Source: Paracoccaceae bacterium | Lineage (GTDB): Bacteria > Pseudomonadota > Alphaproteobacteria > Rhodobacterales > Rhodobacteraceae | Direction of reading: 5' to 3' | DNA length: 64,000 nucleotides | NCBI GenBank assembly: GCA_024304985.1 | Contig: JAMWZC010000010.1 | Span: 1 to 64,000, forward strand | Notes under the pieces: model-generated | Databases searched by the model: none | The model's input: only the letters and a program-made list of their open reading frames with translations | Told to the model about the DNA's origin: nothing | Position numbers and translations under genes: made by a program | Shown here: piece by piece, positions 1-64,000 of the stretch | How positions within the stretch are numbered: position 1 is the first letter of the stretch | Layout: each line of letters begins with the position of its first letter

Positions 1-83
1 CCCGAGAATAACCCTAAATCCATAATCAGAGGTGGCTCACTTCTCGGTGAAAAAAACGGCTCACTTCTGGGTGAAAATCAACA
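1..83. mobile_element. Possible terminal repeats of an IS21-like insertion sequence lying mostly left of the window
   Basis: Two 20-bp near-identical direct repeats, GGCTCACTTCTCGGTGAAAA at 34-53 and a one-base variant at 58-77, lie 24 bp apart. Read on the minus strand the segment starts TGTTGATTTTCACC at base 83 and holds tandem CACC...GAAGTGAGCC units. That resembles, from memory, the multiple terminal repeats of IS21-family elements. No istA/istB gene is inside the window, so the identity rests on repeat layout alone. Confidence 0.4.
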
Positions 84-411
84 GGTCTGGTGCCAGTCGA
101 GCCGCAATTTCCCTTAGGTATCAGCCCTGAACTATCCCATTAGCTTTCCCTTGCGTTGCGAGGATAGACCCAGCCCACACACAGCTCTTATCTCCTCGTA
201 ATCCTGTCTGTTCCTATGGCGATGGCTGTCGGGGAGAAGACCGTGAGGGATGGTCTGTCGCGTGAGGCGTAGCGACCAGCTCTGCCAGCTATGGCTCTGG
301 CATTAGGTACCACCATCACAAGTACCCATCGCTGGTCGGAAGACCATCGGCTCAGCCCTCGCTGCAGCTTTTTGGGTTGTAGCGACCTCACACCCCTTCA
401 ACACCACAATC
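84..411. other. Non-coding stretch upstream of the helicase-like gene
   Basis: About 330 bases between the putative IS end and the 638-aa gene. Short open frames exist on both strands but none has a ribosome binding site or a recognisable product. The promoter of the downstream gene should lie here, but I see no convincing -35/-10 pair. Confidence 0.5.
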
Positions 412-2328
412 ATGGACCTGCACATGGCACAAGCATCAGTTTTGGCCACAGGGGTCACGCTTGCTTTTCCGCATGTGCTGGCTCCGGTGGTACAAACACC
501 AATAAGACCCTTCTATAGAGATTGTACTACCCCTCAGTCTTCCAGCTTGGCTGAGGCGACGACCTCCTCCTTGTTCGCGTTTCTGGGTCAACGTGGTGGT
601 GGTCTCCCCCATCAGGATGTCACCATAGCACTGCGGGAACTGGTCGCTACGATGGTGGCTATGGCTGAGGGGACAGCCTCCCCGGTCTTCCACCTCTCAA
701 GTCTCGATCCTGGTATCGGCAAGACCACGGCGTTGATCTGCTTCGTCCAGGAACTGTTGAGGTCTGACAAGCACGAGGACGTGGCTGTATTGCTCTGTTT
801 CTCCCAGCTGGAGGAGATAGCCAGGCTGGTCGAGGAGATGGGTCTTGATGAAGCGGACTTCGCTGTCCTGACATCAGATGAGAGGGTCAACGCGCTGAGC
901 GCCACACAGCCCAATCAGGCCCGCGTCCTGTTCACTACCCACTCCATGCTCCGTAGCCGGTGCCGTGGTCGTACCTTCAAGGACGCAGAGGTCTTCCACT
1001 ACCAAGGGGAGGTCCGCGAAGTTCGGATATGGGACGAGGAGATGCTGCCCGGTGAGGTGGTCTCCATCAACACTGACCAGCTTGCAGCCCTGCGTGGCCC
1101 CCTGAGGATGTTGCATCCGGCACTGGTTCATGTGGTGGAAGAGTTGGAACAGGCGCTCAGGGCCTCTGGTGGCCAAGGGACATACGATTGGCCTGATCTC
1201 GAGGAAGTCACAGAGGTCTCCCTCTGGTCAGCCAAGAAGGGTCTGGCACAAGGCCATGCCACCCATCTCGACAGCCTCTATGCGCTCTCAGGTCGCTGTG
1301 TTCTGCTTCGCAAGGCCAGCAACGCATCCACAGTCATCACCGCGCTCGACAGCCGAGACGCGATACCGGACGACCTTGCCCCAGTGGTGATCCTCGACGC
1401 CTCAGGTCGTGTCCGCTCGACGTACAGCCAGTGGGAGAAGCGCAAGGGGAACCTGGTGCGATTGCCATCTGCAGTCAGGAACTATCGCAACCTCACAGTC
1501 CGCGTCATGGACAGAGGGTCTGGAAAGACTGCCTGGTGGACTGATGGAGAGGTTCTGGCCTTGGAGGTCGCCAAGCTGATCGACAGCAAGCCTGACGAGG
1601 AATGGCTGGTGATCTACCAGAAGGGGGGCAACGGTGGGACCATCCCTGATCAGATCATGGGGTTGCTCGGCACAGACCCCGGTCGTGTTCGCTTCCTCAA
1701 CTGGGGTAAGCATCAGGGGACGAACGAGTTCCGGAACATCCGCAACGTCATCTTGGCTGGTCTGAACAACTACGCAGAGACCGACTACGAGATGGCGGCT
1801 CGGCATTATGGCGGCACCCCAAACGACCAAGAGGCCCCCAAGACCCTCGTTGAAGACATGCAGGCCGGTGAACACAAGCACCACATCCTGCAGGCCCTGT
1901 GTCGCTCAGCCGTGAGGCAGAGCAGCGGGTTGGAGTGTGGCCCTTGCAATGCGTACATCATCGCCCCGAAGCGTTCAGGGGTCCGCAAGCTGCTTCCCCA
2001 GGTCTTTCCTGGCTGCAAGGTAGGCATCTGGAAACCGACCAAGAAGAAGGCCAAAGGGAAAGTCGAGGAGGCGCTGGCCTATGTGCAGATGCACTTCGAG
2101 GACTATCCTGATGGGGTCTTGCCGTTCGCCGAGCTTCGGTCTGTCTTGGGCTATGATGCCTCCAACTTCAATAACCGCATCCGCAACCATGACAGCTTCA
2201 AGGCTGGGCTGGAGGATATGGGGATCGAGGAGATCATCCATGGCAAGGGACGCCATCGCAACGCCTTGGCGAAAGTGACGCAGCCCTTCGGCCCCCTGGA
2301 AGGTGCTGAGTACATCGCGGATGTTTGA
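412..2328 (+). CDS. Helicase-like P-loop NTPase of mobile-element type
   Basis: A 638-aa protein with a relaxed Walker A (LDPGIGKTT, residues 98-106) followed by a WDEE box near 207-210 that fits a Walker B/DE motif. A later segment (about 540-555, QALCRSAVRQ) is reminiscent of superfamily-2 motif VI. The C-terminus (about 580-638) is basic and may bind DNA. Together these suggest an ATP-dependent helicase or replication protein of the element. The start is uncertain: ATG at 412 and ATG at 424 both lack a clear Shine-Dalgarno, and the first 50 residues look little conserved, so translation may begin later. It is the only large gene between the window edge and the integrase. I cannot name the family precisely. 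Confidence 0.55.
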   Translation: MDLHMAQASVLATGVTLAFPHVLAPVVQTPIRPFYRDCTTPQSSSLAEATTSSLFAFLGQRGGGLPHQDVTIALRELVATMVAMAEGTASPVFHLSSLDPGIGKTTALICFVQELLRSDKHEDVAVLLCFSQLEEIARLVEEMGLDEADFAVLTSDERVNALSATQPNQARVLFTTHSMLRSRCRGRTFKDAEVFHYQGEVREVRIWDEEMLPGEVVSINTDQLAALRGPLRMLHPALVHVVEELEQALRASGGQGTYDWPDLEEVTEVSLWSAKKGLAQGHATHLDSLYALSGRCVLLRKASNASTVITALDSRDAIPDDLAPVVILDASGRVRSTYSQWEKRKGNLVRLPSAVRNYRNLTVRVMDRGSGKTAWWTDGEVLALEVAKLIDSKPDEEWLVIYQKGGNGGTIPDQIMGLLGTDPGRVRFLNWGKHQGTNEFRNIRNVILAGLNNYAETDYEMAARHYGGTPNDQEAPKTLVEDMQAGEHKHHILQALCRSAVRQSSGLECGPCNAYIIAPKRSGVRKLLPQVFPGCKVGIWKPTKKKAKGKVEEALAYVQMHFEDYPDGVLPFAELRSVLGYDASNFNNRIRNHDSFKAGLEDMGIEEIIHGKGRHRNALAKVTQPFGPLEGAEYIADV

Positions 2329-2341
2329 GCCGGAAAAATCT

Positions 2342-2369
2342 GAGCGCCCCATCAATATACTGGGCGTTC
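2342..2369 (+). terminator. Possible terminator after the helicase-like gene
   Basis: GAGCGCCC (2342-2349) can pair with GGGCGTTC (2362-2369), eight pairs including one G-U, loop of 12, followed by GCTTT. It starts 13 bases after the stop codon. The U-tract is weak. Confidence 0.35.
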
Positions 2370-2617
2370 GCTTTACCCCCCCATACCCCCTGACAGGGGC
2401 TACCCCTGCAGCGGTCACCAAAGGGTCAGCTACAGATGGAGCAACAGTGCGGTCTCTCGCGTCCGCTGCTCCTCGACCCGATCAGGCCACCGTAGACCAA
2501 ACCGTAGACCACATGGTGCCTGTTGACTGCCACCCCTGACCTCGGATAGCCCTTGTTTTGCTGGAGCTACCAGCTGATGCGGTGCCTGTAACGGGAACAC
2601 AACGGGGAAACCCAACA

Positions 2618-2699
2618 GCCCCCGGGCACCACTTTATCAGCTAACCCATTGGTATCACTCCAGCTTTTTGCAACTGCAAGGAGCCGTAGACCATGTCGG
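2618..2699 (+). repeat. 82-bp inverted repeat, left copy (tRNA-Phe 3' end plus integrase leader)
   Basis: Bases 2618-2699 are the exact reverse complement of 3876-3957, 82 of 82 positions by eye. This copy begins with the last 14 bases of tRNA-Phe (GCCCCCGGGCACCA) and ends in ATGTCGG, the first codons of the integrase, here pointing into the integrase 3' end. The repeat stops one base before the integrase stop codon. Confidence 0.95.
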
Positions 2700-2700
2700 C

Positions 2701-3882
2701 TCACGTGACTGCCTTCATCCACTTCCTGAGAACGTCCAGAGGGTAGCCTGAGCCGTATCCGTGGCCTACCCCTTCGGTTTGCCAACCGCCGATCTGGTCG
2801 ACGATGTCAGCGGGACACTCAACAGCCCTGAGGCGATCCCGCATTGAATGGCGGAAGCCATGCATCGTGCATCCTTCGGGGACAAACTCTTTCAACCATT
2901 TGTTCAGCGCCGCGCTGGCCGAGTTTGCATTGGTCGTATCTGTCTTGTTGTAGCGAGGAAAGGCGAAGGCAGAAGGGGTCTTCTGTGCGAGGATACGTTC
3001 TGCTGCCCATCGTGCCTCACCCTCGAGGGGAACATCGCGTTCGCTTCCCTTCGTCTTGAGCCGACGCCACGGATGCGGGCGGATACGGGCATAGATCGAT
3101 CCACCGTCTGCGCGGATGAAGTCTTCTGTGGTCATACCCGCTGCTTCGGCCAAGCGCATACCTGTGTCCGAAACCAGCGCAACCAGCCACCGCAGGTCGT
3201 CATCAATCTCCCGGCACTTGGACTGAACCAATGCCAAGGCGTCTGCGGGAACAGGGCTTCGATCTGACGCACCGGCTGATCTGTCGTAGTAGACACCAGT
3301 GAATGGGTTGTTCAGGCTCAGCCCCAACTCACTCGCGGCGAAGTTGGTGACAGCCCTGACGGTGCCAAAGACCCGCGTCATGCTTGTGCCTGCCAGACCA
3401 CGGGCGATCAGACTGTCGCGGAAGGCGTTGGCGTCAGCCTTTGTGTATGCATCGAGGTGCTTGTCGCCGCAGGCATCGATCACATAGCCACAGGCTCTCT
3501 CTGCGGCCCTGTGGAAGGTCACAGACTTCCCCCTGCCCTTCTGCGTCAGGTAAATGCCGACAGCCTCAGACAACACTACAGATGACGAGGAAACAGCAGA
3601 AGGAATATGCGTCACCGCATCAACTCCAGCGATACGCTGCAGCCTCAACATGTGCTTCCCTGGAAGGTCCTTCTCTTGGCTTCGCAGGTGATACCAATAC
3701 TCGTCGAGCTGATCCGCAGCTCTTCTGGCTCGGGCTTCGGCTACTTTCGGGGACCTTGTACGCAAGGAATATGCGATCCGAGGTGACGTGTAGTGGCGTT
3801 TCAACTCACTTGGGATGCGACGACTGAAATAGAAAACCCCGTCTTTCACGAAGGTGAACGTGGGCGAAATGGTCTCCGACAT
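2701..3882 (-). CDS. int: Tyrosine recombinase/integrase of the tRNA-Phe element
   Basis: A 393-aa site-specific recombinase. The N-terminus (FVKDGVFYFSRRIPSEL) resembles the DUF6538-type arm domain of phage integrases. The C-terminal catalytic domain shows DTGMRLAEA (catalytic Arg), KGSERDVPL (Lys), HGFRHSMRDRLR (HxxR), GGW in place of the second His, and a Tyr in the GHGYGSGY region. It presumably integrates and excises the element at the tRNA-Phe 3' end, which lies about 60 bases upstream of its start. The start ATG at 3880-3882 lies inside one arm of an 82-bp inverted repeat whose other arm abuts its stop codon, so the gene sits in an invertible-looking cassette. Confidence 0.92.
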   Translation of the reverse strand: MSETISPTFTFVKDGVFYFSRRIPSELKRHYTSPRIAYSLRTRSPKVAEARARRAADQLDEYWYHLRSQEKDLPGKHMLRLQRIAGVDAVTHIPSAVSSSSVVLSEAVGIYLTQKGRGKSVTFHRAAERACGYVIDACGDKHLDAYTKADANAFRDSLIARGLAGTSMTRVFGTVRAVTNFAASELGLSLNNPFTGVYYDRSAGASDRSPVPADALALVQSKCREIDDDLRWLVALVSDTGMRLAEAAGMTTEDFIRADGGSIYARIRPHPWRRLKTKGSERDVPLEGEARWAAERILAQKTPSAFAFPRYNKTDTTNANSASAALNKWLKEFVPEGCTMHGFRHSMRDRLRAVECPADIVDQIGGWQTEGVGHGYGSGYPLDVLRKWMKAVT

Positions 3883-3957
3883 GGTCTACGGCTCCTTGCA
3901 GTTGCAAAAAGCTGGAGTGATACCAATGGGTTAGCTGATAAAGTGGTGCCCGGGGGC
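3876..3957 (-). repeat. 82-bp inverted repeat, right copy (tRNA-Phe 3' end plus integrase leader)
   Basis: Perfect inverted partner of 2618-2699. It contains the last 14 bases of tRNA-Phe including CCA (3944-3957), the spacer that should hold the integrase promoter and ribosome binding site, and the first integrase codons (start at 3882). Together the two copies enclose 2700-3875. Confidence 0.95.
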
Positions 3958-4018
3958 GGAATCGAACCACCGACACGAGGATTTTCAATCCACTGCTCTA
4001 CCCCTGAGCTACCCGGGC
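3944..4018 (-). tRNA. tRNA-Phe (anticodon GAA)
   Basis: The minus strand folds as a cloverleaf: acceptor GCCCGGG with CCCGGGC, D-arm GCTCAGGGGTAGAGC, anticodon loop TTGAAAA (anticodon GAA), T-arm with GGTTCGATTCC, discriminator A and an encoded CCA at 3944-3946. It lies just after yacG, and its 3' end serves as the attachment site of the element to its left. Confidence 0.96.
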
Positions 4019-4086
4019 ACGGGAGAACGCGAGGCGTTCGGGTTGCAGCGTTCTAGGCGAGGCGTGGGGGGCTGTCCAGAGGGTTT

Positions 4087-4103
4087 GCACAAAAATTTTG
4101 TGC
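4087..4103. other. 17-bp perfect palindrome between yacG and tRNA-Phe
   Basis: GCACAAAA-A-TTTTGTGC is perfectly symmetrical. It lies 38 bases after the yacG stop codon and about 70 bases before the tRNA 5' end. It could be a weak terminator for the yacG operon or an operator; its A/T-only tip argues against a strong terminator. Confidence 0.4.
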
Positions 4104-4141
4104 CGCGCCAGACTGGTAGGCGGCGCGGTGCCAAGGCCGCG

Positions 4142-4336
4142 TCACTGGGGTTTCAGCGGGTCGTCGCGCAGGGCGTCCTCGATCGCGTCAATGGCGGCCT
4201 CGATATCATCGGGGTCCTGGCTGGGCACGGCATAGGTGCCGCTGAACCAGCGCGCCAGATCGACGTCGGCGCAGCGTTTCGAGCAGAAGGGGCGATAGGC
4301 CGGATCGGGCTTGCGCTTGCAGATCGGGCAGGTCAT
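4142..4336 (-). CDS. yacG: YacG, zinc-binding DNA gyrase inhibitor
   Basis: A 64-aa protein with the family signature CPICKR...FCSKRCADVDLARW: four cysteines (CPxC near residue 3, FCSxRC near 18) that bind one zinc. YacG proteins bind GyrB and inhibit gyrase (established for the E. coli protein). The start ATG overlaps the stop of the upstream RNase E/G gene by four bases (ATGA), so the two are translationally coupled at the end of the infA-maf-RNase operon. Confidence 0.92.
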   Translation of the reverse strand: MTCPICKRKPDPAYRPFCSKRCADVDLARWFSGTYAVPSQDPDDIEAAIDAIEDALRDDPLKPQ

Positions 4337-5373
4337 GGGCGTGCCCCCTGCTCCTCCAGCAGCGCGGCCAAGGGCACGCGGGCGCGTTGGCGCTGCAACT
4401 CGTAATGGCCCAAGGGTGTCCAGCCGGCCAGCACCGTCTCGATACTGTCACTGCGGAACGCGGCCTTGATCGCCATCTCGAAGGCGCGGCGGTCTTTCTT
4501 GGGCATGGGTGCCAGATCCAGCGTGATCTGGCCGCCCAGTCCCCGCAGGCGCAACTGACGCGGCAGGTCACGACCCAGCGCGATATTCGCCTTGAGCGCT
4601 GCGGCAGGGCTGGTGTCGCTGCCCGTATTGACATCCACGGCCACCAGCGCGCGGGTCGGCTCGACAAAAGCGAACGCCCCGCCACCCAGCGTCACACGCG
4701 GATCACGCAAGCCTGCGATCATCTCCAGCACGCCGTGGGACTCGAAACTGCCCTCGGCTGTCACCACCTCGGCCGGCTCCACCCAGTCGCGCCAGGCCAG
4801 CACATGCGGCCCGTCGCCTTCGGTCAGGCATTCCGCCTCACCCTCGGTATCCGACAGCACGGCTGTGGCCAGATCGGCCATGGCGGCGATATCCTCGGCA
4901 ATCTCATCGGGATCGGCCACAGCACAGCTTGAACGCAGGATCAGGCCCATCGGACTCTCGCCCATCACCTCATGCGCGATTCCCAAGAGCGTGTCGCGCA
5001 GATCGTCATCCTTGATCGACCGGCTGATATTGAGCCCCGGCGCCTCGGGCGTGACGATCGCATAGCGGCTTTTGAACAGCACCTTCTGCGTGACCGGCAG
5101 GGCTTTGCCCTCCTCGGCATGGCCGGTCACCTGCACCAGCATCGTCTCGCCGGGGGCGATGCCCTTGACCTGCCGCAGAAAGGCCATGCCATCGGGCGTG
5201 CGCAGAAACAGCCCGCCCTGCCCCTTCACAGGCCGATCCGCCACGGCGCGATAGATCGCACCCGGACGCGGGCCATCGGCGTCGATCAGCAGATCTTCCA
5301 GCCGCCCATCCACGATCAGGGCCGCGGCTTCGCGCCCGTTGATATGGTCGAGGATGATCTGACGGCCCTTCAT
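4333..5373 (-). CDS. rng: Ribonuclease E/G family endoribonuclease, short RNase G-like form
   Basis: A 346-aa protein starting [20 protein letters not shown]. The later half has [21 protein letters not shown], the conserved DNase-I-like catalytic stretch of RNase E/G in which Asp residues coordinate Mg2+ (DVNTG). There is no long disordered C-terminal scaffold, and it is shorter than E. coli RNase G (about 490 aa), a known compact form in alphaproteobacteria. It likely cleaves single-stranded RNA in maturation and decay. ATG at 5371-5373 overlaps the maf stop by four bases; a longer upstream open frame is only maf read out of frame. Confidence 0.88.
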
Positions 5374-5948
5374 GTGCGGTCCTTCCAAATGGGGTAACCC
5401 GCCGCCTGCAACAGGCCTGCGGTCTCGGACAGCGGCAGACCGACGACGCCGGTGAACGACCCGTTGATCCAGGGGATGAACGCGCCTGCCGGGCCCTGAA
5501 TGGCATAGCCGCCCGCCTTGCCCTGCCAGTCGTTGCTGGCCAGATAGGCGTTCAATTCCTCGTCCGACAGCCGCTTCATCTGCACGGTGGTCACGACATC
5601 GCGCTCCCAGACACGCGCGCCACGCCGCACGGCGACCGCCGTGATCACCCGGTGACGCCGCCCCGACAGCGCCCACAGGAATTCCGCCGCCTGGCCCACA
5701 GACTCAGGCTTGCCCAGAATCCGTCGCCCCAAGGCTACGGTCGTATCGGCACAAAGCACGATGTCATCGTCATCCGCCTCTACGGCGCGGGCCTTCTCAA
5801 TCGCCATGCGCGCGCAGTAGGGGCGCGGCAATTCGGCCTTGTGCGGTGTCTCGTCGATATCCGGCGCGCGGATGGCGTCAGGTTCAACACCAATCTGCGC
5901 CAGCAGTTCCCTGCGGCGCGGACTGCCGGATCCGAGGATAAGTTTCAC
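5370..5948 (-). CDS. maf: Maf family nucleotide pyrophosphatase
   Basis: A 192-aa protein beginning [20 protein letters not shown], the Maf substrate-binding SGSPRR motif. Further marks are the DIDETP segment near residue 50, the ARxKA-like stretch and DTTVALG. Maf proteins hydrolyse non-canonical nucleoside triphosphates such as dTTP/UTP or m7GTP depending on subgroup. It sits between infA and the RNase E/G gene with an ATGA overlap to the latter, as is usual in Rhodobacteraceae. The subgroup cannot be fixed by eye. Confidence 0.92.
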
Positions 5949-5959
5949 AGGTAAAACAG

Positions 5960-6178
5960 TTACTTGAAGCGGTAATTGATCCGACCCTTGGTCAGATCAT
6001 AGGGGGTCATTTCCACCTGAACCTTGTCGCCAGCCAGAACACGGATGCGGTTCTTGCGCATCTTGCCTGCCGTATGTGCGATGATCTCATGGCCATTTTC
6101 TAGCTCGACCCGGAACGTCGCATTCGGCAGGAGTTCTTTCACGACACCGGGAAATTCGAGCGTATCTTCCTTGGCCAT
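5960..6178 (-). CDS. infA: Translation initiation factor IF-1
   Basis: A 72-aa protein, [20 protein letters not shown]..., with the full S1-like OB fold ([32 protein letters not shown]). IF-1 binds the A site of the 30S subunit during initiation. An in-frame ATG 21 bases upstream exists, but the start at 6178 has GGAGAG five bases ahead and gives the canonical N-terminus. It is the first gene of the infA-maf-rng-yacG run. Confidence 0.97.
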
Positions 6179-6262
6179 GGTCTCTCCTTCGTCAATCATC
6201 CCGCCATGCTGCGGGACAGGCGCTTAAATGGTCCGATCCGCGCCGATTTTCAAGGGGAATCT

Positions 6263-7156
6263 CTAGGCTGCGGGCTTTTGCGCTTTCCGGGTCAATGCAC
6301 CCTCCTGTTCGGACCAGTGCGACAGGTTGAGAACATGGCCATCCGCGCGCACATCGCGCACCGCGGCAAGGTCCACCGTGGCATAGGTCCAGCCGGGGCG
6401 ATTCAGCTTGCCTTCCGCGATCACGCCGGTGGGCGGAAAGCCGCGGTCTGGCGGGCCGAAGATGCCACCTGTGCCGGTATTCTCCTCGACCGCATAAAGC
6501 CGGGGCTGCTTGCCCACCAGCGAGGACATGACCGTGACGCACTGCCCCTCCAGCGCGCGCGCCATGGCCCCGATGCGGACCCGCCAATAGCCCTCAAGCG
6601 CCTCGGTGCAACTGGGCACCAGCAGGATCTCGACGCCGCGCTCCATCAGATCGCGGGCCAACAGGGGGAATTCGCTGTCATAGCAGATCAGGATGCCGAT
6701 GCGGCCCAGATCCGTGTCAAAGACCCGCAGCGGCCCTGCCCCGTCTTTGGCCCCACTGATACCCCATTCCTCGCGCTCGAACCGGGTCATGATCTGCTTG
6801 TCCTGCACCCCGATCAGGCCCGCAGGGCCGAACAGTCCCGCACGGTTCACCACCGCCGAGCCGTCGATCACCGGGGCCGAGGCGGACAGGATATGCACCC
6901 CGAACCGCGCCGCCAGCGCCGCATGCAGATTGTAGCTGGCCCCGACCCGGCCCGCGACCGCGCGGATCGACCCCTTCAGGTCACCCGCCACCCGTGGCCC
7001 GTCCAGTGACGCCAACTCCATCGCGCCATACTCGGGAAAGACCAGAAGATCCGCCCCGTCCTGCGCGGCTTCGGCCACCCATGCAGTCAGCTTGGCCTCG
7101 TAGTCGGTCCATTCCTTGAACCAATCAAGGGGATAGGCAGAGGTCGCGATCTTCAT
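6263..7156 (-). CDS. Carbon-nitrogen hydrolase (nitrilase superfamily)
   Basis: A 297-aa protein, MKIATSAYPLDWFKEW..., with a Glu in LLVFPEYGAMEL, a Lys in GVQDKQIMTRFE and a Cys in GILICYDSEFPLL: the Glu-Lys-Cys catalytic triad of the nitrilase superfamily. Such enzymes are amidases, N-carbamoyl hydrolases or similar; the substrate cannot be read from sequence. It lies upstream of infA in the same direction. It belongs, with the next two genes, to a trio sitting inside a core gene block. The ATG at 7156 was chosen because the family N-terminus begins there. Confidence 0.85.
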   Translation of the reverse strand: MKIATSAYPLDWFKEWTDYEAKLTAWVAEAAQDGADLLVFPEYGAMELASLDGPRVAGDLKGSIRAVAGRVGASYNLHAALAARFGVHILSASAPVIDGSAVVNRAGLFGPAGLIGVQDKQIMTRFEREEWGISGAKDGAGPLRVFDTDLGRIGILICYDSEFPLLARDLMERGVEILLVPSCTEALEGYWRVRIGAMARALEGQCVTVMSSLVGKQPRLYAVEENTGTGGIFGPPDRGFPPTGVIAEGKLNRPGWTYATVDLAAVRDVRADGHVLNLSHWSEQEGALTRKAQKPAA

Positions 7157-7257
7157 GAGGTTCAGTCCTGTGTCCGAGTCCCACCCATGATGACGCAATC
7201 ACGCGTCAGGTTCAAACGGATTGCCCGTTGTGGTTGCGAAAGCATGATCCGCCCTGC

Positions 7258-7842
7258 CTATAGCGTCTTGATCCAGAATTGCAGCGGCTTGTCCGTCTCG
7301 GCACTCTGGTCCAGATCCTTCCAGCCGAAATGCGCCACGACCCCCGCCAGCGGGCGATAGCCACGCTTGCGCCAGAACGGGTCCAGCGCCGCGTAATCCG
7401 CAGGGCGCAGCGGATGGTCCTCGGGCCGGATCACGCCGCAAAAGGCCGACTTCCTCAAGCCCAGCTTGCGCGCATGATCCTCGCGCAGATCAAAGAAACG
7501 ATGCCCGATCCCGTGACCGCGCCATGCGGGCAGCAACACCGATTCCGCGCAATAGAAGATCTGGCCCAGATCCTCGCCCGTGCCGTCGAAAGCGGCCGCG
7601 AAATCATCGGCGTGATCCTGCATCGGCAGACCCGTCGCCGCCCCGACCAGACGCGCGCCATCAAAGGCCCCCACCACCACCGCGCGCGGATTGTCACGGT
7701 AAACCGCCAGATAATCTCGCTCATAGCCCAGATCCCCGTCATAGAGATAGGGCCAGTCCCGGAACACCGCGATGCGCAGCCGCGCCACATCATCCAAGGC
7801 GGCCTCCAGCGCCGCCCCGGTCAATGCCTCCACGCGGATCAT
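7258..7842 (-). CDS. GNAT-family N-acetyltransferase
   Basis: A 194-aa protein starting MIRVEALTGAALEAALDDVARLRIAVFRDWPYLYDG. The acetyl-CoA binding segment is around SVLLPAWRGHGIGHRFFDLREDHARKLG, matching the R/Q-x-x-G-x-G/A loop. Proteins with this FRDWPYLYDGD start are common unassigned acetyltransferases in Rhodobacteraceae; the acceptor is unknown. Its ATG overlaps the stop of the SnoaL-like gene (ATGA at 7839-7842), indicating a two-gene operon. Confidence 0.8.
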   Translation of the reverse strand: MIRVEALTGAALEAALDDVARLRIAVFRDWPYLYDGDLGYERDYLAVYRDNPRAVVVGAFDGARLVGAATGLPMQDHADDFAAAFDGTGEDLGQIFYCAESVLLPAWRGHGIGHRFFDLREDHARKLGLRKSAFCGVIRPEDHPLRPADYAALDPFWRKRGYRPLAGVVAHFGWKDLDQSAETDKPLQFWIKTL

Positions 7843-8246
7843 GCCGAGACCTGCGCCACCCAGTCGGCCAGATTGTAATAGGTCACGACGCGGGTGATCT
7901 TGCCGTCCTGCAAACTGAAGAAGGACCCCGCCGGAAGGCGGTAGCCCTGCCCCTTCGCCTCCGGCAGGCCCGCATCGGTCGCCAGATAGGTGCCGTTGAC
8001 GATGTATTCCGCCCCAGCACGGGTGCCATCCGGGCTGGTGAAAATCACCATATCCGTCAGGGTCTCCTTGTAGCAGCGGCTCATATGGTCGCAAAACGCG
8101 GCAAAGGCCGCCTTGCCGGTCCGCACTTTGCCCTCATTGACATGATGGGCCACGTCATCGGACAGGCATTCCACCATGGCGGCGCTGTCACCGGCGTTGA
8201 AGGCATCGAAATAGCGCTGGATCGTGGTGCGGGCCGTATCGGTCAT
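7839..8246 (-). CDS. SnoaL-like / nuclear transport factor 2-like protein
   Basis: A 135-aa protein, MTDTARTTIQRYFDAFNAGDSAAMVECL..., with the typical NTF2-like pattern: helix RYFDAFNAGD, a His pair (VAHHVN), and a C-terminal LQDGKITRVVTYYN strand. The fold is shared by ketosteroid isomerases, polyketide cyclases and non-enzymatic proteins. AGGAGG eight bases before the ATG at 8246 decides the start over an in-frame one eight codons upstream. Translationally coupled to the acetyltransferase. Confidence 0.8.
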   Translation of the reverse strand: MTDTARTTIQRYFDAFNAGDSAAMVECLSDDVAHHVNEGKVRTGKAAFAAFCDHMSRCYKETLTDMVIFTSPDGTRAGAEYIVNGTYLATDAGLPEAKGQGYRLPAGSFFSLQDGKITRVVTYYNLADWVAQVSA

Positions 8247-8324
8247 GGTCAAACCTCCTGTTTGGGCCAAGACCTAGCAGGGGCCGTGGCCCGCTCCAAG
8301 CGGGACTTTGCGGGGTTTCGCCCC

Positions 8325-8786
8325 TCAGGCCATCCGCGTGGGCGGTCCCCACAGCGCCGTCAGATGCGAAATGATCTGATCGCGCGCCTGCCGATAGGCG
8401 TTCAGCTTCACCTCGCGGCTCTCGCCCAGACCAGTCGGGTCCATGATCGGCCAGAATTCCACCGTCAGGTGATAGATCCGCGTCAGCTCCAGCGCGCGCC
8501 GCTGGCTGGCCGGCGACAAGGCCACCACCAGATCGAAAGAGGACAGATGCTCGCCCCATTCCTCCATCTCGTCAAAAGACCGGCTGCGATGGCGCGACAA
8601 CTCCACCCCGATCTCCTGACAGACGGCGATGGCGAAACCGTCGATCTCCATGTCGTTATGGACGCCGACCGACTGCACATAAGTCTCGGCGCCATAGAAT
8701 TTCTTCATGATGCCCTCGGCCATGGGCGATCTGACAGCGTTGTGGTCGCAGCAGAACAGAACGGACTGGGGCAAGGCGACTGGCAC
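8325..8786 (-). CDS. Low molecular weight protein tyrosine phosphatase / arsenate reductase-like protein
   Basis: A 153-aa protein with the P-loop CDHNAVRS (CX5R, nucleophile near residue 13) followed by PMAEGIMKK. The distal acid Asp lies in WPIMDPTGLGE. These fit the LMW-PTPase fold. The start is GTG at 8786, four bases after the UPF0262 stop, with GGAG in the preceding gene's end. In related genomes the same gene follows UPF0262 in the murA-hisD block. Confidence 0.85.
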   Translation of the reverse strand: MPVALPQSVLFCCDHNAVRSPMAEGIMKKFYGAETYVQSVGVHNDMEIDGFAIAVCQEIGVELSRHRSRSFDEMEEWGEHLSSFDLVVALSPASQRRALELTRIYHLTVEFWPIMDPTGLGESREVKLNAYRQARDQIISHLTALWGPPTRMA

Positions 8787-8790
8787 GGGG

Positions 8791-9270
8791 TCAGGCTCCG
8801 AAATGCAGGACGCAGATCAAGGTGAACAACCGGCGCGCGGTATCGGTGTCGATCACCGCCTTGCCCTCAAGCCGCTCCTGGAGGATGCGCGCCCCCTCAT
8901 TGTGGATGCCGCGCCGGGCCATGTCGATCGTCTCGATCTGGCTGGGGGGCATGTTCTTCACCGCATCGAAATAGCTTTCGCAGATCGCCCAGTAATCCTT
9001 GACCACCTGCCGGAACGGGCTCAGCGACAGATGAAACTCCGCCGCCTTCTCGCGTTCTTCGGTCAGGATATCGAAAACCAGCCGCTTCTCGCGGATCGCC
9101 AGCCCCACACGATAGGGGCCAGCGGGCACGACACGGTCATCCCGCAAAGGCAACTCGAACGAGTTCTCCTCCAGAAGGTCGAACATCGCCACCTTGCGCT
9201 CCTGCTCGATCTCGGGCGTGGGCGGGGGCAGGTTGGAATCGTCAAGTTCGATGTCGCAGATGCGTGTCAT
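8791..9270 (-). CDS. UPF0262 family protein
   Basis: A 159-aa protein, MTRICDIELDDSNLPPPTPEIEQERKVA..., recognised as UPF0262, a family of unknown function found in alphaproteobacteria. Conserved stretches are the central LRDDRVVPAGPYRVGLAIREKRLVFDI region and ETIDMARRGIHNEGA. No catalytic motif is evident. It lies between hisD and the LMW phosphatase, a fixed neighbourhood in the group. Confidence 0.88.
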   Translation of the reverse strand: MTRICDIELDDSNLPPPTPEIEQERKVAMFDLLEENSFELPLRDDRVVPAGPYRVGLAIREKRLVFDILTEEREKAAEFHLSLSPFRQVVKDYWAICESYFDAVKNMPPSQIETIDMARRGIHNEGARILQERLEGKAVIDTDTARRLFTLICVLHFGA

Positions 9271-9402
9271 GGGCAGGGTCCTAGCAGATGCACCTGATTA
9301 GCGCAGGCTGCCGCACCGCACAATCCGCCTTGAACCCTTTCATGCTGCAATGCAGCAATTACCCGCCTGACTGTGGCGCCGGGCCCATGTTCAGGTGCCG
9401 GA

Positions 9403-10704
9403 TCACTCGTTCAGCCGATTCAACCGCGCGCGCACGCTCAACCCATGCGCCTCAAGGCTTTCCGCAATGGCCAGAGTCTCCGCCGCGGGACCAATGGCGC
9501 GCAGCGCGCCGGGTGTCATCTTGGTCAGGGTCGTCCGCTTGAGGAAATCCATCACCGACAAGCCGCTGGAAAACCGCGCCGACCGCGCCGTGGGCAAGAC
9601 GTGATTGGGCCCGCCCACATAATCGCCAATCGCCTCGGGCGTCCATGCGCCAAGGAAAATCGCCCCCGCATGGGTGATCTTGGCGGACAAGGCATCAGGA
9701 TCGGCCACGCACAGCTCCAGATGCTCGGGCGCGATCCGGTTCGACAGGCTCGCGGCCACATCCAGATCGGGCACGGTGATGATGGCCCCAAAGTCGCGCC
9801 AGCTTGGCCCCGCGATGGCGCGCCGCTCCAGCATCGCCAGATTGCGTTCGACCGCCGCCGCCACCGCCTTGGCCATGGCTGGGCTGTCCGTGATCAGGAT
9901 GCTTTGCGCGCTTTCGTCATGCTCGGCCTGTGACAGCAGGTCCAGCGCGATCCAGTCGGGGTCATTATCCGCATCCGCGATCACCAGAATCTCGGACGGC
10001 CCCGCGATCATGTCGATGCCGACCTTGCCGAACACCCGCCGCTTTGCCGCCGCGACAAAGGCATTGCCGGGTCCCGTGATCTTGTCCACGGGCGGAATCG
10101 TCTGCGTCCCATAAGCCAGCGCCGCCACCGCCTGCGCGCCGCCGATGCGGTAGATCTCGTCCACACCCGCAATCCGCGCCGCCAACAGCACCAGCGGATT
10201 GGCTACGCCGTCGGGCGTCGGCACCACGATGGCCAACCGCTCCACCCCCGCCACCTTGGCAGGCACCGCATTCATCAGCACAGAGGACGGATAGGAGGCC
10301 AGCCCCCCCGGCACATACAACCCTGCCGCAGACACCGGCGTCCAGCGCCAGCCCAGCATCGCGCCCTCCGGATCGGTCCAGCTATGATCCTGCGGCATCT
10401 GGCGCACGTGATAGGCGCGGATGCGATCCGCCGCCAGGTCCAGCGCGGCCCGCTCATGCGCGGGCACCTGCGCCACCAGCGCATCCACCTCGGCCTCTGA
10501 AAACCGAAGCGTCTCGGGCGTCAGGTCCAGCCGGTCGAACTTCGCCGTCAGCTCGATCACCGCCGCATCACCGCGCGCGCGCACATCGGCGATGATGCCT
10601 GCCACGACATCATCCACATCGACACTATCCTCGCGCTTGGCGCCCAGCAGGGCGGCGAAGGCGGTCTCGAAATCGGGGTCGGTGGCGTTCAGAAATACGG
10701 GCAT
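9403..10704 (-). CDS. hisD: Histidinol dehydrogenase
   Basis: A 433-aa protein, normal length for HisD, which oxidises L-histidinol to L-histidine with two NAD+. Recognisable stretches are GGLASYPSSVLMNAVPAKVAG, the GPGNAFVAAAKR loop, GPSEILVIAD, SQAEHDESAQSILIT (His/Glu catalytic and Zn ligands) and the C-terminal GGPNHVLPTARSARFSSGLSV signature with a zinc-ligand His. Starts MPVFLNATDPDFETAF at 10704. It lies alone among his genes, as usual for this locus in Rhodobacteraceae. Confidence 0.97.
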   Translation of the reverse strand: MPVFLNATDPDFETAFAALLGAKREDSVDVDDVVAGIIADVRARGDAAVIELTAKFDRLDLTPETLRFSEAEVDALVAQVPAHERAALDLAADRIRAYHVRQMPQDHSWTDPEGAMLGWRWTPVSAAGLYVPGGLASYPSSVLMNAVPAKVAGVERLAIVVPTPDGVANPLVLLAARIAGVDEIYRIGGAQAVAALAYGTQTIPPVDKITGPGNAFVAAAKRRVFGKVGIDMIAGPSEILVIADADNDPDWIALDLLSQAEHDESAQSILITDSPAMAKAVAAAVERNLAMLERRAIAGPSWRDFGAIITVPDLDVAASLSNRIAPEHLELCVADPDALSAKITHAGAIFLGAWTPEAIGDYVGGPNHVLPTARSARFSSGLSVMDFLKRTTLTKMTPGALRAIGPAAETLAIAESLEAHGLSVRARLNRLNE

Positions 10705-10844
10705 GGTCCCTCCGGGGTCTGGGGCGGGACATAGCTTTGCAGGGGCCGCGCCTCAAGCCCTTGATGCCATGAACGCAGCACGCTGTTTCTTCTTGCCCGA
10801 AATATCCCCGCCGGAGGCGCAGGCTGCCGCGCAGAAATCCCGCT

Positions 10845-11321
10845 TCAGATCTTGTGATCCGGCACCTTGCGTGATGGCGCGACATAGGGCCGGGTCACAT
10901 CCTTCAGCGTCACTTCCAGCGCTTCGACCTGCAACCGGATCTCTCCGTCCCCGGCCAGCACCAGATGCAACGCCCCCTCAACCTCCGCCCCCGCATGCCA
11001 GTCCAGCGACAGCAGCGACAGCACCAGATCCGGGTCGCGCCGATCCACCCCGTTCGAGGCGACGCCCAGCACATTCTCCACCACCAGCAAGGATTGCACC
11101 CGCTCGACCGGGCGGGCGCGCTTGTGCGCGGCGTCCACATCCTCCCAGCGGAAACGGTTCAGCAGCAGGCCAAAGCGGCGTTGCCCCGGCCGCCACGTCA
11201 TCGCCGTCGCCGGAAAGACCGCATCCTGCACCAGCGCGGACATCACCTTGAGGTCCTCGGCCTCCAACGCCCCCAGATTGAGCGGGGTCTCGCGCGCGTC
11301 CTCGAACCTCGCGTCGCTCAT
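10845..11321 (-). CDS. DUF2948 family protein
   Basis: A 158-aa protein, [35 protein letters not shown]..., with the family pattern [22 protein letters not shown]. It belongs to DUF2948, an uncharacterised alphaproteobacterial family located between murA and hisD. Its ATG overlaps the murA stop (ATGA, 11318-11321), suggesting joint expression with cell wall synthesis. No function can be assigned. Confidence 0.88.
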
Positions 11322-12586
11322 TTGCCCGCCACCCGTTCGATCCTGGCACCCACAGCGCCCAGCTTTTCCTCGACCCGCTCATAACCGCGATCCAGATGAT
11401 AGACCCGGTTCACGATCGTCTCACCCTCCGCCGCCAACCCGGCGAGGATCAGCGACACGGAGGCCCGCAGATCCGTCGCCATCACCGGCGCGCCCTTCAA
11501 CCGCTCCACACCCGTCACCGTGGCCGTGCCGCCATGCACGTCGATCTTCGCGCCCATCCGCATCAACTCGGGCGCGTGCATGAAACGGTTCTCGAATATT
11601 TTCTCCTCCAGCACGGACACGCCATCGGCGGTGCACAGCAGCGCCATCATCTGCGCCTGCAAATCGGTCGGGAAACCCGGAAACGGCTCGGTCGTCACAT
11701 CCACGGCCCGCACACGGCCATTGCCCCGCGTCACCTTCAACCCCAGTGCCGTCTCCTCGACCGAAATCCCCGCCGCATCCAGCTTCTCGCAGAACGCGCC
11801 GACCAGATCGATGCGACCGCCCAGCAGTTCCACCTCGCCGCCGCAGATCGCGGGGGCCAGCATATAGGTGCCCAATTCGATACGGTCGGTGACAACCGGA
11901 TGCGTCGCCCCGCCCAGTCGATCCACGCCCTGAATGGTGATCGTCGATGTCCCCTCGCCCTCGATCTGTGCGCCCATCTTGCGCAGGCATTGCGCCAGAT
12001 CCACGATCTCGGGCTCGCGCGCGGCGTTCTTCAGCACGGTCGTCCCCTTGGCCAAAGTCGCCGCCATCAACGCATTCTCCGTCGCGCCCACCGAGACGAA
12101 GGGGAAGTCCACGATCCCGCCCTTCAACCCGCCGGGTGCCTTGGCATGGACATAACCCTCGCGCAGGTCCAGTTCCGCCCCCATCGCCTCCAGCGCCTTC
12201 AGATGCAGGTCCACGGGCCGCGCCCCGATGGCGCAGCCACCGGGCAGCGACACCACCGCGTGACCGTCGCGGGCCAGCATCGGCCCCAGCACAAGGATCG
12301 AGGCGCGCATCTTGCGCACGATGTCATAATCGGCGGTGTGGTTGTCGATGGTGTGGCTCGACATGGCCAGCACCTTGCCATCCTGCAAACTGGTAACCTC
12401 GGCCCCCAGCGATTGCAGCAGTTGCGTCATGGTCCGGATATCCGACAGGCGCGGCGCATTGGTCAGCGTCAGCGGTTCTTCCGACAAAAGCGTCGCAGGC
12501 ATCAGGGTCAGACAGGCATTCTTGGCCCCGGCGATCGGGATCTGCCCCTTCAAGGGGCCATTGCCCGTCACGATGATCGAATCCAT
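11318..12586 (-). CDS. murA: UDP-N-acetylglucosamine 1-carboxyvinyltransferase
   Basis: A 422-aa enzyme that transfers enolpyruvate from PEP to UDP-GlcNAc, the first committed step of peptidoglycan synthesis. It starts [23 protein letters not shown] (Lys/Asn substrate contacts). The active-site loop [14 protein letters not shown] carries the catalytic Cys that fosfomycin alkylates. The C-terminal [19 protein letters not shown] motif is present. The ATG at 12586 gives the canonical N-terminus; an upstream in-frame start would add 16 unrelated residues. Confidence 0.97.
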
Positions 12587-12599
12587 TGCCCTGCCCTTT

Positions 12600-12776
12600 T
12601 CACTCTTTGCCTGTGTCCCGCCCCGGCGGATCATCCGCGGACGGTGTCTCTTTAGCCGCCCGCGCCCGCGCCTGTGCCTTGCGCCGTGCCATATTGGCCT
12701 TGAGGGCGGCTTTCAACCGCTCTTCACGCGTCCCGCCCTTGCCGGGCGCCGTTCTGCCGGGTGGTTTCTGCTCCAT
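12600..12776 (-). CDS. Small basic protein upstream of murA
   Basis: A 58-aa open frame reading [15 protein letters not shown], then [20 protein letters not shown], then an Ala/Arg stretch and an acidic tail ending DTGKE. The middle is a strongly basic amphipathic helix. It ends 13 bases before the murA start on the same strand. Similar small proteins precede murA in related bacteria (from memory). Possibly RNA- or DNA-binding; function unknown. Confidence 0.65.
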
Positions 12777-12891
12777 CCTGCCTTCCTACAGCACCGCACA
12801 ATTTGCGTCCAGATTGCGCTTGCACCCTGCGGGATTTGAGTCTAATCACCCGGCCACGGTCAAAGGGGCAACCCTTCACACACCGCCGGAT

Positions 12892-12966
12892 GCTGTGGTA
12901 GCTCAGTGGCAGAGCACTCCCTTGGTAAGGGAGAGGTCGAGAGTTCAATCCTCTCTCACAGCACCA
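12892..12966 (+). tRNA. tRNA-Thr (anticodon GGT)
   Basis: Cloverleaf GCTGTGG...CCACAGC type: acceptor GCTGTGG with CTCACAGC, D-arm GCTCAGTGGCAGAGC, anticodon stem CTCCC/GGGAG with loop TTGGTAA (anticodon GGT), T-loop GTTCAATCC, encoded CCA at 12964-12966. Its 3' half is repeated at 32073-32121 and, degenerately, at 44325-44348, marking it as the attachment site for two islands. Confidence 0.96.
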
Positions 12967-12967
12967 T
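12919..12967 (+). repeat. Attachment site of island A, tRNA side (49-bp direct repeat)
   Basis: Bases 12919-12967, from the anticodon stem of tRNA-Thr through CCA plus one T, are identical to 32073-32121. The spacing of 19,154 bp gives the length of island A. The functional tRNA gene stays intact on this side. Confidence 0.93.
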
Positions 12968-13020
12968 CTAAAACTCTGAAAATAAACGGAATAATTCGCA
13001 GTCCGCGGGCGATGACCTCG

Positions 13021-13043
13021 TCTGGGCAGCACCTGGGCAGCAC
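13021..13043 (+). repeat. Tandem CTGGGCAGCAC pair near the left end of island A
   Basis: T followed by two back-to-back copies of CTGGGCAGCAC. The same 23 bases occur at 31931-31953 near the other end, in the same orientation. Position just inside each attachment site suggests integrase arm-type binding sites. The surrounding 12968-13278 is otherwise without a recognisable gene. Confidence 0.75.
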
Positions 13044-13278
13044 CAAGCCTTGGTTTTGATAGCTGCAGAATATCGGCGGCCTGCTCACTCCACAAAGCTG
13101 CTCAAAAACCTCCGGAGAAGCCAGCATCGGCTGAGAAGTTCCTTCACGGGAAGCTATCTATGACCTTAGTAAACCAGTGAATTTAACCTGACAGGCTTGG
13201 AAATCCCATGTAGGATATCGCTGAATTGTCAGCCGCTGCATTTCAAGGCTGCCTTCATGTTCACTAAGCGAGATAGTG

Positions 13279-14061
13279 ATGCTGGAACGAATATTTGAGA
13301 AGTTTTCTGTGAATTTGCCGCGGAGCGGTGATCTCTCGGGGCAATGGAGCGATAGAGGCGAGCAAGGGCAAATCCAGAAGGCCGGCTTCGTGCCAGTAGC
13401 TGACGAGGCTATCGAGGCATCTGATGCCCAGTACTACAGCGATGGCCACCGCTCTTTTCTGATACAGAGTCAGAACAGAAAAAACCGGAACATGGTTTTC
13501 CCGATACGCGCTCTGTACAACACGGGTATAACCTTCCTGATTAACGCCGAAGATATCTATCCGATAAATCATACTATAGCGGTCGAAGGTGCTTGCAGAT
13601 TTCGGATGGCCGCAATGGATGCTGCGTTGACGAACACTCCGTGCGATTTGTTGGTGCTACTGCACAGCATAAGAAGCATACCAAGCCCGCGCACTTGGGA
13701 ACAAAGTACCGAATGGCAAACAAAGGAATTCGATCCGAACGAGATTGCCGATCTTCATTCTACATACCGTCACGCAGTAGCACTACTCGCACAAAGGTTC
13801 GCGACGCCAGCAGCGGATTTTATTGCCTTCAAAGAGGCTGCCCATGTGATCGACAAGTTTGGACTTTTTCAAACCGAGACCCACGAAGGGGTGCTTGAGC
13901 AAGAGCGCCTGGGAAATGTCGTTTGCGATATCTTCCCTGGCCTCAGGCTGAGGGAAGGCGAGCTACTGAGCCGAAAAATTAGGCTAGCTTGGCGTCCAGA
14001 AGGACCCGATCAACCTCCTGTCGTACCTAACGACAAAATAGGCGTAGACGGCTTTACGTGA
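13279..14061 (+). CDS. Hypothetical protein, island A cargo
   Basis: A 260-aa protein from ATG 13279 (GTG at 13276 is an alternative; neither has a strong Shine-Dalgarno). No signal peptide, membrane segment or motif that I recognise. The composition is that of a soluble mixed alpha/beta protein, with a middle segment ACRFRMAAMDAALTNTPCDL and a charged C-terminus. It is the first gene after the left attachment site, where islands often keep accessory genes. The long single frame makes it likely to be real. No function assigned. Confidence 0.6.
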   Translation: MLERIFEKFSVNLPRSGDLSGQWSDRGEQGQIQKAGFVPVADEAIEASDAQYYSDGHRSFLIQSQNRKNRNMVFPIRALYNTGITFLINAEDIYPINHTIAVEGACRFRMAAMDAALTNTPCDLLVLLHSIRSIPSPRTWEQSTEWQTKEFDPNEIADLHSTYRHAVALLAQRFATPAADFIAFKEAAHVIDKFGLFQTETHEGVLEQERLGNVVCDIFPGLRLREGELLSRKIRLAWRPEGPDQPPVVPNDKIGVDGFT

Positions 14062-14091
14062 ACGATGAAGCCGGCAAGCCACGGCAAATGC

Positions 14092-14583
14092 TCATGGAGC
14101 ACTAATTTGGGCGTGGCGCGCTCTCATAGCATCTCTAGCCAGTCGAGCGTGGAACTCTTCGATCTCGTCCAGAAGCGAAAGGTTGTGACAACAGTTTCGG
14201 AGCCATTCGACATGCCGGATCTCGTTCCGCAGTGCGGCGAGGTCGCTCTTCTGACGATCGACCGTGGCCTCGCCCCATTTGACCGCGACAGCCTTCGCCT
14301 TGGACAAGGCCAGCGCCGCCCGAGAACGATCAACGGGGTCTGGGAACAAGGCCAGCACATGCGGGGACGCGATCTCTACGGAGCGACGGACCGTTTCGGC
14401 GCAATCTGGACTGACACCATGCACCGGTGAGGCCGCGTTCTTGGCCAGAGAGTGCAGCGCGTGCGAAGCGTGGTACGCGACGTCTGGGCCGCGTGCCCGG
14501 TCAAACTCATCAGCCACGTAAACGGCACGATGCGCCGCCTCTTTATGCAGGTCACGGGTCGCTGTTTTGAAGGTCTGAAACAT
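14092..14583 (-). CDS. Hypothetical all-alpha protein, island A cargo
   Basis: A 163-aa protein starting MFQTFKTATRDLHKEAAHRAVY, with a purine-rich AAGGGGG seven bases before ATG 14583. Predicted as almost entirely helical and charged (ASHALHSLAKNAAS, ALSKAKAVAVKWGEATVDRQ). No recognised domain. The frame continues upstream but the added part is Cys/Pro-rich and unlikely to be coding. Convergent with the previous gene. Confidence 0.5.
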   Translation of the reverse strand: MFQTFKTATRDLHKEAAHRAVYVADEFDRARGPDVAYHASHALHSLAKNAASPVHGVSPDCAETVRRSVEIASPHVLALFPDPVDRSRAALALSKAKAVAVKWGEATVDRQKSDLAALRNEIRHVEWLRNCCHNLSLLDEIEEFHARLARDAMRARHAQISAP

Positions 14584-14904
14584 CTTTGCCCCCTTTCTTC
14601 GCTCATGCTGCGGGTCGGGCCTGTTCGTTGAAAGGTCAAACGAGATCGTCTGAATGAACACCAGCACGGCCGCTTCGGCTGGGAAAAGTTCGGGCGCGGC
14701 GCAAATTTGTCTGGGCGTCGGTCGCGGCCCGCTCGGTGCGTTTCGTAGTGATACCGGGGGGTGGTTTCGGTTCAGCGGGGCTAGGGGTCGGTCTCTGCAC
14801 CAGTCACACAGCAGGCACGGCGGCCTTGCCAAACAAAGGGCAAAGCCTTCCCAAATCGTATGTATTTCGCCACTATACGCAGGATACAAAGAGGACTTGC
14901 GCCT
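14584..14904. other. Intergenic stretch without a recognised gene
   Basis: About 320 bases between divergently oriented genes. Frames on both strands lack ribosome sites and protein-like composition. It probably holds the promoters of the 163-aa and the small membrane protein genes. Confidence 0.4.
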
Positions 14905-15021
14905 ATGATCGTCCTAGTCGGAGTTGCCTTGCTGATTGCTATCCTGGCCTTCGCCTTCGTTCCGTTGGCGATGGGCCGAGCAGCGCAAGCGCTGACCAGA
15001 TGGTTGACCGGCAGGGACTAG
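14905..15021 (+). CDS. Small single-pass membrane protein
   Basis: A 38-aa frame: MIVLVGVALLIAILAFAFV is a clear transmembrane helix at residues 1-22, followed by a short basic tail (MGRAAQALTRWLTGRD). AGAGG lies 10-14 bases upstream. It is too short to be placed in a family. Membrane mini-proteins of this kind occur in phages and toxin systems, but no partner is evident here. Confidence 0.45.
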   Translation: MIVLVGVALLIAILAFAFVPLAMGRAAQALTRWLTGRD

Positions 15022-15133
15022 CCCTGCACTGGCGCCCAGCGCCTCACACATCTCACCGTCTCATCCTAAAGCCATGCAACGCGCTGGCCGATTTCCTGCG
15101 GTCGTCTGTCATCCTGTTCGCAAGGGTATACCG

Positions 15134-15225
15134 CAACGAACAAGGATAAACTGCGCCAAACTGCGTTCGTAAGGGTTGACATACATTTACGAACACCATA
15201 TTTAACGAACATAAGGCTAACGAAC
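15134..15225 (+). promoter_or_regulatory. Sigma-70-type promoter embedded in an array of TWACGAAC sites
   Basis: TTGACA (15176-15181), a 17-base spacer and TATTTA (15199-15204) form a good promoter for the 58-aa gene at 15242. Copies of T(T/A)ACGAAC lie at 15187-15194, 15203-15210 and 15218-15225, with CAACGAAC at 15134-15141 and an inverted GTTCGTAA at 15165-15172. The sites bracket the -35 and overlap the -10, typical of a repressor operator array. The cognate protein is unknown. Confidence 0.65.
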
Positions 15226-15241
15226 GAACAAAGGAAACAAG

Positions 15242-15418
15242 ATGGACCGCAACACTGAAACCGTATTTTTCTTCAACCTCGCTTGTGAACTGGCCGCCGC
15301 GCGCCGCGCCGGCGAAGAGCACCGCTTGGCCCTCGCTGTAGACGAGATGGAAGTTTTTGCGATGTATGCAGACAACCCAAAGCTTGCGCAGCGGGCTGTT
15401 GCCGCCCTTGCGGCTTGA
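15242..15418 (+). CDS. Small hypothetical protein under an operator array
   Basis: A 58-aa acidic helical protein (MDRNTETVFFFNLACELAAA..., VDEMEVFAMYADNPKLAQRA) with AAAGGAA ahead of ATG 15242. No recognised domain. Its strong promoter is wrapped in repeated operators and the serine recombinase gene follows 58 bases after its stop codon, so it may be a regulator or a co-factor of the recombinase (inference). Confidence 0.6.
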   Translation: MDRNTETVFFFNLACELAAARRAGEEHRLALAVDEMEVFAMYADNPKLAQRAVAALAA

Positions 15419-15430
15419 CCCTTAATCGCA

Positions 15431-15448
15431 GGGCGGCATTAGCCGCCC
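15431..15448 (+). terminator. GC-rich hairpin between the small gene and the recombinase gene
   Basis: GGGCGGC (15431-15437), loop ATTA, GCCGCCC (15442-15448): seven perfect pairs, 12 bases after a stop codon. There is no following T-run, so it may act as an attenuator rather than a full terminator. Confidence 0.4.
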
Positions 15449-15476
15449 CGCCCGCTTCACCTGAAGGGCAATCATT

Positions 15477-16118
15477 ATGAGAACGGTACTTTATGCGCGT
15501 GTATCAACACGCGATCAGACCGCCGCGCACCAGCTAACCCAGGCCGAAGGCGCCGGGTTCAAGGTGGATGAAGTTGTGACAGATGACGGCGTGTCAGGTG
15601 TGACGACGCGCCTCGCCGAACGCCCGCAAGGCCGCCGTCTGTTCGATATGCTGCGCGCAGGGGACACGTTGCTTGTCCGCTGGGTCGATCGACTTGGCCG
15701 CGACTATCAGGACGTTAGCGATACGATCCGCGAGTTCATGCGCCGCGGTATCGTGGTCCGAACCGTAATAAACGGGATGGTCTTTGACGGTTCGACCAAA
15801 GACCCTATGCAACAGGCCGTGCGTGACGCCCTCATAGGGTTCATGGCCGCCCTGTCACAAGCCCAGGCCGAAGCCATGAAGGAAGCACGCAGGGCGGGAA
15901 TAGCCCACGCGAAGGCCCAGCCCGACGCAGAACGCAAGTTCAGGGGCAGAAAACCCAGCTATACCCGCGAACAGTTCGAGATTGCCCAGCGCCGCATGAT
16001 GGAAGGTGCGGGCTTGTCCGAAGTTGCCCGCGAAACCAACTTGTCCCGCGCGGCGCTGTGGCGAATAAAGAAGGATCCGGAAGCCTGTTCCGCTGCACTG
16101 GCCGCTTGGAATATGTAG
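15477..16118 (+). CDS. Serine recombinase (resolvase/invertase family)
   Basis: A 213-aa small serine recombinase. YARVSTRDQT contains the nucleophilic Ser (residue 10) and flanking Args; LVRWVDRLGRDYQDV carries the conserved D-R-x-x-R motif. The C-terminal RRMMEGAGLSEVARETNLSRAALWRIKK is the helix-turn-helix that reads the site. Size matches Tn3-type resolvases and Hin-type invertases. No transposase is next to it. It may resolve dimers or invert DNA inside the island; candidate sites were not found. Confidence 0.88.
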   Translation: MRTVLYARVSTRDQTAAHQLTQAEGAGFKVDEVVTDDGVSGVTTRLAERPQGRRLFDMLRAGDTLLVRWVDRLGRDYQDVSDTIREFMRRGIVVRTVINGMVFDGSTKDPMQQAVRDALIGFMAALSQAQAEAMKEARRAGIAHAKAQPDAERKFRGRKPSYTREQFEIAQRRMMEGAGLSEVARETNLSRAALWRIKKDPEACSAALAAWNM

Positions 16119-16123
16119 GTGTG

Positions 16124-17365
16124 CTAGCTGCGATTGCCGGACATTGCTTTGGCGAGAATTGAAGCTGCGGATATATCCAAGCCGCCGTCGTCGTCTCGAA
16201 TAATCCCATCTTGGCCAGAACGGAAAAGCGCTGCGAGGACAATAGCCTCTTGTTCTCTACTAATTTTCTGGTCAGCCACCAATGCCAGGTATGTCTCTGC
16301 AAAAGCCTTGCGCTCCTCCGAAGCCAATGCCAAATGGCGTTCGCTGAGGTAGATTTTACTCGCAAACCGCATTACCCATATAAAAAGTGAAGCCACCACG
16401 AGCAGAGCTGCGACAGTAATTGGGCCTTTATAGGAAAAAATTTCCTCTAAATAACCATGTTCGTTAAAGCGTAGTTTAGAAAATGATGATGCAATATAAT
16501 CTCCAAAAAGGAAAACAACGAGAATGCTGATCCCTGCCGTCACTACGGCGGTAGCAACAAAACTCCAAAATGCAAATTTTGCGTTGCGTCTGTGCCCGGT
16601 CGCTTTAGTCTCCCAAAGCGTGACCGCCGCTTGGTACTGAAGTTTCTGCATATACGAATCGTGGAGAAGTCCCCATTCTTCCGTCCATTTTTTCTCACGA
16701 GCTACTTGAGTTCGAACCCGTCTTTGGACAAGATAGTTGGACACTTTATAAAATTTAGCGTATTGCTTCCAAAGTGTTCGCTTCACTTCTTCCATATTTT
16801 CTTGGCTAGAAAGCAGCGAGGCTTCAAAGTCTGCTACTTGAGCTTCGTGTTCTTCTCCAACTGCATGGAGATTCTGAGCGGCTTGTTTCATCTTTCCTAG
16901 AATGTGCGTACCATTTATTTGCGACTCTGCGTGAGCCATACTCCAAACCATTGCGCCTCCAATTATAACTTTATCTGTGGCCTGCTGGTTTCGTCTGGCA
17001 ATACTATCCTTTCTAACTGTTACAAGCCAATCACTTAGAACTGAATCCGCCAGATCACGTCTCGATCCCGCAATAAGTTTTCTAATGAGAACTCCATGCT
17101 GAACGTCTGAGGGTGGAAATACCCTAATGTTGCCATCAGAACGGATGTCCAGAGATGAATTATCAAAATCATGCTTTTCAATCAAAGAATGAAAATATTC
17201 ATAATTAGCTTGCCAAGTAGCACCAAGAATCTTGGCAGTCAGTCCTGGATAGTCGATAGACCAAGCAGCAATATCCTCTTTGATTTTTCCCTTTAGCTTT
17301 TCTTTAGTAGGCGCAGAAAAGAGAACGTCCTCGCCGACGGTAACAACGTATTTTGTGCGCTTCAC
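16124..17365 (-). CDS. DUF6161-type membrane protein
   Basis: A 413-aa protein. An extended N-terminal soluble half with a coiled-coil part (about 180-260) is followed by two transmembrane helices (FWSFVATAVVTAGISILVV and ITVAALLVVASLFIWVM). The cytoplasmic tail RFASKIYLSERHLALASEER...ETYLALVAD and LAALFRSGQDGIIRDD matches what I recall of DUF6161. GTG 17365 is preferred over GTG 17410 because GAGG lies six bases ahead. DUF6161 genes are often seen among defence-type cargo, but their role is not established. Markedly AT-rich compared with the core. Confidence 0.7.
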   Translation of the reverse strand: MKRTKYVVTVGEDVLFSAPTKEKLKGKIKEDIAAWSIDYPGLTAKILGATWQANYEYFHSLIEKHDFDNSSLDIRSDGNIRVFPPSDVQHGVLIRKLIAGSRRDLADSVLSDWLVTVRKDSIARRNQQATDKVIIGGAMVWSMAHAESQINGTHILGKMKQAAQNLHAVGEEHEAQVADFEASLLSSQENMEEVKRTLWKQYAKFYKVSNYLVQRRVRTQVAREKKWTEEWGLLHDSYMQKLQYQAAVTLWETKATGHRRNAKFAFWSFVATAVVTAGISILVVFLFGDYIASSFSKLRFNEHGYLEEIFSYKGPITVAALLVVASLFIWVMRFASKIYLSERHLALASEERKAFAETYLALVADQKISREQEAIVLAALFRSGQDGIIRDDDGGLDISAASILAKAMSGNRS

Positions 17366-17410
17366 TTGAGCCTCATGTAGGTAGTTGGTTAAACATGGTC
17401 TATAAACCAC

Positions 17411-18082
17411 ATAGAATGACGACTGTCAGTAGTCATTGGCTTTTGTTTGAGGCGTGATGCGACGCACACATAGCCGACGAACTGCCTCGGTATGCGTATT
17501 GCCTTGGTCGACAAGCGCAACGGAATGGTCACGCAACTCCACTGGATGCGGTTTACCCATATCTGCATGCATGACATCGATTCATTGAATGACCGCTACG
17601 AAAATCCAGGATCCGCTCAGAGGCAACATGCTCTACTCTGTGACTTACGGCAGGTCCGCTGGCAGATCGGGGGCCTCGCATTTGTGCTCGATCAACGGAT
17701 CGCTCATCTCAGAGCATATCTCGTGCAGTGTCTTCCAGAGTGCTGCGCACGACGTCAATCCAACGGTGGTGGTCTGCAGGCGTATTATTTTCCAAGATGT
17801 GAAGGCGAAACTACTTTGGCGGGCCGATCACATCGTAGACGAGTGCACACATGGGTCAATGCCCGGTGCTTGGTCGTACGCCGCCGCTCGTTATCATACC
17901 TTGCGAGATTGGGCGTAGATTGACCTTCTGTGTTGGAAGTTGGCGCGCCAAAATTTACGGTAGCAGAGAATCCTTGAGCGATCGGAAGATTGTGTCAAAC
18001 TGAGAGTTGCACGAAGCGTTTGAGTTAGTCTTGCATGTTTCATCTACTATTACTCTTCCTCAATTGAATCTAGGATCAACAA
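17411..18082. other. AT-rich stretch with no convincing intact gene
   Basis: About 670 bases between the DUF6161 gene and the exported protein. Two overlapping plus-strand frames (17492-17923 and 17589-17918) are open but lack ribosome sites and readable domains, and neither looks protein-like throughout. It could be the debris of a decayed gene plus the promoter of the gene at 18083. Confidence 0.4.
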
Positions 18083-18673
18083 ATGAGAATTTTCTTTGGC
18101 CTATATGCTGCCTTTTTTTGCATCTCCGAAGTTAACGCACAAGCCGCTTCCTCAGAAGTCACCCCAACCATAGAATATCAACTTGAGTTTAACGCAGACG
18201 GCACCATGACGTTGTCCCGCGTGGGTGTTGACGGCGAGAGAACAGTTATTAGGGGCGATACATCGGAGGTTTTAAGTGGAGACGAAATGGCGTCCAAATT
18301 TGCGCAAGAACGTGACCGCGCTAAAGACCAGACTGGCAGCGTATGGATCCTGAAGGATCCGAATGGACGATCCGAAGCTGTCGCGCCAGAGGGATACATA
18401 CCGCTACTCGACAGAATGGCACCAGGCTACACGCTCGAATCCGTGGAAACTTCATTCGGCAGTTGGCCTTGGTCCAAGAGGCCCACATTAGCCGAAATGG
18501 AAGCTGCGGTTCAGGAGCAGATTGGGCGCGCAGCTTCTGCATTTAAGGCGGAAGCGTGCCGTAGCATGCCAGATTGGAATAGCCTTTCATTCAAGTTTGT
18601 AGTGGGTGCTTCTGCAATAGTGGAAGCCAGCATGACTGTTGAAGGAGTTTTTGATCCCAGAGCTAATTGCTAA
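18083..18673 (+). CDS. Exported hypothetical protein preceding a KAP NTPase
   Basis: A 196-aa protein with a Sec signal peptide (MRIFFGLYAAFFCISEVNAQA, cleavage probably after NAQA or close by). The mature part is small, acidic and without known motifs; two Cys remain near the C-terminus (EACRSM and the last residue). It is likely periplasmic. AGGAT lies eight bases ahead of ATG 18083. The KAP NTPase gene begins 61 bases after its stop on the same strand, so the two may be one unit. Confidence 0.6.
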   Translation: MRIFFGLYAAFFCISEVNAQAASSEVTPTIEYQLEFNADGTMTLSRVGVDGERTVIRGDTSEVLSGDEMASKFAQERDRAKDQTGSVWILKDPNGRSEAVAPEGYIPLLDRMAPGYTLESVETSFGSWPWSKRPTLAEMEAAVQEQIGRAASAFKAEACRSMPDWNSLSFKFVVGASAIVEASMTVEGVFDPRANC

Positions 18674-18734
18674 AGTATAAGTCTTTCCATCAGCGTTTAT
18701 TTACGCACTTAATTAAACCTCTGGGAGACTTGTT

Positions 18735-20135
18735 TTGAAGGTTGGAAAAACTGAAGCTAAGACGTGGATAGGCGACCAGCTAGGCTACGAGGAGATAGGT
18801 CGCGCGTTTACAAACCTCGTCCAATCGATAGATAATGAGAAAGTAGTCTCCATAGAAGCGGGCTTCGGGCGTGGTAAAACGTTCTTCCGAAAAGCCTGGG
18901 CGCAACAGCTCAGAGACGCTGGCGAAATTGTTGTTGAAGTAGACGTTCAGCAGTCTGACCATTCCGGCGACCCGGTCATAACTGTACTTGGCGCGCTAGT
19001 AGAGGCGTTACCGAAAGGGGAGAAAGGCAAAGGTCAGAAAGCATTTGAATCGGCCAAGTTGGTAGGAGCCATCGGGGCAAAGGCGATCACAAGAGCCATT
19101 CTCAAGGCGGGTGCTGACGAAATCTTTGATGCAATGACTGACGGTGCTATCGACCGACTTGAAGACTTCGACGCGCTTGATGGCGTCATAAAGGAAGTCG
19201 GAAGTGAGATGTCGAAGGTTGCGAGCCAGCTTATCGCATCACAGATGTCTGCAGAGAAGATGCGAAAAGTAGAGCTCCCCGAACAGCTCGACGCTCTGAG
19301 ATTGGCACTAGTTGAAAATGCGCCTCACGGTAGGGTTGTTGTAATTGTCGACGAGCTTGATCGATGTCATCCTGACTACGCAATCTCTTTTTTGGAAGCG
19401 ACTAAACTAATTTTCGGCCACTCAGGCTTTATCTTCTGCCTGATGGTAAATGCGAATTATTTGGAGAACCTCGCCGGCCATCGTTTCGGCGTCGCTGAAG
19501 GGGACGAAAAATATCTCGACAAGTTTGTTGATATTCGTCTGAAACTGGAACCGACCGGTGCCTCATTTAAATCAGCAGTTTACGAGTTGGCAAGTTGTTT
19601 ACCTTTAAAAGTACCATACGGAGATGGGAAAGAATTTTCTATCGAGACTGCTGCGGAACTAGCAAGTAGGCTCGCTGTTGAATGCGATCTATCCATGCGC
19701 AAGACTAAGAGAATTTTGCTTAAGGTTGAGCTTGCGCTGCGCTGCTATGCGGATCAGCCTTTAGATGCGCCTCTTTTAGTATTTATGGCATTTAAGGACG
19801 AGAAACCTGCTACCGTTGTTGAAGACTACCTGCCACGAAGCTTCCTTACACCGGAAGCGGGAAAACAGGCTTTGGAGGAAACAAGCATGTCGAGTCTTTT
19901 GCCACGAGACAAACGGCAAAATCGGGATGCTGAAAGAAATCAATTCATTAGCCAAAAGGCACCGGAACTACTGCAGTTACCTCAAGAACGATACGACATA
20001 CCAAAGGGTGAAAACTTTAAGCCGTGGGCGTTAGTATACGTCGGATTGGCACCCCAATATATACCATACCACAGGAACATTCTGGATAGTGTTGCAAGTG
20101 TGATGACTAAAGAAGAACTATCCGGGCCGTCCTGA
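18735..20135 (+). CDS. KAP-family P-loop NTPase
   Basis: A 466-aa protein with Walker A AGFGRGKTF (residues 42-50) and Walker B VVVIVDELDRCHPDYA (about 198-213), followed by FIFCLMVNANYLEN, the usual KAP layout (KAP: Kidins220/ARMS and PifA, a phage-exclusion protein of plasmid F). Many KAP NTPases contain transmembrane segments inserted in the P-loop domain; none is clear here. The start is TTG 18735 with GGGAG eight bases ahead. KAP proteins in bacteria are associated with phage exclusion, so a defence role is plausible but unproven. Confidence 0.8.
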   Translation: MKVGKTEAKTWIGDQLGYEEIGRAFTNLVQSIDNEKVVSIEAGFGRGKTFFRKAWAQQLRDAGEIVVEVDVQQSDHSGDPVITVLGALVEALPKGEKGKGQKAFESAKLVGAIGAKAITRAILKAGADEIFDAMTDGAIDRLEDFDALDGVIKEVGSEMSKVASQLIASQMSAEKMRKVELPEQLDALRLALVENAPHGRVVVIVDELDRCHPDYAISFLEATKLIFGHSGFIFCLMVNANYLENLAGHRFGVAEGDEKYLDKFVDIRLKLEPTGASFKSAVYELASCLPLKVPYGDGKEFSIETAAELASRLAVECDLSMRKTKRILLKVELALRCYADQPLDAPLLVFMAFKDEKPATVVEDYLPRSFLTPEAGKQALEETSMSSLLPRDKRQNRDAERNQFISQKAPELLQLPQERYDIPKGENFKPWALVYVGLAPQYIPYHRNILDSVASVMTKEELSGPS

Positions 20136-20165
20136 ACGCTCACACCCCGCTGCCTAATATTTTGT

Positions 20166-23100
20166 TCATAGCTGCTCTTCAATAGCAGAAACCAGAGGGT
20201 CATCGTTCTCTGCTTCGTCTAGAATGTTCAGCACCGTGGTCGCGCGGACACCGTATTTCTGTGTAAGCATGGCACGCCGAGCGGCCGCCGTGGCTGGGTT
20301 GTACTTCTCCAGCAGATCGGCGGCCAAGCCGGGGTTGTTCACCACGGAGGCCGTGATCTGGTCGATCGCGCGGCTCTGGACCTGCGCGGAGCGGCGGCGC
20401 AGCCATGTGCCGAGAATGTCCACACCCGCAATGGTGGGCGAAAGTTGATTGCGGGAAACCGAACGGGCGCGTGAAGCGATCGAGGATGCCGTGAGCGCCG
20501 GGTCTAGTCGGCCGGCCAGAGACTGCGGCGTGCCTGACGTTCCCATAGCGCGGGCGCGCGAAGAGCCTTCAGCCCCGGCCAGTGCGCCAAACACTTCCTT
20601 GATTGCCACCAGGTCTTCCGGATCGTCTTTCCATAGTTCGTCAGCAACCGCGGCAAATTTAGGATCGTCGAACAATGCGCGAAGCCGCTTGCCGTTCCAG
20701 CGCGTCTCGCCAGTCATGCCGTCGGCCTGCATCTTGCCCGACCGTTTGACCTCTTCCCAGAGAGCCCCGCGCAGATCCTGTCGCGCTTGCGGGCTTGCGG
20801 CCGTGGACACAAGATCGGCCACCGCTTGCCGTGGGTTCGGGTTCGCTATCACGCTGCGGATCGCCGCTGTCGGGTCTTCCACGTTCTTCAGGTAGGAGGC
20901 TTCCGCAGACCGGCCGGGCGTCGTCAAACGCTTCGTTGTGTCAGCGGCCACGCGCTCGGCTTCTGCCAAGGCCGCACGAGACGCGCCGGCCTGTTCCAGT
21001 TGTGCCCGCAGTTCCGGGAACTCGGAAAGGAGAACCTGCCGATCGGCCATGTATTTGCCCAGCGCCTGCGGCTTGTCCAACAAACCGTTTTGGACCACCA
21101 AGAACCGGACTTCGTCCGCAAGCCCGTCGCGTAAGCGCGGGTCGGTCCCTGCTTCGGCCAGTGCAGCGCGTAGATCGGTCAGCCGCCCGCGGTCAGGTTG
21201 GGCGAAGCGTGCAGGCACGGCGCTGTCGTCCAGGGAAAAGCCCCCGCCCTCACGACGCGAAAGGACGCTTTCCAATGCAGTGCCCGGCCGCTCAAATCGC
21301 TCTGCCACATCGCGACGCGCGGCCCGAGCCTCGTCCAGCGCGCTTCGCAGGCTTTCGGGCAAGGCTTCATCCATATAGCCGTCGATCGCGTCAACGTATT
21401 GGCTGCCCACTCGGGCGGCTTGGTTCTGTCCTGCCGCGCGCTGGCCGCGCACATCGTCCGTCAGACCAGACCGCGCCGCGGTGATCTCGCGCAACGGAAC
21501 CGTGCTGTCGGGGGCGATAGGCGGGCGCATGATCGGTCGACCGCGCTCGTCCAAGATGCCGGTCGGCACAGGGTCCGAAGGCGTAGCGGGGGCCAAGCGT
21601 GCCGGAATATCGGCCTCGGACGGGCGAAAGCGTTGCCGATCGTTTAGTGGCAATGTGCTGTCGATGTCGGAAAAGACCTCGCGCAACGGGCCGATGTCCA
21701 CCGGGACAGCAGCTTGATCTATCTGGCCATAGAGCGCGCTCACTTCGTCTTGGGCCGCGCCATAGGCATCGGCAAGCGCCGAACGGATCGACGATCCGCG
21801 CGCGGTGGTTTCGCGCATCGTCGGCTGAAGCAACTGGGCCAAGCTGTCAAACGTCTCCTGCGCGGCATCCTGTGCTGATTGTGCGGCGCCTATGCGGGTA
21901 TCTACCCCGGCTTGAAGATTGGCGCGGAACCTGCTCGGATCCGCTTCAGGCGCAAGCCCTGTCATTGTTTCATTCACGGCCATTTCATTGCCGACGCGCC
22001 GAGCGCTGGCCGCACCAGGGCTCACAGCATCCGAGTTATAGGCCAGCGTAGCGAGGCCGGGGTCTTGTGTCCGATCTGCGATATTTGCGCGATAGCCGGG
22101 CACCGCGCCTTCCACGTCAGCAGGACGACGAAGCGCTTGCACAAGGTCTTCCGTCGAAAGCCGGCTAGGACTGACGCCCGCATCAGAAAGCCGAGCCGCC
22201 TGCGCCTGCAACCCCGATGAAGAGTTTATCACGCGTTCTGCGACGGCCGCAGAAGCCACATCGTCCGCGTAGTTCGGGCTGTTTGTGGCCCCCGCCAGGA
22301 CATTTCGCCCGGCTCCGACAAGTCCACTTGCCGCGCTGGTCACGCCGGCCCCAGCGATGGAACCGAGAAAGTCCGACAGAGCGCCCTCACTGTCGCCCGC
22401 CCATTCGTTGGCAAGCCCAGCGCCAAGGCCGCTGCCCGCTGCGTATCCGACTTCGCGCCCAACCAGAGATCCGGGGGCTACGGCGGCGGGTTGAAGGAAG
22501 GACGCCGCAACGCTCTGCCCGAGAGTACGCGGCGCGGCCGCCATGCTGTTGACGGCTTGCACCGGCATCGTCAGCGCTTTTCCGACGGCAGCACCAACGG
22601 GAACCGCCGTCGAGCCGAGTTCTTCGCCCACGCGGTTTGCCACACGCTCGAGGCCGCCTTGCGGCTCGTAGTCGTCCACCAGACCAAAGCCCCGCAGAAT
22701 TTCATCGATCGTGTCACGCCCACCGATTGGGTTGTCAGTCATAGGGCCAACGCCGTCCACACCCGGCAGGAGGTTTGCCAAGCGCGGGGCGTTGTTCACC
22801 AGATCAACTGGGGCGCCCGCGACCATCGCCATGCCTTGACGCACACCGTCGAAGAGCGACGCGCCGAAGCCGTCTGCGCGCTGGCCCATAGTGCGCGGCC
22901 CCTCAGGGGCTTCCGGCCCTGCGGCAGTCGGCGGAGCGTCAGGAAAAGCGGCCCAAGGGTCGGTTGCAGTTTCCAACGGCGCATCTGGGAATTGGTCCCA
23001 AGGATCTGCCGCAGGCTTGCCTAGGCCTGTCTGCGATTCAGCCTCTGCCCGGCGACGACGGGCTTGCGCAAGAGCCAAAGCGCGTTGCTGTTCGATCGTC

Positions 23101-23396
23101 ATGTTCGCCGGGTCAAATGTAGGCGACGGGTTCACACTGTCGGACGCTTGGCGGCGCCGCAAGGTTTGTTCACGTGCCACCCTCTGGATTACCTGCGGAT
23201 CAGTCCCGGACGGAAACTCCAAGATCGTACCGTCGAACAGTTCGGCTTCGATGATCCCAGCAGGCGCAGCCGGAACCGGCTGGCCCTGCGTTGCGGCCGG
23301 AACCGAACCTGCAAGAGCTTTGGCCGCGGACGGGCCGCCCTTCAGGAGCGCCTTGCGCGGATCCTCTTTCACTTGCTGATCTCTCAAGCCCGCCAT
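20166..23396 (-). CDS. Large phage virion/ejection-like protein
   Basis: A 1076-aa protein. The N-terminus holds a FDGTILEFPSGTDPQVIQRV segment, a short motif common in internal virion proteins of Rhodobacteraceae phages. This is followed by two DPWxxFPDAP repeats (about 130-155), a long Gly/Ala-rich membrane-active region (about 210-380), and an extended helical C-terminal half rich in Ala/Arg. Such architecture fits DNA-ejection/internal virion proteins. No lysozyme or peptidase motif is visible. It is the only structural-type gene in island A and is transcribed with the terminase-like and helicase genes behind it. Confidence 0.6.
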   Translation of the reverse strand: MAGLRDQQVKEDPRKALLKGGPSAAKALAGSVPAATQGQPVPAAPAGIIEAELFDGTILEFPSGTDPQVIQRVAREQTLRRRQASDSVNPSPTFDPANMTIEQQRALALAQARRRRAEAESQTGLGKPAADPWDQFPDAPLETATDPWAAFPDAPPTAAGPEAPEGPRTMGQRADGFGASLFDGVRQGMAMVAGAPVDLVNNAPRLANLLPGVDGVGPMTDNPIGGRDTIDEILRGFGLVDDYEPQGGLERVANRVGEELGSTAVPVGAAVGKALTMPVQAVNSMAAAPRTLGQSVAASFLQPAAVAPGSLVGREVGYAAGSGLGAGLANEWAGDSEGALSDFLGSIAGAGVTSAASGLVGAGRNVLAGATNSPNYADDVASAAVAERVINSSSGLQAQAARLSDAGVSPSRLSTEDLVQALRRPADVEGAVPGYRANIADRTQDPGLATLAYNSDAVSPGAASARRVGNEMAVNETMTGLAPEADPSRFRANLQAGVDTRIGAAQSAQDAAQETFDSLAQLLQPTMRETTARGSSIRSALADAYGAAQDEVSALYGQIDQAAVPVDIGPLREVFSDIDSTLPLNDRQRFRPSEADIPARLAPATPSDPVPTGILDERGRPIMRPPIAPDSTVPLREITAARSGLTDDVRGQRAAGQNQAARVGSQYVDAIDGYMDEALPESLRSALDEARAARRDVAERFERPGTALESVLSRREGGGFSLDDSAVPARFAQPDRGRLTDLRAALAEAGTDPRLRDGLADEVRFLVVQNGLLDKPQALGKYMADRQVLLSEFPELRAQLEQAGASRAALAEAERVAADTTKRLTTPGRSAEASYLKNVEDPTAAIRSVIANPNPRQAVADLVSTAASPQARQDLRGALWEEVKRSGKMQADGMTGETRWNGKRLRALFDDPKFAAVADELWKDDPEDLVAIKEVFGALAGAEGSSRARAMGTSGTPQSLAGRLDPALTASSIASRARSVSRNQLSPTIAGVDILGTWLRRRSAQVQSRAIDQITASVVNNPGLAADLLEKYNPATAAARRAMLTQKYGVRATTVLNILDEAENDDPLVSAIEEQL

Positions 23397-23519
23397 CGCG
23401 TCCTCGCTATCTGGGTTGGGCGTCTCGTGTCGCAGAAAATGAGCGCCTCTGTTCTGGTCAACCTTGACCTAAGTGCCTGTTCATTTCTAAGTCATTCGGT
23501 CCCGAAACAATGAACACGC

Positions 23520-23828
23520 CTAGTCAAACACACCCAAAATATAGTTGGGGTGGTCAGAACCGTTCGCGCCTCCAGTTCGCAGTTCTGATAGGCGCGCGTT
23601 GAGTTCCGCGGGCGTCATCTCGTGCGGCTCTTTTGGTGCGTTGTCTTCCCTAGTGTTCAGAAAGCCACCCGCCCGCAAAATCGTCGTTGCGCAGGTGGCC
23701 CGCGCCGGGGCGGGGGCCTTCGTGTCCTGGCAGACCGCGAGCGCAGCCTCGTAGGCCGCTTCCGCGCCTTCGGTCTGAATTCGGGTCAGCAACGCTCGCC
23801 TCCGCGCTAAAACCTCGCTTTGTTTCAT
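23520..23828 (-). CDS. Small phage protein resembling a terminase small subunit
   Basis: A 102-aa protein, MKQSEVLARRRALLTRIQTEG...APARATCATTILRAGGFL...EPHEMTPAELNARLSELR. The EMTPAEL-helix end and the ATxILRAxGFL helix are common in small terminase-like proteins of alphaproteobacterial phages (from memory). At this size only part of a DNA-recognition subunit would be present. The start overlaps the stop of the HGG-motif gene. If it is a terminase subunit, it could redirect a helper phage's packaging to the island (inference). Confidence 0.5.
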   Translation of the reverse strand: MKQSEVLARRRALLTRIQTEGAEAAYEAALAVCQDTKAPAPARATCATTILRAGGFLNTREDNAPKEPHEMTPAELNARLSELRTGGANGSDHPNYILGVFD

Positions 23829-24430
23829 CCGAAAACCCCTTCTGTGATCTCGTCGGTTTCCACCAATTTTTCGTATTCATCATGGAGCGCTGACAGTGCC
23901 TCCCGGATCTCTGCAATGCGGGCGACAATCGCCACGTATTCGGGGTCAATCTTGGCCACCGTTGACCTAGGGCCGCGCATCAGATCGCGAGCCGCGTTCG
24001 CTTGCGCCTTCATCCGCTTTATCTCTGCCCGTTCTACGGCCGATGTGGCCGGGCGAGCCTTATGCCATTCTTCGTACTGCCGACGCTCTTCGTCGGTCAT
24101 GCGCCGAAGACGCGCCGCTCGCGCCCGTGCTGCCTTTTCGAGGTTCTGAAGTTTCCGGTACAATCGCCGTTCTGCGTCGGGTGCATTGCCATTCGGCCAG
24201 ACCGGGCGGTGCCAACCGTCGCCCGACGGCGTGCGCCCGCCGTGGCAACGACAGCGGCCATTGTCCAGCGCGAGGTTTTGGCAGGGCTCACCGTCGCGCT
24301 TTCGTTTTGCGCCGCACTTTGGAAGGTACGGGCGGCGAGCGTTATACTTGGCCAGCGCTGCGTCCGCCTTCATTCGAAATTCGGGCGAGCGGTGGTAATC
24401 GCTCCAGCCCCCGCGCCCTCTCCGGTTCAT
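23825..24430 (-). CDS. HGG-motif phage/island protein with a Cys-His cluster
   Basis: A 201-aa protein from ATG 24430 (AAGGG nine bases ahead; a TTG nine codons upstream is possible). Residues about 40-70 read CGAKRKRDGEPCQNLAL...CRCHGGRTPSG, a probable zinc site with the HGGxxxG signature seen in many phage proteins encoded near the small terminase. The rest is a highly charged helix (EKAARARAARLRRMTDEERR). It likely handles DNA or RNA; the exact role is unknown. ATGA-type overlap with the terminase-like gene. Confidence 0.62.
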   Translation of the reverse strand: MNRRGRGGWSDYHRSPEFRMKADAALAKYNARRPYLPKCGAKRKRDGEPCQNLALDNGRCRCHGGRTPSGDGWHRPVWPNGNAPDAERRLYRKLQNLEKAARARAARLRRMTDEERRQYEEWHKARPATSAVERAEIKRMKAQANAARDLMRGPRSTVAKIDPEYVAIVARIAEIREALSALHDEYEKLVETDEITEGVFG

Positions 24431-24523
24431 CGGACGCACCCTTCCGGAACGGGCCAATAAGGTATGCCAAGCACTTCAGCGCAGCGCCCAATTTTAAGAA
24501 AGAACGAAGGCTTTCGGGTCATC

Positions 24524-24566
24524 GGAAAAGTGGAATGCCTATATATATAGGGCATTCCACTTTTCC
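24524..24566. repeat. 43-bp palindrome with AT-only centre
   Basis: GGAAAAGTGGAATGCC (24524-24539) is the exact reverse complement of 24551-24566; the centre TATATATATAG is AT-rich. It starts the AAGTGGAA array, 67 bases beyond the helicase stop codon. It could be a terminator, but its content of array units and its easily melted centre suggest an origin-like element. Confidence 0.85.
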
Positions 24567-24735
24567 ACTTCGAGACCGTGCTCATTTCCACCCCATTTTC
24601 CACTTTTTTCCACTTCGCATAAGCTATTGTTTTCATTGGAAAACACTCCCTTCCGAATGGAGTTCCACTTGTTCCGCGCCAAAACCGTATGCCGGAACGG
24701 CATCGGTCGATTTTTCCGAAGTGGAATTTCCACTT
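24528..24735. repeat. AAGTGGAA/TTCCACTT array (possible replication origin or regulator sites)
   Basis: Eight perfect copies in 208 bases: AAGTGGAA at 24528 and 24719; TTCCACTT at 24555, 24563, 24598, 24608, 24663 and 24728; a degenerate TTCCACCC at 24586. It straddles the 3' end of the prim-pol/helicase gene. Replication initiators of satellites and plasmids typically bind such iterons next to their gene. Confidence 0.7.
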
Positions 24736-26912
24736 TTTTGCCCGTTTGCCGGAAGTTTTCCGGGCGTGAGCGCCCAGCGCCCGCGGCCTTCGGAACGAAG
24801 TAAACGCTTGTCAGTGAGGCTCTGAAGATGCTTCCGCGCAGTATCTGGCGTCATTTGTTCGCCCTCTGATTTGTATCGGAGGGCCACCATACGAGCGGTG
24901 AACACCGAACCGCCTGGCTCCGAAAGAATGTCGCGAACAACGTCCAAGACTTCCGCTTCCTTGGCCGTGGGTGCTCTGGGTTTGCCGCGTTTTGTCCCCT
25001 GCAAAAGGACGGTGGCCGAAGTCACCACATCGTCATCTGCATCGGTCCCGATAGGTACACCCCGAATTTCGAAGCTGATGTCTTCACCAAATTCCAAGTC
25101 ACGTTGTTTCGTCACCCGGATCACGCCACTTTCGATGTTGATCTCTGTGTCGATCGCTCCGCGAAGTTCCGAACTACCCCTCGCACCCTTGGTCAGGTCT
25201 TTCCCGCTGTGGTGGACCAGCAGCACGTGAGCGCCGGTTGCTTGGCGGATCCTGTCGATGTTGACGACAAGCGCGCCCATGTCCTTTGTTTCGTCACCCC
25301 CGGCTAGCGCACGAGACAGCGTGTCTATGACTATCAGGCCGACGCGCCCGATGCTGTTGGCCGTCTCGATAACGGCCGTCACGTCGCCCTCGGGGCGGCG
25401 CAGGTCGATGGTAGCCGCCGACAGATAGAAGTCTTTGGGGACCACCGCCCCCGGTTTCTGGCGCAAAGCCGCAATCCGCTTCTTTATTCCCCCTCCGCCC
25501 TCGGCTGCGATATAGAGCACCGGCGCCTTGGCGGTCTTCATGCCGCCCCAGTCCTGACCGATTGAAATGCTGTAGGCCAGATCAAGGACGACAAACGTCT
25601 TTCCCGAATTGCTGGGGCCGTAGAAGACTGAGAACGCCCCCTCGTCCAGAAAGCCTTTGACCAGTGGGCGGGCGCTCTCGGTCAGCGCCGCATTCGCCGC
25701 CTCTTCGAAGTTCACGACTGGCAACAGACGCCGCGGCCGATCGGTTGGCGCCAAGCGGTCGCCCTCGCTCTCCGGCAAGGGTTCAAAGTATTTCGTCGGG
25801 TCCATGTTCTCGCGCTGGGTGGCGTGATCTTGTCCGATCTCGGCAGCGTAGGCCCGCACAGCGGCCTTGAAGTCTCCCTGATGGACGAAGTGAGCGTAGA
25901 GGTCGAAGGCATCGCCCGAGCGGACCCCGCTGACCGTTTCCTTGCCGAGCCCCCGTTCAGCATCACTACCCGAGAGGCTGATCCAATGGCTTCCGAAGTC
26001 GCGCGTCGCAAAACTTCCGCTTGATTGGTAGGGCGAGCGCCAATCGAAGCCCCCCATTTCGCACTCCGGCTCATAGCCAAATTCAAGAAACAGGTCCGCG
26101 ATATCATGACTGGCGTTGAATGCTTCGACAACGCCCCCGGCGCCGTCCGATGCAATTCGGGCCTTTCCTGCCGCCTGATCTTCGGCCGCCTGCCGTTCGA
26201 TTTCTGCGCGCTCTGAGCGGTTGCGCCCACGACGTTCGATGATCGGGTGCCCCGCGGACAAAACCAACGGCGGCTTGTTCCGCTCGACGCGGTGCTCGTA
26301 GAAATCGCCGCGGTTTGGCAGATAGACCAGTTGCCCTGGCCGACAGAGCGCCCCGTCTGCGACCAAGTGGCCGCCGGACGCTTCGCCCAAGAAATCGTTG
26401 AAAGCCTTCATGGTGTCGCTGTAGTCGGCGCCGCTGACCGGTTCGGACAGCGCCACGAAAGCCCGCCACTTGCGATTGTCAGGCTGCGCGGAACGAGTGC
26501 TGTAGATCGCGCGGTTCACATCGCCGCATACCGCGACCAGCGCCCTGTCTACATCGTCCATCGAAAGGTTCCCGCCGTCCACGTCCAGCGGCAAGAACCA
26601 GAACTCACCCCTCTCGCGCTGCACGCTATGAGCGCGAGCATCGGCCCCGGCGTAGGTTGATGGGATGATCCATTGCGCCTTGCTTTTGTCCTCGCAAAGC
26701 GGGTTTTCGACCAACGCGACGACTTCCTTAGGTGTGATGGTGCGATAGTCCTTACCCGCCAACGGATGCGTGTTTGGCTTTCGCTGGCCGTCCCGTCCTA
26801 TGATCTCTTGGCTGTGCGTGTCCGCTTGCCCAAATCCGGTACAGAACGAGAGCGAAGACGCTGCCTCTGCACCTTGATCTTGCTTCATAGCGCACAAAAT
26901 ATTACCATCCAT
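24633..26912 (-). CDS. Primase-polymerase/RepA-like helicase of island A
   Basis: A 759-aa protein from ATG 26912 (ATG 26888 is an alternative). The N-terminal part has FLPLDVDGG, with paired Asp of archaeo-eukaryotic primases, and YSTRSAQPDNRKWRAFVAL, the matching Arg/Ser strand. The C-terminal half is a RecA-fold helicase with Walker A GPSNSGKT (about 430) and Walker B LIVIDTLSRA (about 528), then LLVHHSGKD. A winged helix may follow (TARKHLQSLTDKRLLRSEG). It fits a self-sufficient replication protein of a satellite. The iteron array lies in its last 100 bases and just downstream. Confidence 0.8.
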   Translation of the reverse strand: MDGNILCAMKQDQGAEAASSLSFCTGFGQADTHSQEIIGRDGQRKPNTHPLAGKDYRTITPKEVVALVENPLCEDKSKAQWIIPSTYAGADARAHSVQRERGEFWFLPLDVDGGNLSMDDVDRALVAVCGDVNRAIYSTRSAQPDNRKWRAFVALSEPVSGADYSDTMKAFNDFLGEASGGHLVADGALCRPGQLVYLPNRGDFYEHRVERNKPPLVLSAGHPIIERRGRNRSERAEIERQAAEDQAAGKARIASDGAGGVVEAFNASHDIADLFLEFGYEPECEMGGFDWRSPYQSSGSFATRDFGSHWISLSGSDAERGLGKETVSGVRSGDAFDLYAHFVHQGDFKAAVRAYAAEIGQDHATQRENMDPTKYFEPLPESEGDRLAPTDRPRRLLPVVNFEEAANAALTESARPLVKGFLDEGAFSVFYGPSNSGKTFVVLDLAYSISIGQDWGGMKTAKAPVLYIAAEGGGGIKKRIAALRQKPGAVVPKDFYLSAATIDLRRPEGDVTAVIETANSIGRVGLIVIDTLSRALAGGDETKDMGALVVNIDRIRQATGAHVLLVHHSGKDLTKGARGSSELRGAIDTEINIESGVIRVTKQRDLEFGEDISFEIRGVPIGTDADDDVVTSATVLLQGTKRGKPRAPTAKEAEVLDVVRDILSEPGGSVFTARMVALRYKSEGEQMTPDTARKHLQSLTDKRLLRSEGRGRWALTPGKLPANGQKSGNSTSEKSTDAVPAYGFGAEQVELHSEGSVFQ

Positions 26913-26962
26913 TGTGAAGAGCCCTCTATGGCCGGTTGCCCCTGTCCGGGCGCCGGCCGTTT

Positions 26963-27205
26963 CTATTTCGTGTTGTCGACAACGAGGCGGGGGCAACTGA
27001 AAGCAGCCTTGCGTCTCTGTTTTGTCCGTTCACGGGCAATCACTTGCGCCACGCTGTCGGCCGAAACTCGTATGGATCTCGAGCGGTCCGGGTGGCTCAC
27101 GAAGGCCCCCGTTGCCGCCCTGTCCCGCGCCCAGGAATAGGAACGCCCAGCGCGGGCCGCAGCTTCAGCCAAAGTCATCCATTCGGTTTTCTGTGCGGTT
27201 TGCAA
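26963..27205 (-). CDS. Small helix-turn-helix protein
   Basis: An 80-aa protein read from TTG 27205, chosen because GGAGG lies five bases upstream; ATG 27178 is possible. Residues WMTLAEAAARAGRSYSWARDRAATGAF form a MerR/excisionase-like helix-turn-helix. It ends 50 bases before the prim-pol gene on the same strand. Probably a regulator of replication or excision of the island. Confidence 0.6.
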   Translation of the reverse strand: MQTAQKTEWMTLAEAAARAGRSYSWARDRAATGAFVSHPDRSRSIRVSADSVAQVIARERTKQRRKAAFSCPRLVVDNTK

Positions 27206-27348
27206 TGCGACCTCCGTTCGGTTTGGTTCTGCGCGAGCGACGATCGCTCTTGCTGTCCGGGGTCTTGAGAACGTCAGGCTCAACGGTGTTCAAAGCCACA
27301 TTGAAAACGTGGCCGACAATGAACAACCGGCCGCCCCCGTAGCAGCGG

Positions 27349-27966
27349 CTAAGCCGCTGACTGGCCCGAGGCGAACTCGTCGCAAAGAACCGAAATGCTC
27401 AGAAGAACAGCATCAACCTGCCGATTGGGAAGACGGGCGAGCATTCGCAGAAACTTTTGCACCGCGCGCCGTATTGCGTTTCGGTCTAGCGGTTCTCGAC
27501 TTCTGCCAAGATTGATCCCCGTGACCTCATAGTGCCGGTTTGCGCTTGCCCCCGGCATCTGGACCTGAACCGACAGAAACTCTGCAAAGATGATTGGCAA
27601 GACGATTGCCTGAAGATCGCTGGCCGGTTCTTTTGCACGCTTTGCAGCGGATGCGGTGGCTTCATCCAGTTCTTGAAGAGTGCGCGCATAAGCAATTGCC
27701 AGTTCTGCGTTCTCTCGTGCAGCGTCCGCCGCAGTCGGACCCGAGACTGCTTGCAAATGGACAGGAACAACGTGACGCGCGACCCACTCTCTCGGCAGTT
27801 TCCACAATCGCGGCTCGCGGATCACTTCGTAGAGTTCCGCCATTTCATTGAAAGCGGGATTGTCGGTGAGGCGAGAACCCGCCTCAGGACGAGCGCTGTT
27901 AAATGCTTCAACCCGCGCCGCTAGGACCGAACCCCGCGGCGGGTTCCGCAGGATCGACAGGGCCAT
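27349..27966 (-). CDS. Hypothetical protein in the island A replication operon
   Basis: A 205-aa soluble, helical protein with no motif that I recognise (N-terminus MALSILRNPPRGSVLAARVE; C-terminal AIRRAVQKFLRMLARLPNRQ basic helix). Its ATG follows immediately on the stop codon of the AlpA-like gene, so both are translated from the same message. It precedes the helix-turn-helix and prim-pol genes. Confidence 0.6.
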   Translation of the reverse strand: MALSILRNPPRGSVLAARVEAFNSARPEAGSRLTDNPAFNEMAELYEVIREPRLWKLPREWVARHVVPVHLQAVSGPTAADAARENAELAIAYARTLQELDEATASAAKRAKEPASDLQAIVLPIIFAEFLSVQVQMPGASANRHYEVTGINLGRSREPLDRNAIRRAVQKFLRMLARLPNRQVDAVLLSISVLCDEFASGQSAA

Positions 27967-28179
27967 TCACGCCCCCATCCACTGGCGAACGTCGGCCACA
28001 CGATAGCGGGGCCGGCCTTCTACTACGGTGACGCGCGGGCCTTTGCCTTGCGCGGGCCACATTTTGAGCGTTTGCAGGGCGAAACCCGAAAGCGCGGCAA
28101 CTTGGTTCCGCGTCAGCAGCGCATCTGCGGGCAGTGCGGAAATATCGGGCGTATCCGGGCGAAGACTAGTGGCGTTCAT
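27967..28179 (-). CDS. AlpA/excisionase-like regulator
   Basis: A 70-aa protein from ATG 28179 (GGAG seven bases ahead). LLTRNQVAALSGFALQTLKMWPAQGKGPRVTVVEGRPRYR is the winged helix-turn-helix of the AlpA/MerR excisionase type: a first-helix DNA reader, then the wing with GRPRYR. AlpA in P4-like islands activates integrase or excision. It is the first gene of the minus-strand replication and phage-like operon. Confidence 0.78.
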   Translation of the reverse strand: MNATSLRPDTPDISALPADALLTRNQVAALSGFALQTLKMWPAQGKGPRVTVVEGRPRYRVADVRQWMGA

Positions 28180-28522
28180 GGCTACTCCAAGTTCTGGAAG
28201 GTATGCCACCGACTATCCTTGTTGCTGCAAACTGGCATAGAGGACGAAAACTTGATGATTATGTCCCCCGCCCGTTGCAATGAATGGTGCACACTTCTGC
28301 GAACCCCACAGCACATGCATGGATACGTTGAGCAGAGGCTTTCGAATCAATCGTCGAGTGCCTTCGCAAAGTGAGTGCCGGCTGTGCGGATGGAGGCGGC
28401 CTTGACGCTTTCTGGTTCAATGTCCGCACTTAAAAATCGGTAGCGGATGGGACGGAGCCCACGTCAGATTGAAGCGCTAAGTATATAAGTCTTGGGTCTT
28501 CTCCGGTTTTCGTGGATAGTAT
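28180..28522. other. Divergent promoter region between the AlpA-like and defence-type genes
   Basis: About 340 bases without a gene. It must hold the promoters for the minus-strand phage-like operon and the plus-strand 28523 gene. I see a TATATAAG stretch at about 28480 but no confident -35 partner. Confidence 0.45.
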
Positions 28523-29209
28523 ATGGATCGTAAGTTGTTCACCAAGGTTCGTCACTCTCAGCTATCTCACCAAGTTTTTAGAAGCCAAGGAAATTATATG
28601 TTGGGCGATTTCAACACGGATAAAGTGACGCTAGTGAAAGCGGACGGCACGGTGGCAAAAGAAAAGATCCCCGCTCTCGTCACTGGAAAGGTGATCTTTA
28701 CGGCTGATAAGCGGTTACCTGTCGAGGTAGGAGATTATATTCTCCGAGAGCTTCCGAGCGGTTTGGTCGAAAAATATGAAGTTAGGAACCCAAAGTTTTA
28801 CGATGTTGGGCAAGGTTTAGACGCGCACTTCCAGATTGAGGTCGTTCGAGCTGGTACGCCACAGGCACAAACGGCAGTCGTGCAGGGCATCACTAACAAC
28901 TTTTCGGGCCCGAACTCTCGGGTAAACATTAACTCCACCGATAATTCGTTAAACGTATCGGCGAACCTAACATCCGAACAGTTGCGCGACTTCGTTGAGC
29001 AAGTACGACCGGTGCTTTCTCAACTACCAAAAGACACGCAAGAGGTCGTAGGGGCGCAGCTCAACACCATAGAAGAAGAAGCTAATAATCAGACACCGAA
29101 AAAAATGCGGGTGCTTGCGGCGCTTCAATCAATCAAGTCAGTAGTCGAGGGAGCTTCAGGAAACCTTGTCGCAGCTGGCATCATAAGCCTGATCAGCGCG
29201 CTGATATAA
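28523..29209 (+). CDS. Hypothetical protein with the NSRVNxNSTDNS motif and helical tail
   Basis: A 228-aa protein. The N-terminal 110 residues look like a compact beta domain (TLVKADGTVAKEKIPALVTGKVIF). Residues 131-142 read NSRVNINSTDNS, then a helical C-terminus follows (QLRDFVEQVRPVLSQLP, VVGAQLNTIEEEA, then GNLVAAGIISLISALI). The same motif ends the AbiTii protein encoded convergently six bases away. A downstream ATG at 28598 is an alternative start. The motif-plus-helix tail recurs in proteins of abortive-infection type (from memory); function unknown. Confidence 0.65.
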   Translation: MDRKLFTKVRHSQLSHQVFRSQGNYMLGDFNTDKVTLVKADGTVAKEKIPALVTGKVIFTADKRLPVEVGDYILRELPSGLVEKYEVRNPKFYDVGQGLDAHFQIEVVRAGTPQAQTAVVQGITNNFSGPNSRVNINSTDNSLNVSANLTSEQLRDFVEQVRPVLSQLPKDTQEVVGAQLNTIEEEANNQTPKKMRVLAALQSIKSVVEGASGNLVAAGIISLISALI

Positions 29210-29215
29210 ACGACG

Positions 29216-29920
29216 CTAGTCCACCAGGTTTGCGGAGTTATCAGTTGAGTTCAGATTAACACGGGAGTTTGCGTCGCCACTACTAAGAATGTTTGTAACG
29301 TCACCATAGAAAATATGCTGCGTCAGATGCTCCACACTCTTTTGGTCATCAGAAGATATCTCGATGGGCCGCGCCCCCACTTCAATATCCATTACAGCGG
29401 GAATCTGTTTTTCCAACTTTAAGGTAAAATCCAAAGTTTTTGCGCGTACCGCATGCTGGATTCTAGCGAATGCCCCGGTATCAATCCGGCTATTGATATC
29501 GACGATGCTCATCCCCGGATAGATTTTACCTTGCAGCAGAACCTTAAGGTTACTGCAGTCGATACCAAAATGATTCTTTAATGTTGATTGCTTCAATTGG
29601 CTTTCGATAAGTGGAAGGCCATCTCTAATCTGCATTTTCACCCACTGATCACCCGCATGCCGTGCCACCAACGCGCCAGGTATAGAAACGTTGTTGAGCT
29701 GCCGGACCATATCGACAAACGTGCCGGTATAGGTGATATGCGCTATTCGATATTCAGGTAAATTTGCAGTATATGGGTAGCCTTCCGCTTCATATTGAAC
29801 CCACTCTTCTAGAATATCTGTATCGAGTTTTGCGGCCAAGAAACGAAGCTTGAGTAGCATCGCACCGACACTGGCGTTCTCATCCAGCAGGGCGGTTTGG
29901 ATATCGTGAATAAGAGGCAT
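29216..29920 (-). CDS. AbiTii-domain abortive-infection-like protein
   Basis: A 234-aa protein, MPLIHDIQTALLDENASVGAML..., whose first 60 residues (LLKLRFLAAKLDTDILEEWVQYEAEGYP) match the AbiTii domain, named after the lactococcal abortive infection system AbiT. The rest has no motif known to me until NSRVNLNSTDNS at 218-229, after which it stops. The ATG at 29920 gives the conserved N-terminus; AGGA lies 10-13 bases before it. It overlaps nothing and converges with the 28523 gene. A phage-defence role is likely by family, not shown. Confidence 0.75.
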   Translation of the reverse strand: MPLIHDIQTALLDENASVGAMLLKLRFLAAKLDTDILEEWVQYEAEGYPYTANLPEYRIAHITYTGTFVDMVRQLNNVSIPGALVARHAGDQWVKMQIRDGLPLIESQLKQSTLKNHFGIDCSNLKVLLQGKIYPGMSIVDINSRIDTGAFARIQHAVRAKTLDFTLKLEKQIPAVMDIEVGARPIEISSDDQKSVEHLTQHIFYGDVTNILSSGDANSRVNLNSTDNSANLVD

Positions 29921-30174
29921 TATTTTTCGCTTCCTACGCCGTGTCAAACTTCTTTTGCAGATTCGAGCAAACTGTTGAAAGCGCCAAATTGTCGATTGGG
30001 TGGTTACGGTAACACAATGGACACAGCTGGGAAATAGCACAGAGATTTGAAGGTAGTAAATCGGTACAAAAGTTTTAGCCGATTGAACTGTAGAATAGTC
30101 TTGGTGGGTCTTGCTCGCAACTATCATTGAGCTCCGAGCTCACTCATCTGCACAGTTCACTGCAAAGGGCTGAT

Positions 30175-30687
30175 CTATGTCAGGTCCTTCTTCTTTGGCT
30201 TTGGCCCCCGTGGCTTCACAGCCTTGTCGATCGAGAACTCGAGCGTAAAGACCTCTGACAGGCTTTCCGGCATAGCCAGATCCCGCAGGTGCTTTCTATA
30301 GCGCCTCACTGCCCTCTGTGCGCTGTCCTTTTGAATGTCGGGGTTTTGACGCACAACCTCGTCCCAAAGCGCACGCCCCCTCAAACCCTCACGCCTAAGG
30401 GTTTCATGCAATTTGTATAGAACCTGATCGCGCGAAACTCTGGCCGCCGGTTGCAATCCAGCCAGCAAGAGACGGATCATACGCGCAAGCGGTGTGGTAC
30501 CTTGTGCAAGCCGCAGAAGATCGTCAGGGTCTTCGCCTAAGGCTTCTGCGCAAGCACGGATCGTATTCTCGAATGCAGCTTGCAGATCAATTGACGCCTC
30601 TAGCTTTGGCCTCGGGTCCGGTGCCCTTTCCCCGGCCAGTATGTCCCCGAGATCTGCGCAAAGGTTCGGGCTACAATCATCGTTCAT
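30175..30687 (-). CDS. Hypothetical protein coupled to the island A integrase
   Basis: A 170-aa protein with a helical acidic N-terminal part and a basic C-terminus (DSAQRAVRRYRKHLRDLA, KPRGPKPKKKD). The Lys/Arg-rich tail suggests nucleic-acid binding. Its ATG overlaps the integrase stop by four bases (30684-30687), so it is translated after the integrase and may be a recombination accessory factor (inference). Confidence 0.6.
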   Translation of the reverse strand: MNDDCSPNLCADLGDILAGERAPDPRPKLEASIDLQAAFENTIRACAEALGEDPDDLLRLAQGTTPLARMIRLLLAGLQPAARVSRDQVLYKLHETLRREGLRGRALWDEVVRQNPDIQKDSAQRAVRRYRKHLRDLAMPESLSEVFTLEFSIDKAVKPRGPKPKKKDLT

Positions 30688-31931
30688 AGGTGCCCCCAGT
30701 TCGCAACCGTTCCGCCGCCCTTGAGGCTAACAACTACGGGGGCCACGAAATCCCCCCAAAGATGGAAGGCCGCGCTGACTTCATCGGCCGCGCTGTTCTT
30801 GTTATAGACGCCCTCCAACCCTTGGCGGGTGTGGTTCAGGCAGATTTCCGAAATGTCGCTGTCCACGCCCAGCGCGTCCAAGCCAGTCTTGAGCGTTCGT
30901 CGCAGATCGTGAAGACCAAACTGCACCCCGCAAGCGATGACGAATGAGGCGTGCAACTTGCTCCAACCTTTGATTGGACCGCCCGTCTTGACTGAGGGAA
31001 AGAACAGGTCCGAGCGGGCGTCACGCGGGCAACTCTTAAGCAATCCTTGAAGCTGCGGCGTCACGGGCAAGCGATGATCGCGCCCGCTCTTGGTGATCTC
31101 TTTCGGGATAACGAGCCAACCGGGGCCGTCGGGTGTCTGCTCCAACATCGAACGGGACACGAGCGACGCTTCGGTGCGGCGGCATCCTGTGAGAAGGACA
31201 AAGCGGATCAGTCTATTATAGACCGACCCTTTAGCGCTGCCCGACCAGACTGCTTTGATTTCTTCCGCGTTCAATGACCGGCCAGGCTCTTCGCGTTGCA
31301 GCTTCTGCACCCGCGTTGGCCTCTCGCGTCGGTGCTCCAGCAGCGGGTTCGCGTCCAGTACTTTGCGGCTGTCCCTGCACCACGAGAGAAACGCTCGGCA
31401 GCGTGATCGAAAATCGTCCGCGGCCCCTACCCGCCCCTTGGCGGCAATCTTGTCGATCACTTCCACCAATTCGGCAGACGTCAGGTCGCGAACGTCCCGG
31501 TCAAGAAAGGGCTGCATCCCGCGCCTTATGACACTGACGACGTTACCGACATTCGTTCGACCCCGCGCCTTCTGGTGGACCTCGTATTCGTCTATCAGAT
31601 CGCGAACGCGGGCCTTCGCCGCCCGCTTGCTCTCTGCCCGATCTGCCGCAGGATCTTCGCCGCGTGCGACCCTCCCCATAACGTCCCGCGCCAATCGGCG
31701 GGCGTCTGTTGCGGTGCCGATCGTCTCGGGCGTGCCCAGCTTGAAGCGCTTGGCGGTCGCTGCTCGCCCCAGCCCAGCCGGACGGTAGTAGACGATCCAC
31801 GTCTTGCTCTGGGCGCGGACACGAAGGCCAAAACCCGTCACATCGGTGTCCCAGAGAACCAACTCGGTTTTACCTTCAGGAAGGCAAGCATTGGACACGA
31901 CGGCATCGGTCAGCTTGATTTTATTTTTCAT
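30684..31931 (-). CDS. int: P4-type tyrosine integrase of island A
   Basis: A 415-aa integrase from ATG 31931. The N-terminus (KIKLTDAVVSNACLPEGKTELVLWDTDVTGFGLRVR) is the DUF4102-type arm domain. The catalytic domain shows LTGCRRTEASLV (Arg), KSGRDHRLPV (Lys), HDLRRTLKT (HxxR) and CLNHTRQGLEGVYNK (His and Tyr). It lies 142 bases from the right attachment site and should catalyse recombination at the tRNA-Thr 3' end. A tandem CTGGGCAGCAC pair overlaps the start region, which would allow autoregulation by arm binding. Confidence 0.93.
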   Translation of the reverse strand: MKNKIKLTDAVVSNACLPEGKTELVLWDTDVTGFGLRVRAQSKTWIVYYRPAGLGRAATAKRFKLGTPETIGTATDARRLARDVMGRVARGEDPAADRAESKRAAKARVRDLIDEYEVHQKARGRTNVGNVVSVIRRGMQPFLDRDVRDLTSAELVEVIDKIAAKGRVGAADDFRSRCRAFLSWCRDSRKVLDANPLLEHRRERPTRVQKLQREEPGRSLNAEEIKAVWSGSAKGSVYNRLIRFVLLTGCRRTEASLVSRSMLEQTPDGPGWLVIPKEITKSGRDHRLPVTPQLQGLLKSCPRDARSDLFFPSVKTGGPIKGWSKLHASFVIACGVQFGLHDLRRTLKTGLDALGVDSDISEICLNHTRQGLEGVYNKNSAADEVSAAFHLWGDFVAPVVVSLKGGGTVANWGHL

Positions 31932-31953
31932 CTGGGCAGCACCTGGGCAGCAC
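31931..31953 (+). repeat. Tandem CTGGGCAGCAC pair near the right end of island A
   Basis: Identical in sequence and orientation to 13021-13043. It lies at the integrase start codon and 120 bases inside the right attachment site. Candidate integrase arm-type sites. Confidence 0.75.
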
Positions 31954-32072
31954 GGTTTCCACAAACAAACCCATACCTCGCCAGACTTTGAAATACAATA
32001 ACTCATTATTTTATATGGACAATTTGTCCATCACGACAGCCTACAGAAACCTTGCGAAACCTACGAGCCGCC

Positions 32073-32121
32073 CCTTGGTAAGGGAGAGGTCGAGAGTTCA
32101 ATCCTCTCTCACAGCACCATT
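32073..32121 (+). repeat. Junction attachment site: right end of island A, left end of island B
   Basis: A 49-bp exact copy of the tRNA-Thr 3' part (12919-12967), lacking the 5' half of the tRNA, so it is not a functional gene. It separates islands A and B and would be used by either integrase. Confidence 0.93.
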
Positions 32122-32355
32122 AAAAGTTATTTTCACTTTATTTATCAAATCCTTACACGCCGAATGGTATTTTCGATCCCCCTCACAATCCACCTTTCCT
32201 GTTGTGATCGGCCAGATTTCGGGGTGCCTATGCGATAGCTTCGCCTGAGTGGCATCAGTGGTGAACCAGTTCTCAACCAACGGGCCGCTGCTGAAAATCA
32301 GCAGTTAAACGCGCGTTTCCTCTAGAAGTTGTCTGCCGCTTGCAAATAGGGTGCA

Positions 32356-34938
32356 ATGAACTGTTGTTTTTTGGAGTGGGAGACAGGCTTGGCAAGCAAG
32401 GAGGCAACGGCGAGAATCAAGATCAATCGCCTTCTTAGTGATGCTGGGTGGCGCTTTTTCGATGATGAGGCCGGCACTGCGAATATTGTTCTCGAGCCAA
32501 ACGTGAAAATTTCGCAACGCGACCTTGATGCACTTGGACAAGATCTCGAAAAGGTCACCAACGGGTTCGTTGATTTCCTCTTGCTTGATGGCCGGGGAAA
32601 GCCACTCGTCGTTCTAGAAGCGAAGTCCGAAGGCAAGAACCCGCTATCCGCAAAAGAGCAGGCGCGGAAGTATGCGAGATCACAAAACGCCCGCTTTGTC
32701 ATCTTGAGCAACGGCAACATCCATTATTTATGGGATTTGGAGCAGGGCAATCCGGTCGTAATTTCCAAGTTTCCCAGCCCGCAAGAAATCGGAAACCACT
32801 ATGCCTTTACACCTGATGCTGATCGACTTGCGGGTGAATTGGTAGGTCTCGACTATATCGCGCTGACGCAGTTGCCTTCTTACACCCAAGAAGCAGCTTG
32901 GAAGGTCGAAGCGGAGCGGGCCTTGTTCATCGAAAAGAACAAGCTGCGGTTTCTTCGCCGCTATCAACAGCGGGCAATTGAGCGGGTTCAGGAAGACGCC
33001 CTGAAAGGTTCGACGCGCTTCCTTTTCGAAATGGCAACGGGAACAGGTAAGACGCTGACATCGGCGGCGCTGATAAAGCTCTTCCTCAAGACCGGGAACG
33101 CGAAACGGGTTCTGTTTCTTGTTGACCGTCTCGAGTTGGAAGTTCAGGCCGACAAAGCGTTCAAGGCCTATCTCAGGAACGACTTCACAACTGTGATCTA
33201 CAAAGAGCAGCGGGACGACTGGCGTAAGGCGGACATCGTCGTGACGACAGTCCAATCGCTCTTGTTCAACGACAAATATCGGCGTTTGTTCGCTCCGACC
33301 GATTTCGACTTGGTCATATCAGATGAAGCGCATCGTTCGATCGGCGGGAACGCCCGAGCGGTCTTCGAGTATTTCATCGGTTATAAGCTCGGACTTACAG
33401 CGACGCCAAAAGACTATCTCAAACAGTCCAGCAGTAGAACATCGGAGCGTGATCCGCGCGAAACTGAGCGACGGATGATGTTGGACACCTATAAAACCTT
33501 TGGCTGTGCGACAGGTGAGCCGACTTATCGCTACTCCCTGGTAGACGGCGTGCGGGACGGGTTTCTGATCAACCCTTATGTCGTAGATGCACGAACGAGC
33601 GTAACGACTCAGCTTCTCTCAGATCAGGGCTTTGTTGTTTCAACGACCGATGCCGATGGCAACGAGCTTGAAGAGGCATTCGCAGGGCGTGATTTCGAGA
33701 AGAAGTTTTTTGCCGAACAGACCAATCGAGCATTCTGCAAGACCCTTTTGCAGCATGGAATGCGCGATCCGATCTCAGGCGAGTTCGGCAAGACTATCGC
33801 CTTCGCCGTCAGCCAGAACCACGCCGCCAAGATTGCACAAATCCTAAATGAGATGGCCGATCAGCTTTGGCCCGGTCGATACAAGTCCGATTTTGCCATG
33901 CAGGTTACGAGTCACGTCGCTGACGCCCAGAAGATGACAGTTAACTTCGCCAACAATAACCTCGGCGGGCATAGCGCGTTTGTCGAGAACTACCGCACCA
34001 GCAAGGCGCGGATCTGCGTGACAGTGGGCATGATGACAACCGGCTACGATGCGCCTGATATCCTGAACCTCGCCCTGATGCGTCCGATCTTCTCGCCGTC
34101 CGATTTCGTTCAGATCAAGGGGCGGGGAACCCGGAAGCACAACTTTGCAGAGGAGATGTTCGACCCGGCGCAGAAGGCCGTTCTTGGTGAGGTCAAGAAG
34201 ACCGCCTTCCGCCTCTTCGATTTCTTCGCCAACTGTGAGTATTTCGAGGAGGCCTTTGACTACGACGAAGAGATCAACCTTCCAGTGCCGCCGACGATGC
34301 CCCTCTCAACGGGCGGCGACGGCGGGGATGATCAACCGACAGTCACGGGCGGCATTGGCATCTATGAACATTTCGACGCCGACCATGTGGTCAGCCAAGT
34401 TGAGACCCAGATCGGCAAAGACGGCATGCGGATCGACCGCGAACTTTTCCGCAAGTTCGAAGACGCCGCCCGCTCTGATACTACGTTGGCCGATCTGGTT
34501 GCCGCCCAGAACTGGGAGGCAGCGACCCGCCACGTCATCGAAGAAATCTTCGACAAGCCGAACGAGTTCTACACCCTCGAAAAGCTGCGCCGCGCGGCGG
34601 GGGTGGATCGCCGCATCTCGGTGCGGGAACTGATCGAAAAGGCGTTCGGCTTCATCCCCGGCTTCAAGAGCAAGGCGGAACTGATCGAGGACGAGTTCCA
34701 GAAGTTTCTTGCCGACCAGCGACCCGAAGAGGCCGACCGCATCCGCGAAATGCGCTATTTTTTCGAGGCTTACATCCGCGACGCAAACGTGCGCGCCAAG
34801 ATTGACGCTGGCCATCTCCAAGATCTGAACGTAAATCCGACTTTCACCACGCGCGACCTCAAAGAAGTGCCCGCACCGTGGCGTAAGCGCATCCCCGAAT
34901 ACATCAAGGACTACGTGTCTCTGAACCCGTTCCTCTGA
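32356..34938 (+). CDS. hsdR: Type I restriction enzyme, R subunit
   Basis: An 860-aa motor/nuclease subunit. The N-terminal PD-(D/E)xK nuclease has GFVDFLL (Asp73), VVLEAKSE (Glu88, Lys90). The helicase has ATGTGKT (227-233) and SDEAHRS (DEAH 323-326), later a GRGTRKH motif VI near 590. The C-terminus binds the methyltransferase. Translocates DNA with ATP and cuts away from the site when the sequence is unmethylated. It is shorter than EcoR124I HsdR (about 1040 aa). It is the first gene of the RM operon; the M-S fusion starts 12 bases after its stop codon. Confidence 0.93.
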   Translation: MNCCFLEWETGLASKEATARIKINRLLSDAGWRFFDDEAGTANIVLEPNVKISQRDLDALGQDLEKVTNGFVDFLLLDGRGKPLVVLEAKSEGKNPLSAKEQARKYARSQNARFVILSNGNIHYLWDLEQGNPVVISKFPSPQEIGNHYAFTPDADRLAGELVGLDYIALTQLPSYTQEAAWKVEAERALFIEKNKLRFLRRYQQRAIERVQEDALKGSTRFLFEMATGTGKTLTSAALIKLFLKTGNAKRVLFLVDRLELEVQADKAFKAYLRNDFTTVIYKEQRDDWRKADIVVTTVQSLLFNDKYRRLFAPTDFDLVISDEAHRSIGGNARAVFEYFIGYKLGLTATPKDYLKQSSSRTSERDPRETERRMMLDTYKTFGCATGEPTYRYSLVDGVRDGFLINPYVVDARTSVTTQLLSDQGFVVSTTDADGNELEEAFAGRDFEKKFFAEQTNRAFCKTLLQHGMRDPISGEFGKTIAFAVSQNHAAKIAQILNEMADQLWPGRYKSDFAMQVTSHVADAQKMTVNFANNNLGGHSAFVENYRTSKARICVTVGMMTTGYDAPDILNLALMRPIFSPSDFVQIKGRGTRKHNFAEEMFDPAQKAVLGEVKKTAFRLFDFFANCEYFEEAFDYDEEINLPVPPTMPLSTGGDGGDDQPTVTGGIGIYEHFDADHVVSQVETQIGKDGMRIDRELFRKFEDAARSDTTLADLVAAQNWEAATRHVIEEIFDKPNEFYTLEKLRRAAGVDRRISVRELIEKAFGFIPGFKSKAELIEDEFQKFLADQRPEEADRIREMRYFFEAYIRDANVRAKIDAGHLQDLNVNPTFTTRDLKEVPAPWRKRIPEYIKDYVSLNPFL

Positions 34939-34950
34939 GGAAAGAAAAGT

Positions 34951-37494
34951 ATGCTCGACACTGAAACGAAACGCCGCATCGACACCTGCCGCGACATCCT
35001 GGTGGGCAAGGTTCCCGATCCGAAAAGTCAGGTCGAACAGATCACTATCGCGCTGATCTATAAGTTCATGGATGACATGGACCTTGAGGCCGAAGAATTG
35101 GGGGGCGAGCGCCGCTTCTTCACCAAGGAGTTCGAGCGCTACCGCTGGGCCAAGCTAGTGGCCCCCGGCGTGACTGGGCAGGACATGCTCAACACCTACT
35201 CCGAAGCCCTGCAAAAGATGGTCGAGAACGAGGGACTGCCCAAGCTCTTCCGCGACATCTTCCGCAACGCCTATCTACCCTACCGCGACCCCGAGACGCT
35301 CCGCGCCTTCCTGCGCGAGATCAATAGCTTCACCTACGACCACAGCGAAAAGCTGGGTGATGCCTTCGAATACCTGCTTTCCGTGCTGGGCAGCCAAGGC
35401 GATGCGGGCCAGTTCCGCACGCCGCGCCACATCATTGATTTCATGGTCGAAATCATCGACCCGAAGAAGACCGAGGTCATCATGGACCCGGCCTGTGGCA
35501 CGGCGGGCTTCCTGATCTCGGCCTACAAACACATCCTGAAACAGAACTCGACTGGGGTGATGAACGGTAACGGCACCAGCACCGAGGGCGACGCAGCCGA
35601 GCAGGCGCTGGAAAGCCCGATGCGCTATCCGGGCAACCTGCTTGCGCCCGAAGACCGCGCGCGCCTTGCCCGCAACATAAAGGGCTATGACATTTCGCCC
35701 GACATGGTGCGCCTGTCGCTGGTGAACCTTTATCTGCACGGCTTTGCCGATCCGAAGGTCGAGGAATACGACACCCTGACCTCTGAGGATAAATGGACTG
35801 AGATGGCCGATGTAATCCTCGCCAACCCGCCCTTCATGTCGCCGAAAGGCGGGATCAAGCCGCACACCCGCTTTCAGGTGCAGTCCAAGCGCAGTGAAGT
35901 TCTGTTTGTCGATTATATCGCCGAGCACCTGACGCCGAACGGGCGCGCGGCCATCGTCGTGCCCGAGGGGATCATCTTCCAAAGCCAGAGCGCCTATGTG
36001 GCCCTGCGCAAGATGCTGGTCGAAAACCATCTTGCTGCCGTCATCTCGCTGCCCGCTGGCGTGTTCAACCCCTATTCGGGCGTGAAGACCTCGATCCTCA
36101 TCCTTGACCGCGCGGTGGCCAAGGCCAGCCAGCATGTCGCCTTTTTCAAGATTGAGAATGACGGCTTCGCTCTTGGTGCACAGCGCAAGGCGGTGAAGGG
36201 GTCGCAACTGGCGCAGGTGAAGGCTGAGCTGGGGGCTTGGTTGCAGGCCGCGCGGGCTGGCGGCGGTGAGGGGCTGGAAAGCGACATTGGCATCGCGGTG
36301 GAGCGGGCACGATTGGCAGAAGGTGGGGACTTCAATCTCAGCGCTGAACGCTACACGTCAACTGATGAAGTTATCCGGACTTATCCAATGGTCCCGCTCG
36401 GAGAGGTGGCAACTCTCATCAATGGTCGCGCATACAAGCAAGAAGAGCTCTTGGACGAGGGACGAGTGCCGGTTCTTCGAGTGGGAAATTTCTTTTCCAA
36501 TCGCAGTTGGTATTTCTCTGATTTAGAGCTGCCACCTGAAAAATACTGTCATCCTGGAGACTTACTCTTTGCGTGGTCAGCTTCGTTTGGGCCGAAAATC
36601 TGGGATGGTCCCAAAGCAATATACCACTATCACATCTGGAAGGTGGTCCCAGGAGACCAGATCGACAAACATTTCCTTTATTGGATTTTGTGGGCAGAAG
36701 CCGAGAGCATCAAAGCCGAAGGTAGCGGCATCGCGATGATACATGCGACAAAGTCAGGGATGGAAAAGCGCCTCATTCCCCTCCCGCCGCTTGAGGTGCA
36801 GCGCGAGATTGTGGCCGAGATCGAGGGCTATCAGCGCGTCATTGACGGCGCCCGCGCCGTCCTCGACAACTACCGCCCCCACATCCCGGTTGATCCTGAG
36901 TGGCCCGTGGTTCCGATGGGTGAGGTCTGCACGTCCATCACCGACGGCGACCACCAGCCACCGCCTAAGGCGGACGAGGGGATTCCGTTCGTGACCATCT
37001 CAAACCTTGACGAAACCGAGGGCGTGAAATTCGAAAAGACGTTCTTTGTGCCTCGTGAATACTTCGACGCGCTCAAGGAAACGCGGCGGCCGATTGCGGG
37101 CGACTTACTCTATTCTGTCACGGGCTCATATGGGGTGGTCATTCCAGTAGACGGAAACCGCGAGTTCTGCTTCCAGCGCCACATTGCACTGTTGCGGCCA
37201 TCAGCCGAAGTGATGAGCGGCTATCTTCTGCAATTCTTGCGTTCAACCTCGGGAAAGAAACAGGGGGATGAGGCTGCGACTGGCGTTGCACAGAAGACCG
37301 TATCGCTCAAAGCTCTGCGAGAGTTCCAAGTTCCCCTGCCTCCGATGGACATACAACAAGCCATCGTCGCCGAAATCGAAGCCGAGCAAGCCCTCGTCAA
37401 CGGCAACCGCGGCTTAATCGCCCGCTTCGAGAAAAAGATCGACGCCGCTATCGCCCGCGTCTGGGGCGAGGCCAAGGGTGAGGTTGCTGCATGA
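34951..37494 (+). CDS. hsdMS: Type I DNA methyltransferase and specificity subunit in one polypeptide (HsdM-HsdS fusion)
   Basis: An 847-aa fusion. Residues 1-450 are the N6-adenine methylase: N-terminal helical domain, DPACGTAGF (179-187, SAM binding) and NPPF (292-295, catalytic). From about 470 on, two target-recognition domains follow, each ended by a helix: VPLGEVATLINGRAYKQEEL...PPLEVQREIVAEIEGYQ and VPMGEVCTSITDGDHQPP...PPMDIQQAIVAEIEAEQ. Normally HsdM (about 500) and HsdS (about 400) are separate. Fusion fixes the stoichiometry. The two half-sites give a bipartite recognition sequence, unreadable here. Confidence 0.9.
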   Translation: MLDTETKRRIDTCRDILVGKVPDPKSQVEQITIALIYKFMDDMDLEAEELGGERRFFTKEFERYRWAKLVAPGVTGQDMLNTYSEALQKMVENEGLPKLFRDIFRNAYLPYRDPETLRAFLREINSFTYDHSEKLGDAFEYLLSVLGSQGDAGQFRTPRHIIDFMVEIIDPKKTEVIMDPACGTAGFLISAYKHILKQNSTGVMNGNGTSTEGDAAEQALESPMRYPGNLLAPEDRARLARNIKGYDISPDMVRLSLVNLYLHGFADPKVEEYDTLTSEDKWTEMADVILANPPFMSPKGGIKPHTRFQVQSKRSEVLFVDYIAEHLTPNGRAAIVVPEGIIFQSQSAYVALRKMLVENHLAAVISLPAGVFNPYSGVKTSILILDRAVAKASQHVAFFKIENDGFALGAQRKAVKGSQLAQVKAELGAWLQAARAGGGEGLESDIGIAVERARLAEGGDFNLSAERYTSTDEVIRTYPMVPLGEVATLINGRAYKQEELLDEGRVPVLRVGNFFSNRSWYFSDLELPPEKYCHPGDLLFAWSASFGPKIWDGPKAIYHYHIWKVVPGDQIDKHFLYWILWAEAESIKAEGSGIAMIHATKSGMEKRLIPLPPLEVQREIVAEIEGYQRVIDGARAVLDNYRPHIPVDPEWPVVPMGEVCTSITDGDHQPPPKADEGIPFVTISNLDETEGVKFEKTFFVPREYFDALKETRRPIAGDLLYSVTGSYGVVIPVDGNREFCFQRHIALLRPSAEVMSGYLLQFLRSTSGKKQGDEAATGVAQKTVSLKALREFQVPLPPMDIQQAIVAEIEAEQALVNGNRGLIARFEKKIDAAIARVWGEAKGEVAA

Positions 37495-38138
37495 TCCCGC
37501 AACGCTTCGCCACCGAATACCCCGAGCGTTGCCTGCAATTATTGGACGCGTTCGAGCCCATCGCCCAAGATCGCGACCTTTACGGAACCTTCTCGGTCAT
37601 GCTGGCCGCGTCCATCCTTATCGTCCCGTGGGAGCGTGCAAACGGAAGGCATCCCCTCACCCAGGAACAGGGAGGCGATCTTCACACAGGCCTTCGGAGG
37701 CTGGAAAGGCAGCGCTGGCTGGCCGCTGATTTCTGGCAGTATGCGCAACTAGGTGTGGGTGAGTGGCGGTTTTCGCGGATCATGGGCGATCCGAACGATG
37801 TTCGCGGATGGCGCGACGAAGAGAGCCGACCCTCCTTCTCGCCCGAGGCGAACACAGTGAGCGGGCGGCCGGTCGGTGAGGTATTCCGCGTCCTGCGCAA
37901 CGCTCTTGCCCATGGAAACATCGTATATCTTGACGAACTGGGGCTGGAAACGGCGGGCGCGCGCGTTCAGCACATCGCCTTTCTGTCCCGCTATGAGGAG
38001 ACCCAAGAACAGCGTGAAGCTGCTGAGACCTATCGCTTGGTGACAGTCCGCGAGACAGATTTCCTGCCTTTCGTTCGCGCCTGGGCGCTCTGGGTTGCAC
38101 ATCACCACAACCGCGACGACGACCTAAGAGTCGCCTAA
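37491..38138 (+). CDS. HEPN-like protein in the restriction operon
   Basis: A 215-aa helical protein with VLRNALAHGNIVYL (Arg136-Asn137...His141, an Rx4H motif), the pattern of HEPN ribonucleases. The neighbouring helix FRV and the WERANGR/GLRRLERQRW segments fit the four-helix HEPN body. Its ATG overlaps the hsdMS stop by four bases (37491-37494), so it is a fixed part of the operon. HEPN proteins are RNases of toxins and defence systems. Whether this one acts as an RNase or an inactive structural partner cannot be read from sequence. Confidence 0.65.
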   Translation: MIPQRFATEYPERCLQLLDAFEPIAQDRDLYGTFSVMLAASILIVPWERANGRHPLTQEQGGDLHTGLRRLERQRWLAADFWQYAQLGVGEWRFSRIMGDPNDVRGWRDEESRPSFSPEANTVSGRPVGEVFRVLRNALAHGNIVYLDELGLETAGARVQHIAFLSRYEETQEQREAAETYRLVTVRETDFLPFVRAWALWVAHHHNRDDDLRVA

Positions 38139-38193
38139 TGTATTTGACAATCGCCTCACAAACTCGGACGCCAGCAACTAACCGGAGAGCCGA

Positions 38194-39243
38194 ATGACAT
38201 CCCTTTACGCCATCGCCGACGGCAAGCTGCGCCCCGCAGTGCGCCGCGCCCTGAGCAAGGAGAGCATGATCGAGGATTGGGTTGCCGCCGACCCCGCGCT
38301 TCTCGGTTTGGACGCGCTGATTATCGGGCGCCAGGTGCCTACAGACCATGGCAAGTTCATCGACCTGCTGGCGCTGGATGCCACGGGTGGGCTGATCATC
38401 ATCGAATTGAAGAAGGACCGCACACCGCGCGAGATTGTTGCGCAGGTGCTGGATTATGCCTCGTGGGTGCACACCTTAAGCACGCCCGAGATTTACGACC
38501 GCGCCGAGAAGTATCTTGGTAACCGTTTAGTTACGGCCTATCGTGAACGGTTCGGCGAGGGTATTCCGGAGCGCCTGAACGCGACCCATTCCATGCTGAT
38601 CGTGGCCAGCGAGCTTGACCCGGCTTCGCGCCGTATAGTCGAATATCTGTCGGAAGAGCATGGCGTGGCGATCAACACGGTCTTCTTCAACGTTTTCGAA
38701 GCGGATGGGCGCGAATGGCTAACTACCGATTTCCTGCTTGATCAGGAAGCGGTCGAGGAACGATCCGAGCGCAAGGTTCGCGCTCCATGGTCGGGCTACT
38801 TCTTCGTGAACGCAGGCTTGGGCGAACATCGCTCATGGACCGATATGCGTCGCTACGGCTTCATCTCTGCTGGCGGTGGTGACTTCTATACAAAACGCCT
38901 GCAGCAATTGACCGTGGGTGATGAGATCTTCGTCTATGACAAGGGCAACGGCTATATCGGATACGGTGTTGTCACCAGCGAAGCGCAGCCTGCCGCCGAG
39001 TTCGTCACTCCAGAGGGGCCGCTTTTCGATCAGCCGCTGGCTGAGCCGCGCTTCAAGAGGCTAGGCGAGCCTCTGGAACATGCCGAACACGTTGTTGGGG
39101 TTGACTGGCGCAAGACCGTTGAAACGAACCATGCCAAGCGTTTCAAGGGTGCGTTTGCAAACCAGAACATAGTCTGCAAGTTACGAGATGAGGCCACTGT
39201 TGATTTTCTGTTGGCTGAGTTCGGCGTTGTGAAGCGGGTCTGA
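38194..39243 (+). CDS. NucS/DUF91-like nuclease fused to an EVE/PUA-like domain
   Basis: A 349-aa protein. The N-terminal part has a PD-(D/E)xK core: FIDLLALD (Asp57), IIIELKKD (Glu71, Lys73), AQVLDYASWV (Gln84), plus an upstream Glu (MIEDWV). Residues about 195-265 (WSGYFFVNAGLGEHRSWTDMRRYGFI...VGDEIFVYDKGNGYIGYGVV) look like an EVE/PUA-type domain, a reader of modified bases. It starts 55 bases after the HEPN gene on the same strand. It might cut modified or mismatched DNA (inference). NucS/EndoMS is a mismatch endonuclease in archaea and actinobacteria. Confidence 0.68.
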   Translation: MTSLYAIADGKLRPAVRRALSKESMIEDWVAADPALLGLDALIIGRQVPTDHGKFIDLLALDATGGLIIIELKKDRTPREIVAQVLDYASWVHTLSTPEIYDRAEKYLGNRLVTAYRERFGEGIPERLNATHSMLIVASELDPASRRIVEYLSEEHGVAINTVFFNVFEADGREWLTTDFLLDQEAVEERSERKVRAPWSGYFFVNAGLGEHRSWTDMRRYGFISAGGGDFYTKRLQQLTVGDEIFVYDKGNGYIGYGVVTSEAQPAAEFVTPEGPLFDQPLAEPRFKRLGEPLEHAEHVVGVDWRKTVETNHAKRFKGAFANQNIVCKLRDEATVDFLLAEFGVVKRV

Positions 39244-39810
39244 CACCACGCGCCGCAAAAGTAGTATGGCCGTCTTGGTCAGTTTGTAGGATTTTCGAGG
39301 ATGAGCCCTACCTACCCAGCGCGTCCAAGGAGCGCACGCTTTCTTTGGGCTCAGAACCTGATCAAACTAGATCATTTGCTGACATCTAAGGAACCCATAA
39401 ATTGGCGTTGCAACCTGCTACTTTGCGCAACCACCAGACTTGACTGAGAACGTTGGCGACCTGGACCAGTCTTTCGCCGATAGCGTTTCGGATACCACCA
39501 ATCACCACCTTCCTTTTGGGGCACGCGGTGAGTAGCTATACGTTATCATTTACTAACATTTTGATCTCAACATTGTTCAACATTTCAACCACCAATGCAC
39601 GACGTTGCAAACCGCTACCTCGAGCCTGATCTAGCACAAACTGCCGCCGCATATGCTTAAAGACCTGAACTTTCCTTAACATTTGCGCAGCAGTCCCGCT
39701 CGGTGGAGCTGCCGAGAGCAAAGAGTTGCGAGTAGCAACATTTAGCAACATGCTTTGGATCGGGGCCTATAGTTCCATGGCATGAGGGCATCGATTTCAG
39801 CGTGTGACCA
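39244..39810. other. Convergent intergenic region between the RM operon and the helicase operon
   Basis: About 570 bases without an intact gene. Its right half contains the YAACATTT repeat array (39554-39752). A 71-codon minus-strand frame (39536-39751) coincides with the repeats and reads like repeat translation, so I do not call it. No T-rich terminator hairpin was evident. Confidence 0.5.
39554..39752 (+). repeat. YAACATTT repeat array downstream of the DUF3631 gene
   Basis: All in one orientation: TAACATTT at 39554-39561, CAACATTG at 39568-39575, CAACATTT at 39578-39585, TAACATTT at 39677-39684, CAACATTT at 39736-39743 and partial CAACATG at 39746-39752. They lie just beyond the 3' end of the helicase gene, as the AAGTGGAA array does in island A. 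Candidate origin or regulator sites. Confidence 0.55.
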
Positions 39811-41319
39811 TCATGCCCACGTATCGGGGTTGTTTGGGTCGTCTAGCGCAGCGTAGTCGTCATGTGCGCACCCTTTAGGTGTAACCCCGTAACCTTCATT
39901 TGTTTTCAATAGGTTGTCAGATTTTTCACGTGTAACCCTTGGCTCAAGGTTACGCTTTGAAAGATCGCTAACCTGTTGATTTTGCTGAAAGGTTACGGGG
40001 TTACACTTCTGCGAGGCGTAACGGGCGGCGGCAGCCGCTACATCACTACGCAGATATACGCGCGCCGATGCCCCATGCAGCTTCAGGACCCGCACATTGA
40101 CGCCAAATGGCTTCATCAGTTTGGCAACAGACTGCGCATTGATTGGCCTGCCGTGACGCCAGTCAGCCCAGGGCCGTTCTTCCATAACCATAAGGTCACT
40201 GACGATCTCGGATGTGGCTACGCGGTCAGCGCGGCGACTGGCGAAGATTTCCGCGATATCGCGCAACATCATGATGCCTGCCGGTTCGGCGTCCTCGTCC
40301 TCCGCCATGGCCTGGGCGGCATAGGCGGCGGCAATACGATCTGGCCAGGATTCACCCAGAGCAACGGCGATGCGCCACAGCGGGGTGAAGTTGTCCTGCA
40401 TCCGGTCATTACCACATGCGGGCGGTTCGATCTCCATCGCCCCCAACGTGACTGCGTTGTCAGCCGCCCATCGGGCGATCTGACGGCGGAGGCCCAGAAG
40501 CTGGTCATGCAGGTTGATTGGCAGGCGCGTGACCGTTTCGCTCGGAAGCTTGCGGCGCAGGCTGATGATGACGCTGCGGCTCATCAGCGTGTCGCGCTGA
40601 CTGCCAATGCCAGCGATGACCATCGGACACCAGGTCGAAAACGCGACGGGCAGATGTTCGCCGTTTACCTCGGCAACGCGGATCACACGGGCAGTGCGGC
40701 GCGTGTGACCACTGTTCAAGACGCCTGTCAGTTCCTCGTTTTGCTTCATCCAAGTATCGGCTTCATCCAGCAGCAGCGTCGGCCTCCAAGCCTCGATCGC
40801 CCGGAAGATGGCCGCCGGGCTGGCATTCGACACGATGAAGCCCCGATGAGCCATCGCGTCGATTGTCTCCAGCAGCGTTGACTTGCCGCAAGCCTTCGTC
40901 GGGGACGTCACCAGAAGGCGCGGCCACAAGCGCCAGGTATCCATTAGAAAGGAACCGATGATCCAAAGAGCGGCGCAGTCAGCATCGCCGCTTGCCCCAA
41001 AGACAACGTGCGCTTTCAGGCGGTCGCGGATTTCTTCTGCCAAAGATGCCCCGTCGACCTGATACGGCCACAACTCGACCGTCTCAATGACCGTTGCTGT
41101 GTCTTGATCCGCATCATCGCCTGGATCGCGGGGGCGGTTCTTGCGCACCTCGGCGTCGAGCGCAGACGTGCGCCACCCCAAGCGTCGCGCCACGGCCTTG
41201 CGCTCGGTTTCGTATTCGGCGGCGGTCAGCGCCGCCAGACGCTTAACCTCGGCCTGCGCATCGGTGTTGGTCACATCGAGCGTATTAGGAAGATCAGCCA
41301 ATTCGATGCTTGCGTCCAT
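39811..41319 (-). CDS. DUF3631-type helicase/replication protein of island B
   Basis: A 502-aa protein with Walker A SPTKACGKST (about 145), Walker B PTLLLDEADTWM (about 185) and a sensor-like stretch CPMVIAGIGS. The second half matches the DUF3631 domain found in mobile-element helicase/primase proteins. The N-terminal 80 residues look like a linker. Its ATG (41319) overlaps the stop of the upstream gene (ATGA). No primase motif is present. Probably an ATPase for island replication. Confidence 0.75.
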   Translation of the reverse strand: MDASIELADLPNTLDVTNTDAQAEVKRLAALTAAEYETERKAVARRLGWRTSALDAEVRKNRPRDPGDDADQDTATVIETVELWPYQVDGASLAEEIRDRLKAHVVFGASGDADCAALWIIGSFLMDTWRLWPRLLVTSPTKACGKSTLLETIDAMAHRGFIVSNASPAAIFRAIEAWRPTLLLDEADTWMKQNEELTGVLNSGHTRRTARVIRVAEVNGEHLPVAFSTWCPMVIAGIGSQRDTLMSRSVIISLRRKLPSETVTRLPINLHDQLLGLRRQIARWAADNAVTLGAMEIEPPACGNDRMQDNFTPLWRIAVALGESWPDRIAAAYAAQAMAEDEDAEPAGIMMLRDIAEIFASRRADRVATSEIVSDLMVMEERPWADWRHGRPINAQSVAKLMKPFGVNVRVLKLHGASARVYLRSDVAAAAARYASQKCNPVTFQQNQQVSDLSKRNLEPRVTREKSDNLLKTNEGYGVTPKGCAHDDYAALDDPNNPDTWA

Positions 41320-41801
41320 CACACGGCCCCCGGCTGCACATGGCCCAGGAAGGCAGCGCGTTCGGTTTCGGTGAAGCTGCGCCACAAGCCCTTGAACAGT
41401 CGCTTGCGCATCTGTTTGCCAAGGGACCGCTGGCCCAGCTTCTTCATCGCCACCGCTGCGTAGATTTCGAGTTCTGCCGGATGTGCAATATCGGCCCAGA
41501 AAGCAGCATCGGCGCGGATATCGCCCCAAGGATCAAAACTGGGCATTCCAGCGGCGGCCTCGTCCAGCGCCGCAACGCAGATCTGCGCGGCGTCCTGCGG
41601 GTCCAGATCGGTCAGCGCCATCACGGCGGCCTCGCACTTCATATGGTAGTATTGGGCGGCTGCCTTCGTGCACGGAGGCACAGGCATAGGTTCCTTGATC
41701 AGCGTCTCGAAGCGTTCGTGAACGGGGCTGCCAGCCCGGTCCGCATAGACATTCGGGGCGTTATCCCCATTCTGGATATCATATTTTGCTTTGTTCGGCA
41801 T
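41319..41801 (-). CDS. Hypothetical protein, island B replication operon
   Basis: A 160-aa soluble protein, MPNKAKYDIQNGDNAPNVYADRAG..., with a PPCTKAAAQYYHMKCEAAVMAL helix and a basic C-terminal segment (KKLGQRSLGKQMRKRLFKGLWRSF). No known motif. Translationally coupled to the DUF3631 protein; likely an accessory replication factor (inference). The gene upstream on the same strand is the AlpA-like regulator, separated by a terminator-like hairpin. Confidence 0.6.
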   Translation of the reverse strand: MPNKAKYDIQNGDNAPNVYADRAGSPVHERFETLIKEPMPVPPCTKAAAQYYHMKCEAAVMALTDLDPQDAAQICVAALDEAAAGMPSFDPWGDIRADAAFWADIAHPAELEIYAAVAMKKLGQRSLGKQMRKRLFKGLWRSFTETERAAFLGHVQPGAV

Positions 41802-41862
41802 TTCGGTATGTCCTTGCTAGGACAAGCGAAAAACGCTATTTTCTCAGCACCGCTGCAAAGAA

Positions 41863-41895
41863 AAAGCCCCTATCCGCTCGTCGGATGGGGGTTTT
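41863..41895 (-). terminator. Rho-independent terminator after the AlpA-like gene
   Basis: Arms AAAGCCCCTATCCG (41863-41876) and CGGATGGGGGTTTT (41882-41895) pair with two G-U steps; loop of five. Read on the minus strand the hairpin follows the AlpA stop directly and is succeeded by TTTTTCTTT. It also ends in a T-run on the plus strand. Confidence 0.8.
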
Positions 41896-41896
41896 C

Positions 41897-42085
41897 TTAT
41901 TCGACTTCGCGGTGAGCCTCGGCGTTGGCGATAACAGCTTCAATATCGCTCAACTTCCAGCGAGATGTTCCGCCAATTTTCAGCGGGCGCGGGATAATAC
42001 CCTCCGACGCACGCCGCCAGACTGTGCTTGTGCCGCAGTTCAGGATTTTTGCCGCCTCGCGGGCGGAAAGGAGTTTCTCGGTCAT
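41897..42085 (-). CDS. AlpA/excisionase-like regulator of island B
   Basis: A 62-aa protein from ATG 42085 (AAGGAG upstream). MTEKLLSAREAAKILNCGTSTVWRR is the recognition helix-turn-helix, and IIPRPLKIGGTSRWKLSDIEAVI is the wing plus helix of the AlpA family. In P4-type islands AlpA controls integrase expression and excision. It precedes the replication operon, behind its own terminator. Confidence 0.85.
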   Translation of the reverse strand: MTEKLLSAREAAKILNCGTSTVWRRASEGIIPRPLKIGGTSRWKLSDIEAVIANAEAHREVE

Positions 42086-42161
42086 TTGAAGCATTCCAAA
42101 AGGTTTCGGATGCTCTCAATCAACAGCACGAAATGGCGCACGCTCGTCCGAGTGCGCGCCA

Positions 42162-43007
42162 CTATCTGGTAAGAAATTTAGCGATTGTTTTGTGCGCTCT
42201 TTGGATGCCGTGTCGGCGATCCAATTGGGTTGCGATCCACTTTGCCCGCGCAGTGCCTGTTAGTTTTGTCTCAATGGCTAAACCAAGTGCTAGTCTCTGC
42301 CATTTTTGAGCCTCGCGTCCACGAAGCTCGTTAAATTCTCGTCGCCCTTCGTTGTTGTTTCCGAGAATGCGGCTGCTTCTCCGCCTGTCCAACGCGTCTT
42401 TCTTGTTCCTACGGACAAGTTCAAGTTCGCGCAGCGTCGCACCCAGCAGGAACATATACCCGCCTACCATAGCACTTGATACGCCTTTGTTGGCAGCTTC
42501 TGTTGCGAAAACCGCATTCATATAACAGTTCAAGATTAACCATTCTTCTGAGTGCTCTTCGACATCTTGCACGAGAACTGCGCAACTCGTAGCCGCTCGA
42601 TGACAGTCTTCCTCACTTATTTCCATCCAGACTAGAGGCATTGGCGGCGGGAATCGCGGACATCCCAACTCTTCTGCTTCCAACATCACCTGTTTCAAGG
42701 ATCCTGTGCGCTGTCCCTCGCCCATCAGATGTTTGTTATACATCATTAACCGCGCGCCCTTCGTTTTAAGCTGCGTCGGGTCATCGATCGAAAGCGTCGC
42801 ACTACTTGGTGCAAACTCATCATCATAAGTCATCGCAACCGGCACCATTGGGTCGACTTGGCGACTGGTCGTTCGATCCTCTGGCTCATCGTAAGAGGGC
42901 ATTGATGAAAGCGAAGGGGGCGGAACCATCTCACTTGTCATTATTGGGTCATCAATTGCATAGACGCTACTCAACAGAGGCGTTCTGGGCGGTTTAACCT
43001 TGAACAA
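42162..43007 (-). CDS. Hypothetical protein downstream of the island B integrase
   Basis: A 281-aa protein whose first 80 residues are low-complexity and Pro/Ser/Asp-rich (MFKVKPPRTPLLSSVYAIDD). A helical core follows (EEWLILNCYMNAVFATEAANKG), then a basic C-terminus with a possible helix-turn-helix (ARAKWIATQLDRRHGIQRAHKTIAKFL). The start overlaps the integrase 3' end by 14 bases. It has no family that I recognise. Its expression is probably tied to the integrase. Confidence 0.55.
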   Translation of the reverse strand: MFKVKPPRTPLLSSVYAIDDPIMTSEMVPPPSLSSMPSYDEPEDRTTSRQVDPMVPVAMTYDDEFAPSSATLSIDDPTQLKTKGARLMMYNKHLMGEGQRTGSLKQVMLEAEELGCPRFPPPMPLVWMEISEEDCHRAATSCAVLVQDVEEHSEEWLILNCYMNAVFATEAANKGVSSAMVGGYMFLLGATLRELELVRRNKKDALDRRRSSRILGNNNEGRREFNELRGREAQKWQRLALGLAIETKLTGTARAKWIATQLDRRHGIQRAHKTIAKFLTR

Positions 43008-44187
43008 TCTGAACCACCTTCCCAGCGCTCAGCCCCGCGACAAGCTGCCCCCATCGCTCCATCAGGACACGCCGTTGTTCAAGGTAATCCGTGCGACGAT
43101 AGGCAAGTTGAACCGATGTGCCGGCAACGTGCTGTAGGACCGTCTCTGCGACCTCGTGCGGCGCGTCGGTCGCTTCGGCCAGCCATGTGCGCAGACTGGA
43201 CCGGAAGCCGTGGGGACGCTCTGCCATGCCCCTCCGTTCCATCATCCGCGACATGGTCGCATCGCTGATCACGCCTTTGCGGGATGAGGGGAAGAGGAAA
43301 CCGTTGCGCGCATGCGGTTTCGCCAGTTCGATCACCTTCATCGCTTCCGATGACAGCGGCACTCTAAAGTCTGCATTGCGGCCCTTTCGCCCCTTCAAGG
43401 CCTCGCCGGGAATGGTCCATATGTCGTCTTGGATTTGGTCCAGCATCATAAAGCGCAAAGGTGCGGATCTGACGCCGGTCAGGATCAGCAAGCGCAAAGC
43501 GAGGTGGGTCACAGTGGGTTCAGCAAGGGTAAAATAGAAGGCGGGCACCTCCTGCCACGGCAAGGACGGGATGTTTTGAATTACATGGCGCGTCTTGCCC
43601 AGCAGCGCCTTGGCCTTGTCGGTCGCTTGCAGGTCCACGTCCAAGCCCAGCGCCGCCGCATGGCGCATCACGATGCTAAGGCGGGTCAGCGCCTTGTTGG
43701 CCGTGTCGGCCTTGGTGTGCCAAATGGGTCCGAGAGTGTTCTTGATGTCTTGCTGGTCGATTTCCTCAACAGGGATCTTGCCCAGCTTGGGCAGAACGTG
43801 AAGTTCCAGCGGCGTGAACCATCGACCCGCCTTCCCATCGCCCTTCAATTCAGCCTTGCGGCTCTCGAAGGCATCGGCGGCGATGTTGGCCAAGGTGTTG
43901 AGTGGCTTTGCAGCCTCGCGGCGTTCCCGTTCACGCTCTTTGATCGGATCTTTACCGTCGCGGGCCACGGCTTGCCACTTCGCGGCCTGCGTGCGGGCTT
44001 CCTTGGCAGATACATCGTCCAGTCTGCCAAGCCCCATTTCGCGCCGCCTGCCGTGAACCGTCACCCGCAGCACCCACTGAGCGCCTCCATCATCGCGCTT
44101 GTGGAGCCATAGCCCGCCGCCGTCCGAGTATTTGCCCGGCGCGGTTGTCTTGATCTTAACCGTCGATAGCTTGTGCAGTGCTGGCAT
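42994..44187 (-). CDS. int: P4-type tyrosine integrase of island B
   Basis: A 397-aa integrase from ATG 44187 (a GTG 12 bases upstream is possible). The N-terminus KLSTVKIKTTAPGKYSDGGGLWLHKR is the DUF4102-type arm domain. The catalytic domain shows LTGVRSAPLRFMM (Arg), RPHGFRSSLRTWLAE (HxxR), ETVLQHVAGTSVQLAY (His) and AYRRTDYLEQRR (Tyr). It lies about 140 bases from the right attachment remnant at 44325-44348. It differs clearly from the island A integrase, so the two islands probably arrived separately. Confidence 0.93.
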   Translation of the reverse strand: MPALHKLSTVKIKTTAPGKYSDGGGLWLHKRDDGGAQWVLRVTVHGRRREMGLGRLDDVSAKEARTQAAKWQAVARDGKDPIKERERERREAAKPLNTLANIAADAFESRKAELKGDGKAGRWFTPLELHVLPKLGKIPVEEIDQQDIKNTLGPIWHTKADTANKALTRLSIVMRHAAALGLDVDLQATDKAKALLGKTRHVIQNIPSLPWQEVPAFYFTLAEPTVTHLALRLLILTGVRSAPLRFMMLDQIQDDIWTIPGEALKGRKGRNADFRVPLSSEAMKVIELAKPHARNGFLFPSSRKGVISDATMSRMMERRGMAERPHGFRSSLRTWLAEATDAPHEVAETVLQHVAGTSVQLAYRRTDYLEQRRVLMERWGQLVAGLSAGKVVQIVQG

Positions 44188-44493
44188 TTTTCGGTCCACC
44201 TCTCAATCCACCTCTATATATAGTATGGCATGGGACAGGTTGATAGGGGATGAGATCACTAAGTATATGAAAATTATTGGTTATGGCAATTTATGCATCC
44301 ACTTGAGACTGCGTGATATTGATATTCAATGCCCTCTCACAGCACCATCCCAATCAGAATGCGCGTCATGTCTGTCATCCCACCGGGTGCAAAAAGACTT
44401 TGGTCGTCGCCTTATATGGCACACGCCCCGGCCATAGGGATCGGTCAGGGCGCGTGTCGCTGGTCTTGATACGCCGGATCGGAAACCTGCGGG
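44188..44493. other. Right end of island B and junction to core DNA
   Basis: About 300 bases without a gene. It holds the attachment remnant at 44325-44348; beyond it the GC-rich core composition returns. I see no promoter with confidence. Confidence 0.5.
44325..44348 (+). repeat. Degenerate attachment site at the right end of island B
   Basis: 24 bases, TTCAATGCCCTCTCACAGCA and then CCAT, match the tRNA-Thr 3' end (32098-32121) at 22 of 24 positions. Mismatches are at positions 7 and 9. This is the third copy of the tRNA end in the window and marks the outer end of the tandem array. Confidence 0.8.
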
Positions 44494-44952
44494 TCAGTCC
44501 AGATGGCGGGTGGCGTCCAGCAGGCGCAGCAGGTCCTCGCGCATCGCCATCAGATCGGCGTGGTAAGGCTGCGTCGGGCCGCTTGCCAGAACGCTTTCAA
44601 AGGCGCGCAGCACATGGTCCTCACCGCTGCGGATATTGTCCATCACATCCTCGTCGATCTCGTCGAAAAAGGCGCGCAGGCTGACGACGGTCCGGTTGAC
44701 GGTCGCCATGAAGGACCCATCCGCGTCTACGCTTGCGCCCAGCGATGTCAGCAGCGAGGCAAGTTGCGCGGCATGGCGGCTGTGAAGGTCGCGGAACTGC
44801 TGCGCGACGGGGCGAAACTCCGGTTCGGCCTTCTCGACCATCTTCTCGTATCCGGCAAGGGCATCGACCGTGCGGGTATGCAGGTCCGCAAGGGCATCGA
44901 TGACTTCTGTCGGGGTTACGGCACTGGGGCGGGCTGTCTCGGGCGTCTTCAT
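44494..44952 (-). CDS. DUF2383 / PA2169-type four-helix-bundle protein
   Basis: A 152-aa protein, MKTPETARPSAVTPTEVIDALADLHTRTVDALAGYEKM..., with the ferritin-like helical pattern of DUF2383 (the His in SRHAAQLASLL and Glu residues could be metal ligands but are not complete). It begins the core DNA right of island B. Proteins of this family are linked to stress in several bacteria; the mechanism is unknown. The ATG at 44952 follows a plausible GGAACC purine stretch. Confidence 0.72.
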   Translation of the reverse strand: MKTPETARPSAVTPTEVIDALADLHTRTVDALAGYEKMVEKAEPEFRPVAQQFRDLHSRHAAQLASLLTSLGASVDADGSFMATVNRTVVSLRAFFDEIDEDVMDNIRSGEDHVLRAFESVLASGPTQPYHADLMAMREDLLRLLDATRHLD

Positions 44953-45489
44953 CCTGGTTCCTTTCGGGGTGGGGCCATGAAAGCCGTGTTCAGGCCAGTG
45001 GGCGTCTGTGTCATTCAACACGCGAGACACCGACGGGTTCCATGACAAGATGGCGCAGCCCGCCATCACGCCGCAGTGCAGCGCCGCGGCGCGCCACCCG
45101 ATGACAGGGGCGGGAACGGCCCATGCAACAGGCGCCACGGACGGCCGATGCGACAGGCCCGAATCCGTGCTTCCCCGCAAGGCGTCAACTTCCGCAAGAC
45201 CGGATAAGCCTTTGGCCTTTGGTGCAGATTCGGTGACAGGCCGGGCCTCTTGTCACTGGCTGCGCGTATCGGAACTGATGAAAATATCGGCACACCCCCA
45301 CGCTCCACGAACGTAGATCGCGACGCCCGCAATCCACGGTTGAAATCCGACACCCTTGCTGCGCTTGCATCATGGGGATTGATGGAGCGCATCAAAATAA
45401 CTGTTGCCTGATAAACCGCTTCACTGTCTTCTATGGGACAACCTCGCATAAAAATGGCGGGGGTTTACCCAACGTGGAGGAGATCACAA
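44953..45489. other. Intergenic region upstream of the TRAP operon
   Basis: About 540 bases. Open frames on both strands lack protein-like composition. The part closest to the TRAP gene contains a 17-bp inverted repeat (45379-45395), so the regulatory region of the transporter is here. Confidence 0.5.
45379..45395. promoter_or_regulatory. TTGATG-N5-CATCAA inverted repeat ahead of the TRAP operon
   Basis: A perfect 6-bp inverted repeat with a five-base centre, about 95 bases before the TTG start of the binding protein gene. The shape fits GntR or LacI-type operators. No regulator gene is adjacent, so the partner is unknown. Confidence 0.45.
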
Positions 45490-46575
45490 TTGGAACGTCG
45501 TAAGTTTCTGAAGGGCGCCGCCCTCGCGGGCACGGGCGCGGCACTTGCTGCACCTGCCATCGCACAAGGCACCAAGACCATCACCATCGTCTCGACCTGG
45601 CCGCGGGACTTCCCGGGCCTCGGCATCTCGGCACAGCGTCTGGCCGCACGCATCACCGCCCTGTCGGATGGTGCCCTGACCACCGAGTATTTCGCCGCGG
45701 GCGAGCGTGTGGGCGCTTTCGACGCCTTTGATGAAGTCGCTTCCGGCAACTCGCAGGCCTACATCGGCGCCGATTACTACTGGGGCGGCAAGCACCCGGC
45801 CTATAACTACTTCACCTCTGTTCCCTTCGGCATGAGCACGCAGGAATGGACCGCATGGATCCGCTTCGGCGGCGGTCAGGAACTCTGGGACGAGCTGGCA
45901 GGCTCCTTCGGCCTCAAGGCCATCGCCTGCGGTTCGACCGGCACACAGGCCGGCGGCTGGTTCAACAAGGAAATCGAATCGCGCGACGACCTCAAGGGTC
46001 TGAAGATGCGTATTCCGGGCCTTGGCGGCACCGTGATGTCCAAGCTGGGCGCATCCACCGTGTCGCTGCCGGGTGGCCAGATCTATGAGAACCTCGTGTC
46101 GGGCGCGATCGAGGCGACCGAATGGGTCGGTCCGTTCAACGACTACTTCATGAAGTTCTACGAGGCCGCCAAGATCTACTACACCGGCGGCATGCACGAG
46201 CCGGGCGGCGGTCTGGCCTTCGGCATGAACGCCTCGTGGTATGGCACCCTGTCGGATTGGGAAAAAGCTGTGCTTGAGGCCGCTTGCGCCGAAGAACATG
46301 AACTGTCGCATTCCGAAGCCATGGCCAAGAACGGCGAATACCTGGGCAAGCTGATCAACGACCACGGGGTCGAGGTCAAAGCCTTCAACGACGACGTCTG
46401 GGACGCCTTCGGTGAAGCGGCGGCAGAGGTCTTCGAAGAAGTCCGCGACCATTCGGATCTGGCCAAGCGCGTCGACGACAACTTCCAGGCCAAGCTCAAG
46501 GAAATCGGCGGCACGATCGCACAGTTCGAAGGCAACTTCCTGAACCAGCGCAACCGTATCCTCGGCCTTGGCTAA
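45490..46575 (+). CDS. dctP: TRAP transporter periplasmic binding protein (DctP/TakP type)
   Basis: A 361-aa protein from TTG 45490, chosen because GGAGGAG lies about nine bases ahead; an ATG further upstream would add 19 unrelated residues. It opens ERRKFLKGAALAGTGAALAAPAIAQ, a twin-arginine (Tat) signal with AIAQ cleavage region. The mature part TITIVSTWPRDFPGLG...FGGGQELWDELAGSFGLKAI is a DctP-fold solute receptor close to TakP, which binds 2-oxo acids in Rhodobacter. Substrate of this one unknown. First gene of the TRAP operon. Confidence 0.92.
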   Translation: MERRKFLKGAALAGTGAALAAPAIAQGTKTITIVSTWPRDFPGLGISAQRLAARITALSDGALTTEYFAAGERVGAFDAFDEVASGNSQAYIGADYYWGGKHPAYNYFTSVPFGMSTQEWTAWIRFGGGQELWDELAGSFGLKAIACGSTGTQAGGWFNKEIESRDDLKGLKMRIPGLGGTVMSKLGASTVSLPGGQIYENLVSGAIEATEWVGPFNDYFMKFYEAAKIYYTGGMHEPGGGLAFGMNASWYGTLSDWEKAVLEAACAEEHELSHSEAMAKNGEYLGKLINDHGVEVKAFNDDVWDAFGEAAAEVFEEVRDHSDLAKRVDDNFQAKLKEIGGTIAQFEGNFLNQRNRILGLG

Positions 46576-46597
46576 GGCATCACTCTGACCTGAAGGC

Positions 46598-46625
46598 AAG
46601 CGGGGCTCAGCAATGCGCCCCGCTT
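46598..46625 (+). terminator. Hairpin between the binding protein and permease genes
   Basis: AAGCGGGGC (46598-46606) pairs with GCCCCGCTT (46617-46625), nine perfect pairs, loop of ten, 23 bases after the stop codon. No T-run follows, so partial termination or mRNA stabilisation is more likely. This layout often keeps the receptor in excess over the permease. Confidence 0.65.
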
Positions 46626-46708
46626 GTCGCGCGAATGAGACCTGCGGCGGCGCATCCTTGGGGGGTGGCCGGAGACGCGGGACGACAGTAACGTGAACGG
46701 GGGACATC

Positions 46709-47707
46709 ATGGCACAATCGATCACGGCCGCGCAGGCCGGGGGCCATGCAAGATCGGCACCGGGCATACGCCTGCTGGGCTGGACCATTCTGGCCATTAT
46801 GTCGGCCTTTCTCATCAACAATGCGGTCAATATCGGCTATGGCACACCCACGCTGGCCGAAGCCATCGGCGGCAGGGCGGCCAGCGGGGCGATCGTCCCG
46901 ATCCTGATCTATGCCGTCTGCCTCGGGCTTGGTGCCTTCTATGTGCTGTCCACCGGCACCACTGCGCTGCGCACGGACGGGCGGCGGTTGCACCGCTTCA
47001 ACCTCTATCTGATCCGCGCCTGTTTCTGGTCCGTCCTCTTCGTGGGCATTGTCGATGCGGCCATCGCACAAATGCGGGTCGAGAACATGCTGACGTTGTT
47101 CTTCTCCGAAGACACCAGCCGCGCGCTGGGACGATCCGCCTATGTCGGACCCTATATCCACATGCCGCTCGTGGCGCTTGGCTTTGTCGTGGCGCTGTTC
47201 ACCCGCACGCTGGGCTTCACATGGCTGACGCTGCTGATCGTGGTGGCCGAACTGCTGATCGTGTTCCTGCGCTTCGTCTTTTCCTATGAACAGGCGCTGA
47301 TGGGCGATCTGGTGCGCTACTGGTATGCGGCGCTGTTCCTCTTCGCCTCGGCCTATACGCTGTTCGACGAAGGCCATGTCCGCGTCGACGTGTTCTATTC
47401 CGGCTTCAGCACGCGCAAGCGCGGTATGGTCAACGCCTGGGGCTCGATCCTGCTGGGTGTCACCACCTGCGCCGTGATCCTCGCCATCGGCCTGAACGGG
47501 AAAACCGCGATCATCAACGCCCCCGTGGCCAATTTCGAGATCACCCAGACCGGCGCTGTCGGCATGTTCATCAAATACCAGATGGCTGCGTTTCTGGCCA
47601 TTTTCGCGATCACCATGATCATCCAGTTCGTGAGCTACCTGTTCGAAGCAGTGGCGGATATCCGGGACGAACCTGGACATCGCGAGCATCAACCCATTGC
47701 GCACTGA
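46709..47707 (+). CDS. dctQ: TRAP transporter small permease (DctQ)
   Basis: A 332-aa membrane protein with several helices (LLGWTILAIMSAFLINNA, IVPILIYAVCLGLGAFYVL, FTWLTLLIVVAELLIVF, YYAALFLFASAYTLF, GSILLGVTTCAVILAIG). The second half has the DctQ core around ALFLFASAYTLFDEGHVRVDVFY. It is longer than typical DctQ (about 170-220 aa), having extra N-terminal helices as in TakQ-type subunits. Ends ten bases before dctM; together they form the membrane part of the Na+-driven transporter. Confidence 0.87.
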   Translation: MAQSITAAQAGGHARSAPGIRLLGWTILAIMSAFLINNAVNIGYGTPTLAEAIGGRAASGAIVPILIYAVCLGLGAFYVLSTGTTALRTDGRRLHRFNLYLIRACFWSVLFVGIVDAAIAQMRVENMLTLFFSEDTSRALGRSAYVGPYIHMPLVALGFVVALFTRTLGFTWLTLLIVVAELLIVFLRFVFSYEQALMGDLVRYWYAALFLFASAYTLFDEGHVRVDVFYSGFSTRKRGMVNAWGSILLGVTTCAVILAIGLNGKTAIINAPVANFEITQTGAVGMFIKYQMAAFLAIFAITMIIQFVSYLFEAVADIRDEPGHREHQPIAH

Positions 47708-47716
47708 GGTCTGACC

Positions 47717-50374
47717 ATGGAGCTTCTCTTTCTCGCGATCCTGCTGCTGATCATGGCCTGGGCCCTTGGCTCGGGCTATCCGGTGGCCTTCGCCCTTCCG
47801 GGGGCCGCGATCATCACCATCGCTCTGGCGGCCGGGGCAGGATATTTCTTCGGCGGCGGCACGGATGCCTATTTCCACTCGGGCGGGCCGCAGCAATGGC
47901 TGTCGGCGGGGGTCACCAACCTCCGAGGTGTCTACTGGGAGGTGGACAGGGATACGCTGATTGCCATTCCGCTGTTCATCTTCATGGGCATCATGCTCCA
48001 GCGCTCCAAGATCGCCGAGGACCTTCTGGTCACCATGGCGCAGCTTTTCGGCCCGGTGCCGGGCGGCCTTGGCATCTCCGTCGTCTTCGTGGGTGCGCTT
48101 CTGGCCGCCACCACCGGGATCGTGGGCGCCACCGTGGTGGCGATGGGTCTGATCTCGCTGCCCGCGATGCTGCGCAACAACTATTCGCCCTCGCTGGCCT
48201 CCGGCACCATCGCCGCCTCGGGCACGCTGGGGCAGATCATTCCACCCTCCATCGTGCTGATCATTCTGGCCGATCAGCTGGCCTCGGCCACGGATCAGGC
48301 GTCCACGGCGCGCAAGCTTCTGCACAAGGAAGCCACGGGCGAATTGCAGATGCCCTCGGTCTTCGACGTGTCCTCAACCAGCGCAGGCGAGATGTTCCTC
48401 GGGGCTCTGGTGCCGGGTTTCCTGCTGGTGCTGATCTACATGCTCTACATTCTGGTCTATGCGCTGATCAATCCCAAGAAGGCCCCCTCGGTGCCGCGGG
48501 ATGAAGAGATGAGCCTGGCCTTCTGGGGCAATGTCGCACTGACCCTGGTCCCGCCGCTGACCCTGATCTTCCTCGTGCTAGGCTCCATCATCGCGGGCAT
48601 CGCCACCGTGAACCAGGCCGGGGCCATCGGGGCCGCAGGCGCCATGATCATGGCCGGCTACCGGCTGAACACCAGCGGCAAACGCACCTATGTGCCGGCG
48701 ATCCTGGCCTTGGTCGGGCTGGGCGTGATCGCCTTCGCGCTGGCCAATTACCCGATGAACCTCAAGGCCGCGACCACGCCCGAGGACATGACGGGGCTCT
48801 ACATCGGCGCCTTCGGCACCCTGCTGATGATCGTCTCGCTGATCTGGTCGGGCATCCGCGTGATGCGCATCGACGACACGCTGACCGGTGTGATGCTGGA
48901 AACGGCCAAGACGACCTCGCTTGTCTTCGTGATCCTGCTGGGCGCGGCCATGCTGACCGCCGCCTTCCGCGCCTTCGGCGGCGAGGAACTGGTCCGCGAC
49001 TTCCTGACCGGCCTGCCGGGCGGGTTCTGGACCCAGTTCCTGATCGTGATGTTGGTGATCTTCTTCCTTGGGTTCTTTCTGGACTTCATCGAGATCGCCG
49101 TCGTCGTGGTGCCCATCGTGGCCCCGATCCTGCTGGCCGATCCCACGGCCAACATCACCGCCGTCTGGCTGGGCGTGATGATCGGCCTGAACATCCAGAC
49201 CTCCTTCCTGACGCCACCTTTCGGTTTTGCACTGTTCTACCTGCGCGGTGTGGCACCTGCGGCGGTCAAGACGATGCAGATCTACAAGGGCGTCGTGGCC
49301 TTCATCACCCTGCAATTGATCGCGCTGCTCATCGTGGGCCTTTATCCGCCCTTGGTGAACTATGTGCCCAACCGGTCCAGCTACCTGTCCGAAACCTCGC
49401 CGCCGCCGCGCAACCCGCGCCTGCAATATTGCATGGACGACTATGTGCAGGCGGGCTTGCAATCGGATGGCGGGCGCACGGAACGGGCCATCGCGGCATT
49501 GGGCGGTCTGGACCTGTCGGCCCTGCCGGATGATCTGGCGCGCGATCTCCGCAGCGCCGCCGAGGATGCCGCCGACTTCCCGCAAGCAGCGGCCCTGATC
49601 CCGGAAAAGGCAGCCGCCGTGCAGGCCGCAGCGGGGGAATATCGCCCGTATCTTGAACGGGTCCGCGACATCGAAAAGCGTATCCGCAACCATCAGGAGG
49701 ATCTGGCCGACATCAACACCGAGATGGGCCGCGTCCGCGAAGCTGCCAGCGAAAGCCGTGTGCTCGTGCTGGAAGAGCGCAAGGCCGAACTGGAAGCGGC
49801 CATCGCCGCCCTCGAAGCCCAGATCCCCGAAACATGGGACCCCATCCACGACACCTTCAAGGCGCTCACCGATGACGAGGAAAAGGCCCGTCTGGCCACC
49901 CGTCGCATCGGTGACAGCACCTACGAGGCCGTGGCCGAGGTCGCAGCCGTCCTGCGGGGCAACGCCGCCTTCAACGCCCTTGGCGATCCGCTCCGCGCCC
50001 TGCGCGCCGATGTCGAAAACGGCGATCCTGCCGCGACGGCCACGGCTCTCGATGCGCTGGCGAACCAGTTCCGCGACATCGAAGGGGCCGGCGACATCCG
50101 CTCGGATCTGGGGGCCGCGCGCCGCGTTCTGGAACGCGACCCGGACAACCGCGCCGAAGCTCTGGAGGAGTTCGACAGCGCCCTCGCCGAGTATGAGGCG
50201 CAGGCGGGCTGGCGCAACGCCGCCGAGGCGTCGGTTCTGCCCGGCCTGCAGGCTTTCCTCGACGACACGCGGGCCACGATGGGTGTGCGCTACGAACAAC
50301 GCCTGACACGCGAACAGGCCCTGTTTCTGGCCAGTTGCACCGCCAATCACCGCAGCCTCGCCCTCAGCTTCTGA
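47717..50374 (+). CDS. dctM: TRAP transporter large permease (DctM) with an extra C-terminal coiled domain
   Basis: An 885-aa protein. Residues 1-560 carry the DctM core: repeated membrane helices and signatures such as IPLFIFMGIML, TIAASGTLGQIIPPSIVLI and LGFFLDFIEIAVVVVPIVAPILL. Residues about 560-885 are not DctM: a soluble, charged, helical extension with a coiled-coil (DIEKRIRNHQEDLADINTEM; VLEERKAELEAAIAALEAQ). Normal DctM proteins are about 430 aa, and this core is also enlarged. The tail may face the periplasm or cytoplasm and could bind a regulator. Confidence 0.88.
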   Translation: MELLFLAILLLIMAWALGSGYPVAFALPGAAIITIALAAGAGYFFGGGTDAYFHSGGPQQWLSAGVTNLRGVYWEVDRDTLIAIPLFIFMGIMLQRSKIAEDLLVTMAQLFGPVPGGLGISVVFVGALLAATTGIVGATVVAMGLISLPAMLRNNYSPSLASGTIAASGTLGQIIPPSIVLIILADQLASATDQASTARKLLHKEATGELQMPSVFDVSSTSAGEMFLGALVPGFLLVLIYMLYILVYALINPKKAPSVPRDEEMSLAFWGNVALTLVPPLTLIFLVLGSIIAGIATVNQAGAIGAAGAMIMAGYRLNTSGKRTYVPAILALVGLGVIAFALANYPMNLKAATTPEDMTGLYIGAFGTLLMIVSLIWSGIRVMRIDDTLTGVMLETAKTTSLVFVILLGAAMLTAAFRAFGGEELVRDFLTGLPGGFWTQFLIVMLVIFFLGFFLDFIEIAVVVVPIVAPILLADPTANITAVWLGVMIGLNIQTSFLTPPFGFALFYLRGVAPAAVKTMQIYKGVVAFITLQLIALLIVGLYPPLVNYVPNRSSYLSETSPPPRNPRLQYCMDDYVQAGLQSDGGRTERAIAALGGLDLSALPDDLARDLRSAAEDAADFPQAAALIPEKAAAVQAAAGEYRPYLERVRDIEKRIRNHQEDLADINTEMGRVREAASESRVLVLEERKAELEAAIAALEAQIPETWDPIHDTFKALTDDEEKARLATRRIGDSTYEAVAEVAAVLRGNAAFNALGDPLRALRADVENGDPAATATALDALANQFRDIEGAGDIRSDLGAARRVLERDPDNRAEALEEFDSALAEYEAQAGWRNAAEASVLPGLQAFLDDTRATMGVRYEQRLTREQALFLASCTANHRSLALSF

Positions 50375-50396
50375 CACGGGCAGGCCCGAAAGACAC

Positions 50397-50424
50397 AACC
50401 GCGCCGGATCACTCCGGCGCGGTT
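50397..50424. terminator. Bidirectional terminator between dctM and the acetoacetyl-CoA synthetase gene
   Basis: AACCGCGCCGGA (50397-50408), loop TCAC, TCCGGCGCGGTT (50413-50424): 12 perfect pairs, followed on the plus strand by TCATTTT. It lies between two convergent genes and can serve both. Confidence 0.88.
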
Positions 50425-50450
50425 TCATTTTGGGCAAGGCGCAGAAAGTA

Positions 50451-52406
50451 TCAGGCCGCGCGCGCCGCCGCATAGGCGATGAAGGCATCGAAACTGTCAG
50501 GGTTCGCCATGGAATCGCGATTGACCACCCGCGCCGGATCGCCGCCCAGCAGCAGCTTCTTCACCGGCACTTCCAGCTTCTTGCCCGACAGCGTGCGCGG
50601 CACCTCGGCCACCTGCACGATCTCATCCGGCAGGAACCGCGCCGAAACCGCGTGCCGGATTGCATCGCGGATCTGGCCGCGCAGGGCATCGTCCAAGGCC
50701 ACGCCCTCGCGCAGCACCACGAACAGCGGCATGAAACTCTCGCGCCCCAGAAACTCCAGATCGATCACCAGACTGTCCAGCACCGCATCCAGCCCCTCGA
50801 CCGCGCGGTAGATCTCGGAACTGCCCAGCCGCAGCCCGCGCCGGTTGATCGTCGCATCCGACCGGCCATAGATCACCGATCCGCCCTCCGGCGTGAACTC
50901 GATCCAGTCGCCATGCCGCCAGATGCCGGGATAGGTGTCAAAGTAACTCTCATGCAGCCGCGACCCGTCCTCATCGCCCCAGAAATACAGCGGCATAGAC
51001 GGCAAGGGTTCGGTGCAGACCAATTCCCCCACCTGCCCCACGACCTCGCGCCCGCCCTCGTCAAAGGCGCGCACCGCATTGCCCAGCGCGCGGCACTGCA
51101 TCTCGCCTGCCCGCACCGGCATCATCGGATTGCCGCAGACAAAAGCCCCCGCCAGATCCGTGCCCCCTGAAATCGGCGCCAGCCAGACATCGCGCTTCAC
51201 CTGACCATAGACCCAGTCATAGCCCTCCTGACTCAGCGGCGATCCCGTCGCCCCGATGGACCGCAGCGCCGACAGGTCAAGGGCTTCACCGGGCCGGACA
51301 CCCGCCTTCTGACAGCCCATGAAAAACGCCGCACCTGCCCCGAAATAAGTCAGCCCTTCCCGCGCCACCAGCCGCCACGCCTCCAGCATGTCGGGGTGAT
51401 GCGGGGCGGCATCGAACAGGGCCACCACCGCCCCCTGCCCCAGCGCCGCCCATTGCGCGTTCCACATGATCCAGCCCGATGAGGTCAGCCAGCAGAACCG
51501 GTCCCGCGCGCTCAGGTCCTGATGCAACGATTGCTTGGCCCCCTCCAGCAGCACGCCCCCATGCCCATGCACGATCGGCTTGGGATTGCCCGTGGTCCCC
51601 GAGGAATAGACGATCCACACCGGATGCGAAAAAGGCACCGGGACGAAGGCGGGCACCTGCGGCGCCGCCTCCATCACGGCCCAATCGGTCCAGCCTTCGG
51701 GCAGATCGAACAACGCCGGCACCATCACCCGATGCGCCAGCGTGGGCAGACCCGCCGCGATCCCCTCCAGCACCGCGCGCCGGTCCATCCGCTTGCCCGC
51801 ATGGACATAGCCATCCTGCGCGATCAGCACCTTGGGTTCGATCTGCCGGAAACGGTCCAATATCGCCACATGCCCCATATCCGGCGCACAGAGCGACCAC
51901 ACCGCCCCCAGCGAGGCGGTGGCAAGAAAGGCCACCAAAGCCTCGACCGCATTGGGCAGCACCGCAACAACCCGGTCACCCTGCCCCACCCCCATGTCCC
52001 GCAACGCTGCCTGCGCCGCGCCCACGCGCGCGTGCAACTGGCCCCATGTGACCTCGTGCCGCCCGAAGGTTTCGGATTGCAGGATCACCGCCACATCATC
52101 CGGCCGCGTCACCGCATGGCGCAGCATCTGGCGCGCGAAATTCGTCTCGGCCCCGGCAAACCACTCCGCGCCGGGCATTTTCCGCTCCGGCAAGACCTCG
52201 GACCACCCCGATACGGGCAGATCGAAAAACCCGATGATCGCCGTCCAGAACCCCTCCAGATCCGTGACCGACCAGTCCCACAGTGCGTGATAATCCGCAA
52301 ACGCCAGCCCGCGCTCGGCCTTCAGCCAACGGATGAACTGCGCCAATGTTGACGCCTCGGCACGGGCAGCATCAGGCTCCCACAGGATGGGGCGCGCGTC
52401 GGTCAT
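50451..52406 (-). CDS. aacS: Acetoacetyl-CoA synthetase
   Basis: A 651-aa ANL-superfamily ligase that activates acetoacetate with ATP and CoA, used in polyhydroxybutyrate/ketone recycling. The N-terminus (LWEPDAARAEASTLAQFIRWL, ALWDWSVTDLEGFW) is that of acetoacetate ligases, distinct from acetyl-CoA synthetase. The A3 loop is YSSGTTGNPKPIVHGHGG; SGGTDLAG and the C-terminal GRSDATINRRGLRLGSSEIY and LSGKKLEVPVKKLL (catalytic Lys) are intact. Not obviously co-transcribed with the TRAP genes. Confidence 0.92.
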   Translation of the reverse strand: MTDARPILWEPDAARAEASTLAQFIRWLKAERGLAFADYHALWDWSVTDLEGFWTAIIGFFDLPVSGWSEVLPERKMPGAEWFAGAETNFARQMLRHAVTRPDDVAVILQSETFGRHEVTWGQLHARVGAAQAALRDMGVGQGDRVVAVLPNAVEALVAFLATASLGAVWSLCAPDMGHVAILDRFRQIEPKVLIAQDGYVHAGKRMDRRAVLEGIAAGLPTLAHRVMVPALFDLPEGWTDWAVMEAAPQVPAFVPVPFSHPVWIVYSSGTTGNPKPIVHGHGGVLLEGAKQSLHQDLSARDRFCWLTSSGWIMWNAQWAALGQGAVVALFDAAPHHPDMLEAWRLVAREGLTYFGAGAAFFMGCQKAGVRPGEALDLSALRSIGATGSPLSQEGYDWVYGQVKRDVWLAPISGGTDLAGAFVCGNPMMPVRAGEMQCRALGNAVRAFDEGGREVVGQVGELVCTEPLPSMPLYFWGDEDGSRLHESYFDTYPGIWRHGDWIEFTPEGGSVIYGRSDATINRRGLRLGSSEIYRAVEGLDAVLDSLVIDLEFLGRESFMPLFVVLREGVALDDALRGQIRDAIRHAVSARFLPDEIVQVAEVPRTLSGKKLEVPVKKLLLGGDPARVVNRDSMANPDSFDAFIAYAAARAA

Positions 52407-52472
52407 GGTGATCCTCCCTGATCTTTTGCGCGCAGGCTTCCACGGCCACGTGACAGGATCAAGAGGGCCCGT

Positions 52473-53435
52473 TCAGGATGTGCCCGCCAGCATCCCCTCG
52501 ATCAACCGCTGCACCCGCAACGCCTCCTCCAGCGTGGCCAGACGATGCGGACGCCCCGCGATCATCGCCTCCAGATCATCCAGCTGCGCGCGCAGACTGG
52601 TGCTGCGCGGGTCGATCCCTTCCGGCGTCACGCGCTGGAACGTGCCCCCGTCCGAGGTGGACACCGCATAGAAATCCGCGATCCGGTGGCTTCGCTGTGT
52701 TCCCTTCACCGTGACCTCCTGCCGGTCCGGCTGTGCCCCGCCCACCGAGGCCAGCACCGAAACCGGCAAACCATCCGCATTCTCCAGCCGCGCCAGCATA
52801 TGCGTTTCGCACAGCTTGGGATCTGCGGGATAGCTTGGCCTTGCCCAGACCAGCGACAACGGCCCCAGAATCCGCTCCGAGAAGAACAGGAAATGCGAGA
52901 TCACCTCGCGCGTCATCCCGCCTTCATCCCGAAAACGCAGCCATTCCGCCCCCATTTGCCATGCGCGTGGCCATGCTCCGTATGTCACAACGATATCAAC
53001 ACCGGCCAGCGCGCCCATCTGCCCGGATCGCGCATCGGCCGCCACATCCGTCAGCGCCGCCCCTGCGGCTTGGGTGAAATTCACCGCCGCAGGCACGCCC
53101 GCCGCCGCGATCCGTTCCACCAGATCGGCACTCGCCGCAATATCCACACCCAGAGGTTTCTCCAGAAACAGCGCCTTGCCCTGCGCCGCCGCCGCCAAGG
53201 CATACTCCCTGCGCGGCCCCGGCGGACAGGCCAGATAGACCAGATCCGCCCCCGCCATCGCCGCCTCGGCACTCTGCGCAAAGCTCGCCCCCGGCGCCAT
53301 CTCGCGCGCCAGCGCCATGTTGGCCGGATTCGGATCCCACAGAAACGCCGGCTCATAGGACGGATGCTTCAGCATATGCTCCAACATCCGCCGCCCCATG
53401 ATACCCAATCCGATGATCGCCGTGGTGATGGTCAT
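52473..53435 (-). CDS. Gfo/Idh/MocA-family oxidoreductase
   Basis: A 320-aa NAD(P)-dependent dehydrogenase. The Rossmann motif is IIGLGIMGRRML (GxGxxG, residues 8-14), followed by AGADLVYLACPPGPRREYALAA and the EKPLGVDIAASADL motif with the conserved catalytic Lys. The C-terminal domain (PVSVLASVGGAQPDRQEVTVKG) binds the sugar-like substrate. The start ATG at 53435 is eight codons inside a longer frame and gives the standard N-terminus. The substrate is unknown; it lies next to aacS and a glycosyltransferase on the same strand. Confidence 0.85.
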   Translation of the reverse strand: MTITTAIIGLGIMGRRMLEHMLKHPSYEPAFLWDPNPANMALAREMAPGASFAQSAEAAMAGADLVYLACPPGPRREYALAAAAQGKALFLEKPLGVDIAASADLVERIAAAGVPAAVNFTQAAGAALTDVAADARSGQMGALAGVDIVVTYGAWPRAWQMGAEWLRFRDEGGMTREVISHFLFFSERILGPLSLVWARPSYPADPKLCETHMLARLENADGLPVSVLASVGGAQPDRQEVTVKGTQRSHRIADFYAVSTSDGGTFQRVTPEGIDPRSTSLRAQLDDLEAMIAGRPHRLATLEEALRVQRLIEGMLAGTS

Positions 53436-53465
53436 GTGTTCTGTCCTGTTCTGTCGCAAATCATG

Positions 53466-54323
53466 TCAATCGGCCGTCGGGTTGAAACAGCCCCGGATCG
53501 TCGCCCGCAGCCGCGCCCAGTCCTTGGCGCGTTTGCGGGCCGACACAAGCACCAGCGGCGACAGCGCAGCCAGAACCGCGTCCCGCAGCGCGGCCAACCG
53601 TCCCCAGCGCACACCATGCTTGACCGCCGCATAGACGCGAGAGCGGCCCAGATGATGCCCCTTGATCCGCGCCACCGCCACCGACCGGGCCGAGGACGCG
53701 CCTCCCCGGTGCATCACCTCTGCCCCCGGCACGAAGATCAGCGGGCCGATCTCCTTGCGCAGCCGCAAGGACAGGTCATCATCCTCGTAATACAGGAAAA
53801 TATGAGGATCGAACCCGCCCACGGCCTGAAAATTGGCCTTTGTCATGAAAATGGCCGATCCCACCAGAACCGGCACCTCACCTTCTTGAACGGGCCAGCC
53901 GCGCGGCAGCCATGCGCGACGCGGCAAAAGGTTGCTGCGCCGTTTGAAATGGACCGATCCATCCTCATGCGTGATGCGCGGGTTGAAGGCGGCCGCCGCA
54001 GGATGCCGCCCCGCCGCCTCGCGCAACGCGTCAAGCGCGCCGGGTTGCAAGGCCGCGTCCGGATTCAGAAACAGCAGATACTCGGTTTCGGCCGCTGCCG
54101 CACCCGCATTGCAGGCCACGCCAAATCCCGCATTGCGCTCCATCTCGATCACCCGCGCCCCGTGCTGCGATGCAATCTTGTGCAACAAGGCACGGTCGTT
54201 CGAGGCATTGTCCACAATGATCACCCGCGCGCCCTCCGGGACCGAGGACAGCATGACCGGCAGCACGCTTTCGCTGTTGTAGGAAACGGTGACGATCGTC
54301 ACCCAATCCTGCCCACTGGTCAT
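53466..54323 (-). CDS. Family 2 glycosyltransferase
   Basis: A 285-aa inverting glycosyltransferase. VTIVTVSYNSESVLP and VIIVDNASND form the nucleotide-binding part, LLFLNPDAALQPG holds the metal-binding Asp, and YYEDDDLSLRLRKEI is the acceptor-site ED motif. This resembles rhamnosyltransferase-like GT2 enzymes (WbbL type). The ATG at 54323 fits the GT2 start. It is divergent from the glycosyltransferase at 54526, in a cluster for surface carbohydrate or LPS core. Confidence 0.86.
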   Translation of the reverse strand: MTSGQDWVTIVTVSYNSESVLPVMLSSVPEGARVIIVDNASNDRALLHKIASQHGARVIEMERNAGFGVACNAGAAAAETEYLLFLNPDAALQPGALDALREAAGRHPAAAAFNPRITHEDGSVHFKRRSNLLPRRAWLPRGWPVQEGEVPVLVGSAIFMTKANFQAVGGFDPHIFLYYEDDDLSLRLRKEIGPLIFVPGAEVMHRGGASSARSVAVARIKGHHLGRSRVYAAVKHGVRWGRLAALRDAVLAALSPLVLVSARKRAKDWARLRATIRGCFNPTAD

Positions 54324-54525
54324 CCTGCCTGTCCCCTGCCGATCCTGCGCACACAAAGTCATCCGCCGGACACTGCCCCAATCGTCCTGCCGGGGCAAGG
54401 TGGCGCGGGCGTGCCGACAGGTGGCGCGCGGCCCTGCCACACTTGCAACGGCGCACAAGACCTGACAGGTTGCAGGCCGACAATCGGCCCGGCGCGTTGC
54501 CTGGGGCTGGCCCAAAGGCAAGGCG

Positions 54526-55266
54526 ATGGAACCCGTCAATATCCTCTGCGTGAAATGGGGCACGAAATATGGCCCCGACTATGTGAACAAGCTGGCCTCG
54601 ATGGTGCGGCGCAACATGTCGCGGCCCTACCGCTTCGTCTGCCTGACCGATGACACCACCGGCATCGATCCTGCGATCGAAACCCATCCCCTGCCCGCCA
54701 TCGGCATCCCCGAATTCGACGCGGCCACCGGCTGGACACGCCTGCATGGCTGGCTCAAGGTCACGGTCTTTGCCGCCCCGCTCTATGACCTGACCGGCCC
54801 CACGCTGTTTCTGGACGTGGATATCGTCATCACCGGCCCGCTGGATGCCTTCTTCGTCCCGCCGGGTGACTTCATCGTCATCAAGGAATGGGACAAGCGC
54901 GACGAGACGGGCAATACCTCCGTCTTCCGCTATACCGCAGGCGCGCATGGCGACCTGATCGCCTATCTGGCCAAATCGCTCGACTCCGCGCAGGCCGATT
55001 ACCGCAACGAGCAGGAATTCGTCACCACCTATTTCTCGCGCCAGGGCAAGATGACCTACTGGCCCAAGGGCTGGTGCGTCAGCTTCAAACGCCACTGCAT
55101 GCACCCCGGCATCATGGGCTTCTTCAAACCCGCCCGCATCCCCGAGGGCGCCAAGGTCGTCGTGTTCCACGGCAAGCCCAACCCCCCCGACGCCATCATC
55201 GGGCGCAGCGGGAAATGGTATCGCCGGGTGTTGCCGGTCGCCTGGGTCGACGAGCTGTGGCGCTGA
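54526..55266 (+). CDS. Glycosyltransferase-like protein with a DxD motif
   Basis: A 246-aa protein, MEPVNILCVKWGTKYGPDYVNKLASMVRRN..., with LFLDVDIVITGPLD (DxD, around residue 100), the metal site of nucleotide-sugar transferases. Later NTSVFRYTAGAHGDLIAYL and FVTTYFSRQGKMTYWPKGWCVSFKRHC are typical of an uncharacterised family located near KdkA and sugar transferases in Rhodobacteraceae. Probably transfers a sugar in LPS or capsule assembly. kdkA starts 17 bases after its stop codon. Confidence 0.75.
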   Translation: MEPVNILCVKWGTKYGPDYVNKLASMVRRNMSRPYRFVCLTDDTTGIDPAIETHPLPAIGIPEFDAATGWTRLHGWLKVTVFAAPLYDLTGPTLFLDVDIVITGPLDAFFVPPGDFIVIKEWDKRDETGNTSVFRYTAGAHGDLIAYLAKSLDSAQADYRNEQEFVTTYFSRQGKMTYWPKGWCVSFKRHCMHPGIMGFFKPARIPEGAKVVVFHGKPNPPDAIIGRSGKWYRRVLPVAWVDELWR

Positions 55267-55283
55267 GGCACAAGGCGCAAGGC

Positions 55284-56030
55284 ATGGCCGACATCCGCAC
55301 AGCACATATCGGCGCCAGCGTGATCTGGCATGACGCCACCCTTCTGCCTGCGGTGGAACCGGGCCTGTTCGACCCGGTCTGGCTGGAACGGACAGGGCAC
55401 CTGACGGGCACCTCCACCGGGCGCAACACAGCATGGTTCCTGCGGCATCAGGGCCGCGACATGGTGCTGCGTCACTACTGGCGCGGCGGCATGGTCGGAC
55501 GCGTCATCAAGGACCGCTACTGGCGCGAGCCGGTCGAGAACAGCCGCGCGATGCGGGAATTCTCCCTGCTCGACTGGATGCACGCGCAGGGTCTGCCGGT
55601 GCCGCGCCCCGTGGCCGCGCGCTACAGCCCCGCATGGCCCTTCTACCGTGCCGATCTGCTGATGGAGCGCATCCCCGACACAAGGCCACTGGCCGACCTG
55701 TTGGCCGAAGGGGCCTTGCCCGTGGCCGACTGGATGCGGATCGGGGCCGTCATCGCCCGGATGCACCGTCTGGGCGTGCATCACTCGGACCTGAACTGCC
55801 GCAATATCCTGCTGGATACGGATGGCCGGATCTGGCTGATCGACTTCGACAAATGCGAACGCCGCCCGCAGGGCCGCTGGATACAAGAAAACCTGCAACG
55901 GCTGGAACGCTCGCTCATCAAGGAAAAGGGCAAGGTGCCCGACCTGCACTGGACCGATCCCGACTGGGGCGCCCTGCTCGAAGGGCACCGCGCGGGATCG
56001 TTGCCCGACAGCCGGCAGGGCGGCGCATGA
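55284..56030 (+). CDS. kdkA: 3-deoxy-D-manno-octulosonic acid kinase (KdkA-like)
   Basis: A 248-aa protein kinase-like enzyme. VLRHYWRGGMVGRVIKDRYW is the Kdo-kinase N-lobe with its nucleotide Lys, HHSDLNCRNILLD is the catalytic loop (Asp, Asn) and WLIDFDKCERR the metal-binding DFD. KdkA phosphorylates Kdo on lipid IVA in LPS inner-core synthesis. ATG 55284 follows AAGGCGCAAGG. It overlaps the YrbL-like gene by four bases (ATGA, 56027-56030). Confidence 0.9.
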   Translation: MADIRTAHIGASVIWHDATLLPAVEPGLFDPVWLERTGHLTGTSTGRNTAWFLRHQGRDMVLRHYWRGGMVGRVIKDRYWREPVENSRAMREFSLLDWMHAQGLPVPRPVAARYSPAWPFYRADLLMERIPDTRPLADLLAEGALPVADWMRIGAVIARMHRLGVHHSDLNCRNILLDTDGRIWLIDFDKCERRPQGRWIQENLQRLERSLIKEKGKVPDLHWTDPDWGALLEGHRAGSLPDSRQGGA

Positions 56031-56761
56031 CGGACGCAGCCGTGCCAGCCGCGATGGCCTTTCCGGCAGCCCCTCTGGCACTGGCGGCACGCGGGCCGGT
56101 GGCCAACGGACAGGACCGGCTCGTCTATGACCACCCCGATTTTCCGGATCTTCTGTTCAAGGCCCCCAAATCTCTCCATGCGGCATTGGGCCTGCCCGAA
56201 GGCGCAGCCATTCGTCTGACCCTTGCCGATCTGCGCAATTTCCGCCGCCTGATGCTGAAACTGGCCCCCCGCACGCTTTGGCATCCGTTCTTCAAGGAAA
56301 GCGACTGCTATCATAGCGCGCGCCTGTCCGGCACACCGACGGATGATCTGCCCATCCCAAACCTTTACGGTTTTTGCGACTCCGACATCGGCCCGGTTCT
56401 GGCGGTGGAACGCATCGCCATGCCGGGTGAGGCGCTGGGGCGCACCCTGAAATCCATGGCCGCCGCAGGCCCGCTTGACGCGCAGACGATCGCCCTGCTG
56501 GATCAATTCGCCGCGCGCATGTTCGCCCAAGGCATCGTCGCGGGCGACATGACAGCCGCCAACATCGCCTTGGGCCAACGTGGGGGGCAGCCGCAACTGG
56601 TGCTGATCGACGGCTTCGGCGATATTCACGCCATCCCCTTCCGCTCGGCATCCACCCGCCTGAACCGGATCGCGCTGATCCGCAGCTTTCACAAGATGGC
56701 GGGCCGGATCGGCCTGCGCTTTGACGAAAACACCCTGCGTTTCAGCCGCGCGTCTGGCTGA
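56027..56761 (+). CDS. YrbL-like protein (PhoP-regulated network family, kinase-like)
   Basis: A 244-aa protein in the YrbL family: VANGQDRLVYDHPDFPDLLFKA is the G-x-x-R-x-V-Y-x-H-P motif. QGIVAGDMTAANIAL and VLIDGFGDIHAIPF look like the catalytic loop and DFG-like part of a kinase fold. It begins inside the kdkA stop, so it probably acts on the same LPS intermediate. Its last 20 bases overlap the convergent phosphatase gene. YrbL function is not established. Confidence 0.75.
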   Translation: MTDAAVPAAMAFPAAPLALAARGPVANGQDRLVYDHPDFPDLLFKAPKSLHAALGLPEGAAIRLTLADLRNFRRLMLKLAPRTLWHPFFKESDCYHSARLSGTPTDDLPIPNLYGFCDSDIGPVLAVERIAMPGEALGRTLKSMAAAGPLDAQTIALLDQFAARMFAQGIVAGDMTAANIALGQRGGQPQLVLIDGFGDIHAIPFRSASTRLNRIALIRSFHKMAGRIGLRFDENTLRFSRASG

Positions 56762-57368
56762 TCCGCTCGCCCAGACCCATGGCATCGAAAGCCGCGGTGA
56801 TCGCCACCGGGTCATAGACCCCGCGCACCCAATCCTCGAACCCGATCCCGCTGCCCCGCTGATCCGCCGCATAAGCATGCAGCATCTGGTCCAGCACCCC
56901 GGTCGAGGACCAGCTCCAATGCCCGAACCGCGCCGACAACATCGCCTTGGCCTCCTCCACGCTGCGCCCCGCGATGGCCAGCAGATAGATGGCACTCGCC
57001 AGCCCGGTGCGATCCGCCCCGGCGCGGCAATGCAGCAAAAACGGCTTCTCGATCCGCCGGAACAGGGCGATCAGCGCCAGCACCCGTTCGCGCGGCGGCA
57101 GGCGATGCGCGCTCATGTTGAAGCTGTGGAAGTGCAGACCCAGCGCCGCGCAGGCCCGTTCCTCGGCCCGGTAAGGCGCTGATCCGTCGCTGCCCCGCAG
57201 ATACAGCACCGAGGTCAGACCCTGCGCCTTCATCCGCGCCAGACGCCGCCGGTCGGGCTGGTTCGACCGGTAAACCCCCGGCGCGATCTGGGCGGCATTG
57301 CTCCAGAACAGGCGCACAAAGCCCTGATCCACCCAGAAATTATGCAGCCTGTCGCGCAGCCCGCTCAT
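56742..57368 (-). CDS. Dual-specificity/tyrosine phosphatase-like protein
   Basis: A 208-aa protein with the phosphatase loop LLHCRAGADRTGLASAIYLL (HCX5RT) and a general acid region near the front (SVLYLRGSDGSAPYRAEERA). DSP-type phosphatases of this kind in alphaproteobacteria may act on lipids or proteins; the substrate is unknown. Overlaps the yrbL-like 3' end tail-to-tail by 20 bases. It is followed upstream on the same strand by an acyltransferase, supporting a lipid-related role. Confidence 0.82.
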   Translation of the reverse strand: MSGLRDRLHNFWVDQGFVRLFWSNAAQIAPGVYRSNQPDRRRLARMKAQGLTSVLYLRGSDGSAPYRAEERACAALGLHFHSFNMSAHRLPPRERVLALIALFRRIEKPFLLHCRAGADRTGLASAIYLLAIAGRSVEEAKAMLSARFGHWSWSSTGVLDQMLHAYAADQRGSGIGFEDWVRGVYDPVAITAAFDAMGLGERISQTRG

Positions 57369-57380
57369 CCTCGGCCCCGG

Positions 57381-58289
57381 TCAGACATCCGGCGCGCCGC
57401 CCTTCCAGCGGCGATGGATCCAGAACCACTGGTCGATATTCTGCTCGATCCGCGCTTGCAGACTGTTGTTCAACGCCTGCGTCATCTCGACCGGCGTGGT
57501 ATGGGGCACAGGAGCCTCGAACACCGCATCGAAGGTCAGCCCGTCCTTGCGGCGGATCCCATAGCAGGGCACCAGCAGCGCATCATATTTCAACGCCATC
57601 TCGGCGGCAGACAAGGCCGTCATCGCGGTTTGCCCCATGAAATCCAGCGGCTCGCCCTTGTGCATATGCTGATCAATCAGCATCGCCACCGTGCCGCCCC
57701 CGCGCAGAAATCGCACCATCTCGCCGATGCCGCGACGGCCCCGCTCGAACAGCGGCGTGCCGATGGTACTGATATTGCGCAGATAATACCGGTTGAAATA
57801 CGGGTTGTTCAGCGCGCGGTAGATGCCCCCCACCCGGAACCCATGCGCAATGGTGCCCGCGCGGATCACGTCGTAATTGCCGAAATGCCCCGAAACCAGA
57901 ATGATGGGCCGGTTCTGCGCCTTGGCCTCCTGCATGGCCTCCCAGCCCGGCCCGGTCACGGGGGCGGCCAGCGCCCGCTCCCGCAGCCCCTTGGGCGACA
58001 ACAGTTCCATCGCCATCCGCCCGATGTTCCGCGCCGTAGCGGCGGTCACGGCGGCGCGCTGCGCCTCGGTCATGGCGGGAAAGATCAGCCGCAGATTATC
58101 CTCGATCCGCGCACAGTAGCCGGCCAGAGGCGCCACCACCCGCGCAAACACAAATCCGCCCAGCCTGACCCGCAGCCCGTAAGGCAACAGGTTCAAGGCT
58201 CCGACAAAGGTCAGAAAGACACCATAAGGCGCAAGATCGGAGATCCGGGCCGCAAGGTCCCGGAACCGTTCCTGATTGTCGCGCGCCAT
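57381..58289 (-). CDS. LpxL/HtrB-like lipid A acyltransferase
   Basis: A 302-aa protein. LVSGHFGNYDVIRAG contains the HX4D catalytic motif (His-Phe-Gly-Asn-Tyr-Asp) of LpxL/LpxM-type acyltransferases. FRVGGIYRALNNPYFNRYYL and GGGTVAMLIDQHMHKGEPLDFMG are the other conserved blocks. An N-terminal helix (ISDLAPYGVFLTFVGALNLLPYG) anchors it to the inner membrane. It adds secondary acyl chains in lipid A synthesis, in line with kdkA and sugar transferases nearby. Confidence 0.9.
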   Translation of the reverse strand: MARDNQERFRDLAARISDLAPYGVFLTFVGALNLLPYGLRVRLGGFVFARVVAPLAGYCARIEDNLRLIFPAMTEAQRAAVTAATARNIGRMAMELLSPKGLRERALAAPVTGPGWEAMQEAKAQNRPIILVSGHFGNYDVIRAGTIAHGFRVGGIYRALNNPYFNRYYLRNISTIGTPLFERGRRGIGEMVRFLRGGGTVAMLIDQHMHKGEPLDFMGQTAMTALSAAEMALKYDALLVPCYGIRRKDGLTFDAVFEAPVPHTTPVEMTQALNNSLQARIEQNIDQWFWIHRRWKGGAPDV

Positions 58290-58441
58290 CGTCTCTCCTG
58301 CCCCCGGGATCCTGAGGTCCGGTCCATGCGAACCACCCTGACCTCACATACTACCGGACGGCTTGCGGGGTAAAGCCTTTGCACCGGTCATGACAGCCGC
58401 CGCCACACGCCGCCGCGACAGGGGTCACCCCGAAACAGGAA

Positions 58442-58470
58442 CGGCGCGCCAACCAAAGGTCAACGCGCCG
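58442..58470 (-). terminator. Hairpin beyond the katG stop codon
   Basis: CGGCGCG (58442-58448) pairs with CGCGCCG (58464-58470), seven perfect pairs, loop of 15, 53 bases beyond the katG stop. Only a weak T-rich run follows on the minus strand. Confidence 0.45.
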
Positions 58471-58523
58471 CCCCCTTGTCTGTCACCATGCCGCAAGGGA
58501 TGCCCCCGCGGCATCACGCCGGA

Positions 58524-61131
<2,608 letters not shown>

Positions 61132-62523
61132 ATGGAGATGATGGACACCCTCTTGCTGTCGCGGATTCAATTCGCGGCCAACATCTCGTTCCACATCCTC
61201 TTTCCCACGATCACCATCGCCTTGGGCTGGGTGCTGGTCTTTTTCAAATGGCGCTATGCCCGCACCGGGGATGCGGTGTGGATGGAGGCCTATTTCTTCT
61301 GGGTCAAGGTCTTTGCCCTCTCCTTCGCCATGGGCGTCGTGTCGGGCATCACCATGTCCTTCCAGTTCGGCACCAACTGGCCCGGCTTCATGGAAAGCGT
61401 CGGCAATATCGCAGGGCCGCTCTTGGCCTATGAGATCATGACCGCCTTCTTCATGGAGGCCGTGTTCCTCGGCATCATGCTCTTCGGCTTCAGCCGCGTG
61501 CCCGGATGGGCGCATACCGGGGCCACCGTTCTGGTCGCCGTGGGCACCACCATGTCCACCTTCTGGATTCTGGTCCTCAACAGCTGGATGCACACGCCGC
61601 AAGGCTTCGAGATGCGCGACGGCGTCGCCCATGCGACCGACTGGTTCGCCATCATCTTCAACCCCTCGATGCCCTACCGCCTTGTGCATGTGCTCTTGGC
61701 CTCCGGCCTCACCGTCGGCTTCCTCATCGCCGGGATCTCGGCCCTGCGCTGGGTCATGGGGGATCGCGGTGCCGAGGTGCGCAAATCCCTGCGGCTGGGT
61801 GCCATCATGGGCGCGGCCCTGATCCCCGTGCAGATCTATGCCGGCGACATGCACGGCTTGAACACGCTGGAATACCAGCCCGCCAAGGTCGCCGCGATGG
61901 AGGGCAACTGGGACACGCGGGGCAATGTGCCGCTGCTCCTTTTCGCCCTGCCCGACGAGGAGGCGCGGATGAACCGCTTCGAGATCGGCATCCCCTCGGG
62001 CGCCAGCCTGATCCTGACCCACCGTCTGGATGGCGAGGTGCCGGGCCTCAACGATTTCGTGGCCGAAGATGGCACCGTCCTGCACCCGCCCGTCACAGCC
62101 GTCTTCTGGTCCTTCCGCGTGATGGTCGGCACCGGCATGGCGATGCTCGTGCTGTCATGGGCCGCCCTCTTCTTCATGCGCCGTGGCCGTGGCATCGAGG
62201 GGCTGCCCCGCCCCGTGCTCTGGGCCTTCCTGCCCATGGCCTTCTCGGGCTGGCTCGCCACCCTCGCGGGCTGGTACACGACCGAGATCGGCCGCCAGCC
62301 CTGGCTCGTCACCGGTGTCCTCAGCACAGATGCGGCGGTGGGTGACGTGCCCCCCGCGCTGGTCGCCTCGACCCTGATCGCCTATCTGGTGATCTACGCC
62401 GCGCTGCTGGTCGCCTATATCGGCGTGCTGGTCTATCTGGCCCGGCGCAAGGCCAAGGGGCAGTCCACCGTCGAAGCTGGCCGCCCGGTCAGCGGCGCCA
62501 TCCAGTCCATCCCGGCGGAGTGA
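61132..62523 (+). CDS. cydA: Cytochrome bd-type quinol oxidase, subunit I
   Basis: A 463-aa integral membrane protein that carries hemes b and d. NISFHILFPTITIALGW contains the heme His near the N-terminus, YRLVHVLLASGLTVGF the heme b558 His, and GWYTTEIGRQPWLVTG is the GRQPW motif of the CioA (cyanide-insensitive) branch with a short Q-loop. AAGGAG lies eight bases before ATG 61132. It reduces O2 without pumping protons and helps under low oxygen or respiratory stress. Confidence 0.95.
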   Translation: MEMMDTLLLSRIQFAANISFHILFPTITIALGWVLVFFKWRYARTGDAVWMEAYFFWVKVFALSFAMGVVSGITMSFQFGTNWPGFMESVGNIAGPLLAYEIMTAFFMEAVFLGIMLFGFSRVPGWAHTGATVLVAVGTTMSTFWILVLNSWMHTPQGFEMRDGVAHATDWFAIIFNPSMPYRLVHVLLASGLTVGFLIAGISALRWVMGDRGAEVRKSLRLGAIMGAALIPVQIYAGDMHGLNTLEYQPAKVAAMEGNWDTRGNVPLLLFALPDEEARMNRFEIGIPSGASLILTHRLDGEVPGLNDFVAEDGTVLHPPVTAVFWSFRVMVGTGMAMLVLSWAALFFMRRGRGIEGLPRPVLWAFLPMAFSGWLATLAGWYTTEIGRQPWLVTGVLSTDAAVGDVPPALVASTLIAYLVIYAALLVAYIGVLVYLARRKAKGQSTVEAGRPVSGAIQSIPAE

Positions 62524-62528
62524 CCCCC

Positions 62529-63542
62529 ATGACCGACATGCTTGGCGATCAGACCCTCACCCTGCCCGTGATCTTCGCCGCCCTGATGGGCCTCTCGATC
62601 CTGATCTATGTCGTCCTCGACGGCTTCGATCTGGGCGTGGGCATCCTCACCCCTCTGGCGGATGAGGCCCAGAAAGACCGCATGGTCGCCTCGATCGGCC
62701 CCTTCTGGGACGCGAACGAGACATGGCTGGTGATGGCCGTCGGCATCCTGCTGGTGGCCTTCCCGGCGGCGCATGGCGCGATCCTGACCGCGCTCTACCT
62801 GCCCGTCGCGATCATGCTGATCGGCCTGATCCTGCGCGGCACCGCCTTCGAGTTCCGCGCCAAAGTCGCCCTGCCCAAGAAGAACGCATGGAATATCGCC
62901 TTCTTCGCAGGCTCGATCATGACCTCGATGGCGCAGGGCTACATGCTGGGCTTTTACGTGATGGGTCTGGAACACAGCCTCGCCGCGCATGGCTTCGCGC
63001 TGCTCTCGGGCGTGTTCCTGACCGTGGGCTACAGCTTCATCGGCGCCTGCTGGCTGATCCTCAAGACCGAAGGCAGCCTGCAAAGGAAAGCCGTGTCATG
63101 GGCGCGCGGCGGCATCTGGGGCGTGATCCTGGGCGTGGGGGCCATTTCTCTGGCCACCCCGCTGGTCAGCGCCCGCATCTGGGAGCGGTGGTTCTCCGTG
63201 CCCGAATTCTTCCTCCTCGCCCCCCTGCCCCTGATGTCCGTCGCCGTCATCGTGGCGATGTGGGTCGTGCTGCGCCGCCTGCCCACCGAGAATGACAGCT
63301 TCGCATGGCTGCCCTTCGCGGGGGCCAGCGTGCTCTTCGTGCTGGCCTTCACGGGGCTGGCCTATTCCTTCTACCCCTATGTGGTGCCCGAAAGGCTGAC
63401 CATCTACGAGGCCGCCTCCGCGCCCGAGAGCCTCTTCATCATCCTGATCGGCGCATTGGTCGTCTTCCCGATCATCGCGGCCTATTCGGCGCTCGCCTAT
63501 TACATCTTCCGCGGCAAGGCCCGCGACCTGCGTTACGACTGA
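62529..63542 (+). CDS. cydB: Cytochrome bd-type quinol oxidase, subunit II
   Basis: A 337-aa membrane protein from ATG 62529 (GGAG eight bases ahead; a GTG at 62520 is less likely). GLSILIYVVLDGFDLGVGIL and PFWDANETWLVMAVGILLVAFP are the CydB signatures (DGFDLG, NETWL). It forms the heterodimer with CydA and begins five bases after its stop codon. No cydX-like small subunit was seen after it. Confidence 0.95.
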   Translation: MTDMLGDQTLTLPVIFAALMGLSILIYVVLDGFDLGVGILTPLADEAQKDRMVASIGPFWDANETWLVMAVGILLVAFPAAHGAILTALYLPVAIMLIGLILRGTAFEFRAKVALPKKNAWNIAFFAGSIMTSMAQGYMLGFYVMGLEHSLAAHGFALLSGVFLTVGYSFIGACWLILKTEGSLQRKAVSWARGGIWGVILGVGAISLATPLVSARIWERWFSVPEFFLLAPLPLMSVAVIVAMWVVLRRLPTENDSFAWLPFAGASVLFVLAFTGLAYSFYPYVVPERLTIYEAASAPESLFIILIGALVVFPIIAAYSALAYYIFRGKARDLRYD

Positions 63543-63557
63543 GCCCGCGCCCTGCAA

Positions 63558-63588
63558 CGGTCACAGCACCGACAAGACGTTGTGACCG
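63558..63588 (+). terminator. Hairpin after cydB
   Basis: CGGTCACA (63558-63565) pairs with TGTGACCG (63581-63588), eight perfect pairs, loop of 15, 15 bases beyond the cydB stop codon. No T-run follows. Confidence 0.5.
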
Positions 63589-63638
63589 GACCGATCCGGG
63601 CGTAAGCTTCCGGCGTGCCGACAGGGATCAAAGCCAAG

Positions 63639-64000
63639 ATGCGCCGCCCCACCAATCCGATGGCAATGACGATGGCGGGGATCGTCGCAGCCTTCCTGTC
63701 GGGGAATGCGCCTGCACAAACCCCTTGCACCACCCTTGCCCTCCCGGTCCTGCGCGTCGATCCCCCTCCCTCCCAATATGTCAGGTTCTGCACCGACCAC
63801 CCGTCCGAATGTGCCCTGACGGGCGCGGCCGTCCTGCCCTTCAACCCCGCGCTGATCCGCCTGTTGTCCAGCGTGACCGCAGCGGTCAACAGCGACATTG
63901 ATCTGGTTCCGGACCCTGATCGCGGGATCGAGGAATACTGGAATCTGCCGCATGACTGCCAAGGTGACTGCGAAGACTTCGCTCTGGAAAAACGCCACCG
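63639..64000 (+). CDS. Transglutaminase-like cysteine protease (BTLCP type), cut by window end
   Basis: 120 residues are visible from ATG 63639; the gene continues past the window. MTMAGIVAAFLSGNAPAQ is a probable signal peptide, YVRFCTDHPSECALTG carries a Cys pair, and EEYWNLPHDCQGDCEDFALEK includes the catalytic GDCEDFA motif of bacterial transglutaminase-like proteases, several of which (LapG) release surface adhesins. The start could also be an ATG 7-11 codons later. Usually paired with a c-di-GMP receptor (LapD), not visible here. Confidence 0.8.
   Translation, partial: MRRPTNPMAMTMAGIVAAFLSGNAPAQTPCTTLALPVLRVDPPPSQYVRFCTDHPSECALTGAAVLPFNPALIRLLSSVTAAVNSDIDLVPDPDRGIEEYWNLPHDCQGDCEDFALEKRH

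What the first reader, a model, noticed from the sequence alone, without database searches (positions are those of the whole stretch)
2618..3957. Integrase gene enclosed in a perfect 82-bp inverted repeat that duplicates the tRNA end and its own leader
Both arms (2618-2699, 3876-3957) carry the last 14 bases of tRNA-Phe, the integrase upstream spacer and the first codons ATGTCGG. Recombination between them would flip 2700-3875, yet rebuild the integrase start and leader in either orientation. This could be a self-inverting recombinase switch, or the scar of an att site duplicated in inverse orientation. Ordinary islands have direct, not inverted, att repeats.
Basis: partly seen in the sequence, partly recalled or inferred. 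Interest (0 to 1): 0.72.

Follow-up and report, generated by a model that had tools for sequence, protein, structure and literature searches.

The report
Mobile element with mirror-image attachment sites
A small mobile DNA element beside a tRNA gene carries a second, mirror-image copy of its own insertion site between its integrase gene and its other genes; relatives in many marine bacteria share this layout, and comparison of two sister elements shows the cargo half flipped, a plan that resembles a yeast plasmid more than an ordinary genomic island.

Summary
The 82-bp perfect inverted repeat is real and is neither scar nor assembly error: 103 of 123 distinct homologous integrase loci have such a bracket, 69 of the 103 letter-perfect, against 0 of 35 other tyrosine-integrase loci. 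Complete relatives read tRNA–[core–A]–int–[A'–core'–B']–replication/cargo–[B–core]. The left arm is therefore part of a whole attP lying inverted inside the element, with three arm-type sites (2490, 2502, 2684). An ordinary direct attR also exists, for the window at the end of contig C1. Between two sister elements the cargo half is inverted, with breakpoints in these repeats. Best reading: an integrative element with paired inverted attPs, whose circle resembles the yeast 2-micron plasmid; the cassette's orientation is probably an off-latch (inferred). Amplification by fork inversion is possible but untested. Ten paper searches found no description.

The parts
3944..4018 (-). tRNA-Phe(gaa), host target gene
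   Evidence: ARAGORN
3944..3957 (-). att core (14 nt of tRNA 3' end) of attL
   Evidence: outer end of the inverted repeat; same 14 nt at attR on contig C1
3876..3943 (-). A arm of attL: integrase leader plus first 7 nt of int
   Evidence: arm-type site CCGTAGACCA at 3882-3891 by symmetry with 2684-2693
2701..3882 (-). tyrosine integrase, 393 aa, DUF6538 + Phage_integrase
2490..2699 (+). complete internal attP in inverted orientation (B-core-A read on the + strand)
2632..2699 (+). A' arm of the internal attP
2618..2631 (+). core' of the internal attP
2490..2617 (+). B' arm; 2510-2617 is repeated (99%) next to the attR core on contig C1
2490..2499 (+). arm-type site CCGTAGACCA (B, first)
2502..2511 (+). 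arm-type site CCGTAGACCA (B, second)
2684..2693 (+). arm-type site CCGTAGACCA (A'), overlapping the copied int start
2523..2551 (+). promoter-like TTGACT-N17-ATAGCC, reading toward core', A' and then antisense into int
   Evidence: same spacing in 12 of 15 elements tested; a strict consensus scan found no promoter here
412..2328 (+). 638-aa P-loop protein, putative replication helicase, transcribed toward int; start of the cargo module
   Evidence: homologues in other elements; no Pfam, PHROGs or NCBIfam match
1..83 (.). end of an insertion sequence at the contig end; same end at other contig ends of the genome

Best explanation
The bracket is one visible part of a small integrative element with paired inverted attachment sites. 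Integrated, it reads tRNA-core-A-int-A'-core'-B'-replication/cargo-B-core: a normal attL and attR in direct orientation, plus a complete attP lying inverted between an integrase module and a replication/cargo module (anatomy shown). Excision attL x attR would give a circle with two identical attPs in inverted orientation, dividing it into two unique regions as in the yeast 2-micron plasmid (follows from the anatomy). Recombination between the inverted sites inverts one module against the other; this is shown by comparison for the cargo module, while the enzyme responsible (its own integrase) is inferred. The integrase cassette is found in one orientation only. I infer a latch: a conserved promoter-like motif in each B arm would read into the integrase in the circle or in a flipped cassette (on), but reads antisense through it in the orientation seen (off), so an integrated element keeps recombining until it falls into the silent orientation.
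For: Inverted bracket in 103 of 123 distinct int loci, 69 of 103 with 100% identical arms; 0 of 35 other tyrosine-integrase loci. In an earlier count, the exact arm reached 14-19 nt into the tRNA in 42 of the 55 loci with an upstream tRNA. Both inverted repeats, overlapping only at the core, in 13 complete elements of 4.0-13.3 kb; IR2 205-3183 bp, 100% identical in 6 of the 13 (51 contexts examined, some held twice). Same plan in other alphaproteobacterial families (L227, L230, L232, L240). Window attR on contig C1 in direct orientation. Cargo module inverted between G051 tRNA-Ser(gga) and tRNA-Ser(tga) elements: 5,089 bp at 89.6% on the opposite strand between stretches that align on the same strand; the putative replication gene lies beside int in 7 elements, at the far end in 4, in both arms in 2. 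Arm-type sites with conserved geometry in 15 of 20 attPs, in which A and B copies change together. Within-element A arms differ at 0 sites in three sister elements, while arms of different elements differ at 2-5 of 105 sites. Promoter-like TTGAC-N17-[AT]TA in 12 of 15 B arms. int same direction as the tRNA in 81 of 81 informative loci.
Against: No reads, PCR or circle were seen; inversion is inferred from comparing different elements. 20 of 123 int loci lack the bracket; some of these contigs end too soon, but 12 of 68 loci with at least 1,500 bp downstream lack it. Several contexts with IR1 and long downstream sequence have no IR2, so no attR was located (G668 with about 32 kb, G670b, G522, G617, G051 Leu-cag). 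The promoter-like motif is by eye and a strict scan found none; L069, G051_Thr and L102 lack it. 5 of 20 attPs show no shared arm-type motif. 4 of the 13 complete elements have no recognisable replication protein. The latch also needs the flipped state to be short-lived, which is untested. No clean empty site was found.
Confidence: 0.75

Rival explanations
1. 2-micron-like amplification is the selected function: the excised circle replicates from its own origin, integrase inverts one fork relative to the other during replication, theta replication turns into double rolling circle and many copies arise from one initiation.
For: Two perfect inverted repeats, each with the element's own recombinase site, dividing a small circle; replication-type proteins (G051: DNA primase family 4e-23 and 'replication origin binding' 3.5e-16; weak similarity to proteins of small plasmids); a 4,027-bp element coding for little more than integrase and the putative replication protein (L045); the replication gene inside or beside the repeats; the described 2-micron mechanism (passages of PMC3737535).
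Against: No free multicopy circle was found in the plasmid, phage or viral collections; copy number is not measurable here; 4 of 13 complete elements have no recognised replication protein; the window's own replication gene is assigned only by homology to other elements and a P-loop seen by eye.
Confidence: 0.35
2. Freely reversible integrase switch: the integrase cassette flips back and forth between its arms as a phase-variation device.
For: Perfect arms containing core and arm-type sites; the promoter-like motif would read sense or antisense depending on orientation.
Against: One orientation in 81 of 81 informative loci; a freely flipping cassette should show about half in each.
Confidence: 0.1
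3. The internal inverted attP is a docking site that lets further circles integrate into the element, building composite islands.
For: Extra genes in the int module of many relatives: the gap between int stop and inner arm is at least 60 bp in 40 of 103; a second integrase of the same family in opposite orientation inside L104; a second int copy 32 kb from the first in G051.
Against: attR or attL could serve as well; inverted rather than direct placement is not explained; no array built on the internal attP was delineated.
Confidence: 0.15
4. Assembly artefact or one-off scar of an inverse duplication, kept alike by gene conversion and without function.
For: The window lies at a contig end; 51 of 123 int contigs end within 1 kb after int.
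Against: Same architecture in complete single-contig genomes (G051, G644, G558) and in the finished TM1040 megaplasmid, at many different tRNAs, with co-varying arm-type sites. Contig breaks there are expected from the long B repeats.
Confidence: 0.03

Closest known systems
tRNA-targeted integrative elements / genomic islands with a tyrosine integrase
   Same: Integrase just downstream of a tRNA gene, core = tRNA 3' end, direct attL and attR, varied cargo (type I restriction-modification in four elements).
   Different: A complete third att site, a whole attP, lies inverted between int and cargo, and both modules are bounded by inverted repeats.
Yeast 2-micron plasmid (Flp/FRT)
   Same: Small circle (predicted), own tyrosine recombinase, two inverted repeats each holding a recombination site, two unique regions, both isomers seen by comparison.
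   Different: Bacterial, integrates at tRNA genes, sites are lambda-like attPs with arm-type sites; amplification and a free multicopy state not shown; no partition genes looked for.
Acinetobacter dif (pdif) modules
   Same: Gene modules bounded by inversely oriented tyrosine-recombinase sites (titles and abstract starts only).
   Different: Those use host XerC/XerD and short dif-like sites on plasmids; here the element carries its own integrase and tRNA-derived cores.
Thermococcus pTN3 integrase inversions
   Same: A tRNA-targeting tyrosine integrase shown to invert DNA between inverted att sites in vitro (passages of PMC5495485).
   Different: There the inverted att sites were laboratory substrates; here they are the element's natural layout.

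Membership tests
tRNA-targeted integrative element (tyrosine integrase) | Tyrosine recombinase with a conserved catalytic domain | tested here: met
   Phage_integrase 1.7e-12, phrog_1 integrase 3.1e-34; R243, K276, H341, R344, Y376 invariant in 7 sequences (their catalytic roles recalled)
tRNA-targeted integrative element (tyrosine integrase) | Core = tRNA 3' end, direct repeat at the far end (attR) | tested here: met
   Window: core plus 108 bp of B at the end of contig C1; 13 complete relatives
tRNA-targeted integrative element (tyrosine integrase) | Uninterrupted empty site in a relative | tested here: inconclusive
   Flank not found in the genus; only a weak parallel at another tRNA-Ser for a G051 element
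tRNA-targeted integrative element (tyrosine integrase) | Excision and integration demonstrated | not testable with these tools
   needs PCR or reads
2-micron-type plasmid | Own recombinase; two inverted repeats holding its sites; two unique regions | tested here: met
   in the predicted circle of 13 complete relatives; in the window only IR1 complete, IR2 cut by an IS and the contig end
2-micron-type plasmid | Both inversion isomers exist | tested here: met
   between sister elements, not within one culture
2-micron-type plasmid | Autonomous replication | tested here: inconclusive
   G051 protein matches DNA primase and origin-binding families; window protein has no family match
2-micron-type plasmid | Free multicopy circle, copy number raised by inversion | not testable with these tools
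   no free copy found
2-micron-type plasmid | Rep1/Rep2-STB-like partition | not tested
   -
Phase-variation invertible switch | Both orientations of the invertible cassette observed | tested here: not met
   81 of 81 int cassettes in one orientation
pdif/dif modules | Host XerCD and dif-like sites | tested here: not met
   sites are tRNA 3' ends with arm-type repeats beside an element-borne integrase

The most novel reading that the evidence does not exclude
A widespread bacterial counterpart of the yeast 2-micron plasmid that also integrates: integrase inversion between paired inverted attPs turns one replication initiation into many copies after excision, and after reintegration the same inversion parks the integrase in antisense to a B-arm promoter, so one recombinase serves as amplifier, integrase and its own off-latch.
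Probability: 0.33. Interest if true: 0.93.

Novelty: new variant of a known kind. Interest (0 to 1): 0.85.

Why it matters
Integrative elements at tRNA genes are usually described with one attP and a direct attL/attR pair. A large family with a complete attP lying inverted inside makes three questions directly testable: whether bacteria use 2-micron-like fork-inversion amplification, how an element can latch its own integrase off by orientation alone, and how inverted repeats of 0.2-3.2 kb are kept identical. It also explains why so many draft assemblies break just after this integrase (51 of 123 loci within 1 kb), which hides the cargo (among it type I restriction-modification systems) from island finders.

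Tried and rejected
Assembly artefact and scar: rejected on conservation in complete genomes. Flipped integrase in L089: first taken as the other orientation, rejected after reading the sequence, because the tRNA on the opposite strand is followed by B-arm sequence and so lies inside the internal attP. Two ordinary islands back to back: rejected, as the arms share one core and the second repeat begins at that core. L071 was first counted as a complete element; its second repeat runs off the end of the stretch held, so I dropped it (13, not 14). Free circles: none found in plasmids, phages or viral contigs. Empty site: not found in the genus; the G051 test gave only a weak parallel. Structure prediction of the replication-like protein was not available; sequence search of solved structures gave nothing useful for it. 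Strict promoter scan: none. Counts rest on these rows: integrase matches of at least 40% identity over more than 330 residues, 191 loci reduced to 123 by identical integrase DNA; partial integrases were dropped. One search kept the best 80 of 351 relatives, so the census is of the nearer family.

Full report
1. The observation. The arms are as described: 82 nt, perfect, 1176 nt apart, 14 nt of tRNA-Phe plus 61 nt of leader plus ATGTCGG. The 82-bp sequence occurs exactly twice in the genome. The window begins at the end of contig C2, so the left part of the element is cut off.

2. The far end. The 108 bp left of the left arm (2510-2617) recur at 99% at the end of contig C1, in the other contig orientation, followed by the same 14-nt core and then chromosome. 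Read in the direction of the tRNA this is B-core: an attR in direct orientation. Both contigs break in copies of one insertion-sequence end, also seen at the ends of C7, C8 and C10. The element is therefore bounded by an ordinary direct core pair and, in addition, carries an inverted one.

3. The family. A search of 101 genomes gave relatives with the same bracket. A scan of named genomes returned the best 80 of 351 relatives. With the Ruegeria TM1040 megaplasmid that makes 81 loci, 64 with an exact inverted repeat of at least 25 nt around int; in 42 of the 55 with an upstream tRNA the arm enters the tRNA by 14-19 nt. Further searches found matches in 20 of 394 genomes (family), 24 of 390 (order) and 10 of 385 (class, looser cut-off). 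After removing duplicates and partial genes, 103 of 123 distinct int loci have the bracket; arms are 100% identical in 69, 95-99.9% in 24 and below 95% in 10. The tRNAs are Thr, Leu, Phe, Arg, Ser, Gly and SeC. As a control, 0 of 35 other tyrosine-integrase loci have a bridging repeat; only 6 of those 35 have a tRNA in the stretch, so it is a control for integrases at large more than for tRNA sites.

4. Anatomy of complete elements. In the complete genome G051 a second inverted repeat starts at the core' and ends at a far core. Of 51 contexts (some the same locus held twice) 13 show both repeats meeting at the core and hence a whole element, 4,027 to 13,290 bp, second repeat 205 to 3,183 bp. 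So the site between int and cargo is a whole attP, A'-core'-B', inverted. In G644 and G246 the putative replication gene lies inside both copies of the second repeat; in TM1040 a BRO-family gene does. Against: several contexts with long downstream sequence show no second repeat (G668, G617, G670b, G522, G051 Leu-cag). In more distant families 15 of 19 rows have IR1 (one int counted twice) and L227, L230, L232 and L240 have IR2 at the core as well.

5. attP structure. In 15 of 20 attPs a 10-nt motif occurs once in A and, usually twice about 12 nt apart, in B, all direct: CCGTAGACCA at +66 to +69 and about -100 to -128 in most, CGTAGTACA in Ruegeria relatives, TACTGACCAA at +105 and -101/-112 in the Ser elements. 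A and B copies change together, which argues for integrase arm-type sites. In the window they lie at 2490, 2502 and 2684; the last overlaps the copied integrase start. This gives a simple reason for the ATGTCGG in the left arm: the site extends that far.

6. What inverts. Two sister elements of G051 align on the same strand over int and internal attP (1-2152, 90%), on the opposite strand over 5,089 bp of cargo (89.6%), and again on the same strand at attR. Breakpoints are in the second repeat. Across the family the putative replication gene lies next to int in 7 elements, at the far end in 4, in both arms in 2. The integrase cassette, by contrast, has one orientation: 81 of 81 with an upstream tRNA; L089, the apparent exception, has a whole tRNA copy inside the internal attP.

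7. Replication. The G051 protein (1,091 aa) matches DNA primase (4e-23) and origin-binding (3.5e-16) phage families and weakly proteins of small plasmids. The window protein (412-2328) belongs to a second group shared with TM1040, G644, G246, G670a, L045, L055, L056 and L061; it has no family match, and the two groups did not match each other. Its P-loop is seen by eye. Its role in replication is inference. 9 of the 13 complete elements carry one or the other protein, 4 do not.

8. Mechanism. Shown: anatomy, conservation, cargo inversion by comparison. Inferred: excision to a circle with two inverted attPs, integrase as the inverting enzyme, the latch and amplification. The latch rests on TTGAC-N17-[AT]TA in 12 of 15 B arms, always reading toward the core; in the integrated state it would read antisense through int, after a flip sense. 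A strict scan found no promoter. The constant integrase orientation fits a state that stops once the integrase is silenced, but could also reflect a bias in site choice or selection against the flipped form.

9. Homogenisation. A arms within each of three sister elements differ at 0 positions, between elements at 2-5 of 105. Site-specific exchange alone does not do this; gene conversion or copying during replication is needed. This is unexplained and worth following.

10. Literature. Ten searches of the open-access library: no paper names DUF6538 and no listing describes this layout. Passages only were seen of PMC5495485 and PMC3737535; the rest were listings. Subscription journals and preprints are not held, so absence in print is not proven.

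Noticed in passing
L089 1387-1473: Internal attP with a whole tRNA-Leu copy in place of the first stretch of the B arm, as if the host tRNA had been copied into it from attL.
   Followed up: partly
window 1-83; ends of G000 contigs C1, C7, C8, C10: Contig ends share one insertion-sequence end (looks IS21-like; label recalled, not tested).
   Followed up: partly
L036 16511-17086 and 26855-27430: Identical BRO-family genes in the two B arms of the TM1040 element, with a type I restriction-modification system between.
   Followed up: partly
L019, L021, L026: G051 elements carry long TPR proteins with differing C-terminal parts (a sulfotransferase domain in L019).
   Followed up: no
L016 / L019 10197-10778: Hemerythrin-like gene between int and the internal attP; other relatives also carry extra genes there.
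   Followed up: no
G051:C1 1200961-1202100 (L015): Second int copy 32 kb from the tRNA-Ser(gga) element, without tRNA and without an exact bracket.
   Followed up: no
window 43087-43530, minus strand: Another tyrosine-recombinase domain (402-aa frame) in the same window.
   Followed up: no
L110: A 3-kb contig filed under Desulfuromonadales (MAG) encodes this integrase at 50% identity; transfer or binning error.
   Followed up: no
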